Shown in pieces: positions 1 through 64,000 of a stretch of 64,000 nucleotides of DNA; within the stretch, counting starts at the first letter, position 1, and each line of letters begins with the position of its first letter. The notes beneath the pieces were generated by a model, which was not told the DNA's origin, searched no databases, and saw only the letters and a program-made list of their open reading frames with translations. The position numbers and the translations under genes were made by a program. The stretch is from NCBI RefSeq assembly GCF_003664325.1, contig NZ_RCDA01000003.1, positions 124,001-188,000 on the forward strand. Reading direction: 5' to 3'. Source of the DNA: Alkalispirillum mobile. Lineage in GTDB: Bacteria > Pseudomonadota > Gammaproteobacteria > Nitrococcales > Halorhodospiraceae.

Positions 1-577
1 CATCCCAGTAGTGGTGGTCGCCGTGCTGCACCGCGTGGAACAGGGTGGGCAGGCAGGCTGAGGCGAGCAGGGCTGATACGTCCACCTCTCGACCGGCGAA
101 GATGCGCAGGCGCCCGGTTTCCACCTCGGTGGCGGCGACGAACAGCGGCGGTGCCTCCGGTGCGGCGAGCGCCTCCCAGTCCAGGCACTCCGTCAGCAGC
201 TCCCGCAGCGGATTGATGCCGGTGGGGTTGAACTGGTAGGGCGAGGCGACCCGGGTGACGGCCTGAAAGGCCCGGTAGTGAACGGACCAGTCCTGGTTCC
301 AGCCCTGGAGCAGGTAGTCCGCTGGCGAGGGCTGCACCGGGCTGCCCAGCGCGCTGATCCGGCGCCAAAGGTCCGCGAGCGTGCCGCGGGCGCCATCGGC
401 CCCGCCCCGGGCCCAACCGGAGGCCAGGGCGGCGGCGTTCATGGCCCCGGCGCTGGTGCCGCTGAGGCCGCCGGGCTGCACGCCGGCCTCCAGCAGACGG
501 TCGAGCACACCCCAGGTGAAGGCGCCGTGGGCACCGCCCCCCTGCAGCGCCAAGGCCAATGGCTGGTTCAGGGACAT
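1..577 (-). CDS. Patatin-like phospholipase (3' end outside window)
   Basis: Reading the minus strand from an ATG at 577 gives an open frame that runs off the left edge, so only about 192 N-terminal residues are seen. It starts MSLNQPLALALQGGGAHGAF, which carries the patatin oxyanion-hole loop (GGGAHG). About 25 residues later comes the nucleophile elbow G-T-S-A-G. Both are signatures of the patatin/RssA serine acyl hydrolases that act on phospholipids or acyl esters with a Ser-Asp dyad. The Asp lies beyond the edge. Substrate and location cannot be told. It is transcribed away from the HDOD gene that follows. Confidence 0.88.
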   Translation of the reverse strand, partial: MSLNQPLALALQGGGAHGAFTWGVLDRLLEAGVQPGGLSGTSAGAMNAAALASGWARGGADGARGTLADLWRRISALGSPVQPSPADYLLQGWNQDWSVHYRAFQAVTRVASPYQFNPTGINPLRELLTECLDWEALAAPEAPPLFVAATEVETGRLRIFAGREVDVSALLASACLPTLFHAVQHGDHHYWD

Positions 578-705
578 GATGGTCTGCTACCCCTCTGCCG
601 CGCTGGCCGGCCGCTCCACGGTCGGCTGTGATAGGCTTCTCGCAAGTGCTGCCGCTGTCACTCTGCAGTGTACCCGCACCGGATGCCAAGTGAGGAATGG
701 ACCCC

Positions 706-1947
706 ATGAGTCAGCCAATCCCGCCCGCCTTCCTGCGCAACCTCAAGCCCCTGGACATGCTGGACGCCGCCGACCTGGAGATGCTCGCTGAACAGGGGCG
801 GGTCGAGGCGGTGGCTGAGCGCAGCGTGATCTTCCGCAAGGACAGTGACGATCACTGGCTGCGCTATCTGCTGGCGGGGGAGGTGGTCCTCGCCCGGGCG
901 CCAGGGGAGGCGCGCACCCTGGTGGCCACCGGCCGGGAGGATGTGCCCGACGAGCCGCTGGCCTGGGAGCCGCCCTGGCCCTGCACCGCCGTGGCGCGCA
1001 CCGATGCCCGACTGCTGCTGTTGCCCCGCGAGACCGTGCAGGCCTGCGTGGATGCCGTTCGTCCCGCGGATTACGCGGTCGAGGACCTGAGCGAGGGGGG
1101 CGCGGTGGCCGACCGGGTGTTTGCCGAGGTGGCCCAGGATCTGCTGCACGACCGGCTGGAGTTGCCCACGATGCCCGATCTGGCTATCCGGGTGCGGGAG
1201 GCGATCGCCGACCCGGATGCGGACAGCACCGCCGTGGCACGTATCCTCCAGGCCGACCCGGTGGTGGTCACCCGGCTCATCAAGGTGGCCAATAGCGCCA
1301 TGTTCTCCTCCCGCAGCGGCGTGGACACCTTGACCGGCGCGATCGTGCGGCTGGGCCTGGAGAACGTCCGGCATATCGTCATCGCGGTCACCCTGCGCGA
1401 GGTGTTCCGTGCCCGCCACCCGCTGCTGCAGGCACGCATGGCGCAGCTCTGGGAGCACAGCGCGCGGGTGGCGGCGGTGGCGGCGTTGCTGGGCGGACAC
1501 CTCCCCCGTTTCGTCCCCGAGCGGGCGTTGCTCGGCGGTCTGCTCCACAGCATTGGCGGCATCCCGCTGCTCACTCACCTGGACCGGCTCGACGGCGGGG
1601 CGATCGACGAGGCCCAGGTGGAGGCCCTGCTACACGAGTACGCCGGCCAGCTCGGCGGGATGATCCTGCGTAACTGGAACTTCCCGGAAGCTATCTGTGA
1701 GGTGCCCGCTGTTGTCTGGTCCGGCCAGGGTGGGCACGCCGGCAATGCGGGGGCCGGTTACCCGGCGCTGATCCTGGTGGCCGACGCGTTGGCCCGCGCC
1801 CTGGAAGAGCAGGCGGCGTGGGACGCCGTGGCCGGCGGCCCGGCCTGGGTCGAGTTGGGCATGGATCGGCTGCTGGCCACCAACCCGGCACTGCTGGACG
1901 AGGCGCGCGAGGAGATTGAGCGGCTGAAGGGCGTGCTGGGGGGCTGA
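706..1947 (+). CDS. cNMP-binding-like / HDOD domain signalling protein
   Basis: About 413 residues. Residues 1-125 look like a cyclic-nucleotide-binding beta-roll (hydrophobic strands, a GEVVLAR turn, a late LLLLPRETV strand) without a clear phosphate-binding cassette. From about 145 an HDOD domain follows: LPTMPDLAIRVREAI, DPVVVTRLIKVANSAMF, then VRLGLENVR. HDOD proteins are non-enzymatic HD-fold scaffolds in signalling. The ATG at 706 is preferred because an AGGA element lies 9 bases upstream; the in-frame ATG at 697 abuts that element. A second HDOD protein lies at 5.2-6.0 kb. The specific role is unknown. Confidence 0.8.
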   Translation: MSQPIPPAFLRNLKPLDMLDAADLEMLAEQGRVEAVAERSVIFRKDSDDHWLRYLLAGEVVLARAPGEARTLVATGREDVPDEPLAWEPPWPCTAVARTDARLLLLPRETVQACVDAVRPADYAVEDLSEGGAVADRVFAEVAQDLLHDRLELPTMPDLAIRVREAIADPDADSTAVARILQADPVVVTRLIKVANSAMFSSRSGVDTLTGAIVRLGLENVRHIVIAVTLREVFRARHPLLQARMAQLWEHSARVAAVAALLGGHLPRFVPERALLGGLLHSIGGIPLLTHLDRLDGGAIDEAQVEALLHEYAGQLGGMILRNWNFPEAICEVPAVVWSGQGGHAGNAGAGYPALILVADALARALEEQAAWDAVAGGPAWVELGMDRLLATNPALLDEAREEIERLKGVLGG

Positions 1948-1951
1948 TGCC

Positions 1952-3688
1952 TCAGCTCCCCGCTTCCACATCTTCGAGTGCCTGCGCCCGCAGCTCCCGG
2001 CGCAGCACCTTGCCCACCGTGCTCGTGGGCAGGCTTTCGCGAAAAAAGACCCGACGCGGGAGCTTGTAGCGGGTCAGCCGCTGGTTGAGGAAGTCGCGCA
2101 GGGTGGTCTCGTCCGGCGCCTCGCCCGCCGGGTCGCAGACCACATACGCCACTACCTGCTCGCCGCCGGCCTCACCGTCCGCCGGCGCGCCGACCACGGC
2201 CGCCATCAGCACCGCCGGGTGCTCCAGCAGGGCCTCTTCCACCTCCTGCGGGAAGACGTTGAAGCCGCCCACGTCGATCATGTCCTTCTTGCGGTCCACA
2301 ATGCGCAGGTAGCCCTGTTGGTCCATGACGCCGATATCCCCGGTGTGGAACCACCCGCCACGCAGGGCGTGCTCGCTCTCCCGCGGTTGATGCCAGTAGC
2401 CGTCGAAGACCTGGGGGCCGCGCACCACCACCTCGCCCCGCTCGCCGGGGGGTACGGGCTGGTCGGCATCGTCCACGATGCGCACGTCCGTGCCGGGCAC
2501 CGGCAGGCCCACAGTGCCCAGGCGCGACTCACCCGCTGGGGGGTTCACGGCGACCACGGGGGCCGTCTCGGTGAGTCCATAGCCCTCCAGCACCCGGCTG
2601 TGGGTGGTGGTCTGCCAGTCCTCCGCCACCCGCCGGCTCAGGGCGGTCCCGCCGGCGATGGTCAGGTCCAGCCGCGGCGGCGGCGTCTCCCGGAACCAGT
2701 CGGCCTGGCACAGCCCGTGGAGCAGCAGGTTCACCCCGGAAAACTTGGTCACCGGGAAGCGGGCGAACGCCTTGCGGAGCCTGTCCACCGGGCGGGGCGA
2801 GGGGCAGAGCACGTTGTGGCTGCCCTGGCGGTGGAAGAACAGCAGGTTAAAGGTGAAGGCGAAGATGTGGTAGAGCGGCAGCGCGGTGAGTACGGTATCC
2901 TCCCGTCCGCGCAGGGCCGGGCCCGCCACCGCCTCCACCTGGGCGATGTTGGCCAGCAGGTGCCTGTGGCGCAGCACCGCCCCCTTGGCGCGGCCGGTGG
3001 TGCCGCCGGTGTACTGCAGGAGCGCGATATCGTCAGTGGCCGGCGTGGGTGGCGTAAACCGCCCGAGCCGGGTGGTTCCGGCGTCCAGCGCACGGCGCAG
3101 CGCCACGGTGTCGGCCGGCGCGGCCGGGCACTCACCGCGCCAGCGCAGCGCGCCCTGGATCAGCCATCGTACGGGGGGCGGGAAAAAGTCGGCCACCGAG
3201 GCGACCACCACCTGCTCGACGCGGGTATCCGGCAAGGCCTGGGGCAGCTTGTCCGCGAATAGGTCGACGATGACCAGTACGCGCGCACCGCTGTCCTGCA
3301 GCTGATGCCGCATCTCGTGGGCCGTGTAGAGGGGGTTCATATTGACCAGCGGCGTGCCGGCCTTCAGGGCGCCAAAGGCGCAGACCGGGAAGGCCAGGCA
3401 GTTCGGCATCTGCAGTGCCACCGGGTCCCCCGGCTGCAGGCCGGCCTCGCCCAGCAGCCAGGCCATGAAGGCCTCGGACAGCCGGTCAGTGGTGTCGTAG
3501 TCCAGGCTGGCGTTCAGTCCGTTGTCCAGGCAGGTGGTGAAGGCGGTGTATTCAGCGTGGCGGTGGCTGCTCTGGCGCAACATCTCCGCCAGGCTGCTCT
3601 CCGGCAGCGGCTGGAAGGCCGGATCGACGCCCTCACCGTAGGCGGCTTGCCAGGGCTGTCGGTCATAGAATGACTGCGCTGTTGGCAC
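1952..3688 (-). CDS. AMP-dependent long-chain acyl-CoA ligase (FadD-like)
   Basis: An ANL-superfamily adenylate-forming enzyme that activates a carboxylic acid to its acyl-CoA with ATP. It has the P-loop-like signature LQYTGGTTGRAKGAVLRH, the A5 block EGYGLTETAP, the A7 block GWFHTGDIGVMD, the hinge VDRKKDMIDVGGFNVFPQEVE (split here as VDRKKDMID and GGFNVFP) and the C-terminal catalytic Lys in TSTVGKVLRREL. Length and motifs fit long-chain fatty acyl-CoA synthetase, but other acids are possible. The frame extends upstream to an ATG at 3796. The GTG at 3688 (VPTAQSFYDRQPW) matches the usual family N-terminus better; neither start has a strong ribosome-binding site. It is divergent from pabB. 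Confidence 0.85.
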   Translation of the reverse strand: MPTAQSFYDRQPWQAAYGEGVDPAFQPLPESSLAEMLRQSSHRHAEYTAFTTCLDNGLNASLDYDTTDRLSEAFMAWLLGEAGLQPGDPVALQMPNCLAFPVCAFGALKAGTPLVNMNPLYTAHEMRHQLQDSGARVLVIVDLFADKLPQALPDTRVEQVVVASVADFFPPPVRWLIQGALRWRGECPAAPADTVALRRALDAGTTRLGRFTPPTPATDDIALLQYTGGTTGRAKGAVLRHRHLLANIAQVEAVAGPALRGREDTVLTALPLYHIFAFTFNLLFFHRQGSHNVLCPSPRPVDRLRKAFARFPVTKFSGVNLLLHGLCQADWFRETPPPRLDLTIAGGTALSRRVAEDWQTTTHSRVLEGYGLTETAPVVAVNPPAGESRLGTVGLPVPGTDVRIVDDADQPVPPGERGEVVVRGPQVFDGYWHQPRESEHALRGGWFHTGDIGVMDQQGYLRIVDRKKDMIDVGGFNVFPQEVEEALLEHPAVLMAAVVGAPADGEAGGEQVVAYVVCDPAGEAPDETTLRDFLNQRLTRYKLPRRVFFRESLPTSTVGKVLRRELRAQALEDVEAGS

Positions 3689-3810
3689 GGTGCTGGCGAT
3701 CCCCGGAGGCCGACGGTCCGTGCGCCCGGAATGCCGCTTCCGTCGTGCAGCATCACGGTGGACCGGAGACATTGGTGCTTTACTTTTCAGGAGCATAGCA
3801 GGACACGCCC

Positions 3811-5163
3811 ATGCCCGCGTATTACCCGATGCCCTATCTGGCCGATGGCACCCGCCTGTTGCGGGCGGTGGGCCATGAGCCCTGGTGCCAGTGGTTGGAC
3901 AGCGGGTGGCCCGCCGCTTCCGGTGGCCGGTACGACATCCTGGTGATGCGGCCGCGGACCACGCTGGAGTCCGAAGGGGGCACCACCCGGATCACGACAG
4001 GGGGGCGCACGGCCGCCAGTGAGGATGACCCGCTGGCCCTGCTGCAGCAGCAGCTGGATGCCCGGCGCGAGGCGGTCGGGGCCTCCCGCTGGCCCTTTGC
4101 CGGCGGTGCGGTGGGCTACTTCAGCTACGACCTGGGCCGTCGGCTGCACGGCCTGCCGGTGCGCGCCGGGGCGGGCCCGGAGATGCGGGTCGGGCTTTAC
4201 GACTGGGCGCTGGTCACCGATCACCACCAGCGGTTGAGTGCGGTGCTCGGCGAGATCGACCCGCAAACACTGCTCTGGCTGCGCGAGCGCCTGTTCGCCT
4301 GCCAGGGCACGGCCCTGCCTGCCTTTCGCCTGAGCGGAGGGATTACCCGGGTGCCCGACGCCGAGGCCTACGGCCAGGCGTTCCGCCGGGTGCAGCACTA
4401 CCTGCACGCCGGTGACTGCTACCAGGTGAACCTGGCCCGCCGTCTCAGTGCGCCTTTCCGGGGGGATCCGCTGGGGGCCTGGCTGCGGATGCGTGAGCGC
4501 GCGCCCGGCCCGTTCGGGGCGTGGCAGAGCTTTCCCGGCCAGCAGGTGCTCAGCATCTCACCGGAGCGCTTTCTGCGGCTGGAAGACGGCGAAGTGGACA
4601 CCCGGCCCATCAAGGGCACGCGCCGGCGCGGCGGGTCGCCCCAGCTGGACCGGCGGCTGGCCGAGGCCCTGCAGCAAAGCGCCAAGGACCGGGCCGAGAA
4701 CGTGATGATCGTGGACCTGCTGCGCAACGACATCGGCCAGGTGTGCGAAACCGGGTCGGTCCGGGTGCCGTTGCTCTGCCGGCTGGAGACCTATCCCGCC
4801 GTGCACCACCTGGTCAGCTACGTGACCGGGCGGCTCGCCCGCGGGCGCACCGCCACCGACCTGCTGCGTGCGTGCCTGCCCGGGGGGTCCATCACCGGGG
4901 CGCCCAAGCGCCGGGCCATGGAGATTATCGACGAGCTGGAGCCGGGGCCGCGCGGGGTGTATTGCGGCGCCATCGGCTACATCGGCTGGGATGGCAACAT
5001 GGACACCAATATCGCCATCCGGACGGCCGTCTGCGATAACGGTGAAATCCGCTACTGGGCCGGCGGGGGCGTGGTGGTCGACTCGCAGGAGGAGGCGGAG
5101 CTGCGGGAGACGGTGGACAAGGCCCTGCCGTTTCTGGCGCTGACCGACGGGGACTGCCCCTAG
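3811..5163 (+). CDS. pabB: Aminodeoxychorismate synthase component I
   Basis: Chorismate-utilising enzyme that aminates chorismate to 4-amino-4-deoxychorismate for p-aminobenzoate and folate synthesis. About 450 residues, normal for PabB. The N-terminal half includes GGAVGYFSYDLGR. The C-terminal chorismate-binding domain has the PIKGTRRRG motif, whose Lys forms the covalent intermediate and separates PabB from TrpE. It also has the RAENVMIVDLLRNDIG, PGGSITGAPK and YCGAIGYIGWDG blocks. No glutamine amidotransferase partner (pabA) is adjacent. It stands alone between the acyl-CoA ligase and an HDOD gene; a pabC is not visible here. Confidence 0.93.
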   Translation: MPAYYPMPYLADGTRLLRAVGHEPWCQWLDSGWPAASGGRYDILVMRPRTTLESEGGTTRITTGGRTAASEDDPLALLQQQLDARREAVGASRWPFAGGAVGYFSYDLGRRLHGLPVRAGAGPEMRVGLYDWALVTDHHQRLSAVLGEIDPQTLLWLRERLFACQGTALPAFRLSGGITRVPDAEAYGQAFRRVQHYLHAGDCYQVNLARRLSAPFRGDPLGAWLRMRERAPGPFGAWQSFPGQQVLSISPERFLRLEDGEVDTRPIKGTRRRGGSPQLDRRLAEALQQSAKDRAENVMIVDLLRNDIGQVCETGSVRVPLLCRLETYPAVHHLVSYVTGRLARGRTATDLLRACLPGGSITGAPKRRAMEIIDELEPGPRGVYCGAIGYIGWDGNMDTNIAIRTAVCDNGEIRYWAGGGVVVDSQEEAELRETVDKALPFLALTDGDCP

Positions 5164-5166
5164 TCG

Positions 5167-5994
5167 TCAGGCCAGCAACTCGGCGAAGCTGGCCAGTTGC
5201 TCCGTTTCGCGTCGGCAATGCTGGGCCTCGCGGGTTAGCAATGAGGGGTCCAGTTGTTGGTAGAGCGGGTGGTCCTCCGCCAGCTCAAAGCCGGCCTCGT
5301 GCCACTCGGCGGCGTGGCGCACCAGCTGGACCAGCTCGGCGTGCTCCCCGCGGTAGTGAGCGGAGTGGAAGTGGGCGGCCGCGGTTATCACCGGTGCCGG
5401 CAATTCCCAGGCCTTGAGGAGCATGCCGCCGGCCTCACCGTGGTCGCAGCCCAACTCCGCGCGGGTGAGCGCGAGTAAGGACCCCTCTGGCTGGCGGCCA
5501 TGCTCGGTAAGGATGCGGTGCATGGTCTCGGGGAAGAAATGCACCAGCAGCAACAGGCCGATGTTGTGCAGCAGCCCCGAGATGTAGGCCGCCTCGCCCG
5601 CCTCCTCCGGCGCCAGCCAGGGGGCCAGCCGGGAGGCGGTGTAGCTGGTGGCGATCGCGTCGTGCCAGTAGCGCGGGGCGCTGAAGGCCGGGCAACGGCT
5701 CGGGTCGAACAGTTTGTTGAGCAGCACCGAGGCGGCCAGCACCCGCACCCGAACCAGCCCCAGCCTCATGATGGCGTGCTCGATGGAATAGAGAGGCTGC
5801 TGGCTGGCGAAAAAGGCGGAGTTGGCCATGGCGACCACCCGTGCTGACAGCCCCGGCTCCCGTGCCAGCTTGTCAGACACCTCGCGGATATCCGGTTCGC
5901 TGCGGTTGGCGGCGAGCAGGATGTCGTGCGCCACGTAGGGCAGCGGCGGCAGCGTGTCCTGGCCCTGTAATGTGTCCAGCGCGGACTTGCTCAT
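5167..5994 (-). CDS. HDOD domain protein
   Basis: About 275 residues from the ATG at 5994 (MSKSALDTLQG), which has an AAAGAGA element upstream. The frame stays open to 6114 but that extension is not protein-like. The whole protein is one HDOD domain: LPPLPYVAHDILLAAN, LAREPGLSARVVAMANSAFF, IMRLGLVRVRVLA, YISGLLHNIG. The HD metal ligands of true phosphohydrolases are not intact, as expected of the family. Such proteins act in signalling, for example linking c-di-GMP or chemotaxis networks, but the partner is unknown. It is convergent with pabB, ending 3 bases from it. Confidence 0.85.
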   Translation of the reverse strand: MSKSALDTLQGQDTLPPLPYVAHDILLAANRSEPDIREVSDKLAREPGLSARVVAMANSAFFASQQPLYSIEHAIMRLGLVRVRVLAASVLLNKLFDPSRCPAFSAPRYWHDAIATSYTASRLAPWLAPEEAGEAAYISGLLHNIGLLLLVHFFPETMHRILTEHGRQPEGSLLALTRAELGCDHGEAGGMLLKAWELPAPVITAAAHFHSAHYRGEHAELVQLVRHAAEWHEAGFELAEDHPLYQQLDPSLLTREAQHCRRETEQLASFAELLA

Positions 5995-6190
5995 GCGGGG
6001 GCATCTCTTTCGGGTGGTCGGCTCATGCTGCGGTCCGGCATGCCGGCTTGACAGCCTCGGCCCTGCACAATACTGTGAAATCCATAAGTCTATGGTGCGG
6101 CGCGGCAATGGCATTGGTGAGCTCCCCCGCCGCTTCGGGTCAGTATACCGTAGTTACCCACCCGCATGATCCCGTCCGGAGTAATCCAGC

Positions 6191-6733
6191 ATGAGTGAAA
6201 CCCGCGTCATCAAGAAGTACCCCAACCGCCGTCTCTACGATACCGCCATCAGCAGTTACATCACCCTGGCGGACGTCAAGGGGCTGGTGCTTGATGGTGT
6301 GGATTTCCAGGTGGTTGACGCCAAGACCCGGCAGAACATCACCCGCAGCATCCTGCTGCAGATCATCTCCGAAGAGGAGGAGGGCGGCGAGCCCATTTTC
6401 AGCAGCGAACTGCTGGCCCAGCTGATCCGCGCCTACGGTGGCAACATGCAGAACGTGCTGACCAGCTACCTCGAGAAAAGCCTTGAGCTGTGGTTCGACC
6501 AGCAGCGCATGCTCCAGGAGCGCACCCGGACATTCATGGACCACAGCCCCATGAATGTGCTCACCCAGTTCGCCGAGCGCAATCTGTCCATGTGGCAGGC
6601 CATGAGCGGGCTGGAGCCGCACGGGCCGGGTGAGGGGGATGAGCAGGAAGCGCCGCAGCAGGGCAAGGGCAAGAGCGGGCCGGAAGGCGACAAGAACAAG
6701 CCCGGCGGTCAGTCCGGCCGCCGCAAGAGCTGA
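6191..6733 (+). CDS. phaR: Polyhydroxyalkanoate synthesis repressor PhaR
   Basis: About 180 residues. It begins with the highly conserved PHB/PHA DNA-binding domain (VIKKYPNRRLYDTAISSYIT, then LADVKGLVLDG and FQVVDAKTRQNITRSILLQI). A PHB-accumulation domain follows, then a charged low-complexity tail rich in Gly, Lys and Glu. PhaR represses phasin and PHA genes and is released by binding nascent PHA granules. It lies just upstream of phaB and in the same neighbourhood as phaE-phaC. Candidate PhaR operators at 6819-6835 and 7788-7804 support local control. The start has GGAGT about 9 bases upstream. Confidence 0.93.
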   Translation: MSETRVIKKYPNRRLYDTAISSYITLADVKGLVLDGVDFQVVDAKTRQNITRSILLQIISEEEEGGEPIFSSELLAQLIRAYGGNMQNVLTSYLEKSLELWFDQQRMLQERTRTFMDHSPMNVLTQFAERNLSMWQAMSGLEPHGPGEGDEQEAPQQGKGKSGPEGDKNKPGGQSGRRKS

Positions 6734-6774
6734 GGCGCCCGTCACAATAACGACCTGAATACCCGATCACCTGG

Positions 6775-6803
6775 TTGACACCCGGGGGATTCCCCCATAG
6801 TAT
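6775..6803 (+). promoter_or_regulatory. Sigma70-type promoter of phaB
   Basis: TTGACA at 6775-6780 is separated by exactly 17 bases from TAGTAT at 6798-6803. This is a near-consensus promoter about 120 bases ahead of phaB. The spacer holds a perfect GGGGGATTCCCCC inverted repeat (6784-6796), which could be an operator or a weak hairpin ending phaR transcripts. Confidence 0.75.
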
Positions 6804-6818
6804 CGCCTCACATTAGCG

Positions 6819-6835
6819 ATTGTGCGCCGCAACAC
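6819..6835 (+). promoter_or_regulatory. Candidate PhaR operator upstream of phaB
   Basis: ATTGTGCGCCGCAACAC is an imperfect inverted repeat with a TGC-N3-GCA core, 15 bases downstream of the -10 box. It matches the palindrome at 7788-7804 at 12 of 17 positions, with no gap. PhaR proteins are known to bind TGC/GCA-rich repeats. Assignment to PhaR is inference from position and core. Confidence 0.45.
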
Positions 6836-6921
6836 CGAGGCCTTGTCCTTTCCGGTCACACCGCTTTCGGGTGGGTTTGAGCGCGCCCACCCCCATTTTC
6901 TGATCTAAGAGGGGAACTGTC

Positions 6922-7668
6922 ATGGCAGAGCGCGTGGCACTTGTAACTGGCGGAAACGGCGGTATCGGCACCGAGATCTGTCGGCAACTGGGTCAGTCCG
7001 GTTACCGGGTCATCACCACCTGCCTGGACGCCGAGAAGGAGAACCTGGCCGGCTGGCAGGCGGAACTGAGCGCCGAGGGCGTGGACGCGGCGTACGTGGA
7101 GTGCGACGTGGCGGACTTCGCCAGCTGCGAGCGTATGGCGCGCCAGGTGGAAGAGGCCCACGGTCCGGTGGACGTGCTGGTCAACGTGGCCGGCATCACC
7201 AAGGACACCTTCCTCCACAAGATGGATGCCGAGGCCTGGAACGCGGTCATCAACGTCAACCTGAACAGCGTGTTCAACGTGACCCGGCAGTTCGTCGCCG
7301 GCATGCGCGAGCGCGGGTTCGGCCGCGTGATCAACATCTCCTCGGTGAATGGCCAGACCGGCCAGTTCGGCCAGGCCAACTACTCGGCGGCCAAGGCCGG
7401 CATGCACGGCTTCACCATGGCCCTGGCCAAGGAAGGGGCGCGCAAAGGTGTCACCGTCAACACGGTGTCCCCCGGTTACATCGCCACTTCCATGACGGCG
7501 GCCATGCCCGATGACGTGCGCGAGGCGATCGTCGGCCAGGTGCCCGCCGGCCGCATGGGTGAGCCCGGTGAGATTGCCCGGGTGGTGCGTTTCCTGGCCG
7601 CGGATGACTCCGGTTACATCACCGGTGCGAATATCCCGGTGAACGGCGGATTGTTCTGCAGCTTCTGA
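6922..7668 (+). CDS. phaB: Acetoacetyl-CoA reductase
   Basis: NADPH-dependent short-chain dehydrogenase that reduces acetoacetyl-CoA to (R)-3-hydroxybutyryl-CoA, the monomer for the PHA synthase. About 248 residues. It has the Rossmann motif VTGGNGGIG at residues 8-16, NVAGIT, the catalytic Ser in INISSVNGQ, and YSAAKAG with the active-site Tyr-Lys pair. The FGQANYSAAKAGMHGFTMAL stretch and the C-terminal ITGANIPVNGGLFCSF are typical of PhaB. GAGGGG lies 7 bases before the ATG. It sits between phaR and the non-coding pha interval. No phaA thiolase is in the window. Confidence 0.93.
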   Translation: MAERVALVTGGNGGIGTEICRQLGQSGYRVITTCLDAEKENLAGWQAELSAEGVDAAYVECDVADFASCERMARQVEEAHGPVDVLVNVAGITKDTFLHKMDAEAWNAVINVNLNSVFNVTRQFVAGMRERGFGRVINISSVNGQTGQFGQANYSAAKAGMHGFTMALAKEGARKGVTVNTVSPGYIATSMTAAMPDDVREAIVGQVPAGRMGEPGEIARVVRFLAADDSGYITGANIPVNGGLFCSF

Positions 7669-7684
7669 TTCTGATCGCGTAGGG

Positions 7685-7718
7685 CGCAGGGCACCGCCGC
7701 ATCAGGTCGTGCCCTGCG
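7685..7718 (+). terminator. Hairpin after phaB (no T-run)
   Basis: A perfect 10-base inverted repeat, CGCAGGGCAC (7685-7694) and GTGCCCTGCG (7709-7718), starts 17 bases after the phaB stop. No T-tract follows. It may stabilise the mRNA 3' end or help factor-dependent termination. Confidence 0.5.
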
Positions 7719-7760
7719 GAACCTCGATCAGCGGGATCGGTCAAACCAATTGACCTGGCG

Positions 7761-7789
7761 TTGACAAACTGAATGGCTGGTCATAGAAT
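7761..7789 (+). promoter_or_regulatory. Strong sigma70 promoter inside the pha intergenic region
   Basis: TTGACA at 7761-7766, 17-base spacer, TAGAAT at 7784-7789. No protein gene follows on this strand before the terminator at 8008, so the promoter most likely drives a non-coding RNA. A perfect palindrome overlaps the -10 box and the likely start site. Confidence 0.72.
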
Positions 7790-7804
7790 GTTGCACAGCA
7801 ACAT
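7788..7804 (+). promoter_or_regulatory. Candidate PhaR operator overlapping the -10 box
   Basis: ATGTTGCACAGCAACAT is a perfect 7+3+7 palindrome. It covers the last -10 bases and the expected transcription start, a classic repressor position. The TTGC-N3-GCAA core fits the TGC/GCA-rich sites described for PhaR. The same core occurs upstream of phaB. A 5' hairpin of the transcript is an alternative reading. Confidence 0.5.
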
Positions 7805-8008
7805 CGGACAGGCAAAAAATTAGGGAGCGGTGGCGGCTCCCCGGCGGTAAGTAGGCGCTGTTATGGCCCGTTCGATGACAGGCGGCTTGTTGTAACGCCT
7901 TGGCAAGGACTGCTTTTTATAGTTGTTAGTCGGTCTCCTCCTGGCGGCGCGTATCCTAGGTAAACGTCGCCTTCCTCTTGCCCCCTCTCTCATGAGGGGG
8001 TTTTTTTT
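7797..8008 (+). ncRNA. Candidate sRNA of the pha locus, about 210 nt
   Basis: The interval 7669-8182 has no convincing protein gene. A near-consensus promoter predicts a start near 7797, and an intrinsic terminator ends at 8008. The transcript would contain two A-N-GGA elements (AGGGA near 7825, AAGGA near 7905), a GGAGC/GCTCC-type hairpin near 7824-7838, and one 10-codon frame at 7863-7895 preceded by AAGTAGG. I do not recognise it as 6S, tmRNA, RNase P or another known RNA. A leader peptide or a very small protein cannot be excluded. Confidence 0.5.
7981..8008 (+). terminator. Intrinsic terminator of the pha-locus transcript
   Basis: CCCCCTC (7981-7987), a 6-base loop, GAGGGGG (7994-8000), then eight T (8001-8008). 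This is a textbook Rho-independent terminator on the plus strand. It has no protein gene immediately upstream. Confidence 0.85.
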
Positions 8009-8182
8009 GTCCTGCTTTTACGCCGACTGGGTCGCTCTGCGGCAATTTGTCCCAACGGCGTAATGTGGGCCATTGTAGTTAGGTCGACAGACATGGCAAG
8101 CACTTTCGTTGACGCGCCGCATCATGAGTGCTCCGTCATAAGGGACTGTCCTGCCGAAATTTTCCCCATCCTGACGCTTGGT

Positions 8183-9274
8183 TTATCGCCGCGCTGGCGA
8201 GGGCAGGGGCTGGGCCAGCCACTGCCAGAGCCGCTGGTGCAGGCCCTGGCGCGCCTTTCGACTCAGCATGACCCCCAGGTGGCCGCCGGGGATCGCCTCT
8301 TCCTGGTAGTCCACGGCGGCCGGTAGCAGTCGGGCCAGTGCTGCGGCAGCGGCGGCCGGTACCAAATGGTCCCGGGTTGCGTAGGCGTTGTAGACGGGGT
8401 GGTGCAGGCGCGAGAGGTCCACCGGTCGTTCGCCAATCCGCAGCCGGCCCCGGGTCAAGGCGTTGTCCTGGTAAAACGCGCGCACGAACTCCAGGAAGAC
8501 CTGCCCGCCCAGGTCGGGGCTGTCGTACATCCAGCGCTCCATGCGCAGGAACTCCCGCAGCGCGTCGGGCCGTGCCCGCAGCTGCGGCAGCTGCTCAAGA
8601 TAACGGCGCGAGAGCAACTCCGCCGGTTTCAGGCTGATGAAGACCAAGTTGAGCAGGTCGGCGGGAATGTTGCCCAGGGTTTCCACCGCCAGGTCCAGCT
8701 GGAGGTCGCGGGCCAGCCCGCTCAGGGTGTCCTCCGGGGTGTGGAAGTCCACCGGTGTGGCCAGTGTGGCAATGCGACCCACCCGCGCCGGCTCAAGGGC
8801 CGCATAGCAGAGGGCGAAGGTGCCCCCCTGGCAGACCCCCAGCAGGTCCACAGGCTGCCCCTGGTAGCGCTTGCTGAGCTCGACGATGGCCTGGTGCAGG
8901 GTGTCGTTCAGGTAATCATCGAGGCCGAGAAAACGGTCCGCGGGCTCCGGGCGGCCCCAGTCCAGCAGGTAAACGGGTAGGCCGGCGTCACGGGCGCTGC
9001 GGATCATCGAGCGCTGCGGGGAGAGATCCAGCAGGTAGGGTCGGTTGACCAACGAGTAGAGGACCAGCAGGGGGCGTTTGCCGGTGGTCGGTGCGCTGCC
9101 CTCCGGCTCCGAGGGATAGTGGTACAGAGTGGCCGGTGGCAGTTCTCGCACCACCTGGCGCGGGGTCTCGCCCACGGGGACTGGCTGCAACGCCGCGCAT
9201 TCGCGAAGGGCGGCCTTCAGGGCCTCTTGGTTTGGGTGTGGCCCCTGACTGCCCGGGGAGTCAGCAGCGGTCAC
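8183..9274 (-). CDS. phaC: Class III PHA synthase subunit PhaC
   Basis: Catalytic subunit that polymerises (R)-3-hydroxyacyl-CoA on the granule surface. At 363 residues it has class III size (class I and II enzymes are near 560-600). Alpha/beta-hydrolase fold: VYLLDWGRPEPADR, the lipase-like box LLGVCQGG with catalytic Cys near residue 148, the Asp in NAYATRDHLVP and the His in IPGGHLGVM. It is the distal gene of phaE-phaC. Its ATG overlaps the phaE stop by four bases, which indicates translational coupling and fits the obligate PhaE-PhaC complex. Confidence 0.95.
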   Translation of the reverse strand: MTAADSPGSQGPHPNQEALKAALRECAALQPVPVGETPRQVVRELPPATLYHYPSEPEGSAPTTGKRPLLVLYSLVNRPYLLDLSPQRSMIRSARDAGLPVYLLDWGRPEPADRFLGLDDYLNDTLHQAIVELSKRYQGQPVDLLGVCQGGTFALCYAALEPARVGRIATLATPVDFHTPEDTLSGLARDLQLDLAVETLGNIPADLLNLVFISLKPAELLSRRYLEQLPQLRARPDALREFLRMERWMYDSPDLGGQVFLEFVRAFYQDNALTRGRLRIGERPVDLSRLHHPVYNAYATRDHLVPAAAAAALARLLPAAVDYQEEAIPGGHLGVMLSRKARQGLHQRLWQWLAQPLPSPARR

Positions 9275-10149
9275 GCGCCACGCCCCCCTTGGCTCTGCTG
9301 TTCCGAGGCCGCCTTCAGCCGGCGCACCTCTTCACGCAGGCTGCGGACCTCGTCCCGCAGACCGGCCACGTCTGCGTCCATCTCGGTGGCGAGCGCGCGG
9401 TGCGCCCGGCGTAGCTCGTGCAAGCGCCTCTGGGTGCTCTGCAGGCCGCGGCGTGTGGGCAGGTCCAGCAGCCCCAGCCAATGGTCAAGGTGGGTCTGCA
9501 GCGATCGGGTGTAGGCCAGACCGGCGTTGCTCACCGAGGCGAAGGCCTGTCGGTATGCCGTGGTGGCGATACGTGCTTCCCAGGCCTGCTCGGCCGCCTC
9601 CAGGTAGCGCGCTTCCAGCTGGTGCAGGTCGATAGCTTCGAGGGGCGTTGTGGCCAGGTTGTCCACCAGCCGGTCCAGGGCCTCCAGGGCCGACTGGCGG
9701 ACCTGCTTCGTGTAGTCGGCCAGGGCGGCCTGGTAGTCCAGTCCGGCCTCGATGAGTTGCTGTTGCCGGGCCTGCTGCTCATGCCACGGGCCCAGGCGGG
9801 CGCTCACCAGGTCCAGCCAGGGCCGAAGCCAGGCGGGCGGTGGGCTGGCATCGTCTGGCCCACCCGGCTGCATGGCCTGGTGCAGGGGGCGGGCCCAGTC
9901 CAGGGTGCGGGTGAACTGCTGGAAGGTCTGGTCCAGCTGGGCCCGGAGCGGCGCCAGGGCCTGGTGCATTGCGGCGGGGTCGGGGGTGCGCTCCCGGGCG
10001 GCCGCCTCGCGAACGACTTCGAGCAGCGGGGCGAGCTGCTGGCCGATCAGCAACTCATTGGTAGTGGTCCAGAACGCACGGAAGGGGCCCCGGACGGCAT
10101 CCGTCCAGGCGCGCCATTCGTTTCCGGTTTGATCCCCGTGTTCAGACAC
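9271..10149 (-). CDS. phaE: Class III PHA synthase subunit PhaE
   Basis: Non-catalytic partner that activates PhaC in class III synthases. About 292 residues from the GTG at 10149 (VSEHGDQTGNEWRAW); the frame is open to an ATG at 10188. The protein is mostly helical, with an aromatic-rich core and a C-terminal coiled coil (LATEMDADVAGLRDEVRSL onward, followed by EEVRRLKAASEQ) typical of PhaE. It overlaps phaC by four bases and is first in the minus-strand pair. The GTG start has GGG elements upstream but is not certain. Confidence 0.9.
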   Translation of the reverse strand: MSEHGDQTGNEWRAWTDAVRGPFRAFWTTTNELLIGQQLAPLLEVVREAAARERTPDPAAMHQALAPLRAQLDQTFQQFTRTLDWARPLHQAMQPGGPDDASPPPAWLRPWLDLVSARLGPWHEQQARQQQLIEAGLDYQAALADYTKQVRQSALEALDRLVDNLATTPLEAIDLHQLEARYLEAAEQAWEARIATTAYRQAFASVSNAGLAYTRSLQTHLDHWLGLLDLPTRRGLQSTQRRLHELRRAHRALATEMDADVAGLRDEVRSLREEVRRLKAASEQQSQGGRGA

Positions 10150-10227
10150 TTTGCCCACATCCCCTGTTATGCGGCACCAGTCTACCACCCCTGCGGCACG
10201 GGGTAAGGGCGGCGGGTGGATAACAGG

Positions 10228-11682
10228 CTAGCGGTCGGCGGCCTGGCGCTGCCAATCGCTCTGCAGGGCTGCAGCGCGGGATTGCTGGTAGTGATCCGCT
10301 TCCGGGTGGCGTTCCACCTCGCGCAACTGCCCCAGGGCGCTGCTCAGGTCCCCCAGCTGGTGGTAATAGCGGGCCATCGCCAGGTGGGCGTCCACCGGTC
10401 GGCCGGCCTCGCTGGCGGCCTCGGCCAGACGGCGTTTCAGCTCCGGGTGGCCGGGGTGGCTGCGCACGGCGCGGGTGAGCACCTGCCGCGCCTCGCCGGG
10501 GCGGTCAGCGGCCATCAGCGCCTCCGCCCGGTAGGTTGGAATGGCCCGGTTGCCGGGGAACAACTCCTGGGCCTGTTCGTAGGTCTTGATGGCGGCCTCC
10601 AGTTCGCCAGCCTCTTGGCGCAGGCGCCCCATTGCCAGGTGCCAGGCCGGTTGGCTCCCCAGGGTTTCCTCCAACTGCTCCAGCAGGGCTTCGGCCTCAT
10701 CGAACTGGCGGTCTCGGATCAATGCCAGCGCCAGCCCGTAACGGGCCCCCTCCTGCTCCGCGCCCCCGGTCTGTTCCGTCCGGGCGCGGAACTGCTCCAC
10801 GGCCTCCCGGGCGTCGTTGATTGCCTGGACGCGCAGGCGCGCCTGGATCAGGTGGAACTGGCCGCTCTCCAGTGGCTCTCCCGTTTCGTATGCCTCGGCG
10901 CGGGCGCGGGACTCGGAGACGCGGTTTTCGGTCAACGGGTGGGTGCTGAGGTACTCGGGCGCGCGTTCGCGGTAGCGGCTGGCCTCCAGCAGGCGCTCAA
11001 AGAAGCCGGGCATGCCTTGTGGGTCCAGCCCGGAACGCGCGAGGATGCGCAGACCGACCCGGTCGGCCTCGCGCTCGAAGGCGCGGGAGTAATTGAGCTG
11101 CTGTTGCAGGGTGCCACCCAGGCCGGCCATGGCCGCGGCGCTGCCCGCCTGTGGGTCGTAGGCGCCGATCAACACGGCGGCCAGCAGGCTCGCCGCGGTC
11201 TGCAGGTTCAGGCGCCGGGCTGTGGCATAGTGGCGGGCGATATGGCGCTGGGTGACGTGGGCGATCTCGTGCGCCATTACGGCGGCGAGCTCGCTCTCGG
11301 TGCGGGCGGCGTCGATCAGGCCGGTGTTGATGCCGATATAGCCGCCGGGCATCGCGAAGGCGTTGATATTGTCGTCTTCGACCAGGAAGAACGTGTATTG
11401 CAGCCCCGGCATATCGCTGTGGGCCGCGAGCCGCTGGCCGAGCTCCTCGACGTAAGCGGTGAGCTCCGGGTCGTCGGAGAGCGGGATGTGGCGGCGCAAC
11501 TGGCGCATCAACTCATCGCCGATCTCCTGCTCCTCGGCCTGGGACAGCGCCTGGGAGGCCGGGTCGCCGAGGTCGGGCAGGCGCAGGTCATCGCCCGCCT
11601 TCGCCGGGCTGAAGCTGACGAGCAGCACTATCACCGCGAGCAGGGCGACGAATGGGTACAGCAGGGGCGTGCGTATCTTCAT
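10228..11682 (-). CDS. bepA: BepA-like periplasmic M48 metalloprotease with TPRs
   Basis: Envelope quality-control protease/chaperone that acts with the BAM complex on LptD and other outer-membrane proteins. About 484 residues from ATG 11682, starting with a signal peptide (KIRTPLLYPFVALLAVIVLL, cleavage near PAKA-GDD). The M48 domain has the zinc motif HEIAH near residues 138-142 and the third-ligand region FEREADRVG. From about residue 300 there are TPR-like helices (QFDEAEALLEQLEE, ELEAAIKTYEQAQELFPGN). Length and layout match BepA/YfgC. The longer frame to 11724 lacks a plausible signal sequence. Confidence 0.88.
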   Translation of the reverse strand: MKIRTPLLYPFVALLAVIVLLVSFSPAKAGDDLRLPDLGDPASQALSQAEEQEIGDELMRQLRRHIPLSDDPELTAYVEELGQRLAAHSDMPGLQYTFFLVEDDNINAFAMPGGYIGINTGLIDAARTESELAAVMAHEIAHVTQRHIARHYATARRLNLQTAASLLAAVLIGAYDPQAGSAAAMAGLGGTLQQQLNYSRAFEREADRVGLRILARSGLDPQGMPGFFERLLEASRYRERAPEYLSTHPLTENRVSESRARAEAYETGEPLESGQFHLIQARLRVQAINDAREAVEQFRARTEQTGGAEQEGARYGLALALIRDRQFDEAEALLEQLEETLGSQPAWHLAMGRLRQEAGELEAAIKTYEQAQELFPGNRAIPTYRAEALMAADRPGEARQVLTRAVRSHPGHPELKRRLAEAASEAGRPVDAHLAMARYYHQLGDLSSALGQLREVERHPEADHYQQSRAAALQSDWQRQAADR

Positions 11683-11823
11683 GGTCACGGCGTTAAGACC
11701 CCGGGGGATGGGATGGGGTTCCACTGCCCGGACAGGTTACCGCCCAGCCGGTTTACTGGCTATGATTGAGGCCGGTGGCCGGCGTCTGACGGGCCCGGAT
11801 ATTCAAGATTCCGCAGGACGGAC

Positions 11824-12894
11824 ATGCGACTGATCAGAGACTGGTTTTCCCGGACTTTTAACGACCCCCAGGTGGTGGTGCTGGGGGTGGTGCTGCTGTT
11901 GGGCTTCGGTGTGGTGCTCTTCATGGGCAACATGCTGGCGCCGGTGTTGGCGAGCCTGGTGCTGGCCTACCTGCTGGAGGGGTTTGTCCGCTACCTGGAG
12001 CGGTGGCGGGTGCCGCGCCTGGCTGCGGTTACGGTGGTGTTCCTGGCCTTCACCGCCTTCCTGTTTGCGCTCTTCCTGATCCTCTTTCCGGTGCTCTATC
12101 GCCAGCTGGTGCAGCTGGTGGAGCAGCTGCCCGCCATCCTCGCCCAGGGGCAGTCGGTGCTGCTGCAGTTGCCGGAGCACTACCCGCAACTGTTCAGTGA
12201 GGCGCAGATGCGCGAGATCATCAACGGGCTGCGCCGGGAGTTGGTGGACTGGGCACAACGCATTGTCACGTCATTCTCTTTTCAGTCCGTGGTGGTGGTG
12301 ATCACACTGCTGGTCTACATGGTGCTGGTGCCGTTCATGGTGTTCTTCTTTTTGAAGGACAAGCGGCTGATGCTGCAGTGGCTGAGTGACCACTTGCCCC
12401 GGGAGCGGGGACTGGCCTCGGAGGTGTGGCGCGAGGTGGATCTGCAGATCGGCAACTATGTGCGCGGCAAGTTCGTCGAGATCCTCATCGTCTGGGCAGT
12501 GACCTTCATTACGTTCTCGTTGTTCGGCCTGCAGTTCGCGATGCTGCTGGCGGTCATGGTCGGGCTATCGGTGATCGTGCCCTACGTGGGGGCGGCGGTG
12601 GTGACCTTGCCGGTGGCGATCATTGCCTATTTTCAGTGGGGGCTGAGCCCGGAGTTCGCCTGGCTGATGGTGGCCTATTTCGTCATCCAGGCGCTGGACG
12701 GGAACGTGCTGGTGCCGCTGCTCTTCTCTGAAGCGGTCAACCTGCACCCGGTGGCAATCATCGTCGCCATCCTGGTCTTCGGCGGCCTCTGGGGCTTCTG
12801 GGGGGTGTTCTTCGCCATCCCGCTGGCCACGCTGATCCAGGCGGTGATCAAGGCCTGGCCCCGCACCGCCCAGACGGCGGTGGACAGGGCCTGA
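11824..12894 (+). CDS. AI-2E/PerM family membrane protein
   Basis: About 356 residues with seven to eight membrane segments in the family pattern: two N-terminal helices, an amphipathic periplasmic region (LVQLVEQLPAILAQGQSVLL), a long middle helix, then the conserved C-terminal block (GNYVRGKFVEILIVWAV, VGLSVIVPYVGAAVVTLPV, DGNVLVPLLFSEAVNLHPV). PF01594 members include AI-2 exporters and Na+/H+ antiporters, so the substrate is open. It is divergent from bepA, an arrangement seen in other gammaproteobacteria. Confidence 0.88.
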   Translation: MRLIRDWFSRTFNDPQVVVLGVVLLLGFGVVLFMGNMLAPVLASLVLAYLLEGFVRYLERWRVPRLAAVTVVFLAFTAFLFALFLILFPVLYRQLVQLVEQLPAILAQGQSVLLQLPEHYPQLFSEAQMREIINGLRRELVDWAQRIVTSFSFQSVVVVITLLVYMVLVPFMVFFFLKDKRLMLQWLSDHLPRERGLASEVWREVDLQIGNYVRGKFVEILIVWAVTFITFSLFGLQFAMLLAVMVGLSVIVPYVGAAVVTLPVAIIAYFQWGLSPEFAWLMVAYFVIQALDGNVLVPLLFSEAVNLHPVAIIVAILVFGGLWGFWGVFFAIPLATLIQAVIKAWPRTAQTAVDRA

Positions 12895-12915
12895 GCCGCG
12901 TCGGCCCAGGCCGCC

Positions 12916-14268
12916 TCAGAGCGCCTCGTTGGCGAAGTCCGCCAGGCGCGAGCGCTCACCCCGCTGCAGCGTGATGTGGCCACTGTGGGGCCAGTTGCGC
13001 AGGCGTTGTACCGCCCAGCTGAGCCCGGAACTGGACTCGGTGAGGTAGGGGGTGTCGATCTGGCCCAGGTTGCCCATGCAGACCACCTTGGTGCCGGGGC
13101 CGGCGCGGGTGATCAGGGCCTTCATCTGCTTGGAGGTCAGGTTCTGTGCCTCGTCGAGAATCAGCAGCCGGCGCACGAAGGTCCGGCCGCGCATGAAGCT
13201 CAGCGAGCGCAGCTTGATGCGCGAGTGGATCAGGTCCGCCGTGGCCGCCCGTCCCCACTCTCCGCCGCTCTCCGGCTGGCCGAGCACTTCCAGGTTGTCC
13301 GCCAGCGCGCCCATCCAGGGGGTCATCTTCTCCTCCTCCGAGCCGGGCAGGTAGCCGATATCCTCGCCGATGGCGATGGTCGCCCGGGTCATGATGATCT
13401 CCGCGAAGCGGTTCTGCTCCAGGGTCTGTTCCAGGCCGGCAGCCAGGGTGAGCAGCGTTTTGCCGGTGCCCGCAGGGCCGAGCAGGCTGACGAAGTCCAT
13501 TTCCGGGTCCATCAGCAGGTTGAGGGCGAAGTTCTGCTCCTGGTTGCGGGCCTGGATGCCCCAGGGGCCGACCCCGTTGCGGTAGTCCTGCGTGGGCTCT
13601 GCCCAGCAGGCGCCAGGCTCGGTGTGGCGTACCACCCCCTCGAAGCCGCTTGCGTCGTGGTGCAGGCACTGCCCGGGGAACCAGCCGGTTTCCGGGGGCA
13701 GGGGGATGCGCCAGCCCTCGTGGCCGCTCTCCAGCAGGGTCTCGCGGGCCTCCTCCCACTGTGCATCGGGGATGGTGGCAATGCCGCTGTGGAGCAGGTC
13801 CAGGTCCTCGGTGACTCGGTCGCTGCGATAGTCCTCCGCCCGCAGGCCGCTGGCCAGGGCACGGACCCGCAGGTTCACGTCCTTGCTGACCAGGGTGACA
13901 CGGGTGTGGCGCAACTCCCGGCTGAGCTGGTCAGCGCTGGCCAGGATGCCGGTGTCCCCGGGGCGGTCGTCGGCGTGATGGAACCAGAGCCGGCCGGTGG
14001 CGCCCGGGTCGGCACCGGCCAGCGGGACGCCGGCGGTGAGCGCTGCGCGATCGGTGTCGCTCAGCAGCCCGTCCAGGAACCGCGACGCCTGGCGGGCGCT
14101 GCGGGCGATATCCGAATGCCCCTGCTTGGCCGCATCCAGCTCCGTGAGCACCGCCATGGGCAGGCAGACCCCGTGCTCCTGGAAGCGGAACAGGGCCGTG
14201 GGGTCGTGGATCAGCACCGAAGTGTCCAGCACGTAAAGCCGCTCCGGTGCGCAGGCCGGGTTGATCAT
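12916..14268 (-). CDS. PIN-PhoH fusion ATPase (PhoH2/YlaK type)
   Basis: About 450 residues from ATG 14268, which has GGAGGG 9 bases upstream. The N-terminal PIN domain (residues 8-150) starts LYVLDTSVLIHDP and carries acidic metal-site residues of RNA nucleases. The C-terminal PhoH domain has Walker A in LLGPAGTGKTLLTLAAG and Walker B in RRLLILDEAQNLT. PhoH2 proteins are proposed RNA helicase/RNases; the cellular target is unknown. It lies head-to-tail downstream of bcp and gcvR on the minus strand. Confidence 0.9.
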   Translation of the reverse strand: MINPACAPERLYVLDTSVLIHDPTALFRFQEHGVCLPMAVLTELDAAKQGHSDIARSARQASRFLDGLLSDTDRAALTAGVPLAGADPGATGRLWFHHADDRPGDTGILASADQLSRELRHTRVTLVSKDVNLRVRALASGLRAEDYRSDRVTEDLDLLHSGIATIPDAQWEEARETLLESGHEGWRIPLPPETGWFPGQCLHHDASGFEGVVRHTEPGACWAEPTQDYRNGVGPWGIQARNQEQNFALNLLMDPEMDFVSLLGPAGTGKTLLTLAAGLEQTLEQNRFAEIIMTRATIAIGEDIGYLPGSEEEKMTPWMGALADNLEVLGQPESGGEWGRAATADLIHSRIKLRSLSFMRGRTFVRRLLILDEAQNLTSKQMKALITRAGPGTKVVCMGNLGQIDTPYLTESSSGLSWAVQRLRNWPHSGHITLQRGERSRLADFANEAL

Positions 14269-14309
14269 CGCTGCAGTCCCTCCCCGGGTGCGCGGTTGGG
14301 GTTGTGGCC

Positions 14310-14780
14310 TCAGGCCAGTGATTTCAGGGTCTCCAGCACTTCCTGGGCGTGCCCCTTGACCTGGACCTTGCGCCACTCCTTGCGCAGGACCCCGTCGGGG
14401 TCGATGAGAAAGGTGCTTCGCTCGATGCCGCGCACCTTCTTGCCGTACATGTTTTTGTCCTTCATCACCCCGAACTGCTCGCAGAGGGATTCCTCCGGGT
14501 CGGCCAGCAGGGTGTAGGGGAACTCGTGCTTGGCCTTGAAGTTTTCCTGGGTGCGGACCTTGTCACGGGAGGCGCCCAGGATGACGGCCCCCTGCTGGTG
14601 GAATTCGTTGTGCAGGTCGCGGAAGTCCTGCCCCTCCAGCGTGCAGCCCGGGGTGTTGGCGCGGGGGTAGAAGAACAGCACCACCCACTGGCCGCGCAGC
14701 CCGGACAGGCTGACATCGCTGCCGCCGGTGGCCGCGGTCTGGAAATCCGGGACGGGCTGGTCGATTTGGAGTTCGCTCAT
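14310..14780 (-). CDS. bcp: Thiol peroxidase, Bcp/PrxQ family
   Basis: Reduces hydrogen and organic peroxides with thioredoxin. 156 residues. The peroxidatic Cys is in YPRANTPGCTLEGQDF. The resolving Cys found five residues later in many PrxQ proteins is absent (Gly-Gln instead). A Cys in SLCEQFGV is a candidate alternative resolving residue, so this is the atypical or 1-Cys-like subgroup. It follows gcvR with a gap of under 20 bases, the order also seen in Escherichia coli. Confidence 0.93.
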   Translation of the reverse strand: MSELQIDQPVPDFQTAATGGSDVSLSGLRGQWVVLFFYPRANTPGCTLEGQDFRDLHNEFHQQGAVILGASRDKVRTQENFKAKHEFPYTLLADPEESLCEQFGVMKDKNMYGKKVRGIERSTFLIDPDGVLRKEWRKVQVKGHAQEVLETLKSLA

Positions 14781-14796
14781 GGGGTTGTCCTCTCGG

Positions 14797-15348
14797 TCAG
14801 TGTTTCAAGGGTTCAATCATCGCATCCAGGTTGAGCTGATCACAGAACTCCATGAATTCATCCCGCAGCGTTGCCAGGTGCAGGCTTGCGGGCACGTCCA
14901 CGGTGATCTGCACGGTCGCCATGCGGGTGCCGGTGTGCTGGGCCTGGTAGCTGGCGGTGGAGAGGTCGCGGATGCTGATCTCCCGCTGGGCGAAGAAGCC
15001 GGCCAACTGGCTGACGATGCCCGGCTGGTCAAGGCTGACGACCTCGGCCACGTAGGGCAGGGTCTGCCCGGTGGGTTCCGGGCTCTCCGTGCGTCGTGAC
15101 TGCAGGACCAGCCCGAGGCGGCGGCCCACGCCGGCCAGGCCCGCCTCCAGGCGCGCCAGCTCGTCCCAGCGACCGGAGACCAGCATCATCACGCCAAACT
15201 CGCAGCCCAGCGTGGTCATGCGGCTGTCGAGGATGTTGCAGCCGGTGTCGCCCACGGCCGCGGTCAGGTCGCCGACCAGTCCAGGGCGGTCCTGCCCCAG
15301 TGCAGTGATGACCAGCAGGTTGGCGATGGCGTTGTCGTGGCCGGGCAT
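14797..15348 (-). CDS. gcvR: Glycine cleavage system regulator GcvR (double ACT)
   Basis: About 183 residues from ATG 15348 (MPGHDNAIANLLVITALGQD). Two ACT domains: LVITALGQDRPGLVGDLTAA near the start and YVAEVVSLDQPGIVSQLAGF in the second half. GcvR binds glycine and antagonises GcvA in E. coli. In organisms without GcvA the role may differ. The gene faces dapA across a short divergent region, the same arrangement as in E. coli. The frame is open to 15462 but that extension is not supported. Confidence 0.88.
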   Translation of the reverse strand: MPGHDNAIANLLVITALGQDRPGLVGDLTAAVGDTGCNILDSRMTTLGCEFGVMMLVSGRWDELARLEAGLAGVGRRLGLVLQSRRTESPEPTGQTLPYVAEVVSLDQPGIVSQLAGFFAQREISIRDLSTASYQAQHTGTRMATVQITVDVPASLHLATLRDEFMEFCDQLNLDAMIEPLKH

Positions 15349-15499
15349 GGGTGGTCCGTCCCTGAGTGGTGTGCCTGGACGCTGGAGTTTAGCATGCGGC
15401 CGGGGCGCTATCGGCCGGGAACCCGCGCTATTCTTGTGTCCTGGGGATACCGGCAGTACCATGCTGCCTCATCCCTGATCAGGCTTTTCGGAGGTGGCG

Positions 15500-16372
15500 A
15501 TGTTCCATGGCAGCATGGTGGCGATGGTGACGCCCATGCACCCGGATGGGGCGGTCGATGAGGCGTCGCTGGCGCGTCTGGTGGATTTTCACGTGGAGCA
15601 CGGCACCGATGCCATCGTCGCCGTCGGCACTACCGGTGAGTCCGCCACCCTGGACTATGAAGAGCACTGCCATGTCATGCGCAAGGTGGTGGATGCGGCC
15701 CGTGGTCGCATACCGGTTATCGGTGGCACCGGCGCGAACTCCACCTGGGAGGCCATCAAGCTGACCCGCTGCGCGATGGAGGGCGGCTGTGACGCCACGC
15801 TGCTGGTAGTGCCCTATTACAACAAGCCCACTCAGGATGGCTTGTACCGCCACTTCGCGGCCATCGCCGACGCCGTGGCCATCCCGCAGATCCTTTACAA
15901 CGTGCCCGGGCGGACCGCCTGCGACCTGCTGCCCGATACGGTGGATCGCCTGGCCGACATATCCAATATCGTCGGCATCAAGGAGGCCTCGACCATCGAG
16001 CGTGTCCATGAGCTGGTCGAGCGCTGCGCGGACCGGCTCGACGTCTTCAGTGGCGAGGATGGACTGAGTCGCGAGGCCGTGTTGGCCGGCGCGAAGGGGG
16101 TGATATCGGTCACCGCCAACGTCGCCCCGCAACAGATGCACGACATGGTCGCCGCCGCCCTGCGGGGTGACGGGGAGGAGGCCAGTCGTATCGACGCGCA
16201 CCTGGCGGCGCTGCACTCGGCCCTGTTCCTCGAGTCCAACCCGATCCCGGTGAAGTGGGCGGTGAGTCAGATGGGGCTGTGTGGCCCCAGCATCCGCTTG
16301 CCGTTGACGGAACTCTCCGAACAGCACCATGAAACCGTGCGCCAGGCCATGAAACTGGCCGGCTCGCTCTGA
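15500..16372 (+). CDS. dapA: 4-hydroxy-tetrahydrodipicolinate synthase
   Basis: Condenses pyruvate with aspartate semialdehyde in lysine/diaminopimelate synthesis. About 290 residues, TIM barrel. The start is MFHGSMVAMVTPM, matching family N-termini; GGAGG lies 5 bases before ATG 15500, so the in-frame GTG at 15494 is less likely. Motifs: GTTGESATL, YYNKPTQDGLYRHF, the Tyr in ILYNVPGRTACDL, and the Schiff-base Lys in VGIKEAS. bamC follows 12 bases after its stop. Confidence 0.96.
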   Translation: MFHGSMVAMVTPMHPDGAVDEASLARLVDFHVEHGTDAIVAVGTTGESATLDYEEHCHVMRKVVDAARGRIPVIGGTGANSTWEAIKLTRCAMEGGCDATLLVVPYYNKPTQDGLYRHFAAIADAVAIPQILYNVPGRTACDLLPDTVDRLADISNIVGIKEASTIERVHELVERCADRLDVFSGEDGLSREAVLAGAKGVISVTANVAPQQMHDMVAAALRGDGEEASRIDAHLAALHSALFLESNPIPVKWAVSQMGLCGPSIRLPLTELSEQHHETVRQAMKLAGSL

Positions 16373-16384
16373 GTCATACATACC

Positions 16385-17422
16385 ATGCGACTGACTAAAC
16401 TGATGCTGGCCGCGTCCGCCGCGGCCCTGTTGCTGGCCGCGTGCGGCCGGCCGGAACTGGACCCCGAACGGCTGGACTACCCTGAGCGCCTCAAGCTTCC
16501 GCCGGACCTCACCGCGCAACACTCGGAAGCGATGAGCATCCCCGAAGGGCAGCGCCAGGTGACCGGGGCCGAGCAGCTCTCCCGCACGCTGCTGCCCGAG
16601 GCTGCCGACAACGTTCGCGTGCAGCGCGTCGGCGGACAGCGCTGGCTGGAGCTGCAGGCGGCACCCGATCAGGTCTGGGAGTGGTTGGAGGAGTTCCTGG
16701 CCGCCCAGGAGATCCCCGTGGCCGAGACCTCGCCGCCGCTGGGCCTGGTGGAGACCGAATGGCTCGAGGGTCGCGTGGACGCCGGCCGCGGCGTGTTCAC
16801 ACCGATTGCCGTCGATGAGCAGGACGAGGGGGCGCTGGCCGAGCGTTACCGTTTCCGCCTGGACCGCGGTGACGATGGCGCGACCGAACTGCACGTTGCC
16901 CACAGTGCCGTGGTCCGCGAGGACGACAGCTGGCGGTGGCGCACCTCCGACAGCTTTGCCGAGGCCGAGATGCTGCGCGGCATGATGGTCTTCCTGGGGT
17001 TGCGCCAGGCCGAGGCCGCGCAGCAGATCGGGGCGGTGGAGCGCACCCCGCGGACCCGCGTGGAGCAGGACGACGACGGGCAGCCTGTCATGCTGCTTGA
17101 GGACGCCCCGGCAACCGCCTGGCGCCGCACCGGGCTGGCCCTGGACCAGTTGGGTTTCAGCGTGGACGACCGCGACCGGGACGCCGGCGCTTACCTGATC
17201 CGGTACGATCCCTTCGCGGAGGAGGGTGCGCCCGAGACCGGTTTCCTGGACCGCTTTGCCTTCTGGCGTGACGAGGTTCAGGAGGGGCCCCAGCCCTACC
17301 GGCTGCAGGTGGAGCCGCGTACCGGCGGCAGCCAGATGCGGGTCCAGACCCCTGAGGGCGAGCCCGCCGACGAGGAACTGGCTGAGCGCCTGCTGGCCGT
17401 GATCTCCGAACAGATGCGTTAA
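16385..17422 (+). CDS. bamC: Outer membrane assembly lipoprotein BamC
   Basis: About 345 residues. A lipoprotein signal peptide ends in the lipobox LLLAAC-G (Cys near residue 20). The N-terminal stretch [14 protein letters not shown] is the conserved unstructured BamC segment that binds BamD. Two helix-grip domains follow ([20 protein letters not shown]; then [19 protein letters not shown]). BamC is an accessory part of the BAM beta-barrel insertase. It is cotranscribed with dapA, as in E. coli, and precedes purL. Confidence 0.9.
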
Positions 17423-17445
17423 CCACACGCCTACAGGGAAACACC

Positions 17446-20400
17446 ATGCACGTCTCGCGAATGCAGGGCCGTCCGGCCCTGTCCGACTTTCGTTTGCAGC
17501 GCCTCCTGGAGGCGCTGCAGTCCGTTCATGGCGGCGTGGAGGCTGTGGCCGCCCGCTTCGTCCATTTCGCGGCCAGCCGCGAACCCCTCACCGGCGAGCA
17601 GCGGGCGCTGCTGGAGCGGCTACTGGATTACGGCCCGGACCTGCCCGAAGCGGATCTCAACGGCCGCGAGCTGCTGGTCACGCCGCGCCCCGGCACGCTC
17701 TCCCCCTGGTCGAGCAAGGCCACCGACATCCTGCACCACTGTGGCCTGGACGCGGTGGCCCGGGTCGAACGCGGCATCCGTTACACCGTCGTCTGCAGCG
17801 ATACGCCCGATGCGGCCACCTGGCGCCGGTTGGGCGCGGTGCTGCACGATCGCATGACCGAGGCGGTCTGGCTCGAGGGGGAGCCGGAGCAGGCCCTGTT
17901 CCGTGAGGACCAGCCGGCGCCGCTGGCGCGGGTGGACCTTGTGGGCGGTGGGCGCAACGCGCTGGTCCAGGCGAACAAAACGCTGGGCCTGGCCCTGGCC
18001 GATGACGAGATCGACTACCTGGTCGAGCAGTACCAGGGCCTGGGGCGCAACCCCACGGACGTGGAACTGATGATGTTCGCCCAGGCGAACTCCGAACACT
18101 GCCGGCACAAGATCTTCAACGCCGACTGGACCATCGACGGCGAGCGCCAGGCGCGCTCGCTGTTCGCCATGATCCGTAACACCCACCAGCAGCGCCCGGA
18201 GGGAGTGCTGTCCGCCTACGCCGACAACGCCGCGGTGGCGGAGGGCTACCCGGCGCAGCGCTTCTTCGCCGACCCGCGCAGCGGGGTCTACGGCGAGCAC
18301 GCCGAGCCCGCCCACCTGGTGATGAAGGTGGAAACCCATAACCACCCCACCGCCATCGAGCCCTGGTCCGGCGCAGCCACCGGCGCCGGCGGCGAGATCC
18401 GCGACGAGGCGGCCACCGGCGTCGGCGCTCGCAGCAAGGCCGGACTGGTCGGCTTCTCGGTCTCCGATCTGCGCATCCCCGGTCACGAGCAGCCCTGGGA
18501 GTCCGATTACGGCCGTCCGGCCCGCATCGCCTCAGCGCTGGACATCATGCTGGACGGCCCCATCGGTGCGGCCGCCTTCAACAACGAGTTCGGCCGCCCG
18601 AACCTGGCTGGCTACTTCCGCACCCTGGAGGTGCAGGCGGACGGTGAGCGGCGCGGCTACCACAAGCCCATCATGATCGCCGGTGGCATGGGCAACATCC
18701 GCGATGCCCACGTGCAGAAGGGCGACGTGCCCGCCGGCACCCCGGTGGTGGTGCTCGGTGGTCCGGCCATGCTGATCGGCCTGGGCGGCGGCGCGGCCTC
18801 CTCCGTGGCCAGCGGCGAGGGCGACGAGGCCCTGGACTTTGCCTCGGTGCAGCGGGCCAACCCGGAGATGCAGCGCCGCGCCCAGGGCGTCATCGACGCC
18901 TGTTGGGCGCTGGGCGGTGACAACCCTATCGTCTCCATCCACGACGTGGGCGCCGGCGGTCTGTCCAACGCCGTGCCCGAGATCCTGGACGACTCCGGTC
19001 GCGGCGGCGAGCTGGAGCTGCGCGAGGTACCCAACGACGAGCCGGGCATGTCGCCGATGCAGATCTGGTGCAACGAGTCCCAGGAGCGCTACGTCCTGGC
19101 CGTGGCACCCGACCGACTGGAGGCATTCCGCGCCCTGTGCCAGCGGGAGCGCTGCCCGGTGGCCGTGATCGGCGAGGCGACGGCGGAACAGCGCCTGCGC
19201 CTGGACGACCGCCTGCTGGGCGAGCCGGCGGTGGACGTGCCCATGGAACTGCTCTTCGGCAAGCCGCCGAAGATGCACCGCAACGTCGAGCACGGTGACG
19301 ACGCCGGCCGGTCCGACGAGTTCGAGAAGCTCGATCCGCGCACCGCCGCCGAGCGGGTGCTGCGCCTGCCCGCCGTGGCCGCCAAGGACTTCCTGATCAC
19401 CATCGGCGACCGCTCGGTCACCGGCCTGGTGGCCCGCGACCAGATGGTGGGTCGCTGGCAGACCCCGGTGGCCGACGTGGCCGTCACCCTGGCCGACTAC
19501 CGGGGCTACACCGGCGAGGCGATGGCCATGGGCGAGCGCAGCCCGGTGGCCCTGCTGGATGCCCCCGCCTCCGGTCGCATGGCGGTCACCGAGGCGCTGA
19601 CTAATCTGGCCGCCGCCGACATCGGCGATATCCGCAAGGTCAACCTCTCCGCCAACTGGATGGCCGCCGCCGGTCACCCCGGGGAGGACGCCCGGCTCTA
19701 CGATACCGTCCGTGCCGTGGGCATGGAGCTGTGCGCCCAACTGGGCGTGGCCATCCCCGTGGGCAAGGACTCCTTGTCCATGAAGACCGTCTGGGAGCAG
19801 GGCGGCGAGACCCGCAGCGTGACCTCGCCGTTGTCGCTGATCGTCTCCGCCTTCGCCCCGGTGGCCGATGCGCGCCGTACCCTCACCCCGGCGCTGCAGA
19901 CCCACGGTGGCGACACCGTGCTGTTGCTGGTGGACCTTGGGCGCGGCCGCAATCGCCTGGGTGGCTCCGCACTGGCCCAGGTGCACGGGCTGCTGGGCGA
20001 GAACCCGCCCGACCTGGACGAGCCGGAACTGCTCAGCGGGTTTTTCAACGCCGTGCAGCGGTTGCTGCGCGACGGGCATCTGCTGGCCTACCACGACCGC
20101 TCCGACGGCGGCCTGTTCGCGACCCTGGCGGAGATGGCCTTCGCCGCCCGTTGCGGTCTGGACATCCGCCTGGACAACCTGGGTAGCGGTGTGATGGGTG
20201 CGCTCTTCGCCGAGGAGCCGGGTGCCGTGCTCCAGGTCCGGCGTGCCGAACTGGACGCCGTACTGGACCGGCTGGGCGAGGCGGGCCTCGACGCCCACAG
20301 CCACAACCTGGGCACTCTGCGCGACGACGACCGCTTCCTGTTCCGCTTCCACGATCAGGCGGTCATCGACGCCCCCCGGGTGGACCTGCAGCGGGCCTGG

Positions 20401-21333
20401 GCGGAGACCAGCCATCGCATGCAGGCCTTGCGCGACAACCCGGCCTGCGCCGACGAGGCCTTCGCGGCACTGGCCGACAGCGATGACCCCGGCCTGAACC
20501 CGGCGCTCACCTTCGACCCGGCCGAGGACGTGGCGGCCCCCTACATCGCCAGCGGCGCCCGGCCGCGGGTGGCGGTGCTGCGCGAGCAGGGGGTGAACGG
20601 CCACACGGAGATGGCCGCCGCCTTCCACGCCGCCGGCTTCGAGGCGGTGGACGTGCACATGAGCGACATCATCGAAGGCCGCGCGCAGCTGGGTGACTTC
20701 GCCGGGCTGGTGGCCTGCGGCGGCTTCAGCTACGGCGACGTGCTGGGGGCCGGCGGCGGTTGGGCCCGCTCCATCCGCTACAACGACCGGGCGCGGGATC
20801 AGTTCGAGGCCTTCTTCAACCGGGGTGACACCTTCGGCCTGGGGGTCTGCAATGGCTGCCAGATGCTCTCCCAGCTCAAGGACCTGATCCCGGGCGCGGA
20901 GCTCTGGCCCCGTTTCGTGCGCAACCGCTCCGAGCAGTTCGAGGCGCGGCTCTCGCAGGTGGAGGTGGTGCCCTCGCCGTCGCTCTTCCTGGACGGGATG
21001 GCCGGCTCGCGGCTGCCGATCACCGTGGCCCACGGCGAGGGTCGGGTGGCGTTCGGCCCCGAGAGCGGCCCGCGCAAGGCGGCCTCGGCCAACCTGCTCG
21101 CGTTGCGCTATGTTGATGGGCGCGGCCAGGTGGCCACGCAGTATCCGGCCAACCCCAACGGCTCGCCGGAGGGCATCACCGGCCTGACCACTGTGGACGG
21201 GCGCTACACCATCATGATGCCCCATCCGGAGCGGGTCTTCCGCACGGTGCAGCACAGCTGGCACCCGGCGGACTGGGGCGAGGACGGCCCCTGGCTCCGG
21301 TTGTTCCGTAATGCCCGTCGCTGGATCGGCTGA
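17446..21333 (+). CDS. purL: Phosphoribosylformylglycinamidine synthase
   Basis: Single-chain FGAM synthase (1295 residues, the proteobacterial long form) that converts FGAR, glutamine and ATP to FGAM in purine synthesis. Visible parts: N-terminal PurS-like domain; [20 protein letters not shown] near residue 210; [22 protein letters not shown] split over the ATP site; [10 protein letters not shown] in the second synthetase half; and the C-terminal class I glutamine amidotransferase, with nucleophile in GVCNGCQML and the His-Glu pair in PHPER. It lies between bamC and galU. Confidence 0.97.
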
Positions 21334-21386
21334 GGCAACCCGCGTGCCGCGCCTGCAACACTGAGAACCACCCAAGGACCCGGACC

Positions 21387-22265
21387 ATGACCGACCACCG
21401 CATCAAAAAGGCCGTATTCCCCGTCGCAGGGCTGGGCACGCGCTTCCTGCCCGCCACCAAGGCGAGCCCCAAGGAGATGCTGCCCATCGTCGACCGGCCG
21501 CTGATCCAGTACGCCGTGGACGAGGCGGTGGCGGCCGGGGCCGAGACCCTGATCTTCATCACCGGCCGGACCAAGCGCGCCATCGAGGACCACTTCGACA
21601 AGGCCTACGAACTGGAGGCCGAGCTCGAGCAGAAGCAGAAGCATGAGATGCTGGAGCTGGTCCGCTCCACCGTGCCCGATGGGGTGCACTGCATATACAT
21701 CCGGCAGGGCGAGGCGTTGGGCCTGGGGCATGCGGTGTACTGCGCTCGCGCCGTCATCGGCGACGAACCCTTCTCGGTGCTGCTGGCCGATGACCTGATC
21801 GACGGCAACGGCCAGGCGGTGCTCTGCCAGATGGCCGAGCAGTACGCCGAGCACCACAACAGCGTACTGGGCGTGGAGCGGGTGCCCCGCGAGGAGACCC
21901 ACAAGTACGGCGTGGTCAGCGCCGAGCCCGTTACCGATGACCTGTTCGCCGTGAACAGCATTGTCGAGAAGCCGGCCCCGGAAGAGGCCCCCTCCAATCT
22001 GGCCGTGGTCGGGCGCTATATCCTTACCCCGGGCATCTTCGATGAACTGGCGCAGACCGCGCCCGACGCCAAGGGCGAGATCCAGCTCACCGACGCCATC
22101 GCCAGTCTGCTCCAGAAGGAGCGGGTGCTGGTGCACGAGTTTTCCGGACGCCGCTATGACTGCGGCAGCAAGCTGGGTTACCTTGAGGCGATGCTGGACT
22201 ACGGCCTCAAGCACCCGGAGCTGGGCCCGGCCTTCCGCGACTACGTCAAGAGCCGCTTCGGCTGA
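21387..22265 (+). CDS. galU: UTP-glucose-1-phosphate uridylyltransferase
   Basis: Makes UDP-glucose for envelope glycans. About 292 residues. Starts with the nucleotidyltransferase signature [20 protein letters not shown], with catalytic Lys in [19 protein letters not shown]. Further motifs are [24 protein letters not shown], a [20 protein letters not shown] block, [10 protein letters not shown] and [11 protein letters not shown]. Normal length for bacterial GalU. AAGGA lies 10 bases ahead of the ATG. Confidence 0.96.
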
Positions 22266-22344
22266 GTCGCGGGCGGCCCTCCGCCCGGGTGTTGAGGTGT
22301 GATCCGGCACCGAAACCAGAACAACACCAAGCGGAGGACCGAAC

Positions 22345-23322
22345 ATGCCCCACGCCATACGAATCCACGAGACCGGCGGCCCGGAAGTCCTGAAGTGGGA
22401 GCCCATTGAGGTCGGTGAGCCCGGGCCGGGCGAGGTGCGCCTGCGCCAGACCGCCGTGGGCCTGAACTATATCGACGTCTACTTCCGGACCGGTCTCTAC
22501 CCGCCGCCGGCGCTGCCCAGCGGCCTCGGCCTGGAAGGCGCGGCCGTGGTCGAGGCCGTGGGGGATGGTGTGACCGAGGTGGCGGTGGGTGACCGCGTGG
22601 CCTACGCGGCGCCGCCGCTGGGCGCCTACGCCGAGGAACGGCTGATGCCGGCGGATCGGCTGGTGCGGCTGCCCGACAGCATCGATGACCAGACTGCGGC
22701 CGCCATGATGCTGCAGGGCCTGACCACCTGGTACCTGCTGCGCCGCACCTACGAGGTCAAGCCCGGCGATACCATTCTCATCCACGCCGCTGCCGGCGGG
22801 GTGGGCCTCATGGTCTGCCAGTGGGCCAAGCACCTCGGGGCCACCGTCATCGGCACCGTGGGCACCGACGAGAAGGCGGAACTGGCCCGCGCCCACGGCT
22901 GTGACCACCCGATCGTTTATACCCGCGAGCGTTTCGTGGACCGGGTGCGCGAGCTGACCGACGGCGAGGGGGTGCCGGTGGTCTACGACTCCATCGGCAA
23001 GGACACCTTCGAGGACTCCATCGACTGCCTGCGGCCTCTGGGGCTGATGGTGAGCTTCGGCAACGCCTCGGGCCCCGTGCCGCCGGTGGACCTGAAGGCG
23101 CTCTCCGCCAAGGGCTCGCTGTTCATTACCCGGCCGACGGTCATGACCTACACCGCGAAGCGCGAGGACCTGCTGGCCGGGGCCCAGGCGCTGTTCGACG
23201 TGGTGCAGAAGGGTGTGCTCAAGGTGGAGGTCAACCAGACCTGGCCCCTGCAGCAGGCCGCCGAGGCGCACAAGGCGCTGGAGGGGCGCCAGACCACCGG
23301 GTCGACGGTGCTCACCGTCTGA
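22345..23322 (+). CDS. qor: NADPH:quinone oxidoreductase (zinc-free MDR)
   Basis: About 325 residues, medium-chain dehydrogenase/reductase. The quinone oxidoreductase signature appears in VGLNYIDVYFRTGLYP and QGLTTWYLLRRTYEVKPGD; the Rossmann motif is HAAAGGVGLMVCQWAKHLGA. No catalytic-zinc ligands are seen, as in E. coli QorA. It reduces quinones by one or two electrons with NADPH. GCGGAGGACC precedes the ATG. A strong terminator follows, so this is the last gene of the core block before the catabolic island. Confidence 0.9.
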   Translation: MPHAIRIHETGGPEVLKWEPIEVGEPGPGEVRLRQTAVGLNYIDVYFRTGLYPPPALPSGLGLEGAAVVEAVGDGVTEVAVGDRVAYAAPPLGAYAEERLMPADRLVRLPDSIDDQTAAAMMLQGLTTWYLLRRTYEVKPGDTILIHAAAGGVGLMVCQWAKHLGATVIGTVGTDEKAELARAHGCDHPIVYTRERFVDRVRELTDGEGVPVVYDSIGKDTFEDSIDCLRPLGLMVSFGNASGPVPPVDLKALSAKGSLFITRPTVMTYTAKREDLLAGAQALFDVVQKGVLKVEVNQTWPLQQAAEAHKALEGRQTTGSTVLTV

Positions 23323-23355
23323 CCTCGTCGAAAGGGCGCACATGCAGCAAAGCGG

Positions 23356-23381
23356 GCCGCCAGGGATATGGCGGCTTTTTT
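23356..23381 (+). terminator. Intrinsic terminator after qor
   Basis: GCCGCCA (23356-23362), loop GGGATA, TGGCGGC (23369-23375), then six T (23376-23381). It ends the core block. The following 185 bases to 23567 are clearly A+T-richer than their surroundings. Confidence 0.88.
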
Positions 23382-23567
23382 ATGGCAGGTCTATAGAGAC
23401 GCTATTGAAGTTTTATATATTGTAAGACAAGCTTAAAATACATCCGCGGATTATTGGCGATAATTTAATAAACAAGGTGGGGCCACCACCTCTCCGCGGG
23501 TGACAGAACAGCCTCGCGTAGGCCACGTCAGAACAGGCCGCGCAAGGATTGTTGGCCGGGAGGAGTA

Positions 23568-25070
23568 ATGACTACAAATATTGAGAAACAGTACAGGGGG
23601 GCATCGCCTGGTGCGCCCAGTCAATATCGAGCTGCCTCAGCGCGTCAGCGCATGGAACGTTTGGTTGAGCCGGGCACCCTGCAGGGCTTGCCCGAAGAGG
23701 TGCGCGTCGAGTTCAACAGTAATGATGGCGTGCTGGTCGGCGTGGGTGAGATTGACGGCAGTCGGGTTTTTCTTGCCGCCCAGAACAGCAGTTGCCGCGG
23801 GGGGTCGTTTGGCGAGACCCACGCTGCGCGTGTGAAAGGCATGCTGGAAGCGGCGCAATGGGCAGCACCGGATGCGGTGCTGCTGCTCCTGGACTCCGGC
23901 GGCGTGCGTCTGGAGGAAGCCGAATCGGCCATGCTGGGGGCAGCCGAGATCGTTCGCGGGATCCAAGAACTGCGCGCGGCCGGCATCCCCGTGCTCGCCG
24001 TGGTTGGGGGCCAACTCGGTTGTTTCGGTGCGGCTGCTCTGGTGGCCCGCAGTGCGGATCGAGTGGTCATGGTCGAGGGGGCCCGTTTTGGCACCTCAGG
24101 CATTCGGGTCATGGATGTCATGGCTGATGGAGGTGCCGGACTCACATCGCACCAGCGGGAGGTGTTGGAAATGGCCGTTGCGGCCAGCAGCCGGGTCGCT
24201 ACCGGTGAGGCCGATGCCGTTGTCGTGGATGATGTCTTGGCGGTTCGAGGGGCCATTATCCAGTACTTGGATGACTACCAGCCGCCCGGCGTCGAGGATC
24301 TGAAGACGACTCAGGCCCTTCTGCAAACGAGGCTGCCAGGTGCCAAGCCGGAACAACGGGGCGTTTTCAAAGCCCTCCAGAACGACTTGGACCGCCTGTT
24401 TCCCAACGGCTTGGTGGTTGCCGAGCATGATGGGCTGGTTCAGGGCAGCGGGGTCAGGACCTGTGGCGAGGAGGTCCGGATATTGGGGTTCGTCTCCGGA
24501 CGCCCGGCCGGCTTCGTGCAGGTGGTCCGATTGGCCCAGGAACTGCTGGCCACTATGACGCATGATTCCGGGCGGTCTATTCTGCTTCTCGCTGACGCCG
24601 AGCAGGCCTTTAGCGTTGAGAATGAGCAGCGAGGCTTTGCGCTGGCCCTCGCGCACCTTGCGGCGGTGATCGCCCATGCCCGTACCCGTGGGCATCGGGT
24701 GATCGCACTGCTGCGTGAGAGTGGCTGGGGTGCCAGTTTTATTGCCTCAGCCATGATGGCGGATGAACTGTATGCCCTGAAGGGCGCCCGCATCCGTGCC
24801 CTGCCAGAGAAGGCAGTAGCCTTGTTTGCGCCGCAAAGCCTGGGCGAGCGAGGTGATGGCAGCCTGGCTCTGGAGCGATTCTGCCACCTGGGGGCTGTGG
24901 ACACTATCTGGGACCGCTGTTTGAGCCGCTATCTCAACGCCGGACTGGCTGGGCTGCGGCAGTCGGACCGGCGCCGACTGCGTGGGGCGCAGCGCTGTGG
25001 TCGTACCGCACCCCTTGCCGTGTGTGATCGCGTGGCTTGTGACCTCATGGAGTCCTTTCACGCGAAATAA
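23568..25070 (+). CDS. Fused MdcD-MdcE-like carboxyltransferase (orphan)
   Basis: About 500 residues. Residues 20-240 resemble the beta subunit of biotin-independent malonate decarboxylase: SARQRMERL, RGGSFGETHAARVKG, LLLLDSGGVRLEEAES, AVVGGQLGCFGAAALVA. Residues 260-480 resemble the gamma subunit, ending FCHLGAVDTIWDRCLSRYL. In known systems the two subunits form a crotonase-fold pair that decarboxylates malonyl on the ACP-like MdcC. No mdcA, mdcC, mdcB, mdcG or mdcH lies in the window, so substrate and carrier are unknown. Start at ATG 23568 behind GGGAGGAG. It sits first in the island and converges on the regulator gene. Confidence 0.72.
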   Translation: MTTNIEKQYRGASPGAPSQYRAASARQRMERLVEPGTLQGLPEEVRVEFNSNDGVLVGVGEIDGSRVFLAAQNSSCRGGSFGETHAARVKGMLEAAQWAAPDAVLLLLDSGGVRLEEAESAMLGAAEIVRGIQELRAAGIPVLAVVGGQLGCFGAAALVARSADRVVMVEGARFGTSGIRVMDVMADGGAGLTSHQREVLEMAVAASSRVATGEADAVVVDDVLAVRGAIIQYLDDYQPPGVEDLKTTQALLQTRLPGAKPEQRGVFKALQNDLDRLFPNGLVVAEHDGLVQGSGVRTCGEEVRILGFVSGRPAGFVQVVRLAQELLATMTHDSGRSILLLADAEQAFSVENEQRGFALALAHLAAVIAHARTRGHRVIALLRESGWGASFIASAMMADELYALKGARIRALPEKAVALFAPQSLGERGDGSLALERFCHLGAVDTIWDRCLSRYLNAGLAGLRQSDRRRLRGAQRCGRTAPLAVCDRVACDLMESFHAK

Positions 25071-25078
25071 GGGCATAA

Positions 25079-25112
25079 AAAGGCCGGCAGCCCAGGGAGG
25101 CTGCCGGCCTTT
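25079..25112. terminator. Bidirectional terminator
   Basis: A perfect 14-base stem: AAAGGCCGGCAGCC (25079-25092), 6-base loop, GGCTGCCGGCCTTT (25099-25112). It has A/T ends on both sides. It separates the convergent carboxyltransferase and regulator genes and can serve both. Confidence 0.85.
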
Positions 25113-25144
25113 CTCGTCAAGCACGTTGGCTTAGGGATCAGGGA

Positions 25145-25780
25145 TCAGGCATCGCCCTGAGGGCGGGCATCTTCCTCTTCGTCGTAATCAGCGGTGGAAT
25201 ATGGGCTGTAGGTGGCCGAGATGCGACCGGCTTCATCGTACAGACCGGTCAGCAGGCTGATGAGCCGACCGGTTTCGAACAGCTTGCGATCAATGTGTTC
25301 GATGTTCTTGGTCTGCTCTGTGAGCAGCTCGTGGCGCAGCCTGGCGTAGTCCTGTAGCCGGCGCCGGCCCTCGTCCGTGGCATCGAAGCAGTAGGTCTTG
25401 CCGCCGGTGTCTTTGATCTTTTCCACCAGGCCCTGTTTGATGAGCTTTCGCAGGCTGTACTGGATGTTGGGTAGGTCATCCCGGTTGAGCTGGCGGGCGA
25501 TCAACGCCGAGGGCTGTGGATGGCTCTGCATGTTGATGACGTGCAGAATGATCAGCTCCGAGTAATTTAGGCTGCCCAGCCCCGTGATGCTGGCCACTTG
25601 GAGGCAAAAGCGTTGAAAGGCCTCCTGGAATCGGAGCAGCGACCACTCGAACTCCGTGGTCAGGGCCTCATGCTCGGTACGGGCCAGGTGCCAGCTCCGA
25701 TATCGTTTGGTGTCCACCATTGAATTCATGTCGCGAGCCACTATTGCAGGGTTTCTGGGCGCTTGGGTTTTCCGGTTCAT
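25145..25780 (-). CDS. MarR-like winged-helix regulator, paralogue 1
   Basis: About 211 residues from ATG 25780; the frame is open to 25825 and the start is uncertain. The central domain (EFEWSLLRFQEAFQRF, LNYSELIILHVINM, QLNRDDLPNIQYSLRKLIKQ, GLVEKIKDTGGKTYCFDATDEG) is a MarR-type winged helix with a recognition helix and a wing. The C-terminal LLTGLYDEAGRISATY is identical in the next gene. The acidic tail (DYDEEEDARPQGDA) is unique. It probably senses the island's substrate or an intermediate and binds the ATTGA-N3-TCAAT repeats, but that is inference. Confidence 0.8.
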   Translation of the reverse strand: MNRKTQAPRNPAIVARDMNSMVDTKRYRSWHLARTEHEALTTEFEWSLLRFQEAFQRFCLQVASITGLGSLNYSELIILHVINMQSHPQPSALIARQLNRDDLPNIQYSLRKLIKQGLVEKIKDTGGKTYCFDATDEGRRRLQDYARLRHELLTEQTKNIEHIDRKLFETGRLISLLTGLYDEAGRISATYSPYSTADYDEEEDARPQGDA

Positions 25781-25897
25781 CCGTTCTGTCGCCTTGAGAG
25801 TATAACGGTATCCATTGTTGTGCATAGAGCCGGCTCAGTGGGATGGGGCGGCCATGATGCCGGCTTACACCCGAACCGATAACCGATGGGCCCCCGG

Positions 25898-26455
25898 CTA
25901 ACTATTCTCTGGCGCGTAAGTCGCAGAGATTCTGCCTGCTTCGTCGTAAAGACCGGTGAGTAAGCTCAGAATTCGCGTCCCGCGCCGCAGTCGATCCTCG
26001 ATGCCCTCTAAGGGTTGGAGCTGATCGATGATGAGGTGTCGACGTACCTCCGCGAACCGCTCGGTCAGTTCCCGGCCGGCTGCCGTGACTGTGTAATTAA
26101 CCTTTTTGCCCCGCTCATCCGCGACCTTCTCCACCAACCCGCTGCGCTCCAGCTTGCGCAGGCTGTACTGCAAATTGGGGAGGTCGTCGCGGTTCAGAAG
26201 TCGCGCCACGATTAGTGCTGGCTTGGGGTGATCGTGTAGGCGGATCATGTTGAGTATCCGCTCTTCCTGCGGCGTGACGTCTCCATAACCCACGGCGGCC
26301 AATAGCCCTTTGGTAGAACGGTCGAAGGCCTCTGCCATGCGTACCGTCGCCCATTCAAAGTTGTCGGCCACTGGTGTATCGGTTGCCCGCCGTCTGCCTC
26401 GCTGGCGCTGTCCGGGCCGATCGGGAGCACCCGGTGCCGTCTTGTCTGAGTCCAT
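25898..26455 (-). CDS. MarR-like winged-helix regulator, paralogue 2
   Basis: 185 residues. Clearly homologous to the gene downstream: NFEWATVRMAEAFDRS, VTPQEERILNMIRL, RLLNRDDLPNLQYSLRKLER, GLVEKVADERGKKVNYTVT, and the identical LLTGLYDEAGRISATY. The basic N-terminus (GQRQRGRRRATD) differs. A 10-base direct repeat, GGACTCAGAC, brackets the start codon. The gene is divergent from the YCF48/RND operon, and an operator candidate lies between them at 26753-26765, so auto-regulation and regulation of the exporter are likely. Confidence 0.82.
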   Translation of the reverse strand: MDSDKTAPGAPDRPGQRQRGRRRATDTPVADNFEWATVRMAEAFDRSTKGLLAAVGYGDVTPQEERILNMIRLHDHPKPALIVARLLNRDDLPNLQYSLRKLERSGLVEKVADERGKKVNYTVTAAGRELTERFAEVRRHLIIDQLQPLEGIEDRLRRGTRILSLLTGLYDEAGRISATYAPENS

Positions 26456-26585
26456 GTCTGAGTCCGTAGTCCCGCTGGGTGGAATCTCGTGGCCCGGGAT
26501 GGTGTCCAGGGCCCGCCCCTGCGCGTGTGCAAAGGCTTGTACAGCGTAATTCTAACAGACATGAACCTTGATGGATACTGGATTG

Positions 26586-26601
26586 AATATTTTAAAATAT
26601 T
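26586..26601. promoter_or_regulatory. 16-base A+T palindrome in the divergent region
   Basis: AATATTTTAAAATATT is a perfect 16-base inverted repeat 130 bases upstream of regulator 2. It lies inside the roughly 380-base non-coding interval 26456-26838, which is far richer in A+T than the genes around it. It could be an operator, UP element or nucleoid-protein site. The rest of the interval holds the inverted repeat at 26753 and no supported gene. Confidence 0.4.
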
Positions 26602-26752
26602 GTTTTTTATGAAAATTTTTGATTTTTGTCTTGCCTGTTCTTCACAACTCTGCCGCTGGCTGTGAGTGCTTTGTACTTCTCTCGCGGCCCACGTCTCCGG
26701 CGCGATCGGATGATATCGAATAGCTTATCGCTTCGAAGCCAACTAATCACCA

Positions 26753-26765
26753 ATTGACTTTCAAT
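26753..26765. promoter_or_regulatory. Island operator site A (ATTGA-N3-TCAAT)
   Basis: ATTGACTTTCAAT; the symmetry extends to CAATTGA-CTT-TCAATTG (26751-26767), a perfect 7+7 inverted repeat. It is 74 bases ahead of the YCF48-like gene, in the region divergent from regulator 2. The same half-sites recur at 41768, 45568 and 46244. Confidence 0.65.
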
Positions 26766-26838
26766 TGAAAATTGTCCATCTTTCGTTTGACGCTGCTGCC
26801 AACGGTCGGCCGCAGCGTTGCAAACGAGGAGTGAGACG

Positions 26839-27954
26839 ATGCGGTTCGAGTTCTTTTTGACAGCGTTCTTCCGGGATGGCGCCCCGGACGCGCTGACCAC
26901 AGAGACAGCGCCGGCTCAAGAACAGTCGGAACGGTCCGGTGTGGTCCGCGTTGCCGGTGCGCTAGGGCGGGGTGTGCTGGCGGTGGCTCCGTGGTTGTTC
27001 ATTGCCGGGTTGCTTTGGGCTGCCATCTTCGTGCGCCCGCAACCGTTGGGCTCCACGGTGCAGCCGCCGCTGATCGAGGAGCGAGACGCCTTCTTCGGCG
27101 CAACGCTACCCACTGCTGACGTGGCTTGGATGGTGGGCAGCGACGGCAAGATCCTGCGCTCCGAAGACGGGTTGGCCACCTGGACCCGACAGGACGCTGC
27201 CACGCAGGAGCATCTCCAGCACGTTGCGGCCTGGTCGGAGGACCGGGCAGTCGCCGTCGGGAATGACGGTGTCGCCCTCTACACCCAGGATGGTGGCGCG
27301 AGTTGGCATCTGGGTGATGCCCCCCGCTCCGAGATTGCCAACAAGCTGCTGCGGGTGCGCACCGTGGGTGAGGCAGAGGCCTGGGCTGTGGGCGAGATGG
27401 GGGCGCTGTTGCATACGCAGGACGGGGGCGCCTCCTGGGCCCGCGCCATGCCCGAGAAGGACCTGGCCTGGGCCGACATCAGCTTTAACGGCACCGGCGT
27501 GTCGATGCTGGTGGGTGAGTTCGGCGAGATGCGGCGTTCCATCGATGGCGGCCAAACCTGGGAAACGCTGACTCCAAAGGTCGAAAGCAGCTTGACGTCG
27601 GTGGCCTTTGCGGAGGAGGGCCAGGGCGTGGCGGTCGGCTTGGAAGGCGTGATTTTGACCACCACCGATCATGGCGAGACCTGGGCCCAGGTCAATAGCC
27701 CCACTGAGTTTCACCTGTTCGATGTGGTTTGGGATGCCGATTCCCAGCGCTGGCTAGCCGTGGGCGACCAGGGCACTTGGGTGGTAGGACAGATCGATGG
27801 TGAGTGGGAGAGCGGTCGCATCAGCCAGAACAGCATGCCTTGGTTGATGGACGTGCAGCCCGTGGATGGCGGTGCGCTGATGGTCGGGGCTCAGGTCGGG
27901 GTCTGGGAAGGCCCAGCAGGCGCCTGGCGGCAATTCACGTCCAACGGGGAGTAA
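26839..27954 (+). CDS. YCF48/photosystem II assembly-factor-like beta-propeller
   Basis: About 371 residues from ATG 26839, with GAGGAG upstream. One N-terminal membrane anchor (VLAVAPWLFIAGLLWAAIFV, near residues 45-65) is followed by a periplasmic propeller of repeated BNR/Asp-box-like units: GSDGKILRSEDGLATW, GNDGVALYTQDGGASW, GEMGALLHTQDGGASW, GEFGEMRRSIDGGQTW, GLEGVILTTTDHGETW. HCF136/YCF48 proteins assist photosystem II, but non-photosynthetic relatives lie next to RND/DUF1302/DUF1329 genes, as here. It is first in this operon and 6 bases before the transporter. Role: probable assembly or substrate-handling factor of the transporter. Confidence 0.82.
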   Translation: MRFEFFLTAFFRDGAPDALTTETAPAQEQSERSGVVRVAGALGRGVLAVAPWLFIAGLLWAAIFVRPQPLGSTVQPPLIEERDAFFGATLPTADVAWMVGSDGKILRSEDGLATWTRQDAATQEHLQHVAAWSEDRAVAVGNDGVALYTQDGGASWHLGDAPRSEIANKLLRVRTVGEAEAWAVGEMGALLHTQDGGASWARAMPEKDLAWADISFNGTGVSMLVGEFGEMRRSIDGGQTWETLTPKVESSLTSVAFAEEGQGVAVGLEGVILTTTDHGETWAQVNSPTEFHLFDVVWDADSQRWLAVGDQGTWVVGQIDGEWESGRISQNSMPWLMDVQPVDGGALMVGAQVGVWEGPAGAWRQFTSNGE

Positions 27955-27960
27955 GGCGTC

Positions 27961-30339
27961 ATGGTGCAACGATTCGCGGACCTGTGCATTCGATTCCGAG
28001 CCTGGCTGGTTGGCCTGTTGGCCTTCATCACGCTGTTCCATGCCTGGAATGCCCTGAACATCAACGTGGAGACGGTCTTTGAGGACCTGCTCCCCCAATC
28101 ACACCCCTATGTAGAGACACACGAGCAGTTCAAGGATGCCTTCGGCAGCTCGAACATGGTCACGATCATGATCGAGCCGGTGGAGGGAGATATCTTCCAG
28201 ACCGAGGTGCTGCGCAAAGTCCAGTACCTGACACGAGAGCTGCGTACGGTACCGGCGGTGGACGACTATCAGATTGTCTCCCTGGCCGCCCGCAAGCTCA
28301 AAGAGGTCACTGGGTCCACCGCCGGGATAGACACCCGGTCATTGATGTGGCCGGAGGTGCCGACCACGCAAGCGGAGTTGGATCAACTGCGTGAATCCGT
28401 GGTGACCAACCCGGTGGTGATGGGCACTTACGTCTCTGAGGACCTGCACTCCACGCTGGTCACCGCTGATTTTATTGATCATCTCGTCGACTACGAGGTG
28501 GTGTTCAACGAGATTCGGGCGTTGATCGACGATGTGGACGACGCCTCGGTCAACGTGCGCCTGGTGGGCGACCCGATCCTCTACGGCTGGGTGAACCACT
28601 ACCTCACAGAGACGCTGCAGTTGGCGCTGTTGGCTTTGTTGGTCATGGCGGTTGTGCTGTTCGCCTTGGTCCGCACCTGGCGGGGGACGTTGCTGCCCCT
28701 GGTATCCGGTTTTGCCAGCGGCAGCTGGGCATTGGGTACCGCCAGCCTACTGGGCATCCACTTCGATCCCTTGGTGGTGGTGGTTGCGGTGCTAATCACC
28801 TCCCGCGCGGTTTCCCACTCGGTACAGATCGTCACCCGGTTCGAGGAGGAACTAAGCTGTCTTGGCGACGTGGAGGGCGCTTCGCGCCGGGCGGCCAGTA
28901 ACACACTGCGGGAGTTGTTCCGGCCCGGGCTGCTGGGTATCGCCACGGACGCCGGTTGCGTCGCGGTGGTGGCCCTTAGCCCCATTCCGCTGCTCCAGAA
29001 GCTGGCGTTCATGGCCATCACCTGGATATCCACGGTCGCAGTCAGCGCCATCATTCTCACCCCAGTGCTGCTCTCCTGGGTGAACCAGGCTCGGGTACAG
29101 ACGCGACGCCGCCTGGACCCGCTGCGCCCGGTGCTGAATCTGGCCCTGCGGACTGTGGCCAGCCGTGCTCGGGTGCCTGCGCTGGTGACCGCCCTGGTGG
29201 TGCTGGTCGGTTCCGGCTACTTCGCCTTCGGCCTGCAGGTCGGGGATGCCAACCCCGGCTCGCCCATCCTGTGGCCGGACAGCACCTATAACCAGGACTC
29301 GGCGGCGGTCAATGCCAACTACCACGGCGCCGACCGCATGTTCATTGTGGCCAGTGGCGAGGAGGAGGGCTTCGTGCAACGCCCGGAGGTGTTGGCCAAC
29401 ATGAACCGCTTGCAGCGTTTCATGGAAGCACAACCCCAGGTCGGTGGCACGCTCTCCGTGGCCGACATCCTGCCGACCGTTCATCGGGTGTTGCGTGAGG
29501 GTAATCCCCATTATCAGGAGCTGCCCAACGATGCGCTGATGACCGGCGAACTGATGTACATCTTCGAGTCGGTCTCCGAACCGGGGGACCTCGACCAGTT
29601 CGTCGACTCCGATAAGCAGCATGCCGGTATCACCCTGTTCTTCCAAGACCGCCAGGGGGAGACCATCCGGACCGCCCTGGCCCGGCTGAATGAGTACATC
29701 GATAACAATCCGCTGGAGGGGGGCGAGTATCTGCTTGCTGGAGGCCTGATCGGTTTGTTGGGGGCCGTCAACGAGGTGATCCTGGCCGGGCAGATCCAGT
29801 CCATCGCCTTGGCACTGCTGGTGCTGGTGGTGATGTGCACGCTGGTATACCGCTCCAGCATGGCCGGCATGTTCTTCATGGTACCGGTGATCATGTCCAA
29901 CACCCTGACCTTCAGCTTCATGGCCTGGCAGGGGATCGGCATGAACATCAACACGGTGCCGGTGGCCGCGCTGGGTATTGGCCTGGGCGTCGATTACGCC
30001 CTCTACATCTGTGACCGCATCCGCGAGGAGCTGCGCCGGGGGGGCGACGAACTGCAGGCCTATCGCATGGCCCTGCATTCCGCTGGCCGGGCAGTGCTGG
30101 TCACAGCAGCCGTGCTCATCGCTAGCACCCTGCTCTGGTGGGCCTCATCGCTGCGCTTCCAGGCCGAGATGGGGCTGCTGATGGGGCTGTGGCTGACAGT
30201 GTCTGCCGTGACAGCGCTGTTCGTCATGCCGTCGCTGGCCTACGTGTTCAAACCCCGGTTCATCTACCGGGACTTCCAACCAGAGCCTCGCCCAGAGGCC
30301 GCTACAACCGGTGATCGCCTGGTCCCGAATGAGGGCTGA
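27961..30339 (+). CDS. MMPL/RND-superfamily transporter
   Basis: 792 residues with two-fold symmetry. TM1 is near residues 12-32; a periplasmic loop contains LLPQSHPYVETHEQFKDAFG; a 5-6 helix bundle follows (LALLALLVMAVVLFALV onward). A second periplasmic loop (GDANPGSPILWPDSTYNQDS) and a second bundle follow, with GLGVDYALYICDRI in TM10. This is the layout of MMPL/HpnN-type exporters of lipids and hydrophobic molecules, not of HAE1 pumps; no adaptor protein is encoded nearby. With the DUF1302 and DUF1329 proteins it likely moves a hydrophobic compound through the envelope. Direction is unknown. Confidence 0.88.
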   Translation: MVQRFADLCIRFRAWLVGLLAFITLFHAWNALNINVETVFEDLLPQSHPYVETHEQFKDAFGSSNMVTIMIEPVEGDIFQTEVLRKVQYLTRELRTVPAVDDYQIVSLAARKLKEVTGSTAGIDTRSLMWPEVPTTQAELDQLRESVVTNPVVMGTYVSEDLHSTLVTADFIDHLVDYEVVFNEIRALIDDVDDASVNVRLVGDPILYGWVNHYLTETLQLALLALLVMAVVLFALVRTWRGTLLPLVSGFASGSWALGTASLLGIHFDPLVVVVAVLITSRAVSHSVQIVTRFEEELSCLGDVEGASRRAASNTLRELFRPGLLGIATDAGCVAVVALSPIPLLQKLAFMAITWISTVAVSAIILTPVLLSWVNQARVQTRRRLDPLRPVLNLALRTVASRARVPALVTALVVLVGSGYFAFGLQVGDANPGSPILWPDSTYNQDSAAVNANYHGADRMFIVASGEEEGFVQRPEVLANMNRLQRFMEAQPQVGGTLSVADILPTVHRVLREGNPHYQELPNDALMTGELMYIFESVSEPGDLDQFVDSDKQHAGITLFFQDRQGETIRTALARLNEYIDNNPLEGGEYLLAGGLIGLLGAVNEVILAGQIQSIALALLVLVVMCTLVYRSSMAGMFFMVPVIMSNTLTFSFMAWQGIGMNINTVPVAALGIGLGVDYALYICDRIREELRRGGDELQAYRMALHSAGRAVLVTAAVLIASTLLWWASSLRFQAEMGLLMGLWLTVSAVTALFVMPSLAYVFKPRFIYRDFQPEPRPEAATTGDRLVPNEG

Positions 30340-30387
30340 GCGGTGCCGGTGTCCTTTGCCAAAGAGGTCTAAGAGGAGACAACAACC

Positions 30388-31926
30388 ATGACCCATTGCG
30401 TGTTCAAACAGGGGGGCAGGTGCCGATCGTCGGTACTGGGCGTCAGCGCCTTAGCCCTATTGACGGCCTCCGGCGCCGCGCAGGCCCTGGACCTGGATGC
30501 AAGTATCAGCGGTGCCATTACCCAGGACATCTCCATGAACCTGGACAACCCGGCGTCCTCCAATTCGGCGCTGGAGGGTAACCACCGCAACCGGCTCTCC
30601 ATGGTGCGGACCACACTGCATCTAGACATCGACGCCGAGACGGATTGGGCAAAATTCGTGACCAAGTCACGGGTGGTGCGCGAGGCTAGCACCCGATACA
30701 TGCGGCGGCTGGAAGATGCAGGGGCGAACGCGGGCGATGAGGATAGCCTGCGCGAGTATTACAACGAGACCGAATTGCGCGAGGCCTACGTTGATCTCTA
30801 CCCCACCCGCAACACGGATGTGCGGCTGGGCAAGCAGCAGGTGGCTTGGGGCGAGACCGATTTCTTCCAGGGCACGGATCTGGTGCACGGGTTCGACTTC
30901 CGCTGGCGCAGTTTCCTGGAGCCGGCCAACGAGGAGCTTCGCAAGCCCGTCATCATGGCCAATGTCACCCAGCACTTCCCGTCGCTTGACGGGTCGTTGC
31001 AGGTCTTGGTCCGGCCGGGCCTGGATCGGCGCACCGACATCGGTAACAGCTACGACCTGGAGGGTGGGCGTTGGGCCAACACGCCCAACAAAGGCGTCGA
31101 TCTGACCACCTTGGTTCCTTACAACTACGAGCATGATCAGGGTGACTACCAGGACGTCACCGGCGGGCTTCGCTGGGAAGGTTTCGCGGGCGGCATCGGG
31201 TATTCACTCGCTTACCTGCACACTTTTGCTGCGGATCCGGTGGTAAGCCCCGCCTGGAACCCCTACCGAAGCGACGATACCCGCGGCCCTTGGGGCGAGA
31301 CCATCCATCCCACGGTGGATGTCTTTGGTGCCACGGCCAATGGCTATGCCGGATGGGGTGATTTCATCTGGAGTACAGAGGTCGCCTACATCAAGGATCA
31401 GCCCTACAACTTCGGCTCCGTGGAGAACGCCTCTGCGGAAAACGAGGCTGCAGCAGCGTTAGGCCTGGCCGGCTTCGAGGGCATCGAGACCAAGGACGTG
31501 GTCCGGACCATGGTTCGTATGGACAAGGACCTGCGCGGCCTGGGCCGGCTATTCAACGCAGATCGCCCCGCCTTTTTCTCAGTACAGGTCTTCGATACCT
31601 GGATCACCAGCTTCGACAGCGACGACGAGTTGGTGGAGCTGGTGGGCTTTGGGCAGCAAAGCCGCGAGCACTCCACCTTGGTGACCAGCATCCTGGGGCT
31701 GAGTTACCTGAATGGGCGGGTGAATCCGGAGTTGGTACTCGGCTTTGATACCAGCTATGGCGGTGGGTTTGCCGTGCCCAGCATTGCCTTTGAATACGGC
31801 GACAGCCTGCGCTTCAAGCTTGAGGCGGATCTCTTCTGGGGTGGCGACGACGTTGGTAGTCGTTCGTTGTTTGGTTATTTCGAGGATAACAATCAGCTAT
31901 TTGCGCGCGCGCGCTACCAGTTCTGA
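30388..31926 (+). CDS. DUF1302 outer-membrane protein
   Basis: 512 residues. A signal peptide (VLGVSALALLTASGAAQA, then LDLDAS) is followed by a beta-rich protein with alternating aromatic strands and a terminal Phe (ARARYQF), the usual end of an outer-membrane barrel. Motifs RLGKQQVAWGETDFFQGTDL and DFRWRSFLEPANEE are typical of DUF1302 (PF06980) proteins, which often accompany DUF1329 and RND genes in degraders of hydrophobic compounds. The biochemical role has not been settled as far as I know. AAGAGGAG precedes the start. It is third in the operon. Confidence 0.82.
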   Translation: MTHCVFKQGGRCRSSVLGVSALALLTASGAAQALDLDASISGAITQDISMNLDNPASSNSALEGNHRNRLSMVRTTLHLDIDAETDWAKFVTKSRVVREASTRYMRRLEDAGANAGDEDSLREYYNETELREAYVDLYPTRNTDVRLGKQQVAWGETDFFQGTDLVHGFDFRWRSFLEPANEELRKPVIMANVTQHFPSLDGSLQVLVRPGLDRRTDIGNSYDLEGGRWANTPNKGVDLTTLVPYNYEHDQGDYQDVTGGLRWEGFAGGIGYSLAYLHTFAADPVVSPAWNPYRSDDTRGPWGETIHPTVDVFGATANGYAGWGDFIWSTEVAYIKDQPYNFGSVENASAENEAAAALGLAGFEGIETKDVVRTMVRMDKDLRGLGRLFNADRPAFFSVQVFDTWITSFDSDDELVELVGFGQQSREHSTLVTSILGLSYLNGRVNPELVLGFDTSYGGGFAVPSIAFEYGDSLRFKLEADLFWGGDDVGSRSLFGYFEDNNQLFARARYQF

Positions 31927-31947
31927 TTTGGGTTGGAGGATGACGAT

Positions 31948-33213
31948 ATGAAATTAAGAAATGCGAGTTATTCGGCGCTGTTGGCGGGCCTGATGGCCCT
32001 GCCGGGATGGGCCTGGGCAGAGATCCCTGAGGGCACGGTCCTGTCGGCCGAGAATATCGACGAACTCTACGACCAAACCTTCCAAGGCCACAAGGTGAAG
32101 GACCTGCTGACGGAGCGGCTGGAGTGGCGCATCCGCGAGTCCGGGTTTGAAATGCCGATGTATCACTCCCAGGAGATCGAGCTGGATCCCAGTTATCAGG
32201 AGGCTACCGAAGCGAATCGAGACACTGTGAGCTTCAACCCGGATTCCCGCCAGGTGGAGGGCTGGAAGGCCGGGATGCCGTTTCCCGAGATCAGCGAGGA
32301 TGATCCGCACATCGCCGAAAAGCTGATCTGGAACTGGTACTACGGTCAGCCCCGTGGCGACGTCATGAACGTGCCCAACGTCACCTACATGATGGTGGAC
32401 GGTGACAGCGGTGTGGACCGCATCCAGAATTGGTGGTTCCTGCGCTACACCATGAAGGGGCGGCTGGCGGCCGATGACCCGGTCGCTGGTGACGGCAGCG
32501 AACTGAGCCGCACCCTATTCGTGGCCACTGAGCCGCGCGACGTACGGGGCTTGGGTACGCTCAGCATCCGGTACGACTCTGATGCCATGGAGGATGTCTG
32601 GGCCTATATCCCCGCAGTGCGTCGTGTCCGCCGCCTGTCGGGTGGGGCCTGGATGGACCCGGTGGGCAGCACCGACCAGCTCCAAGACGATATCGAGATC
32701 TTCAACGCGCAACCATCCTGGTATGACGAGTACCGGTTGGTGGAGCGGCGTTGGGTGCTGGCTGCAGCCAACGGCCGGGAGGAAAACGTCAACAGCGGTG
32801 CAAGCGATGTGGATGATCAATACCCGCTGTTCGATCTCTCTCAGTCCCCCTACTGGAATGTGAACTTCGATCGTTACGAGCCGCGCGAAGTGTGGGTGAT
32901 CGAGGCCGTCCCGCCGAGTGAGCACCCCTATAGCAAGAAGGTGGTGTACATGGATACCCAGTATCCGCGCTTGCACTACGGCGAGGCCTACAACCAGGCA
33001 GGTGATTTCTGGAAGTTCTTGCAGTTCAACTCCACGCCCGGAGAGGGCGAGGATGGCTTCCGTGATATCCGGACCAACGCCGGGGTAGTGATCGATTTCC
33101 TACGCAATCGGGCCACTATCTTCATTCCGGACCATGCGGAATGGAGCACCAACACCCCGGGGTTCTCGGAGGATGACATCGGCGTATCCACGCTGCGTTC
33201 GGTAGCGCGCTGA
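31948..33213 (+). CDS. DUF1329 envelope protein
   Basis: About 421 residues from ATG 31948 (MKLRNASYSALLAGLMALPG), with GGAGG upstream. Signal peptide cleavage is probable after WAWA. The mature protein is beta-rich with family motifs: WNWYYGQPRGDVMNVPN, the aromatic block QNWWFLRYTMKGRL, and DVWAYIPAVRRVRRLSGG, which resembles LolA/LolB-type lipid-binding folds. DUF1329 (PF07044) proteins pair with DUF1302 partners. A periplasmic carrier between inner transporter and outer-membrane barrel is a reasonable inference. Confidence 0.82.
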   Translation: MKLRNASYSALLAGLMALPGWAWAEIPEGTVLSAENIDELYDQTFQGHKVKDLLTERLEWRIRESGFEMPMYHSQEIELDPSYQEATEANRDTVSFNPDSRQVEGWKAGMPFPEISEDDPHIAEKLIWNWYYGQPRGDVMNVPNVTYMMVDGDSGVDRIQNWWFLRYTMKGRLAADDPVAGDGSELSRTLFVATEPRDVRGLGTLSIRYDSDAMEDVWAYIPAVRRVRRLSGGAWMDPVGSTDQLQDDIEIFNAQPSWYDEYRLVERRWVLAAANGREENVNSGASDVDDQYPLFDLSQSPYWNVNFDRYEPREVWVIEAVPPSEHPYSKKVVYMDTQYPRLHYGEAYNQAGDFWKFLQFNSTPGEGEDGFRDIRTNAGVVIDFLRNRATIFIPDHAEWSTNTPGFSEDDIGVSTLRSVAR

Positions 33214-33223
33214 TAAGGGCGCA

Positions 33224-33254
33224 GCCCTCCGGTCAGCGGGTAGGGCCGGAGGGC
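33224..33254 (+). terminator. Hairpin after DUF1329 gene (no T-run)
   Basis: GCCCTCCGG (33224-33232) and CCGGAGGGC (33246-33254) form a perfect 9-base stem. No T-tract follows, so it probably stabilises or attenuates transcription between the envelope operon and the next genes. Confidence 0.45.
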
Positions 33255-33276
33255 GATTGCTGACGATGGAGAAGCA

Positions 33277-33678
33277 ATGAGCCCAATTAGCCGTGAGGAA
33301 TACGAAGCCAATGCCATTGTTCGTTATTTCGGCGCCTGCGACCGGAAGGATCTGGATGGCACCCTGAGGTGTCTGCATCCGGAGGTGGAACTCATTCTGC
33401 ATAACGACGGGCAGATACTGCAGGGGCGGGATACCCAGGTCCGGGCCCTTTTTGAGGAGATCTTCAACAACTTTTTAGAAGTCGAACACAACAACTTCCG
33501 TAGCACTGTGGATCCGGTGGGCCGGTCAATTGCCAGCCTTTATCAGGTGCGGCTGGTGGATCGTGAAGGGCGTGAGACGCGGAGCAATGCATGCAATTTC
33601 TGGTTTCTCGATTCACACAGTGAGCTGTTCCGCCGGATCGAAGTCTTTCGCAGCCATCCCATGGGGTTGAACGCCTAA
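33277..33678 (+). CDS. NTF2/SnoaL-like small protein
   Basis: 133 residues. Layout of the NTF2-like alpha+beta barrel: N-terminal helix (EEYEANAIVRYFGACDRKDL), CLHPEVELILHNDG strand, GRDTQVRALFEEIFNNFL helix, then three strands (HNNFRSTVDPVGRSIASLYQ, VRLVDREGRETRSNACNF, LFRRIEVFRSH). Members act as isomerases, cyclases, dehydratases or ligand-binding proteins. Aromatic-dioxygenase beta subunits share the fold but are longer. No catalytic set can be assigned. ATG 33277 follows GGAGAAGCA. It lies in the island's plus-strand run. Confidence 0.65.
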   Translation: MSPISREEYEANAIVRYFGACDRKDLDGTLRCLHPEVELILHNDGQILQGRDTQVRALFEEIFNNFLEVEHNNFRSTVDPVGRSIASLYQVRLVDREGRETRSNACNFWFLDSHSELFRRIEVFRSHPMGLNA

Positions 33679-33724
33679 GCGCAGGTGAGTTCATCACTCC
33701 ATATAGAAAATCGAGGTGAATACC

Positions 33725-34471
33725 ATGTTGCAAAATCGTGAAGGTCAGCGTGTACCCGAGGTCGTCTTCCGTACCCGGAAAAATGGTGACTGGGCGGATG
33801 TGGATAGCAGGGATGTTTTCAACGGCCGGACCGTGGCGGTCTTCTCACTGCCCGGCGCGTTTACCCCGACCTGCTCGTCCACCCATTTGCCGCGCTTCAA
33901 TGAGCTGGCGCCTGTGTTTTTCGAGAACGGTGTGGACGAGATTGTCTGCCTGTCTGTCAACGACGCCTTCGTGATGAACGAGTGGGCGCGGGATCAGCAC
34001 GCCGAGAACATCACCCTGATTCCCGACGGGAACGGCGAGTTCACCGAAGGCATGGGTATGCTGGTGGACAAGACCGACCTTGGGTTCGGCAAGCGCTCCT
34101 GGCGCTACTCCATGCTCGTCAAGGACGGTGTCATCGACAAGATGTTCATCGAGCCGGAGAAGCCCGGTGACCCCTTCGAGGTCTCCGATGCCGATACCAT
34201 GCTGCGCTATATCAACCCGGAGGCACCGCATCCGGAGTTCGTCACCCTGTTTGCCAAGGCCGGCTGCCCCCACTGTGCCCGGGCCAAGTCGTTGTTGGAG
34301 AGCCATCAGATGGCTTACGAGCAGATTACCCTAGGTGACGGGGTCACCACCCGTTCGGTGCGCGCCGCCACCGGCTCCGGCAGCCTGCCCCAGGTGTTCG
34401 TGGACGGCCGGCTCATTGGCTCGGCGGATGCCTTGGAGCAGTTCCTCTCCCAGCGCCGCCAAGCGGCCTAA
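33725..34471 (+). CDS. Peroxiredoxin-glutaredoxin fusion
   Basis: About 248 residues from ATG 33725, with GAGG 8 bases upstream. Residues 1-165 are a Prx5-type peroxiredoxin with peroxidatic Cys50 in PGAFTPTCSSTHLPRF. Residues 172-245 are a glutaredoxin with CPHC (Cys181/Cys184) and the GSGSLPQVFVDGRLIG loop. In the hybrid Prx5-Grx family (e.g. Haemophilus) the Grx domain passes electrons from glutathione to the Prx, reducing peroxides. It may protect oxygenase Fe-S centres from peroxide made by uncoupled turnover; that link is inference. Confidence 0.93.
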   Translation: MLQNREGQRVPEVVFRTRKNGDWADVDSRDVFNGRTVAVFSLPGAFTPTCSSTHLPRFNELAPVFFENGVDEIVCLSVNDAFVMNEWARDQHAENITLIPDGNGEFTEGMGMLVDKTDLGFGKRSWRYSMLVKDGVIDKMFIEPEKPGDPFEVSDADTMLRYINPEAPHPEFVTLFAKAGCPHCARAKSLLESHQMAYEQITLGDGVTTRSVRAATGSGSLPQVFVDGRLIGSADALEQFLSQRRQAA

Positions 34472-34497
34472 CACACCTCGCTGGTCCACGTGTTGAC

Positions 34498-34529
34498 GGG
34501 GCGGGCTCACGCAGTCCGCCCCCGCTTTT
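34498..34529 (+). terminator. Probable intrinsic terminator after the Prx-Grx gene
   Basis: GGGGCGG (34498-34504) pairs with CCGCCCC (34516-34522), followed by CGC and TTTT. The T-tract is short, so efficiency may be moderate. Confidence 0.55.
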
Positions 34530-34624
34530 CGTACCGGCCCGCAAGCCACAAAGCTAGCCGCGAACTCACTCCACTGGCCAGCAACCGAGTGGTTTCGGGC
34601 GATACCCGCCGAGAGGGTGGATTG

Positions 34625-36625
34625 ATGCTTTCACGCCTTCCCATGAACCGGAAGCTCCTGTTTACCTTGCTCCCGGTGGTTACGGCCATTCTCATCCTGG
34701 TGCTCTTGTTTGTCCGCCAGGCCGTACAGGAAGCGGTGACGGAGGAGGCGCTCGCTTCGGTGCAGTCGCTGGCGGCTCTGGAGGGTGAGCGCGTCGTGGG
34801 CACGCTGCATGATGAATGGGAGGCCCTGACAGCAATCGCCACCATTGATCAGGTTGACGATATGCTTTCGGTGGAGCAACGCGAGGCCGCGCTTTCTGCC
34901 ATGTTGCGCGCCCACCTTGCACAGCGGCCTCATCTGTTGCGTGCCTGGAGCGCTTGGCCTGCCGCAGACGGGGTGGACAGGGGGGGCGACGCCAGTGGCT
35001 GGCGACGAGCTGAGGTGGGCGCGTCGCCGGAGCGCCTGGATGGCATTACCTGGGGGGATCGGGAGCAAGCGCTGGAGCAGTCCCTCGTGCAGGGTTCGAG
35101 ACCAGTGGTCACCGACCCTCATCCCGCCACGGGGCGCCAGGATGAACACTGGGTGGTCACGCTGGCGGTCCCGCTCAATGCAGCGAACCACGATGCCGGT
35201 TTGGTCGCCGTGGAGATGAGCTTGAATGGCCTGCAGGAGAGCGTAACGGGGGTTCAGCACAATGCCGGTGTGACGGCGCTCTTTGGCCAGACTGGCGCGA
35301 TCATCGCGCACCCCGACGTCAGTCGCTTGGGCCAATTGATGGAAGATACAGAAGGGGACTTCATGGCAGAGGAACTGCCCGCCGCCGTCTCTGCGGTCAC
35401 CGCCGGGGAGTCCTACGTCACCGTGATGCATAACGACTTGTTCGGTGAGGAGGCGTTGATCGTCTTCGAGCCTGCCCCTTTAGGCGGTGAATCGGGCGCG
35501 TGGTCGTTTGCCATGGCGATGCCCATGAGTGAGGTTCTGGAAGCGGTTACTGCCATTGAGGGGCAAGTGATCGTGATTGGCCTGTCCGGTCTGGCCGGCT
35601 TGATGGTTGTCATCCTGCTGCTGGCCCGGGGGATCAGTCGGCCCCTGGAGACTGCAGCCCTGGCGATGGAGGATGTGGCAGGTGGCGAGGGGGACTTGAC
35701 CCGACGCCTGGAGGTCAGGGGTGCTGACGAGTTGGCCCGGCTCGGGCGGGCCTTCAACGCCTTCGCGGAGCAAGTGCGCGGCGTGGTCGCCCAAGTGGCG
35801 GCGCACTGTGAAACCCTGACCGATACGGCAACCCGACTGCAGGAGACCAGTACTGTTGCTTCCAGTGGAGTGGAACAGCAGCGCACTGAAGTTGCGGCAT
35901 TGGCGGCCGGCATGGAACAGCTGAGTACCACCGTGCAACAGGTGGCCGGCAATGCCCAGGAGGGCACTGTGCTGACCCGATCCGGGCGCCAGGAGGTAGA
36001 TGCCGGGCAGGGCGTGATCCAGCAAATGGTCAACACCATCGGTCAGCAGGCGGGCGAGGTTCAGGGTACCTCCGAAAAGCTGCAGCAGTTGCAGCTCGTG
36101 GGGCATGAGATCGAGTCGATTATTGGTGCGATTCAGGGCATTGCCGAGCAGACCAATCTGCTTGCCCTGAATACCTCCATTGAGGCGGCGCGGGCCGGCG
36201 AACACGGGCGGGGCTTCGCGGTGGTGGCGGACGAGGTCCGCGGACTGGCGGGGCGCACCCGATGTGCGACGGAGGAGATTGGCGCCATGATCGCGCGCCT
36301 CCAGGAGCAGACTGTGGAGGCGGTGGTCGCCATGAATGGCAGCAAGACGCTATCAGAGCAATGCATGGCGGAAGCCCGTCCGGGCCTGTCCGCGCTGGAG
36401 CGCATTGCCGATCAGATGCAGGAAGTTGAAGCGATGAACCTGCAGGTCGCCTCAGCCACCGAGCAACAGTCGGCCACCACCGGGGAATTGGCTAGGAACA
36501 CGGCTCGATTGGGCGGGTTGGCGGACGAGGCAGCCAAAGGGGCGCGGGAGACGGCCGAGGGCAGCCGCGCCCTCGGCAATTTGGCCCTGGAATTGCGGGA
36601 ATTGGTTGCACGCTTTCGATACTGA
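34625..36625 (+). CDS. Methyl-accepting chemotaxis protein (Cache sensor)
   Basis: About 666 residues from ATG 34625. TM1 is near residues 12-30 ([19 protein letters not shown]). A large periplasmic dCache-like sensor (residues 30-315) includes [20 protein letters not shown] and [19 protein letters not shown]2 is [17 protein letters not shown]; a HAMP domain follows, then the MCP signalling domain with the hairpin tip [20 protein letters not shown]. No C-terminal CheR-tether pentapeptide is visible (ends LVARFRY). Being inside the island suggests it senses the substrate or a related aromatic; ligand not determined. Confidence 0.9.
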
Positions 36626-36637
36626 GCAGGGTTGGGC

Positions 36638-38233
36638 TTACCCGGCCATGCGGGCCGCGATGCGCGTGACCTGGCCGGCTCTCTCCGCGACCTGTGCGGC
36701 CTCTCTCGTCGACGTCTCCACTGCGTCGCTGGAGTCCTGGGCCATTTCCGCGATCCGCACCAAGGTCGCATCGATTTCCTGAGCGACCTGGGTCTGCTCC
36801 TCCGCCGCACTGGCAACCTGGTTGCTCATAGACTCAATCGCGCCGCTAGCGGCACGCATGTTGTCAATGGACCCGGCGGCGCGTTCTGCTTGTTGGGCAT
36901 GGGCCCGAGCGCTGCGCTGACGCTGGTCCATCTCCCGAGCCATGGTGTCTATGGTGGTGCCCAATTCGATCGTCCGTTCGCGGATCCGATGGGACGATTG
37001 GTTCACCTGCTGGGCCAGGGCTTGTACTTCTTCGGCCACCACAGCGAACCCCTTGCCCTGTTCGCCGGCCCGTGCCGCCTCAATCGAGGCGTTCAGTGCC
37101 AGGAGTTGGGTTTGTTTGGCAATATTCTCGATCAGTTGGCTGGCCTCAGTGATCTCAGAGAACTGCTCATGCAGGCCCCGCACTTGTTCGCCGACTGTTT
37201 CCATCGCCCCGGTCAGTTCGGTGAGTGCCTGGGTGGCCGCAACCACTTGCTCGCTGCCTTCGGCGACAGAGGTGTCGGTTTGGGCAGCCGTGCTGCGGGC
37301 CTCATCGGCCAGGCGGGCGATCTCTTGGGCACTGACGGTCATTTGGTTCATGGCCGTGGCCACCTGGGTGACCTCATCGCTTTGCCGATTGACTATCTGG
37401 CTCGCCTGGTCCAATGCCGCATTCGCTTGCGTGCTGCCTTGGCGAATACTGCGGGTATCTGATGCCAAGCGTTCGGCCACGGCCCGACGTTCGTTCTCCA
37501 GTGTCCGGATAGCCATGTCGATAGCGCCTATTTCATCGCAGCGACCCGTCTCAATGTATTCCTGGACGGGGTCGTCAATGATGCGGCGGGCGTGGCTGGC
37601 TAGGGTGTCCACCGGGCGTGTAACCAGATAGCTGGCTCCTACCGTCGTGATAGCGGCAAGCCCAGCAACCGCTACGCCCAGAGGATGCCAGTTCGCTAGG
37701 TGGAGCAGCACTGCGAGGGTGGGCGCAGCGATAAGGCCCAGCACAGAGGGTAGCCGTCGAGAGAGGGGCCACCGGCACCTGACGGCGCTGCGGTAGTCGA
37801 CAAAGCCGTTGCCGCTCCGCTCTTGAGAGCGCATCCGGGCGTAGACTCTCTCTGCCCGGTCGATGGCTGCAGCGTCCGGTTTGAAGCGAACCGACTGGCA
37901 TTCGGTGACCTGCCCGTCTTCATCCTCGACGGCCATCATGTAGGCATTGACCCAGTAATGGTCCCCGTTCTTTGCGCGGTTCTTCACCACGCCCACCCAG
38001 GCGCCTCCGGCCGACAGCTTTTGCCAGACCTCGCGGAAGACAGATCGGGGCATGTCCGGGTGACGGACGCGATTGGCCGCCTCGCCCTCCAGTTCCTCCC
38101 GGGTGAACTGGCTAATGCGAACGAAATCGTCGTTGGCGTAATTGGTCACCCCCTTGTGGGTGGTGACGGAGAAAATACGGTCCTGGTCGCTTAGGTGGAT
38201 CGGGCGCTGGGTTACTGGGCCGTTGTCACGCAT
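36638..38233 (-). CDS. PAS-containing chemoreceptor (Aer-like)
   Basis: 531 residues. The N-terminal PAS domain (residues 15-120: [60 protein letters not shown]) resembles the FAD-PAS of the aerotaxis receptor Aer. Two closely spaced membrane segments lie near 165-205, with a HAMP-like region and an MCP signalling domain carrying [20 protein letters not shown]. Aer-type receptors sense redox or energy state. It is convergent with the Cache receptor (12-base gap) and downstream of the lower-pathway genes. It could guide cells to oxygen or energy gained from the substrate. Confidence 0.88.
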
Positions 38234-38281
38234 TTATTGGTAGCTGTCCCTGGTCACACTCTGGCTTGTTTGCAATCGGTC

Positions 38282-38890
38282 TCAACACGCCTGGACCCAG
38301 TCGTGCAATTGGGCAACGACCTGGCGACGTCTCACTTCCGGGTCTACATCAGCGCGAGCAGTACCCTCCCAGTCGACAAATTGGGGGGAGTCAATGCCGA
38401 TAAAGCCCAATGCTGTTTTGAGATAAGGACGCAGGTGGTCCAGTGACGTGTCGGCGAACAGGCCCCCACTGGCACTCATGACCAGCGCCGGTTTGGGACC
38501 GGCGAGCCCTTCCAACTGGCCGTCGGCCACCTTTACGAAGGTGCGCCGCGGTCGAATGACGTGATCCAGCCACGCCTTCAGGGTCGAGGGCAGCGAAAAA
38601 TTATACATCGGCACGGCAAAGGCGAGGGCATCCGCCTGTAGTAATTGCTCGACCCAGGCTTCGGACAACTCCAGGCTGGCCGTGGTTGGTTCGTCCGGTC
38701 CGGCAAGTCCGAAGAAATGGCGAATGGTCGCGGCGTCCACATGGGGTGGGGGTGCATCGGCCAGGTCCACGACCTGTATCTGGCAGTGACTGCCCCGAGC
38801 CCGCCATTGGGCGGTCAGTATCTCAGCCATCTCGCGGGTGCGAGAGCCCTCGCTGCGGGCACTGGATTGCACGAGTAACAGTGTCTTCAC
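38282..38890 (-). CDS. azoR: FMN-dependent NADH azoreductase family flavoprotein
   Basis: About 202 residues from GTG 38890 (VKTLLLVQSSARSEGSRT), with GGGAG upstream. Flavodoxin-like fold: phosphate-binding SARSEGSRT, FMN loop AVPMYNFSLPSTLKAWLDHV, and SASGGLFADT. AzoR enzymes reduce quinones and azo compounds by two electrons with NADH. The gene follows the aldolase in the same direction about 60 bases on. A quinone-detoxifying role in the aromatic pathway is plausible, since catechols oxidise to quinones. Confidence 0.9.
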   Translation of the reverse strand: MKTLLLVQSSARSEGSRTREMAEILTAQWRARGSHCQIQVVDLADAPPPHVDAATIRHFFGLAGPDEPTTASLELSEAWVEQLLQADALAFAVPMYNFSLPSTLKAWLDHVIRPRRTFVKVADGQLEGLAGPKPALVMSASGGLFADTSLDHLRPYLKTALGFIGIDSPQFVDWEGTARADVDPEVRRRQVVAQLHDWVQAC

Positions 38891-38948
38891 TTCTGCGTCT
38901 CCCCTAGGGATGCGACCCGGCGTGACCACCGGGCCGTATCGGATCCAG

Positions 38949-39977
38949 TCAGGCGTTCGCCGTGCGGGCCTTGCTCATCTCCAGGGCGACATCCTCGATC
39001 ATGTCCTCCTGGCCGCCGACGGTGCGCCGAGCGCCCAACTCCACGAGAATGTCCCGTGCCGGGACGCCGTGGTTGGCCTCAGCACGCTTGGCGTGCAGCA
39101 GGAACGAGGAATAGACGCCGGCGTACCCGAGGGTGAGGGAGTCACGGTCGATTCGGGTGGGGGCGTCCATCATCGGGATCGCCACGTCCTCGGCCACATC
39201 CTGGATCCGCCCCAGGTCCACGCCGGTGACAATGCCCATGCGTTCGCAGACGGCCACGAAGACCTCCAACGGGGTGTTCCCGGCGCCGGCACCGAAGCCG
39301 GCCACCGAACCGTCTATCCGGTGGGCACCGGCCTCCACCGCGGCGATGGAGTTGGCCACGCCCATGGCGAGGTTGTGGTGCCCGTGGAAGCCCACCTCGG
39401 TCTCCGGGGAGAGGCCTTCCCGCAGCGTCGCGACCTTTTCACGTACCTCTTCCGGTAGCATGTAGCCCGCCGAATCCGTCATGTAGATGCAGTTGGCACC
39501 ATAGGACTCCATCAACCGCGCCTGCTCCAGCAGGCCTTCGGCCGACAGCATGTGGGCCATCATCAGAAAGCCGACAGTATCCAGGCCCAGTTTGCGGGAC
39601 AGGCCGATATGCTGTTCCGACACGTCGGCCTCGGTGCATTGGGTGGCCACGCGTACGCAGTGCACGCCACAGTCGGCGGCCATACGCAGATCGTCCACGG
39701 TGCCGATCCCGGGTAGCAACAAGGCCGAAACGCGGGCCTGCTTCATCCGCGGGATGACCGCCTCCAGGTAGGCCTTGTCGGAATGCGCGGCAAAGCCGTA
39801 GTTCACCGAGTGCCCGCCCAGGCCATCGCCGTGGGTGACCTCGATGAGCGGTACGCCGGCCTCATCTAGCGCGGTGGAGAGCTCGATCATCTGCGCCAGC
39901 GAGAACTGGTGGCGGACCGAGTGCATGCCGTCGCGCAGGGACATGTCGTGGACCAGGATTTCCTTCTTGTCAGTCAT
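38949..39977 (-). CDS. dmpG: 4-hydroxy-2-oxovalerate aldolase
   Basis: 342 residues. Class II metal-dependent aldolase that splits 4-hydroxy-2-oxovalerate to pyruvate and acetaldehyde. HMGL-like TIM barrel: [18 protein letters not shown] with the metal Asp and catalytic Arg, [15 protein letters not shown], and the metal His pair in [17 protein letters not shown]-terminal communication domain [15 protein letters not shown]. It forms a channelling complex with the acylating dehydrogenase encoded 11 bases upstream. Family names BphI/DmpG/MhpE all apply. Confidence 0.96.
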
Positions 39978-39987
39978 GGTGTGCTCC

Positions 39988-40890
39988 TCAAGCAGTGGCC
40001 GGTGAATCAGACTGCGATTGCAGGCTCTCGGCGAAGATCTCGGCAGCCCGGGCAGCTGCGGCGGTCATGATGTCCAGATTGCCGGAGTAGTGGGGCAGGT
40101 AATCGCCCAGCCCTTCCACCTCCAGGAACGTGCTGACCCGGCGACCATCAAAAGTGGGGCCGTTCTTGATCCGGTAACCGGGCACGTAGCGCTGCACCTC
40201 GGCCACCATCCGTTCGATGGATTCGGTTATGGCCTTGCGGTCTGGCTCGCCCTGCACCAGGCAGTGCACGGTGTCGCGCATGATCAGCGGGGGTTCGGCA
40301 GGGTTGAGGATGATGATCGCCTTGCCCTGTTTGGCACCGCCCACCTGCTCGATGGCCCGCGAGGTGGTGCGGGTGAACTCGTCGATGTTCTTGCGGGTGC
40401 CCGGCCCGGCGGAGCGGGAGGAGATGGTCGCCACGATCTCGGCGTAGTCCACCGGTTGCACGCGGCTCACCGCCGCCACGATGGGCACGGTGGCCTGGCC
40501 GCCGCAGGTCACCATATTGACGTTGGTGGCGCCATCGCCAATCCGGTCCTTGAGGTTGACCGGTGGGACGCAGAAGGGGCCGATGGCGGCTGGGGTCAAG
40601 TCGATCATCATGACCCCTTGCGCCTGTAGCTTGCGGTCGTTCTCTGCATGCACGTAGGCGGAGGTGGCGTCGAAGGCGATACGCACCCCATCCTCCTCAA
40701 CGTGCGGCAGTAGCCCGTCCACGCCGTCGTGGGTGGTTTTCAGGCCAGCCGCCCGGGCGCGGGCCAGCCCGTCGGAGTCCGGGTCGATGCCGACCATCCA
40801 GGCCGGTTCCAGCACCGGACTACGCTGCAGTTTGGCCATCAGGTCGGTGCCGATGTTGCCGGAGCCAATAATGGCGCATTTGATCTTCAT
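39988..40890 (-). CDS. dmpF: Acetaldehyde dehydrogenase (acetylating)
   Basis: About 300 residues from ATG 40890 ([17 protein letters not shown]). The longer frame to 41166 runs back into the hydratase gene and is not protein-like. NAD-binding GSGNIGTDL, catalytic Cys in [13 protein letters not shown], and the C-terminal block [20 protein letters not shown]. Converts acetaldehyde, CoA and NAD+ to acetyl-CoA while bound to the aldolase. Equivalent to BphJ/DmpF/MhpF. It is in the minus-strand lower-pathway operon hydratase-dehydrogenase-aldolase. Confidence 0.95.
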
Positions 40891-40922
40891 GTGCGGTACC
40901 TCGCGTTGCATGGGGTCTGGGA

Positions 40923-41705
40923 TCAGACGAAACGGACGGAGACAGAGCCGATCCCGTCGATGGCAACCCGCATGTTGTCGCCCGGATGGGCGTCCACCAT
41001 GGCGGTGAGTGCGCCGGACAGAATGACTTCGCCGGCCTTCAGGGGGATGCCCAAGCGGCCCAGCGTGTTGGCCAACCAAGTCACGCAGTTCACTGGCGAG
41101 CCCATTGCGGCCGCGCCGGCCCCGGTTTGTTCCACGGCACCGTTGCGCTCCAGCACCAGCCCGCACAGGCTTAGGTCCAAGTCTCGCGGGGAAACACCGG
41201 CATCACCCAGAACCAGCAGACCGCAGGAGGCGTTGTCGGCCACCGTGTCCTGAATGCGGATACGCCAGTCCCGGACCCGGGAGTCAACGATCTCGAAGCA
41301 GGGCATCACCAGTTCAGTCGCTCTCAGGACATCGGCGTTGGTGATGCCGGGGCCCTCCAGGTCGCGCCCCAACAGAAAGGCGATCTCGCCCTCAGCCTTG
41401 GGGCGGATCATCTCCGAAACCGGTACCGCGCTGGACTGCCCGTAAACCATGCCGTCCAGCAGATGGCCAAAATCAGGCTGGTACACGTCCAACATGTTCT
41501 GTACTGCCTTGCTGGTGACGCCAATCTTTTTGCCTACCACTCGCTGCCCGGCATCCAGCTGCCGCTGCACCATGCGCAGCTGAATTTGGTAGGCGTCGTC
41601 CAGCGTCAGGTCCGGCTCGCGTTCGGTAATGGGCGCCACTGGCTGGCTGTTGACCAGGGCCTGGTGTAGCTCCTCGCCGTAGTGGTCGATCTTGTCTGGC
41701 TCCAT
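40923..41705 (-). CDS. dmpE: 2-hydroxypenta-2,4-dienoate hydratase
   Basis: About 260 residues from ATG 41705, with GGGGAGAGA upstream. Adds water to 2-oxopent-4-enoate to give 4-hydroxy-2-oxovalerate. FAH-superfamily motifs: [48 protein letters not shown] with acidic metal ligands, and [18 protein letters not shown]. Family MhpD/DmpE/BphH; the decarboxylase homologue (DmpH) is close in sequence, but the position before dehydrogenase and aldolase favours hydratase. First gene of its operon, divergent from the reductase. Confidence 0.92.
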
Positions 41706-41767
41706 CTGTCTCTCCCCTGGATTCAGGAATAGCGGTTGACTTCGCATAGATTAAATATAAAACTTCA

Positions 41768-41780
41768 ATTGACGGTCAAT
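41768..41780. promoter_or_regulatory. Island operator site B (ATTGA-N3-TCAAT)
   Basis: ATTGACGGTCAAT, a perfect 5+5 inverted repeat in the A+T-rich divergent region between the hydratase (-) and reductase (+) genes. On the minus strand it contains TTGACC, a possible -35 box. Position fits repression of one or both directions. Confidence 0.7.
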
Positions 41781-41914
41781 ACATAATTTCATGATAGCCG
41801 GCCAGCAGGGCAGCGTCCAATCAATTCACCTGCCCCTGGCTGCACACGTGACAACCGCCTCGGCCGGCCTGGCGACTGGCTGCAGCGGGGTCTGCAAGTC
41901 CGGAGGAGATGACC

Positions 41915-42973
41915 ATGAGTGCAAATGCCGAGACAGTGACTCAGGGTGCGCAAGGGGGTCACCAGGTGACCTTGCGCTTTGCCGATGAAGTGGAGCATCA
42001 GGTGCAGGTAGCCCACGGCCAGTCCGTGCTGGCTGCCGCCCTGTCTCAGGGCGTGCCCCTGATATCCCAGTGCGAGAGTGGTAGTTGCGGCACCTGCATA
42101 GCCCGTGTCTGTGACGGCGACGTGCGGATGAACAGCAAAAAGCAGACAGCGCTGTTGTCCAGCGAGCGCGAGGAGGGCTATCGGCTCACGTGCCAGGCCT
42201 TCGCCGAGGCCGACAGCGTGCTGGAGCTGGACTACCCCAGCACGTTGGGCGAGCAGACCGCGGAGCAGTCCGAGGCGGAGATCACGGAACTCGAGTGGTT
42301 AAGCAGCAACGTGGTGCGGCTGGCGCTGACACTGCCGGACGATCAGCCCTTCGAGTTCTGGCCGGGTCAGTACGCGCGCCTGCGTATTCCGGGGACGGAG
42401 GAGTGGCGCTCCTATTCCATGTCCAGTGCCCCCAGCGAAGCACCACGCGTGGAATTTCTTATCCGCATCCTGGAGTCTGGCGCCATGTCGGATTACCTGC
42501 GGGGGCAGGCGGCCGTTGGGGATCACATGGAGGTAGAGGGGCCGCACGGTGCCTTCTACCTGCGTGACCCCGAGGGCCCGTTGGTGATGGTGGCTGGTGG
42601 CACCGGTCTGGCACCGATGATGTCCATGTTGGACACGGTGCGCGTGCAGGGCAGCCGCGCCCCCAAAACCATGCTGAGTTTCGGCTGTGCTACCCCGGAC
42701 AACCTATTTCACGGCGATGAGTTAGAGCTGCGCTGCTTCTGGATGAACAAACTGGAGGTGCGCACCTCGGTGGACCACGCACCAGAGGACTACACCGGTC
42801 GTGTTGGTACTCCGGTAGACGCCCTGCAGGCCGAGGATGTGGCTACCCCGGGCACCACCGCCTACCTCTGTGGTCCGCCGCCCATGATTGAGGCCGCCCG
42901 TGAGCGCCTGATCGAGTTGGGTCTGCCAGCGGACCGCATCTTCGCAGAGCAATTCACCCCGAGCGCCGAGTAA
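41915..42973 (+). CDS. Oxygenase reductase (2Fe-2S ferredoxin-FAD-NAD)
   Basis: About 352 residues from ATG 41915 (GGAGGAG 6 bases upstream; the in-frame ATG 41909 abuts it). N-terminal plant-type ferredoxin with C53-x4-C58-x2-C61 and C93 (CESGSCGTC, LTCQAF). An FNR-type FAD domain follows (EEWRSYSMSS, GPHGAFYLRDP) and an NAD domain (MVAGGTGLAPMMSMLDTV, YLCGPPPMIEAA). This is the BenC/XylZ/CarAd arrangement. It should pass electrons from NADH to the Rieske oxygenase encoded at 46.4 kb, either directly or through its own ferredoxin domain; no separate ferredoxin gene is present. Confidence 0.92.
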   Translation: MSANAETVTQGAQGGHQVTLRFADEVEHQVQVAHGQSVLAAALSQGVPLISQCESGSCGTCIARVCDGDVRMNSKKQTALLSSEREEGYRLTCQAFAEADSVLELDYPSTLGEQTAEQSEAEITELEWLSSNVVRLALTLPDDQPFEFWPGQYARLRIPGTEEWRSYSMSSAPSEAPRVEFLIRILESGAMSDYLRGQAAVGDHMEVEGPHGAFYLRDPEGPLVMVAGGTGLAPMMSMLDTVRVQGSRAPKTMLSFGCATPDNLFHGDELELRCFWMNKLEVRTSVDHAPEDYTGRVGTPVDALQAEDVATPGTTAYLCGPPPMIEAARERLIELGLPADRIFAEQFTPSAE

Positions 42974-43024
42974 GCCCGGCACTGTCCCGGGTCATAAACC
43001 AAGGCAACGCCAGGAGAGAGAACC

Positions 43025-43900
43025 ATGCAACTGAGTTATCTGGGCATTAACGTAGAGAAACTGGATGCACAGTGGAATGCCATCCTTTTTGATGTGTTGG
43101 GCCTCGAAGCCCGGCCGCGTGAGGAGGGCGAGCCGCTGCAACTGCGCGTGGATGACCGCCATCACCGCATTTCCCTTTACCCCACTGGTGAGAACGGCAC
43201 GGCCTACGTGGGCTGGGAGGCCGATACCCAAGCAGAGTTCGACCGGGTGCTACGCGGACTGCGCGAGCAGGGCGTGGCCTGCGAGGAGGCCGATGCACGC
43301 CTGTGCGCGGAGCGTGCGGTGATGCGGATGGTCTACTTCGAAGGGCCAGACGGCGTGCGTACCGAGTTGGCCTTCGGGGGTGTGGTGGACGGCCAACCCT
43401 TTAAGCCCAGCCGCGCTACCAGCGGCTTCAACACGGGTGAGCAGGGACTGGGCCACATCCTAATGGCCAGCGCTGATCCGGCAGCGACCGTGCAGTGGTA
43501 TCAGGATAAGCTGGGTTTCAAGGTAAGCGACTACATCCATTGGGACGAGGCTAAGGCCACCTTCCTGCACTGCAACCCACGCCACCATAGTCTGGCCATC
43601 ATGAACCCCTGCTTCGGCACCGGTGCCGGTGAGCTCAACCATCTCATGCTGCAGGCCCGATCCATCGACGACGTGGGTCGGGGCTACGACGAGGTGCAGC
43701 GCCTGGGTATTCCGCTGGCGCTGACCCTCGGCAAGCACACCAATGACCACATGACGTCCTTCTACATGATGACCCCCGGGGGCTTTGCCATTGAGTACGG
43801 CTATGGTGGGCGGACCATCGAGGATGAGGAAGAGTGGGAGGTGCAGTTCTACAATGCGCCCAAACTCTGGGGCCACAACCTCGGCAAGGCGCAGGACTGA
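43025..43900 (+). CDS. Type I extradiol (catechol 2,3-)dioxygenase, BphC-like
   Basis: About 291 residues, two vicinal-oxygen-chelate modules. Fe(II) ligands are His144 (GLGHILMA), His206 (ELNHLMLQ) and Glu257 (FAIEYGYGG); His242 and the Tyr in TNDHMTSFYM are the expected second-sphere residues. Length and motifs match 2,3-dihydroxybiphenyl-type enzymes, which cleave bicyclic or substituted catechols to hydroxy-oxo-dienoates. Expression probably follows the reductase gene 50 bases upstream. The substrate breadth cannot be read from sequence. Confidence 0.93.
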   Translation: MQLSYLGINVEKLDAQWNAILFDVLGLEARPREEGEPLQLRVDDRHHRISLYPTGENGTAYVGWEADTQAEFDRVLRGLREQGVACEEADARLCAERAVMRMVYFEGPDGVRTELAFGGVVDGQPFKPSRATSGFNTGEQGLGHILMASADPAATVQWYQDKLGFKVSDYIHWDEAKATFLHCNPRHHSLAIMNPCFGTGAGELNHLMLQARSIDDVGRGYDEVQRLGIPLALTLGKHTNDHMTSFYMMTPGGFAIEYGYGGRTIEDEEEWEVQFYNAPKLWGHNLGKAQD

Positions 43901-43915
43901 CGGCAGGCCCTGATA

Positions 43916-43957
43916 GCAAAACGCCCCGCCCGGTTTTACCGACGCGGGGCGTTTTGC
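43916..43957. terminator. Bidirectional terminator
   Basis: A 14-base stem, GCAAAACGCCCCGC (43916-43929) and GCGGGGCGTTTTGC (43944-43957), with T/A runs on each arm. It lies between the convergent extradiol dioxygenase and NfuA-like genes. Confidence 0.85.
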
Positions 43958-43980
43958 CGTCGAGGGTTGTGCGCAGCGCC

Positions 43981-44613
43981 TTAGCCCGCCGCTGACGATT
44001 GCCGCTGGGGGTTGGGTCGGATGGTGTGGAAGGGGTTGGTGCCCTCCGCGTGGTTGGTGACGTCCTTGATGCCGCTAAGCTCCGGTATATGCGCCAGAAG
44101 TGTCTTTTCCACCAGGCCGCTCAGGGTCTGATTCACCACGGCACAACCCTGACAGCCACCGGCGAAACGGACCAGCGCGCGACCCTGCTCATCCACCCTC
44201 TCCACGGTGACGCTGCCGTCGTGCGCCGCCAGGTCGGGGTTGATCTCCGTCTCCAGCACGTAGGTGATGCGTTCCTCCAGCGAGTCCATGGCGTCGGGTT
44301 CGGGCAGACGCGCTGCATTGGGGGCCTTCATGATGAGGCGCCCGCCGCGTCGGGCATCCTTGTAGTCCACCCGCACGCCATCCAGGTAGAAGGACTGGCT
44401 GGGCCGATAATGCAGCAAAAAGCCTTCGAATGGGAGCACGGCCTCGTCCTCGGCCAGCGGCCCGGCAGCGCGGTATCCGATACCACAGTGGGCCTCCCGG
44501 CTCCCTGGGTTGAGCACATAGATGCGGAGCGACTCGCCTGAACGGGCGGGCTCGTTAAGCAGTTCCCGAAAATGTTGTTGTGCATCAGGGCTGATGTGGA
44601 TCTTCGGCATCAT
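43981..44613 (-). CDS. nfuA: NfuA-like Fe-S cluster carrier
   Basis: 210 residues. Residues 1-100 are a degenerate A-type carrier domain (IHISPDAQQHFRELL, RIYVLNPGSREAHCGIGY, VRVDYKDARRGGRLIMKAPN). Residues 110-195 are a NifU C-terminal domain with the CxxC pair Cys154/Cys157 (GGCQGCAVVNQTL). NfuA receives [4Fe-4S] clusters and delivers them to targets. Inside an oxygenase cluster it probably helps mature or repair the island's Fe-S proteins. It follows the hydrolase gene by 27 bases in the same operon. A housekeeping nfuA elsewhere is likely but not visible. Confidence 0.88.
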   Translation of the reverse strand: MMPKIHISPDAQQHFRELLNEPARSGESLRIYVLNPGSREAHCGIGYRAAGPLAEDEAVLPFEGFLLHYRPSQSFYLDGVRVDYKDARRGGRLIMKAPNAARLPEPDAMDSLEERITYVLETEINPDLAAHDGSVTVERVDEQGRALVRFAGGCQGCAVVNQTLSGLVEKTLLAHIPELSGIKDVTNHAEGTNPFHTIRPNPQRQSSAAG

Positions 44614-44640
44614 GGGTTACTCCTCCCCGTCAGGACGTTC

Positions 44641-45477
44641 TCACCGGTCTTCCGCCTCGTTGAGGAACTGGCGGACCAGGCTGATGAAACGCTGCTTTTG
44701 CTCGATTTGGGTCCAGTGACCGCAACGGCCGAAGATGTGCAGTTGCGCTCTGTCGATCTTCCGGAACAGCTGCTCCGAGACAGAAACCGGCACCACGCGG
44801 TCCTCCCGGCCATGCAGGATCAAGGTCTCGTGGTCGATGCCCGCGAGCTGCTCGTCAGAGAAAGCGGTGGCATCGGCCCAGCGCTGCCGCGGCGGCGGGA
44901 AGATACGTTCAAAGCGCTCCTGGACACCGGGGCGAATGGTGGCCCGATAGCGGATATCGGCGATGTCGTCGGTCACCAGCGAGCGGTCGAAGGCCATGAT
45001 GTCAAGAATGCGGCGCATGTTCTCAAACGACGGCGTATAGCCCCACAGCGCCTCCAACTCCGGACTGACAGTGAACGGCTGGCCGCCGCTGCCCATGAGG
45101 ACCATGCGCCGGACCCGGTCCGGGTGATGCACTGCCAGCGCAATGGCCAGCGTGCCCCCGAAGGAGTTTCCGACCAGATCGGTCTGCTCGATGTCCAGGT
45201 CATCCAGCAGCCGCATCATCTGCTCCACCCACGTGTCCATGAACCGGTATTCAATGTCGTCCGGAACCTCCGTGTATCCGAAACCGGCCAGGTCTGGCGC
45301 CACCACGCGCCGTTCCTGGGAGAGCTCAGGAATGAGTCCCATCCAGTTGGCCCACGCAGTGACGCCCGCGCCGGAGCCGTGCATCAGCAGCACCGGATGG
45401 CCTTCGCCCACATCGTGGTAGTTGGTCTTGATGTCGCCGGCCTCATGGAACAGACCGATCTCGGGGTTCTGGGTCAT
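44641..45477 (-). CDS. Meta-cleavage product hydrolase (alpha/beta fold)
   Basis: About 278 residues from ATG 45477 (MTQNPEIGLFHEAGDIKTNY), with AAAGGAGA upstream. Oxyanion segment LLMHGSGAGVTAWANWMGLI, nucleophile Ser in LVGNSFGGTLAIAL, Asp in LHGREDRVVP, His in GRCGHWTQIEQ. This is the DmpD/XylF/BphD family, which hydrolyses C-C bonds of 2-hydroxy-6-oxo-dienoates to 2-hydroxypenta-2,4-dienoate and an acid. The product feeds the hydratase. Promoter region holds operator site C. Confidence 0.93.
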   Translation of the reverse strand: MTQNPEIGLFHEAGDIKTNYHDVGEGHPVLLMHGSGAGVTAWANWMGLIPELSQERRVVAPDLAGFGYTEVPDDIEYRFMDTWVEQMMRLLDDLDIEQTDLVGNSFGGTLAIALAVHHPDRVRRMVLMGSGGQPFTVSPELEALWGYTPSFENMRRILDIMAFDRSLVTDDIADIRYRATIRPGVQERFERIFPPPRQRWADATAFSDEQLAGIDHETLILHGREDRVVPVSVSEQLFRKIDRAQLHIFGRCGHWTQIEQKQRFISLVRQFLNEAEDR

Positions 45478-45567
45478 TGTCTTCTCCTTTGTTCCTCGCA
45501 TGGCATTGCCGCGCAGCGGGTTGCAAGTGTTTTGGTGCGCGGTTGATATAAAATTACTTGACAGTCT

Positions 45568-45580
45568 ATTGATAGTCAAT
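45568..45580. promoter_or_regulatory. Island operator site C (ATTGA-N3-TCAAT)
   Basis: ATTGATAGTCAAT, a perfect 5+5 inverted repeat between the hydrolase (-) and the ABM-like gene (+). On the minus strand it overlaps TTGACT, followed 17 bases later by TAATTT, a plausible hydrolase promoter. A TTGACAGTC half-repeat lies just beside it. Confidence 0.7.
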
Positions 45581-45639
45581 CAAAAACAAAGATAAGGTTT
45601 GTCTGTGGGCAACGTTGATGCGAGGCATCGGGAGGAGAT

Positions 45640-46236
45640 ATGTACAACACCAGCGATGGCATCTGGCTGACCAGCGAGTGGCATGTGCGCTGTGGTGAGG
45701 AGCCGACGTTCATGTCGGCGTTCAACGAATGGCGGCAGGCGATTGAGCACAGTGGCGAGGCTCAAGTCTGCGATCTGGTCAAGGAGAGTTGCCGTTACCG
45801 GTTGCTGCTCCGACTGAACAGCCGGGACAGCCTGGAGCGGTTACGCCGGTCCGCTCTGTTTGACCGCTGGGATGACCTGGCCGGGGCGCTCGCGATCCGC
45901 TGGGGCTGTTGGCAGTTGTGGTCGCCTTCGGTGATCAATGGTACGCCAGCTCGTGTGAGCACTACGGCCAGGACTTGTGGCCGCACGGTTTCGACGGCGG
46001 CCGCCAAGGACGAACCGCCCCGTTACAAAATGGCGCTGCTGGTGTGGTTGGCGCTGTTCCCACTGCTCTGGCTGATCTTCTCTGTTGCCGGTACCTGGTT
46101 GATGGAGCTCTCGCTGCCGGTCCGCCTGTTGGTGGTGACGGGGGTTGTGGTGCCGTTGATGAGCTATCTGTTGCTGCCCCTGTTGACCCGGGCCTTTTCA
46201 GGTTGGCTGGAGCCAAAACTCATCGAAGATCGATAA
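45640..46236 (+). CDS. ABM-superfamily-like protein with C-terminal membrane domain
   Basis: About 198 residues. The N-terminal half (WHVRCGEEPTFMSAFNEWRQ; later YRLLLRLNSRDSLERLRRS) weakly resembles the antibiotic-biosynthesis-monooxygenase dimeric alpha/beta-barrel. The C-terminal part (PPRYKMALLVWLALFPLLWL, then LLVVTGVVVPLMSYLLLPLL) has two to three membrane helices like those of COG3224 proteins. Role unknown. The middle (residues 88-128) is low in similarity and could be a degenerated segment. It starts a run that leads to the Rieske oxygenase gene. Confidence 0.6.
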   Translation: MYNTSDGIWLTSEWHVRCGEEPTFMSAFNEWRQAIEHSGEAQVCDLVKESCRYRLLLRLNSRDSLERLRRSALFDRWDDLAGALAIRWGCWQLWSPSVINGTPARVSTTARTCGRTVSTAAAKDEPPRYKMALLVWLALFPLLWLIFSVAGTWLMELSLPVRLLVVTGVVVPLMSYLLLPLLTRAFSGWLEPKLIEDR

Positions 46237-46243
46237 AAATTCA

Positions 46244-46256
46244 ATTGACAAACAAT
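46244..46256. promoter_or_regulatory. Island operator site D (one mismatch)
   Basis: ATTGACAAACAAT matches ATTGA-N3-TCAAT with one mismatch in the second half-site. It starts 8 bases after the ABM-like gene and is about 100 bases ahead of the Rieske oxygenase gene. It includes TTGACA, a good -35 box on the plus strand. Confidence 0.55.
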
Positions 46257-46357
46257 CCATATGTGTACTAAACAGTAAGCACGGTCGGCGACAGGCGACC
46301 GCTGGATATCACAAGACGGCCCCGAGAGGGCCCCGATTCGTCCTAGGAGGAAAAGAG

Positions 46358-47623
46358 ATGGCTGCCGATCCCAAGGTCATTAACGACAAGATGGCCAAGC
46401 GCATGTATCAGCCCTACCTGGAAGCCGAGTGGGGTTTCATCAACCATTGGTACCCGGCCTTGTTCACCCATGAGCTGGAGGAGGGCGATACCAAGGGCAT
46501 TCAGATTTGTGGGGTGCCCATCGTGCTGCGGCGTTCCAAGGGCAAGGTGTATGCCCTGAAGGATCAGTGCATACACCGTGGCGTGAAGCTCTCGGCCAAG
46601 CCCATGTGCCTGACTGATGACACCATTACCTGCTGGTACCACGGGTTCACCTTCGACCTGGCCTCTGGGAAGCTGGTCTCCATCGTGGCAGCGCCGGATG
46701 ACGAGATTATCGGCACCACTGGTGTGCAGACCTTTGCGGTAGAGGAGCACAGCGGGATGATCTTCGTCTTCGTCTGCGACGAGGACTGGGACGAGGATGT
46801 GCCGCCGCTCGCCGCCGACTTGCCGCTGCGCTACCCGGAGAACAACGAGCGCTTCCCGCACCCCTATTGGCCTGATACCCCCAGTGTGCTCGATGAGCAC
46901 TCCGTGGCCCTGGGGATCCACCGCAAGGGCTACGCCAACTGGCGTTTGGCGGCGGAAAACGGCTTCGATCCGGGCCACCTGCTGATCCACAAGGACAATG
47001 CCATCGTCCACGCCCGTGACTGGGCCCTACCGCTGGGCGTGAAGCCAGTGACGGATCAGGCCATTGCCCTGATTGAAGACGATAACGGACCCAAGGGGTT
47101 CCTGAACCGGTATTACACCGACCACTACGAGCCGATCCTGGAGAACGAGAAACTCGGCGTGAAGGCGCAGGGCACGGTGCCCCGCTACTTCCGTACCTCC
47201 ATGTATCTGCCCGGTGTGCTCATGGTGGAGAACTGGCCGGAGGATAACGTGGTGCAGTACGAGTGGTACGTGCCGATCACCGACGACACCTACGAGTACT
47301 GGGAGGTCCTGGTCAAGCACTGCAAGGACGAGCAGGAGCGAAAGGACTTCGAATACCGCTTCGAGAACCTTTACAAACCCATGTGCCTGCACGGCTTCAA
47401 CGACTGCGACCTGTTCGCCCGTGATGCCATGCAGAACTTCTACGCGGATGGCACTGGCTGGAACGAGGAGCAGCTGGCCGATATGGACGCCTCGGTGGTG
47501 ACGTGGCGCAAAATCGCGTCGCGCCACAATCGTGGCCTGGCCCGCAAGCCCAAGGGCGTGCCGGGCGTGCTCAAGGATCAGAGCTATCGGTTCGCCGAGG
47601 CCTCTGAGGGCTCGTTCGAATAA
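46358..47623 (+). CDS. Rieske ring-hydroxylating oxygenase, CarAa-like
   Basis: About 421 residues. Rieske centre C71-x-H73 and C92-x2-H95 (CIHRGVKL, CWYHGFTF). Mononuclear iron ligands Asp204/His207/His211 sit in NGFDPGHLLIHKD, with a later acidic ligand in FNDCDLFARDAM. From memory the order and local motifs (GFxNHWYP, NWRLAxENGFDPxH, LPGVL, FEWYVPI-like) match carbazole 1,9a-dioxygenase CarAa and 2-oxoquinoline 8-monooxygenase, homotrimeric oxygenases without a beta subunit. No beta-subunit gene follows. GGAGGAAAAGAG precedes the ATG. Expected to start attack on the island's substrate; regiospecificity unknown. Confidence 0.92.
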   Translation: MAADPKVINDKMAKRMYQPYLEAEWGFINHWYPALFTHELEEGDTKGIQICGVPIVLRRSKGKVYALKDQCIHRGVKLSAKPMCLTDDTITCWYHGFTFDLASGKLVSIVAAPDDEIIGTTGVQTFAVEEHSGMIFVFVCDEDWDEDVPPLAADLPLRYPENNERFPHPYWPDTPSVLDEHSVALGIHRKGYANWRLAAENGFDPGHLLIHKDNAIVHARDWALPLGVKPVTDQAIALIEDDNGPKGFLNRYYTDHYEPILENEKLGVKAQGTVPRYFRTSMYLPGVLMVENWPEDNVVQYEWYVPITDDTYEYWEVLVKHCKDEQERKDFEYRFENLYKPMCLHGFNDCDLFARDAMQNFYADGTGWNEEQLADMDASVVTWRKIASRHNRGLARKPKGVPGVLKDQSYRFAEASEGSFE

Positions 47624-47694
47624 ACCGAGCCGGAGGGCTTGCCCTATCGCAGGCCCTCCCCGAATTCTTGGCCCCCGCGACGAGGTGATCCGTT

Positions 47695-49098
47695 ATGTCC
47701 TGGTCTCTCTTTCAGCCTTGTATGGCATCCAGTCAGCTAAAGGCCCCCGCCTTCGGGGAATCCAGTGGTGGTCAGGCACTGCGGCGCGATGGCGCGGGGG
47801 CGTTCAATTGGATCCCTGCATCCAGTGCCGCGCAAGCCATACGACGTCGGGAACTCAGTGCAGAGGGGCTGGTGGAAGCCTGTCTAGACCGTATCCTCCG
47901 GCGGGGCGATACGGTTCGCGCCTGGAACTGCGTCAATGCGGACAAGGCCCTCGAGCAGGCACGCCAACAGGATGCGGCCATCGAAGTGTCCGGGCCGCTA
48001 CATGGTGTGCCGGTGGGCATTAAGGACATCATAGATACTGCTGACATGGCTACGGAGTACGGCAGCGCTCTGTACCGCGGTTACGTGCCGCTGCGCTCCG
48101 CAGCGTGCGTCCATCGCCTGCAGAAGGCTGGGGCGGTGATCTTGGGCAAGACGGTGACCACCGAATTTGCGTTTTACGCCCCGGGGGCAACGCGCAACCC
48201 ACACGACCCTACACACACGCCAGGGGGGTCCTCCAGTGGCTCGGCGGCGGCCGTGGCTGATGGCCAGGTCACCCTGGCATTGGGGACTCAAACGGCGGGT
48301 TCGGTTATTCGACCCGCTGCCTTCAATGGGGTGCTGGGGTACAAGCCAAGCTTTGGTGATATCCCCCGTGACGGGGTCTACGAGTTCGCCCGGTCTCTAG
48401 ACACCATTGGCGTGTTCGCGCGTGGCCCGGAGGACCTGGCCCTGGCACGCCAGGTACTGAGCAGTACTGATGCCCCGCGGTTGCCGGCCCAACGTCCAAA
48501 GCGCATTGCGTATCTGCCTACCCCGATGTGGGGCCAAGGTGATTTCGACATGCGACATGCGTTGGATGCTCTGGCAGGGGCCGTCGCTGAGGCCGGCGTA
48601 CAAGTGGAAGAACCGGAACTGCCTGTCGGCATGGAGGCCTTGCTGGACGCGCAGCGAATGATTATGGCTCGCGAGGGCAGCGAGGCGCTCGCCGAAGACT
48701 TTGCCCGTTGCGCTGATGGGTTCAGTGAGGTGCTGAGTGAATTCCTGGCCTTCGGCCGATCAGTCAGTGATGACCGCTATGCCGAGGCCCTGAAGCTGGG
48801 CGAGCGTTGGGGGCGGATTATTGACGGCCTGTTTGCCGACTACGACCTTATTTTGACTCCGGCCACCCCGGGCGAGGCGCCCAAGGGCCTGGAGAGCACC
48901 GGTGATCCCCTGTTTAACCGTATCTGGACACTGCTCGGCACACCCTGCGTATCGGTGCCAACGGGCAGGGGGGGGCACGGTCTGCCGCTGGCCGCGCAAC
49001 TGGTGGGCCGCCGCGGAGGGGATGATGCCCTGCTGGCCGCTACGACCTGGTTATGCGATGCGTTGGGGTTGCGCGCCCTGCGCCCCGAGCACCACTAA
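47695..49098 (+). CDS. Amidase-signature family hydrolase
   Basis: 467 residues. Ser-cisSer-Lys triad: Lys110 in GVPVGIKDIIDTADM, cis-Ser in the PGGSSSGSAAAVADG loop (179-181), nucleophile Ser203 in GTQTAGSVIRPAAF. These enzymes hydrolyse linear or aryl amides. GatA is unlikely because no gatB/gatC is near and motifs differ. The start is preceded by GAGGTGATCC. It lies between the Rieske oxygenase and an M20-like gene, with gaps of 71 and 16 bases, so one transcript is likely. It suggests an amide or urea bond in the substrate or an intermediate. Confidence 0.9.
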   Translation: MSWSLFQPCMASSQLKAPAFGESSGGQALRRDGAGAFNWIPASSAAQAIRRRELSAEGLVEACLDRILRRGDTVRAWNCVNADKALEQARQQDAAIEVSGPLHGVPVGIKDIIDTADMATEYGSALYRGYVPLRSAACVHRLQKAGAVILGKTVTTEFAFYAPGATRNPHDPTHTPGGSSSGSAAAVADGQVTLALGTQTAGSVIRPAAFNGVLGYKPSFGDIPRDGVYEFARSLDTIGVFARGPEDLALARQVLSSTDAPRLPAQRPKRIAYLPTPMWGQGDFDMRHALDALAGAVAEAGVQVEEPELPVGMEALLDAQRMIMAREGSEALAEDFARCADGFSEVLSEFLAFGRSVSDDRYAEALKLGERWGRIIDGLFADYDLILTPATPGEAPKGLESTGDPLFNRIWTLLGTPCVSVPTGRGGHGLPLAAQLVGRRGGDDALLAATTWLCDALGLRALRPEHH

Positions 49099-49114
49099 AG
49101 CAGAGGGTTTTGTG

Positions 49115-50428
49115 ATGGCATTCTCGGAGCAACAACAGCGCTGGTACGAAGCGGCCTGCGCGCAGATCGATAAGGACCGTCTTAAGCAGCGGACGCTGGA
49201 ACTCACCCGTATCCACAGCCCCACCGGGGCCGAGGCGGCGGCAAGCCGCTACTTGGTTGAGGAAATGGAACGTATGGGCCTGGATACCGAGTACCAGGCC
49301 ATCAGTGAACTGAGTGGTAACGCCGTCGGCCGGTTGGGTGGTTCCGGCGACGGGGCGCGAATGCTGCTTTATGCGCCGGTGGATACGCACCTTGAGGCCG
49401 ATGCGGCGCAGGATGTCCCTTGGGTGGGGCCAGAGTTGCGGGATGACATGCAGACGGATGCCTACACCCAAGGCGATCTGGTGATCGGGCTTGGGGCATC
49501 GAACCCTAAATGCATGGTAACCACGCTGATGGAGGCAGTGCATGCTGTGCGAGAGGCTGGCGTGCCCCTTAAGGGTGAGGCGGTATTGGCCTTTGCCGGC
49601 GGCGGCATGCCGCAGATCGTGCCCGAGCGGAACCACTTCGGTCTGAGTTCCGGCGTCAGCCAGATGCTGATGCGGGGGGTTACCGCCGATTTCGGTATCA
49701 TCTTCAAGCCTTGGTGGGAGATCTACCACGAGCACCCGGGAATGTGCTGGTTCAAGGTTTCCGTTCGGGGCACGCTGGGCTATTCCGGCATCCCGCGCGG
49801 AACCCCGGGCTTCCGCAGTTCCATCGTGCCGGCAGCCCAGCTGATCCTGGCCCTCGAGGAGTGGTTGCCCCAATACACCGAGCGCAACACCCGCGGGCAG
49901 ATTGCCCCCGAGGGTTGGATTGCCGCAGTACGCTCTGGCTGGCCGGAAAAACCGGCATTCCCCAGTGCCACCACGGAGATCTATCTCGACCTTCGGTCGA
50001 ACCCCTATCAGAGCACCGCGGAAGTGCAGGCGGAGTTTGATGCCGCCATGCGCGAAATCCTCGCCCGTCACCCAGAGATCGAGGCCGACTGGGAGATGTA
50101 CGCTTCGGTACCGGGGTCGCGCACTCCGGAAGATCATTGGGTTGTGTGCTCAGCAACCCGAGGCTGGGAAGCCCAGGAAGGGCACCAGTACCCCGGCGCA
50201 CCAATGTTGGCTGGTCAGACCGATGCCGCGGCGATCAACAAGCTGGGCATTCCTCTAGTGCGCATTGGCTATCCGTGGATCGGAGACGAAACCGTGCCGG
50301 AGGCCTTTGCGGAGGGGTTGGGCGGCATGGGGGTATGCAATATCCAAGGCATGCTGAAACCGTGTCGTGCTTTGATTTACAGCATCATCGATAGTCTGAC
50401 GCGGGAGCGTAATGAGCTAGAACTCTAG
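49115..50428 (+). CDS. M20-fold protein with degenerate metal site
   Basis: About 437 residues from ATG 49115; the frame runs upstream into the amidase gene. Overall M20/ArgE-DapE layout (LTRIHSPTGAEAAASRYLVE, LLYAPVDTH, VIGLGASNPKCMVTTLMEAV, AGQTDAAAINKLGIPLVRIG). The canonical ligands are mostly absent: the HxD motif reads P88-V89-D90, the bridging Asp of GAxDMK is Asn130, the catalytic Glu-Glu pair is Ala161-Gly162, and no C-terminal His is seen. It may use other residues or be a binding or structural partner of the amidase. Confidence 0.75.
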   Translation: MAFSEQQQRWYEAACAQIDKDRLKQRTLELTRIHSPTGAEAAASRYLVEEMERMGLDTEYQAISELSGNAVGRLGGSGDGARMLLYAPVDTHLEADAAQDVPWVGPELRDDMQTDAYTQGDLVIGLGASNPKCMVTTLMEAVHAVREAGVPLKGEAVLAFAGGGMPQIVPERNHFGLSSGVSQMLMRGVTADFGIIFKPWWEIYHEHPGMCWFKVSVRGTLGYSGIPRGTPGFRSSIVPAAQLILALEEWLPQYTERNTRGQIAPEGWIAAVRSGWPEKPAFPSATTEIYLDLRSNPYQSTAEVQAEFDAAMREILARHPEIEADWEMYASVPGSRTPEDHWVVCSATRGWEAQEGHQYPGAPMLAGQTDAAAINKLGIPLVRIGYPWIGDETVPEAFAEGLGGMGVCNIQGMLKPCRALIYSIIDSLTRERNELEL

Positions 50429-50489
50429 CCGCTGACCCTAGCGGTATACCGGGATACGTCCTGGTCGGGAGGAGGGGAGACCTCCTGTT

Positions 50490-50523
50490 CGCCGGCGCAG
50501 CCAAATTGCGCCGGCGTTTTTTT
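50490..50523 (+). terminator. Intrinsic terminator at the end of the island
   Basis: CGCCGGCGCA (50490-50499), 7-base loop, TGCGCCGGCG (50507-50516), then seven T (50517-50523). A strong Rho-independent terminator for the oxygenase-amidase-M20 transcript. Confidence 0.9.
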
Positions 50524-50597
50524 ATTATGGTCGGTGATGCCAGGCGTGCATGCTGCAGCCCTAATTGGTGCGGGGGCCAAGCGGGGCCTTTCACGTG

Positions 50598-53003
50598 TTA
50601 CGCGCGCCGCTTTTCGTCATCACGATTATTCAAATGCTCCGCCAGCTCCTCCGGCGGCAGCGGCCGACTGCACAGGAACCCCTGCCAACTATCACAGCCA
50701 AGTCGGGCCAAGAAGTCGAGTTGTTCCCGCGTTTCCACCCCCTCGGCCAGCACCTGAATACCCAGATTGTGGGCCAGGTTGATGATGGTCTGGGTTAGTT
50801 CGGCGTCGCTTTTGTCCGCCGGCAGGTCCTGGATGAAGCAGCGGTCCACCTTCAGCCAGTCGATGGCGAAGCGTTTCAGGTAGGCCAGTGAGGAATACCC
50901 GGTGCCGAAATCGTCGATGGCCACCTGCACACCCAGCTGTTTCAGTTCCTCCAGGGTGCCGAGCACATCCTCCGCCTGGGTCATCAGGGTGCTTTCCGTG
51001 ATCTCCAGGACCAGCCGTTCCGCCGACAGGCCGCTCTCGTGCAAAGCGCGGCGGACCCGGGATGTCATTTGCGGGTCGATGATCTGGTGGGCGGACAGGT
51101 TTACCGCCATGTCCAGCGCGGGCAGGCCTGCCTGTTCCCATGCCACCGCCTGCCGGCAGGCGCGCTCCAGCACCTGTTGACCCAGCCGGTTGATCAGCCC
51201 GGTCTCCTCGGCAACGGGGATGAAGCGGGCCGGCGAGATCAGCCCCTCCTCCGGGTCGCGCCAGCGGACCAACGCTTCCACGCCGATAATGCTGCCCGTC
51301 GCCACGTCCAGTTGCGGCTGGTAGAAGACCTCCAGGTGGCCGAGTTCCAGTGCCCGGCGCAGGCGGGTCTCGGTCTCCAGGCGCTCGCTGGCGGCCTCGG
51401 TGAGCGCCTGGGTGTAGTAGCGGAAGGTGTTGCGGCCCTCGGCCTTGGCCAGGTACATGGCGGCATCGGCCTGGGTGATGAGCTCGGAGGCCTCCTCCGC
51501 GTCATCGGGGAACAGGCTGATGCCAATGCTGCCGCCCACCTGCAGTGAGCGCCAACCGCCCACGGCGAAGGGCTCGGCCACGAGGCGTAGCAGTTCCTCC
51601 GCGTGCCGGTCCACCTCTGCCATGTCGGTGACCCGGTCCAGCAGGATGATGAACTCATCCCCCCCGAGGCGCGCGATGGTGTTGGCGTCCACGTGCCGCT
51701 TCAGCCGCTCTGCCAGGATCCGCAGCAGGTCATCGCCGACGGTGTGGCCCAGGCTGTCGTTGATGGTCTTGAAGCGGTCCAGGTCCAGGAACATGACCGC
51801 AACGCGTTCATTGGTGCCGGTGGCCCGGGCGATGGCCTGCTCCAGGCGGGTGGTGAGCATCAACCGGTTGGGCAGGTCGGTGAGCGGGTCGTGATTGGCC
51901 AGGTGGGTCAGTCGCGCCTGGTGTTGCCGCAATTGCTGCTCCACCACCCGGCGCTGGTCCACCTCGGTGACCAGCTCTCGGTTCAGGCGGCGGTACTTGA
52001 CGATGGCGCCGGTCATGAGCGTGGTGACCAGCAGCATCAGGCCCAGTACGACCTGGGGGTGATTCTCCCAGGCGGCACGCAGGTCGAAACCGGGCGTCGG
52101 CTCGTAAGGGGGTTCTCCCAGCCGCCGGAAAAGATCATGGACCTCGCCGTAGGAGAGCGGTGCCGACCACCCCTGGTAGCCGCCCTGGTGCGCAGCCGGG
52201 TGCTCGGCGGGCATCTCCAGCAGGGCCACGGTCACCGCCTCGGCGATGGCGTCCGGGGTGTGGTTCAGTCGGGAGAAGGGCCACTCCGGGTAGAGGTTGG
52301 TGGAGTGTTGCAACGGGAAGTTGGCCAGTTGGCGCGGGTTGAGCACCCGGATATCGGCCGGGTCCAGCCGGCCCTCGTCGGCCATGCTCTCCAGCACGCC
52401 CGTGCGCACCGTACCGGCGTCCCCCTCGCCGGCCAGTACCGCCTCCACCACCTGGTCGTGGGGCATGCCGGTGAACTCGACGCTGGCCAGGTCGTTGACC
52501 GGGTCGACGCCGGCGTCCAGCAGGGCCTCACGCCCCACATGCCAGCCGCCGAGAGAACCTTCGCCCACGGCGATCAGCCGTTGCCCGGCCAGGTCGGTGA
52601 GTGACTGCAGGTCATCTCGATCGGCCCGGGTGAACAGGACTCCGCCGAATACCCGCACCGCCTCGCCCTGCTGGTCCGCGATCATGGTCACCAGCCGGGT
52701 GATGCCGTGCTCGTCCTCCATGCGCACGTAGTGCCCGGTGTTGGTGAGCACGAAGTCCACGGTCTCTTCGGCGATCGCGGCCTCCAGCTCCGGGTAATTC
52801 ATGGGCACGACGGTGAAGCGGGCGCCGGGGATGGCCTCGCTGAGGTAGTCGGCCGTGGGCTGCCAGCGGTCCAGGGTGGCCTCCGCGTCGCGGAAGCCCA
52901 GGGCACCAAGGCGGTACTCCTGCGACTCTTCGGACGAAGCAGCGGGGAAAAGCGCGGGCAGGGCAAGCAGGACCACCCCTGTGAGGATCAGCAAGGCTCT
53001 CAT
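50598..53003 (-). CDS. PhnD-like sensor fused to GGDEF and EAL domains
   Basis: 801 residues. Signal peptide or anchor (ALLILTGVVLLALPALFPA). Periplasmic PhnD-like binding domain, residues 25-315 (WQPTADYLSEAIPGARFTVV, VDFVLTNTGHYVRMEDEHG, GEGSLGGWHVGREALLDAG). TM near 330-350 (QVVLGLMLLVTTLMTGAIVK). GGDEF domain with intact active site (ARLGGDEFIILL), then EAL domain with EALVRW, the Asn in MAVNLSAHQ and DDFGTGYSS. Both catalytic sets look intact, so it may make or break c-di-GMP in response to a phosphonate- or oxyanion-like ligand. It converges on the island. Confidence 0.9.
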   Translation of the reverse strand: MRALLILTGVVLLALPALFPAASSEESQEYRLGALGFRDAEATLDRWQPTADYLSEAIPGARFTVVPMNYPELEAAIAEETVDFVLTNTGHYVRMEDEHGITRLVTMIADQQGEAVRVFGGVLFTRADRDDLQSLTDLAGQRLIAVGEGSLGGWHVGREALLDAGVDPVNDLASVEFTGMPHDQVVEAVLAGEGDAGTVRTGVLESMADEGRLDPADIRVLNPRQLANFPLQHSTNLYPEWPFSRLNHTPDAIAEAVTVALLEMPAEHPAAHQGGYQGWSAPLSYGEVHDLFRRLGEPPYEPTPGFDLRAAWENHPQVVLGLMLLVTTLMTGAIVKYRRLNRELVTEVDQRRVVEQQLRQHQARLTHLANHDPLTDLPNRLMLTTRLEQAIARATGTNERVAVMFLDLDRFKTINDSLGHTVGDDLLRILAERLKRHVDANTIARLGGDEFIILLDRVTDMAEVDRHAEELLRLVAEPFAVGGWRSLQVGGSIGISLFPDDAEEASELITQADAAMYLAKAEGRNTFRYYTQALTEAASERLETETRLRRALELGHLEVFYQPQLDVATGSIIGVEALVRWRDPEEGLISPARFIPVAEETGLINRLGQQVLERACRQAVAWEQAGLPALDMAVNLSAHQIIDPQMTSRVRRALHESGLSAERLVLEITESTLMTQAEDVLGTLEELKQLGVQVAIDDFGTGYSSLAYLKRFAIDWLKVDRCFIQDLPADKSDAELTQTIINLAHNLGIQVLAEGVETREQLDFLARLGCDSWQGFLCSRPLPPEELAEHLNNRDDEKRRA

Positions 53004-53072
53004 CCGCGGGAGCCTATAACGATTCCGGGGTGATGTGAATGCCGCCGATTGTCGCTGAGCGTTTTAGCGGTC

Positions 53073-53321
53073 TCAAAGGGGTGTGAAGTGGCGCAACTGG
53101 TCCAGCCGGATAGTGCGCTGCTCGCCCTGTCGGGTACGCGCCAGCAGATACTCCGCGCCGCCGCGGGTGCGCAGGTCTTCTGGTAACAGGCTCTCGATGT
53201 GCGCGCCCATCTGGTCCCGCCAAGCGACCCGCAGGTGGCGGCAGCGCATGATATACAGTTCCAGTTCCGCGTAGCGCTCGCAGGAAATCGGGCGGTAATC
53301 CTCGTCCACCATGTCAGTCAT
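53073..53321 (-). CDS. rof: Rho-binding antiterminator Rof family
   Basis: 82 residues. DYRPISCERYAELELYIMRC, then LRVAWRDQ, EYLLAR and IRLDQLRHF, match the small Sm-like barrel of Rof/YaeO, which binds Rho and blocks RNA loading. The length is family-typical. Its start overlaps the end of the CPXCG gene by 8 bases, so translation is probably coupled. Confidence 0.8.
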   Translation of the reverse strand: MTDMVDEDYRPISCERYAELELYIMRCRHLRVAWRDQMGAHIESLLPEDLRTRGGAEYLLARTRQGEQRTIRLDQLRHFTPL

Positions 53322-53511
53322 CGTCTCGCCTCAATTCCAGGCCGGCGAACTCGCCGTCATCATCCAGGTGGAGATGAAACTCGATCGGACGGCAGCAGAT
53401 CTCGCAATCCTCAATATAGACCTGATCGCCGCCGGATGGGTCCAGTACCGCGGTGTAGTGCTTGCCGCAGTAGGGGCACTGAATGCTGCGTTCCTGGGTC
53501 TCAGCGTGCAT
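53314..53511 (-). CDS. CPXCG-motif cysteine-rich protein
   Basis: 65 residues. Two Cys pairs, CPYCGKHY and CEICCRPIEFH, form a probable zinc ribbon; an acidic tail (DDDGEF, LRRDDD) follows. It belongs to the CPXCG family (PF14255-type), of unknown function. Preceded by GGAGGCGCC. Coupled to rof by overlap. Confidence 0.82.
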   Translation of the reverse strand: MHAETQERSIQCPYCGKHYTAVLDPSGGDQVYIEDCEICCRPIEFHLHLDDDGEFAGLELRRDDD

Positions 53512-53556
53512 GGCGCCTCCTCACGCAGGGGCCGGGCGCCCGAACCGGGCCGCGGC

Positions 53557-54783
53557 CTATAGAAACCGTTGCAGCAATGCGTCCAGCAATTGCCAACCGC
53601 GTGCCGTGGGTCGTACCCGCTCACCATCATCGGCCAGCAGGCCGTCGGCCACCGCCTCGGCCACGGTGGCCTGCCACAGGGCAGCGGGCCGCCCGGTGTG
53701 GCGGTGCCACTCGGTGCGGGAGAACCCGTCGGCCAGACGCAGGGCATTCATCATGAATTCAAGCACGATGTCGGGATTTTGCAGCGTGCGGGTCTCGGCG
53801 ATGGCGGCGTCGGTCCCGGCACCGGCCATGTAAGCGCCGGGCATGCGCACGCGCGCCTCGCGCTGGATGTCTCCCGCCACCGGGTTGCTGATCTTTCCGT
53901 GGGCGCCGGCGCCCAGCCCCAGGTAGTCCCCGAAGCGCCAGTAATTTAGGTTGTGGCGGCAGGCCTCGCCCGGACGGGCCCAGGCGGAGACCTCGTAGCG
54001 GTGGAAGCCGGCCGCCGCCAGTCGGTCGCGGCACGCCCCTTCCAGCGCCAGGAGACGGGGCTCGTCCGGCAGCCCGGCCGGCGGGCGGGTGTGGAACGGG
54101 GTGCCGGGCTCCAGGGTGAGCTGGTAGTGGGAGAGGTGCTCCGGCTCCAGCGCCAGGGCGGCCTCCACGTCGGCCAGTGCCTGCGCGGTGGTCTGATCGG
54201 GCAGGGCGTACATCAGGTCCAGGTTGACCCGCTCAAACCCGGCCCGGCGCGCAGCCTGCACGGCCTGGCGTGCCTCGTCCGGGCCGTGGATGCGGCCGAG
54301 CCGCCGCAAGGCGTTGCTATCGAAGCTCTGCACGCCGATGGACAGCCGGTTGACCCCGGCCGCCCGGTAACCGTGGAAGCGGGCCTGCTCCACGGTGCCC
54401 GGATTGGCCTCCAGGGTGATCTCGGCGTCGTCGGCCAGGCCGATCTCGCGGTCCAGGGTGCTGAGCATCCGGTGGATGGCGTCGGGTGGGAACAGGCTGG
54501 GCGTGCCGCCGCCGATGAACACGGTGGCCACCCGGCGGCCCTGCAGCGCCGGGGCGCTGGCGGCCAGGTCGGCGAGCACCGCTTCCGTGTAGCGCTGCCA
54601 GGGGATCTCACCTGCAGGCTCGGCGGTCCCGGCAGGGCGGTGGTGGAGTACCGCCTCGCCGGTGCGCGGTGTCCGCGGCGGGGCGTGGCTGTTGAAATCA
54701 CAGTAGGGACACTTCTGCACGCACCAGGGCAGGTGCAGGTAGACGCCCAGCGGGGGCGGCGGGCTGAGGGCGGCCTGGGTCAC
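53557..54783 (-). CDS. hemW: HemW, radical SAM heme chaperone
   Basis: 408 residues. Radical SAM cluster Cys21/Cys25/Cys28 in WCVQKCPYCDFNSH, GGTPSLFPPDAIHRML, EANPGTVEQARF, RLSIGVQSFD. The fourth Cys of true HemN is absent, in line with HemW, which inserts heme and is not a coproporphyrinogen oxidase. C-terminal winged-helix HemN domain (ARPTARGWQLLDALLQ). The gene follows rdgB by 7 bases, the gammaproteobacterial order rdgB-hemW. Confidence 0.94.
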   Translation of the reverse strand: MTQAALSPPPPLGVYLHLPWCVQKCPYCDFNSHAPPRTPRTGEAVLHHRPAGTAEPAGEIPWQRYTEAVLADLAASAPALQGRRVATVFIGGGTPSLFPPDAIHRMLSTLDREIGLADDAEITLEANPGTVEQARFHGYRAAGVNRLSIGVQSFDSNALRRLGRIHGPDEARQAVQAARRAGFERVNLDLMYALPDQTTAQALADVEAALALEPEHLSHYQLTLEPGTPFHTRPPAGLPDEPRLLALEGACRDRLAAAGFHRYEVSAWARPGEACRHNLNYWRFGDYLGLGAGAHGKISNPVAGDIQREARVRMPGAYMAGAGTDAAIAETRTLQNPDIVLEFMMNALRLADGFSRTEWHRHTGRPAALWQATVAEAVADGLLADDGERVRPTARGWQLLDALLQRFL

Positions 54784-54790
54784 GGTTGGG

Positions 54791-55408
54791 TCAGGCGCGC
54801 TGCAGGGCCGGCTCCGAGGTCATCGCCGCCAGCAGGGCGCGCAGGGCCCGGCCCCGGTGGGAGTGGCGGTTCTTGGTTTCGCCGTCCAGCTCGGCAGCGC
54901 TTTGGTCCAGTTCCGGGTCGAAGAACAGCGGGTCATAGCCGAAGCCGCCCTCGCCGCGGGGGGCGGTAAGGATGCGCCCCTCCCAGGTGCCGCTTACCAC
55001 CAGCGGCATGGGGTCGTCGGCGTGGCGCAGCAGGGCGATGGCGCAGCGGAACCGGGCGGTGCGTTCGGCCTCCGGTACGCCATCCAGCTCGCCGAGCAGG
55101 CGGGTGTTGTTGGCGGCGTCATTGCCGTGGCCACCCGCGTATCGGGCGGAGTAGATGCCGGGCTCGCCGTCCAGGAAATCCACCTCCAGGCCGGAATCAT
55201 CGGCCAGGGCCGGCAGATCGGTGTGCCGGCAGGCGTGGCGCGCCTTCAGGATGGCGTTCTCGATGAAGCTCAGCCCGGTCTCATCGGCGTCCGGCACGCA
55301 GAACTCCGACTGCGGGATGATCTGAATGCCGGTCTCCGCGAGCAGGCCCTGGAGCTCCCGGACCTTGCCCTGGTTACCGCTGGCGAGGACGATGCGATTC
55401 ATGGTCAT
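54791..55408 (-). CDS. rdgB: XTP/dITP pyrophosphatase
   Basis: 205 residues. Removes non-canonical purine triphosphates. Motifs: IVLASGNQGKVRELQGLL at the N-terminus, ENAILKARHACRHTDLPALA, DDSGLEVDFLDGEPGIYSAR, GEGGFGYDPLFF and a terminal NRHSHRGRALRAL. Two ATGs two codons apart (55408 and 55402) are both possible starts. Lies between rph and hemW on the same strand. Confidence 0.95.
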   Translation of the reverse strand: MTMNRIVLASGNQGKVRELQGLLAETGIQIIPQSEFCVPDADETGLSFIENAILKARHACRHTDLPALADDSGLEVDFLDGEPGIYSARYAGGHGNDAANNTRLLGELDGVPEAERTARFRCAIALLRHADDPMPLVVSGTWEGRILTAPRGEGGFGYDPLFFDPELDQSAAELDGETKNRHSHRGRALRALLAAMTSEPALQRA

Positions 55409-55452
55409 GGGCCTCTCTGGTCAGCCACTACGCGGGTGGGGCGCGGCCGGCC

Positions 55453-56169
55453 TCAGTCCGCCAGTGCCGCCTGCTGGATCTCGATCAGTTGGGCCACGCC
55501 GTGCTCTGCCAGTTCCATCATGGCGTTCATCTCGTCGCGGCGGAAGGCGTGGCCCTCGGCGGTGCCCTGCACCTCGATGAAGCCCCGGGCCTCGTTCATG
55601 ACCACGTTCATGTCCGTTTCCGCCTCGGAATCCTCGGCGTAGTCCAGGTCGAGCACCGGCGTGCCGTTATAGATACCCACCGAGATGGCTGCGATCTGGC
55701 CCATGAGGGGGCTGCGCCGGATCTGGCCCTGCTTGACCAGCAGGCGGCAGGCGTCCACCAGGGCCACGTAACTGCCGGTGATCGCGGCCGTGCGGGTACC
55801 GCCGTCGGCCTGCAGCACGTCGCAGTCCAGCACGACGCGGCGCTCGCCCAGGGCCTCCAGGTCCACCGCCGCGCGCAGGGCGCGGCCGATCAGGCGCTGG
55901 ATCTCGATGGTGCGGCCCTGCTGCTTGCCGCGGGCGGCCTCCCGGTCATTCCGTGAGCCGGTGGCGCGGGGCAGCATACCGTATTCCGCGGTCACCCAGC
56001 CCCGGCCCTTGTTGCGCAACCACGGCGGCACGCGCTCCTCGACGCTGGCCGTGCACAGCACCTTGGTGTTGCCGAACTCCACCAGCACCGAGCCCTCCGC
56101 ATGGCAGGTGTAATGGCGGGTCAGGCGCACGGGGCGCAACTCGTCGGGCTTTCGACCGCTGGGGCGCAT
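55453..56169 (-). CDS. rph: Ribonuclease PH
   Basis: 238 residues. Phosphorolytic 3'-5' exoribonuclease that trims tRNA 3' ends. Motifs: [61 protein letters not shown] (in two parts), [19 protein letters not shown]. Normal length, with no sign of the frameshift known from some E. coli strains. First gene of rph-rdgB-hemW. Confidence 0.96.
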
Positions 56170-56252
56170 GAACGACTCCCTGGTTGGTTGGCTGGGGGGG
56201 AACTGGGCGCGAAGGTTAACACAGGCGCCCGGCTGCCCAACCCCCGCCGTCG

Positions 56253-57890
56253 TCAGCTGCGCAGGTCGGCCACCGACTCGGTCAGTTTGCGGGCGAGCTG
56301 GCGCAGGCTTTCCGCCGCCTCGTTCGTCCGGTTCAGCGACTGGCCGCTGCGTTCACCTACGTCGCGGATATCGATGACATTACGGTTGATCTCCTCGGCG
56401 GTGGAGGCCTGCTCCTCGGCCGCACTGGCGATCTGGTCGTTCATCTCGTTGATGGTAGCGACCGCCTGGGTGATGGCATCCAGCGCCTCGCCGGTCTCGC
56501 CGGAGGTTTCCACCGTTTTATGGGCACGGTCGGCGCTGGTCTTCATGGCCTGTACGGCTGCCTCGGTGCCCTCCTGGAGCCGCCCGATGATCTCCTGGAT
56601 TTCACGGGTGGACTCCTGCGTCCGGCTGGCCAGGGTGCGGACCTCGTCGGCTACCACCGCGAAGCCCCGGCCGTGATCGCCGGCGCGCGCGGCCTCGATG
56701 GCGGCATTCAGCGCCAGCAGGTTGGTCTGCTCGGCGATGCCGTTGATCACGTCCAGCACGGTGCCGATGTTATCCGAGTCCGCGGCCAGTCGCTCGACGG
56801 CCCCGCGGGTGTGTTGCAGCTCATTGGCCATGGCCTCAATGGCATTGCGGGTCCGCGAGACCACCTCTTGGCCGTTGCCGGTCTCCTGGTCTGCCTGGCG
56901 GGCGGAATCGGCGGCGGTCGAGGCGTTGCGGGCCACCTCCTGGACCGTGGCCACCATCTCATTCATCGCGGTGGCCAGCTGTTCCGTCTCGTTCTGCTGG
57001 TGGTGCACGCCCTCCTTGAGCTGATCGGTATCCTCGCTCATGGCCTCGGCGGCATCGCGCAGCTGGGTGCTGGCCTGCTGCACCCGGGAGACGGGCTGCT
57101 GCAGCACTTCCATCAGGTTGTTCATGCTGCGGGCCATGCGGGTGAGTTCGTCCCGCCCCTCCGCCTCCAGGCGGGTGCTGAGCGCCACTGGTGGTTCCGC
57201 GATCTCGTCGATCACCTGCGCCGTCCGTTCCAGCGGTTGCGTGATGCTGCGGGCAACCACGCCGCCAATCATCAGCAACAGGCCGGAGAGGACGATCCCG
57301 ATGGCCACCTGGCTGGTGACCTCGCCAGCCACCTCGTCGTTGATGTCCGCGACATAGATGCCGCTGGCCACCACCCAGTCCCAAGGCTCGAAGTATTGTC
57401 CGCCGGAGAGCTTTTCCTCCGGGTCGGTTTCCCCGGGACGGGGCCACTGGTAGCGGATCTCGCCGCTGCCGTGCTGGACCACCTGCTCGGTAAAGGGCAC
57501 GAAGAACCGCTTGCCCTCGCTGTCCTCGTACGTCCGAAGCGTCTGCCCCTCCAGGTCGGGGTCGATCGGGTGCATGACCATCCGCGGGTGAGAGTCGTTG
57601 ATCCAGAGGTAGTCGTTCTCCAGATAGCGGATGCGCCGCAGGGCGTCCTGGGCCAGCTCCTGCGCCTCATCGCGACTCAGGGCGCCGGCCTGCTCGCGTT
57701 CGTGGTAGTGCTCGAGGACATGCATGGCGGTATCCACCACGCTGTCCACTTGGGCCAGTTTCTCGTGCTGCAGGCTCCCGTACAGGTGCACGTTGGAGTA
57801 GAGGATATTTGCGGCCAGCACGAGGATGGCGAGCGCGAGGAGGAGCCAGATGCGGAGCCGGATGCCGGTGTTGCGGAGGAAGGTGACCAT
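56253..57890 (-). CDS. Methyl-accepting chemotaxis protein (sCache_2 sensor)
   Basis: 545 residues. TM1 near 12-30; single-Cache periplasmic domain ([60 protein letters not shown]); TM2 near 205; HAMP; MCP domain with [20 protein letters not shown]. sCache_2 receptors often bind short organic acids. No CheR-tether pentapeptide at the end. It stands between rph and the divergent yicC. A perfect GTTGCAGTGCAAC palindrome lies 47 bases upstream of its start (57937-57949). Confidence 0.9.
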
Positions 57891-58118
57891 GGCAGTTCCC
57901 TCTGTCAGGTGGGGCGTTCAGTAAAAATGTGACTTTGTTGCAGTGCAACTTTAGGCGTATCGGGTTATTTTGCAAGCCACCGGGCAGGGCCCGCTCTGGC
58001 GCGGAGATGGCCCGAAGCGGTTTTTCCGCCTGATCGGGCCTCGGACGGGGGCGAAGTGGGTGGGGCCGGTTTGGTCCTGTTAGAATGCCCGCTTTCCAAA
58101 CCGGACAGGGTGCCCGCC

Positions 58119-59601
<1,483 letters not shown>

Positions 59602-59632
59602 TGCCGTCAGCGCCGGTGACCCGCCAGCCGGG

Positions 59633-60325
59633 TTACGGATCGTCCTGATCGGCCTCAATCATCCGCTGCCAGACCCTTCGGCCCACCAGCCAGAGCGCCA
59701 GGGCCACCACGCCGGTCGCCAACAGGGCGACGAAGGCCTCGGTGGCAGTGGGCATGCGGGCAAAATGGAGCAGCACCTGGGTGATCAGGGCGATCACGAG
59801 CGTGGATGGGAACAGGCCGATGGCCGTGCCCAGCATGAAGTGGCGGAAGGCCACGCGAGTGGTGCCCGCGGCCAGGTTGATCAGGGTGTGGGGCAGCACC
59901 GGGAAGAGGTTTGCCACCGCCGCCCCGGCCACCCCGCGCCGGGCGAGGGCCCGGTTCAGGCGCTCCAGCCGCGGCCCCGAGTACCGTTCCAGCAGATCCT
60001 GGCCGAAGAGCCGCCCGACCACGTAGCCGACGGACGCCCCGGCGACCGTGGCGGCGTAGGCCACGAGGAACCCCTGCCAGAACCCCAGCAGCAAGACCGC
60101 CAGGGCGATCAGCAGCAGATGGGGAACGGCCAGTTGCTGGGTCAGCAACACCAGCGCAAACACCGCCCAGGGGAACCAGGCCGCGTCGGCGAAACGGCGG
60201 CCGAGGGCCTCCAGCCGCTCCGGTTGCCAGCCCGCGCCGGGTGAAAGCAGGGCCCAGAGCAACGCGAGCAGGATCAGTCCCAGCAGCCCGGCGACGAGGA
60301 GCAGGGCGCGTCTGCGGCGTGTCAC
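59633..60325 (-). CDS. TVP38/TMEM64 family membrane protein
   Basis: 230 residues, about six hydrophobic segments. Family core LALAVLLLGFWQGFLVAYAA-type segment, AGASVGYVVGRLFGQDLLER and the NLFPVLPHTLINLAAGTTRV region (re-entrant loop with Pro and Gly), as in the DedA/VTT superfamily (YdjX/YdjZ). DedA-like proteins are linked to lipid scrambling and proton-dependent transport. It interrupts the usual gmk-rpoZ order on the opposite strand. Confidence 0.87.
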   Translation of the reverse strand: MTRRRRALLLVAGLLGLILLALLWALLSPGAGWQPERLEALGRRFADAAWFPWAVFALVLLTQQLAVPHLLLIALAVLLLGFWQGFLVAYAATVAGASVGYVVGRLFGQDLLERYSGPRLERLNRALARRGVAGAAVANLFPVLPHTLINLAAGTTRVAFRHFMLGTAIGLFPSTLVIALITQVLLHFARMPTATEAFVALLATGVVALALWLVGRRVWQRMIEADQDDP

Positions 60326-60548
60326 AGGCCCTCCCGTGGTGCGCGTTTGACGGTCAAGTGTACGCCGGTGCCCTTGCGACCACGAAGGCCCGGCAGGTGT
60401 ATCTGAGCCCCATCGGGCACCAAAGTGGGGCCCGATGTTGAACGTTTTGTCACGCTGCGGTGCAACGTCCTTTATGTCCTGTGCGCAAGACTATAGAATC
60501 AGAAGTCCGTACAAGCATTCTTATTAATCAGTACCCGGAGGTTGGCCG

Positions 60549-60878
60549 ATGGCCCGAGTTACCGTTGAGGACTGCCTCACCAACATGGACAACCGCTTCC
60601 AGCTCGTGCTGGTCGGCTCCAAGCGCGCCCGGCAGCTGGCCAATGGCGCCGAGGCCCACGTGGAGTGGGACAACGACAAGCCCACCGTGGTCGCCCTGCG
60701 CGAGATCGCCGATGGTCACGTCGGCCGCGAGATCCTCGAGGAACAGCCCGAGGCGGTGATGGACTTCGAGGCCGAAGCCAGTGCGCTGATGGAAGAGGAA
60801 GAGGCCAAGGTGCAGCCGAAGGCCCAGCCCGAGGCCGGTCAGGGCGACGGGGAGCAGACCCCGGGCCAGGACAGCTGA
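60549..60878 (+). CDS. rpoZ: RNA polymerase omega subunit
   Basis: 109 residues. [20 protein letters not shown], then [11 protein letters not shown] and [13 protein letters not shown] are hallmark omega sequences. The C-terminal tail is long and acidic with [15 protein letters not shown]. Preceded by CCCGGAGG. A TATAGAAT element at 60492-60499 could be the -10 box. spoT follows 13 bases downstream, as in other gammaproteobacteria. Confidence 0.95.
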
Positions 60879-60891
60879 GGGCGACGCATGT

Positions 60892-63084
60892 ATGGGTCGT
60901 GCCGAGGCCTTGTCCCCGCGTGAGCAGCGCCTGAGCCGCGAGCCGGCCCGTCGGGCCAGCGAACTGTGCTCCCTGCTCGAGACCTACCTGGAACCCAAGC
61001 AGGTTCAGCAGGTCTACGAGGCCTATCGTTTCGGCGCCGAGGCCCACGCCGGCCAGCGCCGTCTGTCCGGCGAGCCCTACATTACCCACCCCCTGGCGGT
61101 GGCGCGCATCATGGCCGAGATGCGCATGGATGGCGACAGCATCGTCGCCGCCATCCTGCACGACGTCATCGAGGACACCCCCACCGCCAAGGAGCAGCTC
61201 CGTAACCAGTTCGGCGAGGACGTGGCCGAGCTGGTGGACGGGGTCTCCAAGCTCACCCAGATCGACTTCAAGTCCAAGGCCGAGGCCCAGGCGGAGAACT
61301 TCCGCAAGATGGTGCTGGCCATGGCCCGGGACATCCGGGTCATCCTGATCAAGCTGGCCGACCGGCTGCACAACATGCGCACCATCTGGGTCATGGCGCC
61401 CCACAAGCGCCGGCGCATCGCCCGCGAGACCCTCGAGATCTACGCCCCCATCGCCCAGCGGCTGGGCATTAACACCGTCCGCGTCGAGCTGGAAGACCTG
61501 GGCTTCGCCGCCCTGTACCCGTTGCGCTACCGCGTGCTCAAGGAGAAGCTACGCCGCCAGCGCGGCCACCGCGGCGAGATCATCGACAAGGTCTGTCAGG
61601 TCATCGAGGCGCGCATGGGTGAGGCCACCATCCAGGGCCAGGTCACCGGTCGCGAAAAGCACCTGTGGAGCATCTACCAAAAGATGCAGACCAAGGGGCT
61701 GAACTTCCGCGACGTCTTTGACGTGTACGGCTTCCGGGTGCTGGTGGACTCCGTGGACGCCTGCTACCGCATGCTTGGGGTGTTGCACGGGATCTACAAA
61801 CCCCGCCCAGGCCGGGTGAAGGACTACATCGCCATCCCCAAGGCCAACGGCTACCAGTCGCTGCACACCACCTTGCTCGGGCCCCACCGCATCCGGCTGG
61901 AGGTGCAGGTGCGCACCTGGGAGATGGACCAGGTGGCCGAATCGGGTATCGCCGCCCACTGGCTGTACAAGTCCGACGGCAACGGGGGCAACACCGCCCA
62001 GGTGCGGGCGCGGGAGTGGGTCAAGGGGCTGCTCGAGATCCAAGAGACGGCCGGCAATTCGCTGGAGTTCATCGAAAACGTCAAGATCGACCTGCTACCG
62101 GACGAGATCTACGTCTTTACCCCCAAGGGCGAGATCATGGAGCTGCCCAGCGGCGCCACGGCGGTGGACTTCGCCTACGCCGTGCACTCGGATGTCGGTA
62201 ACGCCTGCATCGCCGCCAAGGTGGACCACCGGCTTACCCCGCTGCGCACCCCGCTGCAGACCGGGCAGATGGTGGAGATTATCACCGCCCCGGTGGGTCG
62301 GCCCAACCCGGTCTGGCTCGATTTCGTGGTGACCGCCAAGGCCCGCGCCGCCATCCGCCACTCGTTGAAGAAGCTCAAGCAGCACGAGGCCGAAGACCTC
62401 GGGCGGCGCATGCTCGACCGGGCCCTGACCAGCCTGTCGCTGAGCCTGGAGGACCTGCCCGCCGACGAGGTGCGCGAGCGCGCCATCGAACTGGGCGAGA
62501 AGGACCTGCCGACCCTGCTGCGTGCCGTCGGCCTGGGGCGGCGGGTGCCCTGGGTGGTGGCGCAAAAGCTGGCCGGGATCGGTCAGGAGACCCCGGTCGA
62601 GGGCGAGCCGGTCCCGTTGCCGCACCAGGCTGATCGCCAGCAACTCAGTATCCGCGGTACCGAGGGCACGGTGGTGAGCTTCGCCAAGTGCTGCCGGCCG
62701 ATCCCGGGGGATCCCATCCTCGGTTTCGCCAGCGCCGGGCGCGGCGTGGTGGTGCACCACCGCGACTGCCGCAACGTGGCCGCCTCGCGCAAGCAGGCGG
62801 ACAAGTGGATCGACGTGCAGTGGGAGCCGGAGGTGGAGGGGAGCTTCTCCACCGTGATCGCGGTGGACGTGGTCAACGAGCGGGGGGTACTGGCCACCCT
62901 GGCCACTACCATCGCCGAGGCCGAGGGCAACATCGACAACGTGGTCATCGACGAACGGGATGCCATGATCTCCACCGTGCGCTTCACCCTCAGCGTGCGC
63001 GATCGCCGCCACCTGGCGAACATCATGCGCCGGCTGCGCGTGACCCGCCCGGTCCAGCGCATCACCCGGCGCAAGGGCAACTGA
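60892..63084 (+). CDS. spoT: Bifunctional (p)ppGpp synthetase/hydrolase
   Basis: 730 residues. N-terminal HD hydrolase domain with [14 protein letters not shown] and intact HDVIEDT; synthetase domain with [40 protein letters not shown] and [12 protein letters not shown] domain ([20 protein letters not shown]); zinc-finger/CC region with [13 protein letters not shown]-terminal ACT ([20 protein letters not shown]). The intact HD site and position after rpoZ indicate SpoT rather than RelA. Confidence 0.95.
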
Positions 63085-63109
63085 CCGCTCAACACAACAA
63101 GGACCCGTC

Positions 63110-63493
63110 ATGGAACGCAAGACCATCCAGACCGACAAGGCCCCGGCCGCCATCGGCCCCTACTCCCAGGCCATCCAGGCCGGCCGCACCGTCTACCTGT
63201 CCGGCCAGATCCCCCTGGTGCCCGAGACCATGGCCCTGGTGGAGGGCGACATGGAGGCGCAGATCCGCCAGGTCTTCAACAACCTGCAGGCGGTGGCCGA
63301 GGCGGCGGACGGCCGACTGGCCGACGTGGTGAAGCTGAACATCTTCCTCACCGACCTGAGCCATTTCGGCCTGGTCAACGAGATCATGCAGGCGTACTTC
63401 GCCGAGCCCTATCCGGCGCGGGCGGCCATCGGGGTGGCAGAACTGCCCAAGGGCGCCCGGGTGGAGATGGACGCCATCCTGGTCCTGCCCTGA
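63110..63493 (+). CDS. ridA: RidA family enamine/imine deaminase
   Basis: 127 residues. Hydrolyses reactive 2-aminoacrylate. Motifs: [44 protein letters not shown], and the C-terminal block [20 protein letters not shown] with the catalytic Arg. It lies 25 bases after spoT and 10 bases before the recG frame. Confidence 0.95.
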
Positions 63494-63503
63494 CGCGGCG
63501 GTT

Positions 63504-64000
63504 TTGACCAAAGCCCCCTTGCCAGCACTGCGGGACGACCCGGCCATGCAGCCGGTCACCACCCTGAAAGGGGTGGGCCCGCAGATGGCCCAGCGCCTGG
63601 CACGCCTGCACCTGGAGACGGTGCAGGACCTGTTGTTCCACCTGCCGCTGCGCTACGAGGACCGCGATACGGTGCGGCAGCTGGGCGCCATGCAGCCCGG
63701 CGAGTCCGGGGTGATCGTGGGCCGGGTGGAGCACGCCGGGGTCGCGGAGGGGCGGCGCCGCCGGCTGATCGTGCGGATCAGCGACGGCACCGGGCAGGCC
63801 GACCTGGTCTTTTTTCACTTTCATCCCGGCCAGCGGCAGCAGATGCGCCCCGGTACGCCGATCCGGTGCTTCGGTGAACTCCGCCCCGGCCCCACCGGAC
63901 TGCAGATGGCCCACCCGGAGTACCGGCTGGGCCCCCAGGCCGAGGCCGGTGACTCGGGGCCGCACGGACTCACGCCCGTCTATCCCGCCACCCAGGGGCT
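63504..64000 (+). CDS. recG: ATP-dependent DNA helicase RecG (5' part)
   Basis: The frame is open to the right edge, about 165 residues seen. Only the wedge domain is present: TTLKGVGPQMAQRLARLHLE, TVQDLLFHLPLRYEDRDTVR, then VRISDGTGQADLVFFHFHPG of the OB-fold that binds branched DNA. The helicase motifs lie outside. Start is uncertain between TTG 63504 (LTKAPLPALRDDP) and ATG 63546; homologous N-termini fit the longer form. RecG remodels stalled forks and Holliday junctions. The spoT-...-recG order is conserved. Confidence 0.92.
   Translation, partial: MTKAPLPALRDDPAMQPVTTLKGVGPQMAQRLARLHLETVQDLLFHLPLRYEDRDTVRQLGAMQPGESGVIVGRVEHAGVAEGRRRRLIVRISDGTGQADLVFFHFHPGQRQQMRPGTPIRCFGELRPGPTGLQMAHPEYRLGPQAEAGDSGPHGLTPVYPATQG

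Follow-up and report, generated by a model that had tools for sequence, protein, structure and literature searches.

A conserved candidate small RNA gene faced by a promoter with a PhaR-type operator between phaB and phaC of Alkalispirillum mobile

To our knowledge, small RNAs linked to PHB are known chiefly from the rhizobial MmgR. Two reports describe MmgR of Sinorhizobium meliloti (alpha-r8; Rfam family RF00519, suhB) as PHB-linked and repressed by PhaR (PMC12542648, PMC8401924), and by function it is the closest known system to the RNA considered here. According to the first report, the PhaR motif has the core YGCRNYGCR, the Rhodobacter sphaeroides site CTGCNNNGCAG is looser with no rule for its centre, and PhaR of other bacteria is sequestered by PHB, leaving the DNA when granules form (PMC12542648). 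Like MmgR (PMC12542648, PMC8401924), the predicted RNA of A. mobile has a CU-rich segment ahead of its terminator and a proposed tie to PHB storage; MmgR has a PhaR-type site in its promoter, where the RNA of A. mobile has a palindrome with the PhaR core TGCnnnGCA but no RNY centre. The new RNA differs in length (about 212 nt as compared to 77 nt), in bacterial class and in lying within the pha locus; moreover, it faces a convergent antisense promoter, of which the accessible parts of the same reports make no mention. Two further families, anti-hemB (RF02837) and the Betaproteobacteria toxic sRNA (RF02278), likewise combine a CU-rich, CUCC-type segment with a hairpin and a terminator, but no PHA link for them was found in PMC5688073.

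We analysed a stretch of 64,000 nucleotides of the A. mobile genome, hereafter the window, to which all coordinates refer. Curated family models place phaR (6191-6733) and phaB (6922-7668) on the plus strand, and phaC (8183-9274) and phaE (9271-10188) on the minus strand, with PhaC and PhaE being the best-matching families, yet scoring under those models' own cut-offs. The last base of phaB is 7668, and phaC is read towards it from the opposite strand, so that the two genes converge on a gap of 514 bases, the interval in which an earlier note on this DNA had proposed a near-consensus promoter with a perfect palindrome at the start site, a textbook terminator and a transcript of roughly 210 nt. 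These elements were all recovered. The sigma-70-type promoter TTGACA-17-TAGAAT (7761-7789, plus strand) matches at 11 of 12 positions, and the region 6000-11000 contains four promoter-like sites of this kind against 0.5 expected. The palindrome TGTTGCACAGCAACA (7789-7803), free of mismatches, abuts the -10 box and the start site, and a sequence scan located an intrinsic terminator, GCCCCCTCTCTCATGAGGGGGT followed by T7, at 7980-8008 on the plus strand. Promoter and terminator together predict a plus-strand RNA of about 212 nt (7797-8008), whose homologs of 109-238 nt are found across the order. Just past phaB, the window also carries a perfect 10-bp inverted repeat (CGCAGGGCAC/GTGCCCTGCG, 7685-7718) without a T-run, possibly the end of the phaB mRNA.

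Conservation was assessed in two ways. A DNA search with 7741-8015 in 59 genomes gave matches, some of them weak, in A. mobile itself and 26 others (27 in all), and nearly all readable loci place them between phaB and phaC. For the survey, loci were anchored on phaB, so that the RNA itself did not select them; the order is represented by 54 genomes, 48 of which have a phaB ortholog, and the surveyed set comprised 48 loci, 47 reached via phaB and one extra via phaC. The interval proved conserved: the CTCCTCC core was found in 43 of 48 loci, the five without it belonging to the f5 clade, and a plus-strand promoter of at least 9/12 in 25 of the surveyed loci (25 of the 43 homologous ones). In 24 of these 25, a palindrome YTGCNNNGCAR starts at an offset of -2 to +2 relative to where the -10 box ends. 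The plus-strand terminator is retained in all 11 loci of clade f1 and all 11 of clade f2. The location beside phaB, phaR and phaC is maintained across the order, and a plasmid collection yielded no match to the element. In several genomes of the f2 and f5 clades (loci L009, L012, L013, L007, L011, L015 and L190), an inverted repeat like CTTACTnnTAnGTAAG lies about 20-60 bases upstream of the -35 box, perhaps as an operator for another regulator; at 7739-7755 the window carries GGTCAAACCAATTGACC in its place.

The RNA is predicted to expose an anti-Shine-Dalgarno seed, CUCCUCC (7935-7941, plus strand), with an unpaired probability of 0.69 in A. mobile and a mean of 0.70 in 25 homologs, as compared to 0.40 for the whole RNA. 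Behind it follows hairpin 3 (GGCGGCG..CGUCGCC, 7943-7971), in which three of eight pairs changed on both sides (UA/AU, GC/AU/UA and GU/AU/GC). With the 3' part aligned, its covariation score was reached by 0 of 500 shuffles and by none of the slid controls. At pair 16-45 (GU in 8, AU in 7 and GC in 3 cases), G-U would become A-C on the opposite strand, which favours folding of the plus strand. Covariation was also seen, in 29 genomes, in a long-range helix (GCGCTC..GAGCGC); in A. mobile this helix, H2, was not found in that form. Mean folding z-scores over 43 loci were -2.75 for the plus and -2.95 for the minus strand (difference +0.31). A covariance model built from 19 sequences recovered loci of the order outside its training set, such as one from clade f3 at an E-value of 2e-7, and gave no match on three loci lacking the motif. 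As the single-transcript fold is weak (MFE z-score -1.48), it is the comparative data, namely 25 plus-strand promoters, 24 palindromes in fixed position and the covariation, that argue against a chance origin. We are confident that the gap holds a real, conserved and hitherto uncatalogued small RNA gene of about 212 nt, which would found a new family.

A second set of signals, absent from the earlier note, is conserved on the opposite strand and makes the presence of a facing antisense promoter probable. The sequence TTGCCA-16-TACAAT (8072-8099, read 8099-8072 on the minus strand; 10/12) belongs to a block that 33 of the 48 loci retain, or 31 of 43 by a second criterion. Sequence comparison places a PhaR-type operator, TGCGGCGCG, and a conserved CGAAAGTGC element directly upstream (8100-8121, minus strand), and the block TGNTGCGNCGCARCA-WCGAAAGTGC ahead of the minus promoter is conserved, with hardly any variation in layout, in 33 of the 48 loci. 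Hairpin 1 (GGGGAGC..GCTCCCT AA TTTTTT, 7814-7842, read 7842-7814) forms an intrinsic terminator on the minus strand, found in 33 of 43 loci; on the plus strand the same bases give a hairpin preceded by an A-run. Between the minus promoter and this terminator, an antisense RNA of about 251 nt (7814-8065) would be transcribed, overlapping the whole small RNA. Clades differ in what they keep. All 11 f1 loci have the plus promoter and terminator, and only the A. mobile locus among them the minus promoter, so that both signal sets occur in its own genome; the f2 loci have plus signals and minus promoter throughout (11/11 each); and in the f5 genus g10 the plus signals are absent (0/12), with the minus promoter in 11 and the minus terminator in 12 of 12. 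In twelve small-genome f5 species we found neither plus promoter nor plus terminator, and the plus-strand RNA is therefore not universal. According to this tally, two convergent RNA genes appear to occupy one stretch of DNA, with lineages keeping one or both.

Which of the two promoters PhaR might recognize was addressed through the phasin genes. A. mobile has four above the family cut-off, and in the roughly 112 bases upstream of each stands a copy of TGYTGCnnnGCARCA with no more than one mismatch, the genome containing 111 such sites in 2.95 Mb; the phasin sites overlap -35 and -10. Among 12 relatives, TGCnnnGCA precedes 28 of 30 phasin genes, mostly as two copies 27 bases apart, compared to 8.6% of background windows. 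The palindrome at the small RNA start shares this TGCnnnGCA core, and the second phasin copy likewise overlaps the -10 box. The centres, however, fall into distinct classes: RNY accounts for 46 of the 50 phasin operators and for 32 of 32 operators at the minus promoter, but for 0 of 24 start-site palindromes, 23 of which have RNR. Accordingly, the minus-promoter sites, including the A. mobile copy, conform to the published core YGCRNYGCR, whereas the plus-strand palindrome with its ACA centre does not. Since RNY occurs in 32/32 versus 0/24, we assign PhaR, with some confidence, to the minus promoter, where it would act, and leave the plus-strand palindrome aside; PhaR may bind the latter more weakly or in a modified form of its site, or another factor may bind there. 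The proposal of the earlier note that PhaR controls the small RNA is thus partly supported, the start-site palindrome having the core but the canonical operator lying at the opposite promoter, and the likeness it saw to a palindrome before phaB extends to TGCnnnGCA but not to the centres.

Having its own promoter, a U-tailed intrinsic terminator and an exposed seed, the predicted RNA has the layout of Hfq-type small RNAs, and hfq is encoded in the same genome. This combination suggests blocking of translation, and we lean slightly towards an anti-Shine-Dalgarno mechanism, probably an Hfq-assisted pairing with ribosome-binding sites. The 7761-7789 promoter would give rise to a noncoding RNA of about 212 nt ended by its own terminator, which would present an unpaired CUCCUCC, followed by the conserved hairpin and the U-tail, in the manner of a trans-acting RNA, most likely blocking the ribosome-binding sites of mRNAs for carbon and PHA metabolism. 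The facing promoter with its canonical PhaR-type operator would send an antisense RNA through the small RNA up to hairpin 1. Given the complete overlap, this antisense RNA may titrate or destroy the small RNA, or interfere with its transcription. Because PhaR leaves the DNA on PHB granule formation, the pair would couple the level of the small RNA to the storage state, a control by PHB that we regard as fairly likely. A role in carbon storage, as the earlier note had suggested, agrees with the conserved location in the pha locus. Phasin start regions rank no higher than other genes in a simple pairing scan. A malonate decarboxylase-like gene at 23568 is among the best matches in the window at -31.0 kcal/mol, too weak a pairing to propose it as a target. 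Taken as a whole, an anti-Shine-Dalgarno small RNA with a PhaR-linked antisense partner is the explanation we moderately favour; the signals, their conservation, the covariation and the operator classes are observed, and from them we infer transcription, PhaR binding, Hfq use, targets and antisense effect. More tentative is an extended form, in which two convergent small RNAs, sense and antisense, would both have a conserved promoter and terminator of their own. PhaR, as a granule-sensing repressor, would then act at the antisense promoter, and perhaps at the sense one too, PHB content would set the balance between the anti-Shine-Dalgarno RNA and its antisense partner, and lineages would have kept one or the other.

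Among the competing explanations, the strongest exchanges the roles of the two strands: function would lie in the minus-strand RNA, or at least equally there, and the plus-strand RNA would be its lineage-specific antisense partner. The conserved promoter block with its nearly fixed -35/-10 spacing and canonical operator speaks for it, as do the g10 genomes that keep minus signals only, and three genomes in which the long-range helix has A-C on the plus and G-U on the minus strand. Still, the minus promoter is missing from 10 of the 11 f1 loci, which retain a strong plus promoter and terminator, hairpin 3 has its G-U pairs on the plus strand, and in the minus RNA the complementary GGAGGAG is not predicted to be exposed (0.40 versus 0.45). 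We consider this exchange unlikely. A minus-strand CsrA sponge found no support either, with a GGA count of 5.4 against 4.3 expected and the motif not exposed. It is less probable again that the gap holds no trans-acting RNA, and only the terminators and 3' UTR structures with which the two convergent operons, of phaB and of phaC, end. Two 3' ends do flank the gap, hairpin 1 terminates on the minus and 7980-8008 on the plus strand, and the g10 genomes show no plus promoter; however, termination would need neither the dedicated -35 and -10 boxes, accompanied in 24 loci by a palindrome in fixed position, nor an exposed CUCCUCC, nor a covarying hairpin 3, and phaB has its own inverted repeat at 7685-7718.

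It appears highly improbable that the RNA belongs, even distantly, to the mmgR family of alphaproteobacteria (alpha-r8, Rfam suhB). In line with the earlier note, which had recognized no known RNA, an Rfam search at curated thresholds matched no family. The suhB/mmgR model (RF00519) reached 21 bits (E 0.068 in a 651-base search) and at most 22.9 in homologs, such weak matches recurring among them, and MmgR is PHB-linked and PhaR-repressed (PMC12542648). The gathering score of 41 was nonetheless never attained, and the predicted 212 nt and the 109-238 nt of the homologs exceed the roughly 77 nt of the family. Furthermore, anti-hemB scores as high or higher in many homologs (19.4 bits in the window, best homolog 28.7, cut-off 49.5), and the Betaproteobacteria toxic sRNA gave 17.7 bits, with a best homolog of 25.6 and a cut-off of 50. 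Weak matches to all three families recur among homologs, those to anti-hemB and the toxic sRNA on the strand of the small RNA; what these families share with it is anatomy rather than a demonstrated descent. A description of the new RNA was not found in the open literature, subscription journals being mostly outside that search. Finally, a small protein encoded in the gap can practically be dismissed, as had been claimed before, since its short ORFs (57, 46 and 87 aa) had no match in the family library and, in six frames around the core, homologs have median ORFs of 17-45 aa with no frame open in all and none long in most.

Related units were also seen elsewhere. L190 (genome G016) has two tandem copies of the 3' part of the small RNA behind phaB (1659-1718 and 1995-2054), the first copy having its own promoter-like start and a terminator but no hairpin 1. 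In A. mobile, a second match to the model (34 bits; L263, about 2010-2076, G000:C1:719617-719674) lies at the 3' end of an unidentified ORF and comprises CTCTCCTCC, a hairpin and a terminator. A class-wide model search returned a locus beside phaR in the distant gammaproteobacterium G223 and several loci without pha genes nearby. In the former (L271, about 1450-1600), a similar unit with the start palindrome TGCAACGCA stands directly downstream of phaR. On the minus strand of L273 (G280, about 535-730), CUCCUCC, hairpin and terminator follow an ORF of 133 aa whose product appears phasin-like on visual inspection. Intergenic units at L235, L236 and L237 (G190, G398 and G302) combine a promoter, UCUCCUCCUGAAAGGAC..GUCCUUUCACGCACUU and a terminator with no pha genes within about 1.5 kb, and perhaps represent a wider small RNA family in the class.

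If the favoured explanation, a small RNA paired with a PhaR-linked antisense partner, is true, RNA control of carbon storage would extend to another class, the gammaproteobacteria, including Halorhodospira, Aquisalimonas and Methylonatrum. The PhaR-type operator at the facing promoter would make a circuit leading from polymer content to the RNA pair directly testable, and such a polymer-linked RNA pair may be of use in bioplastic engineering.
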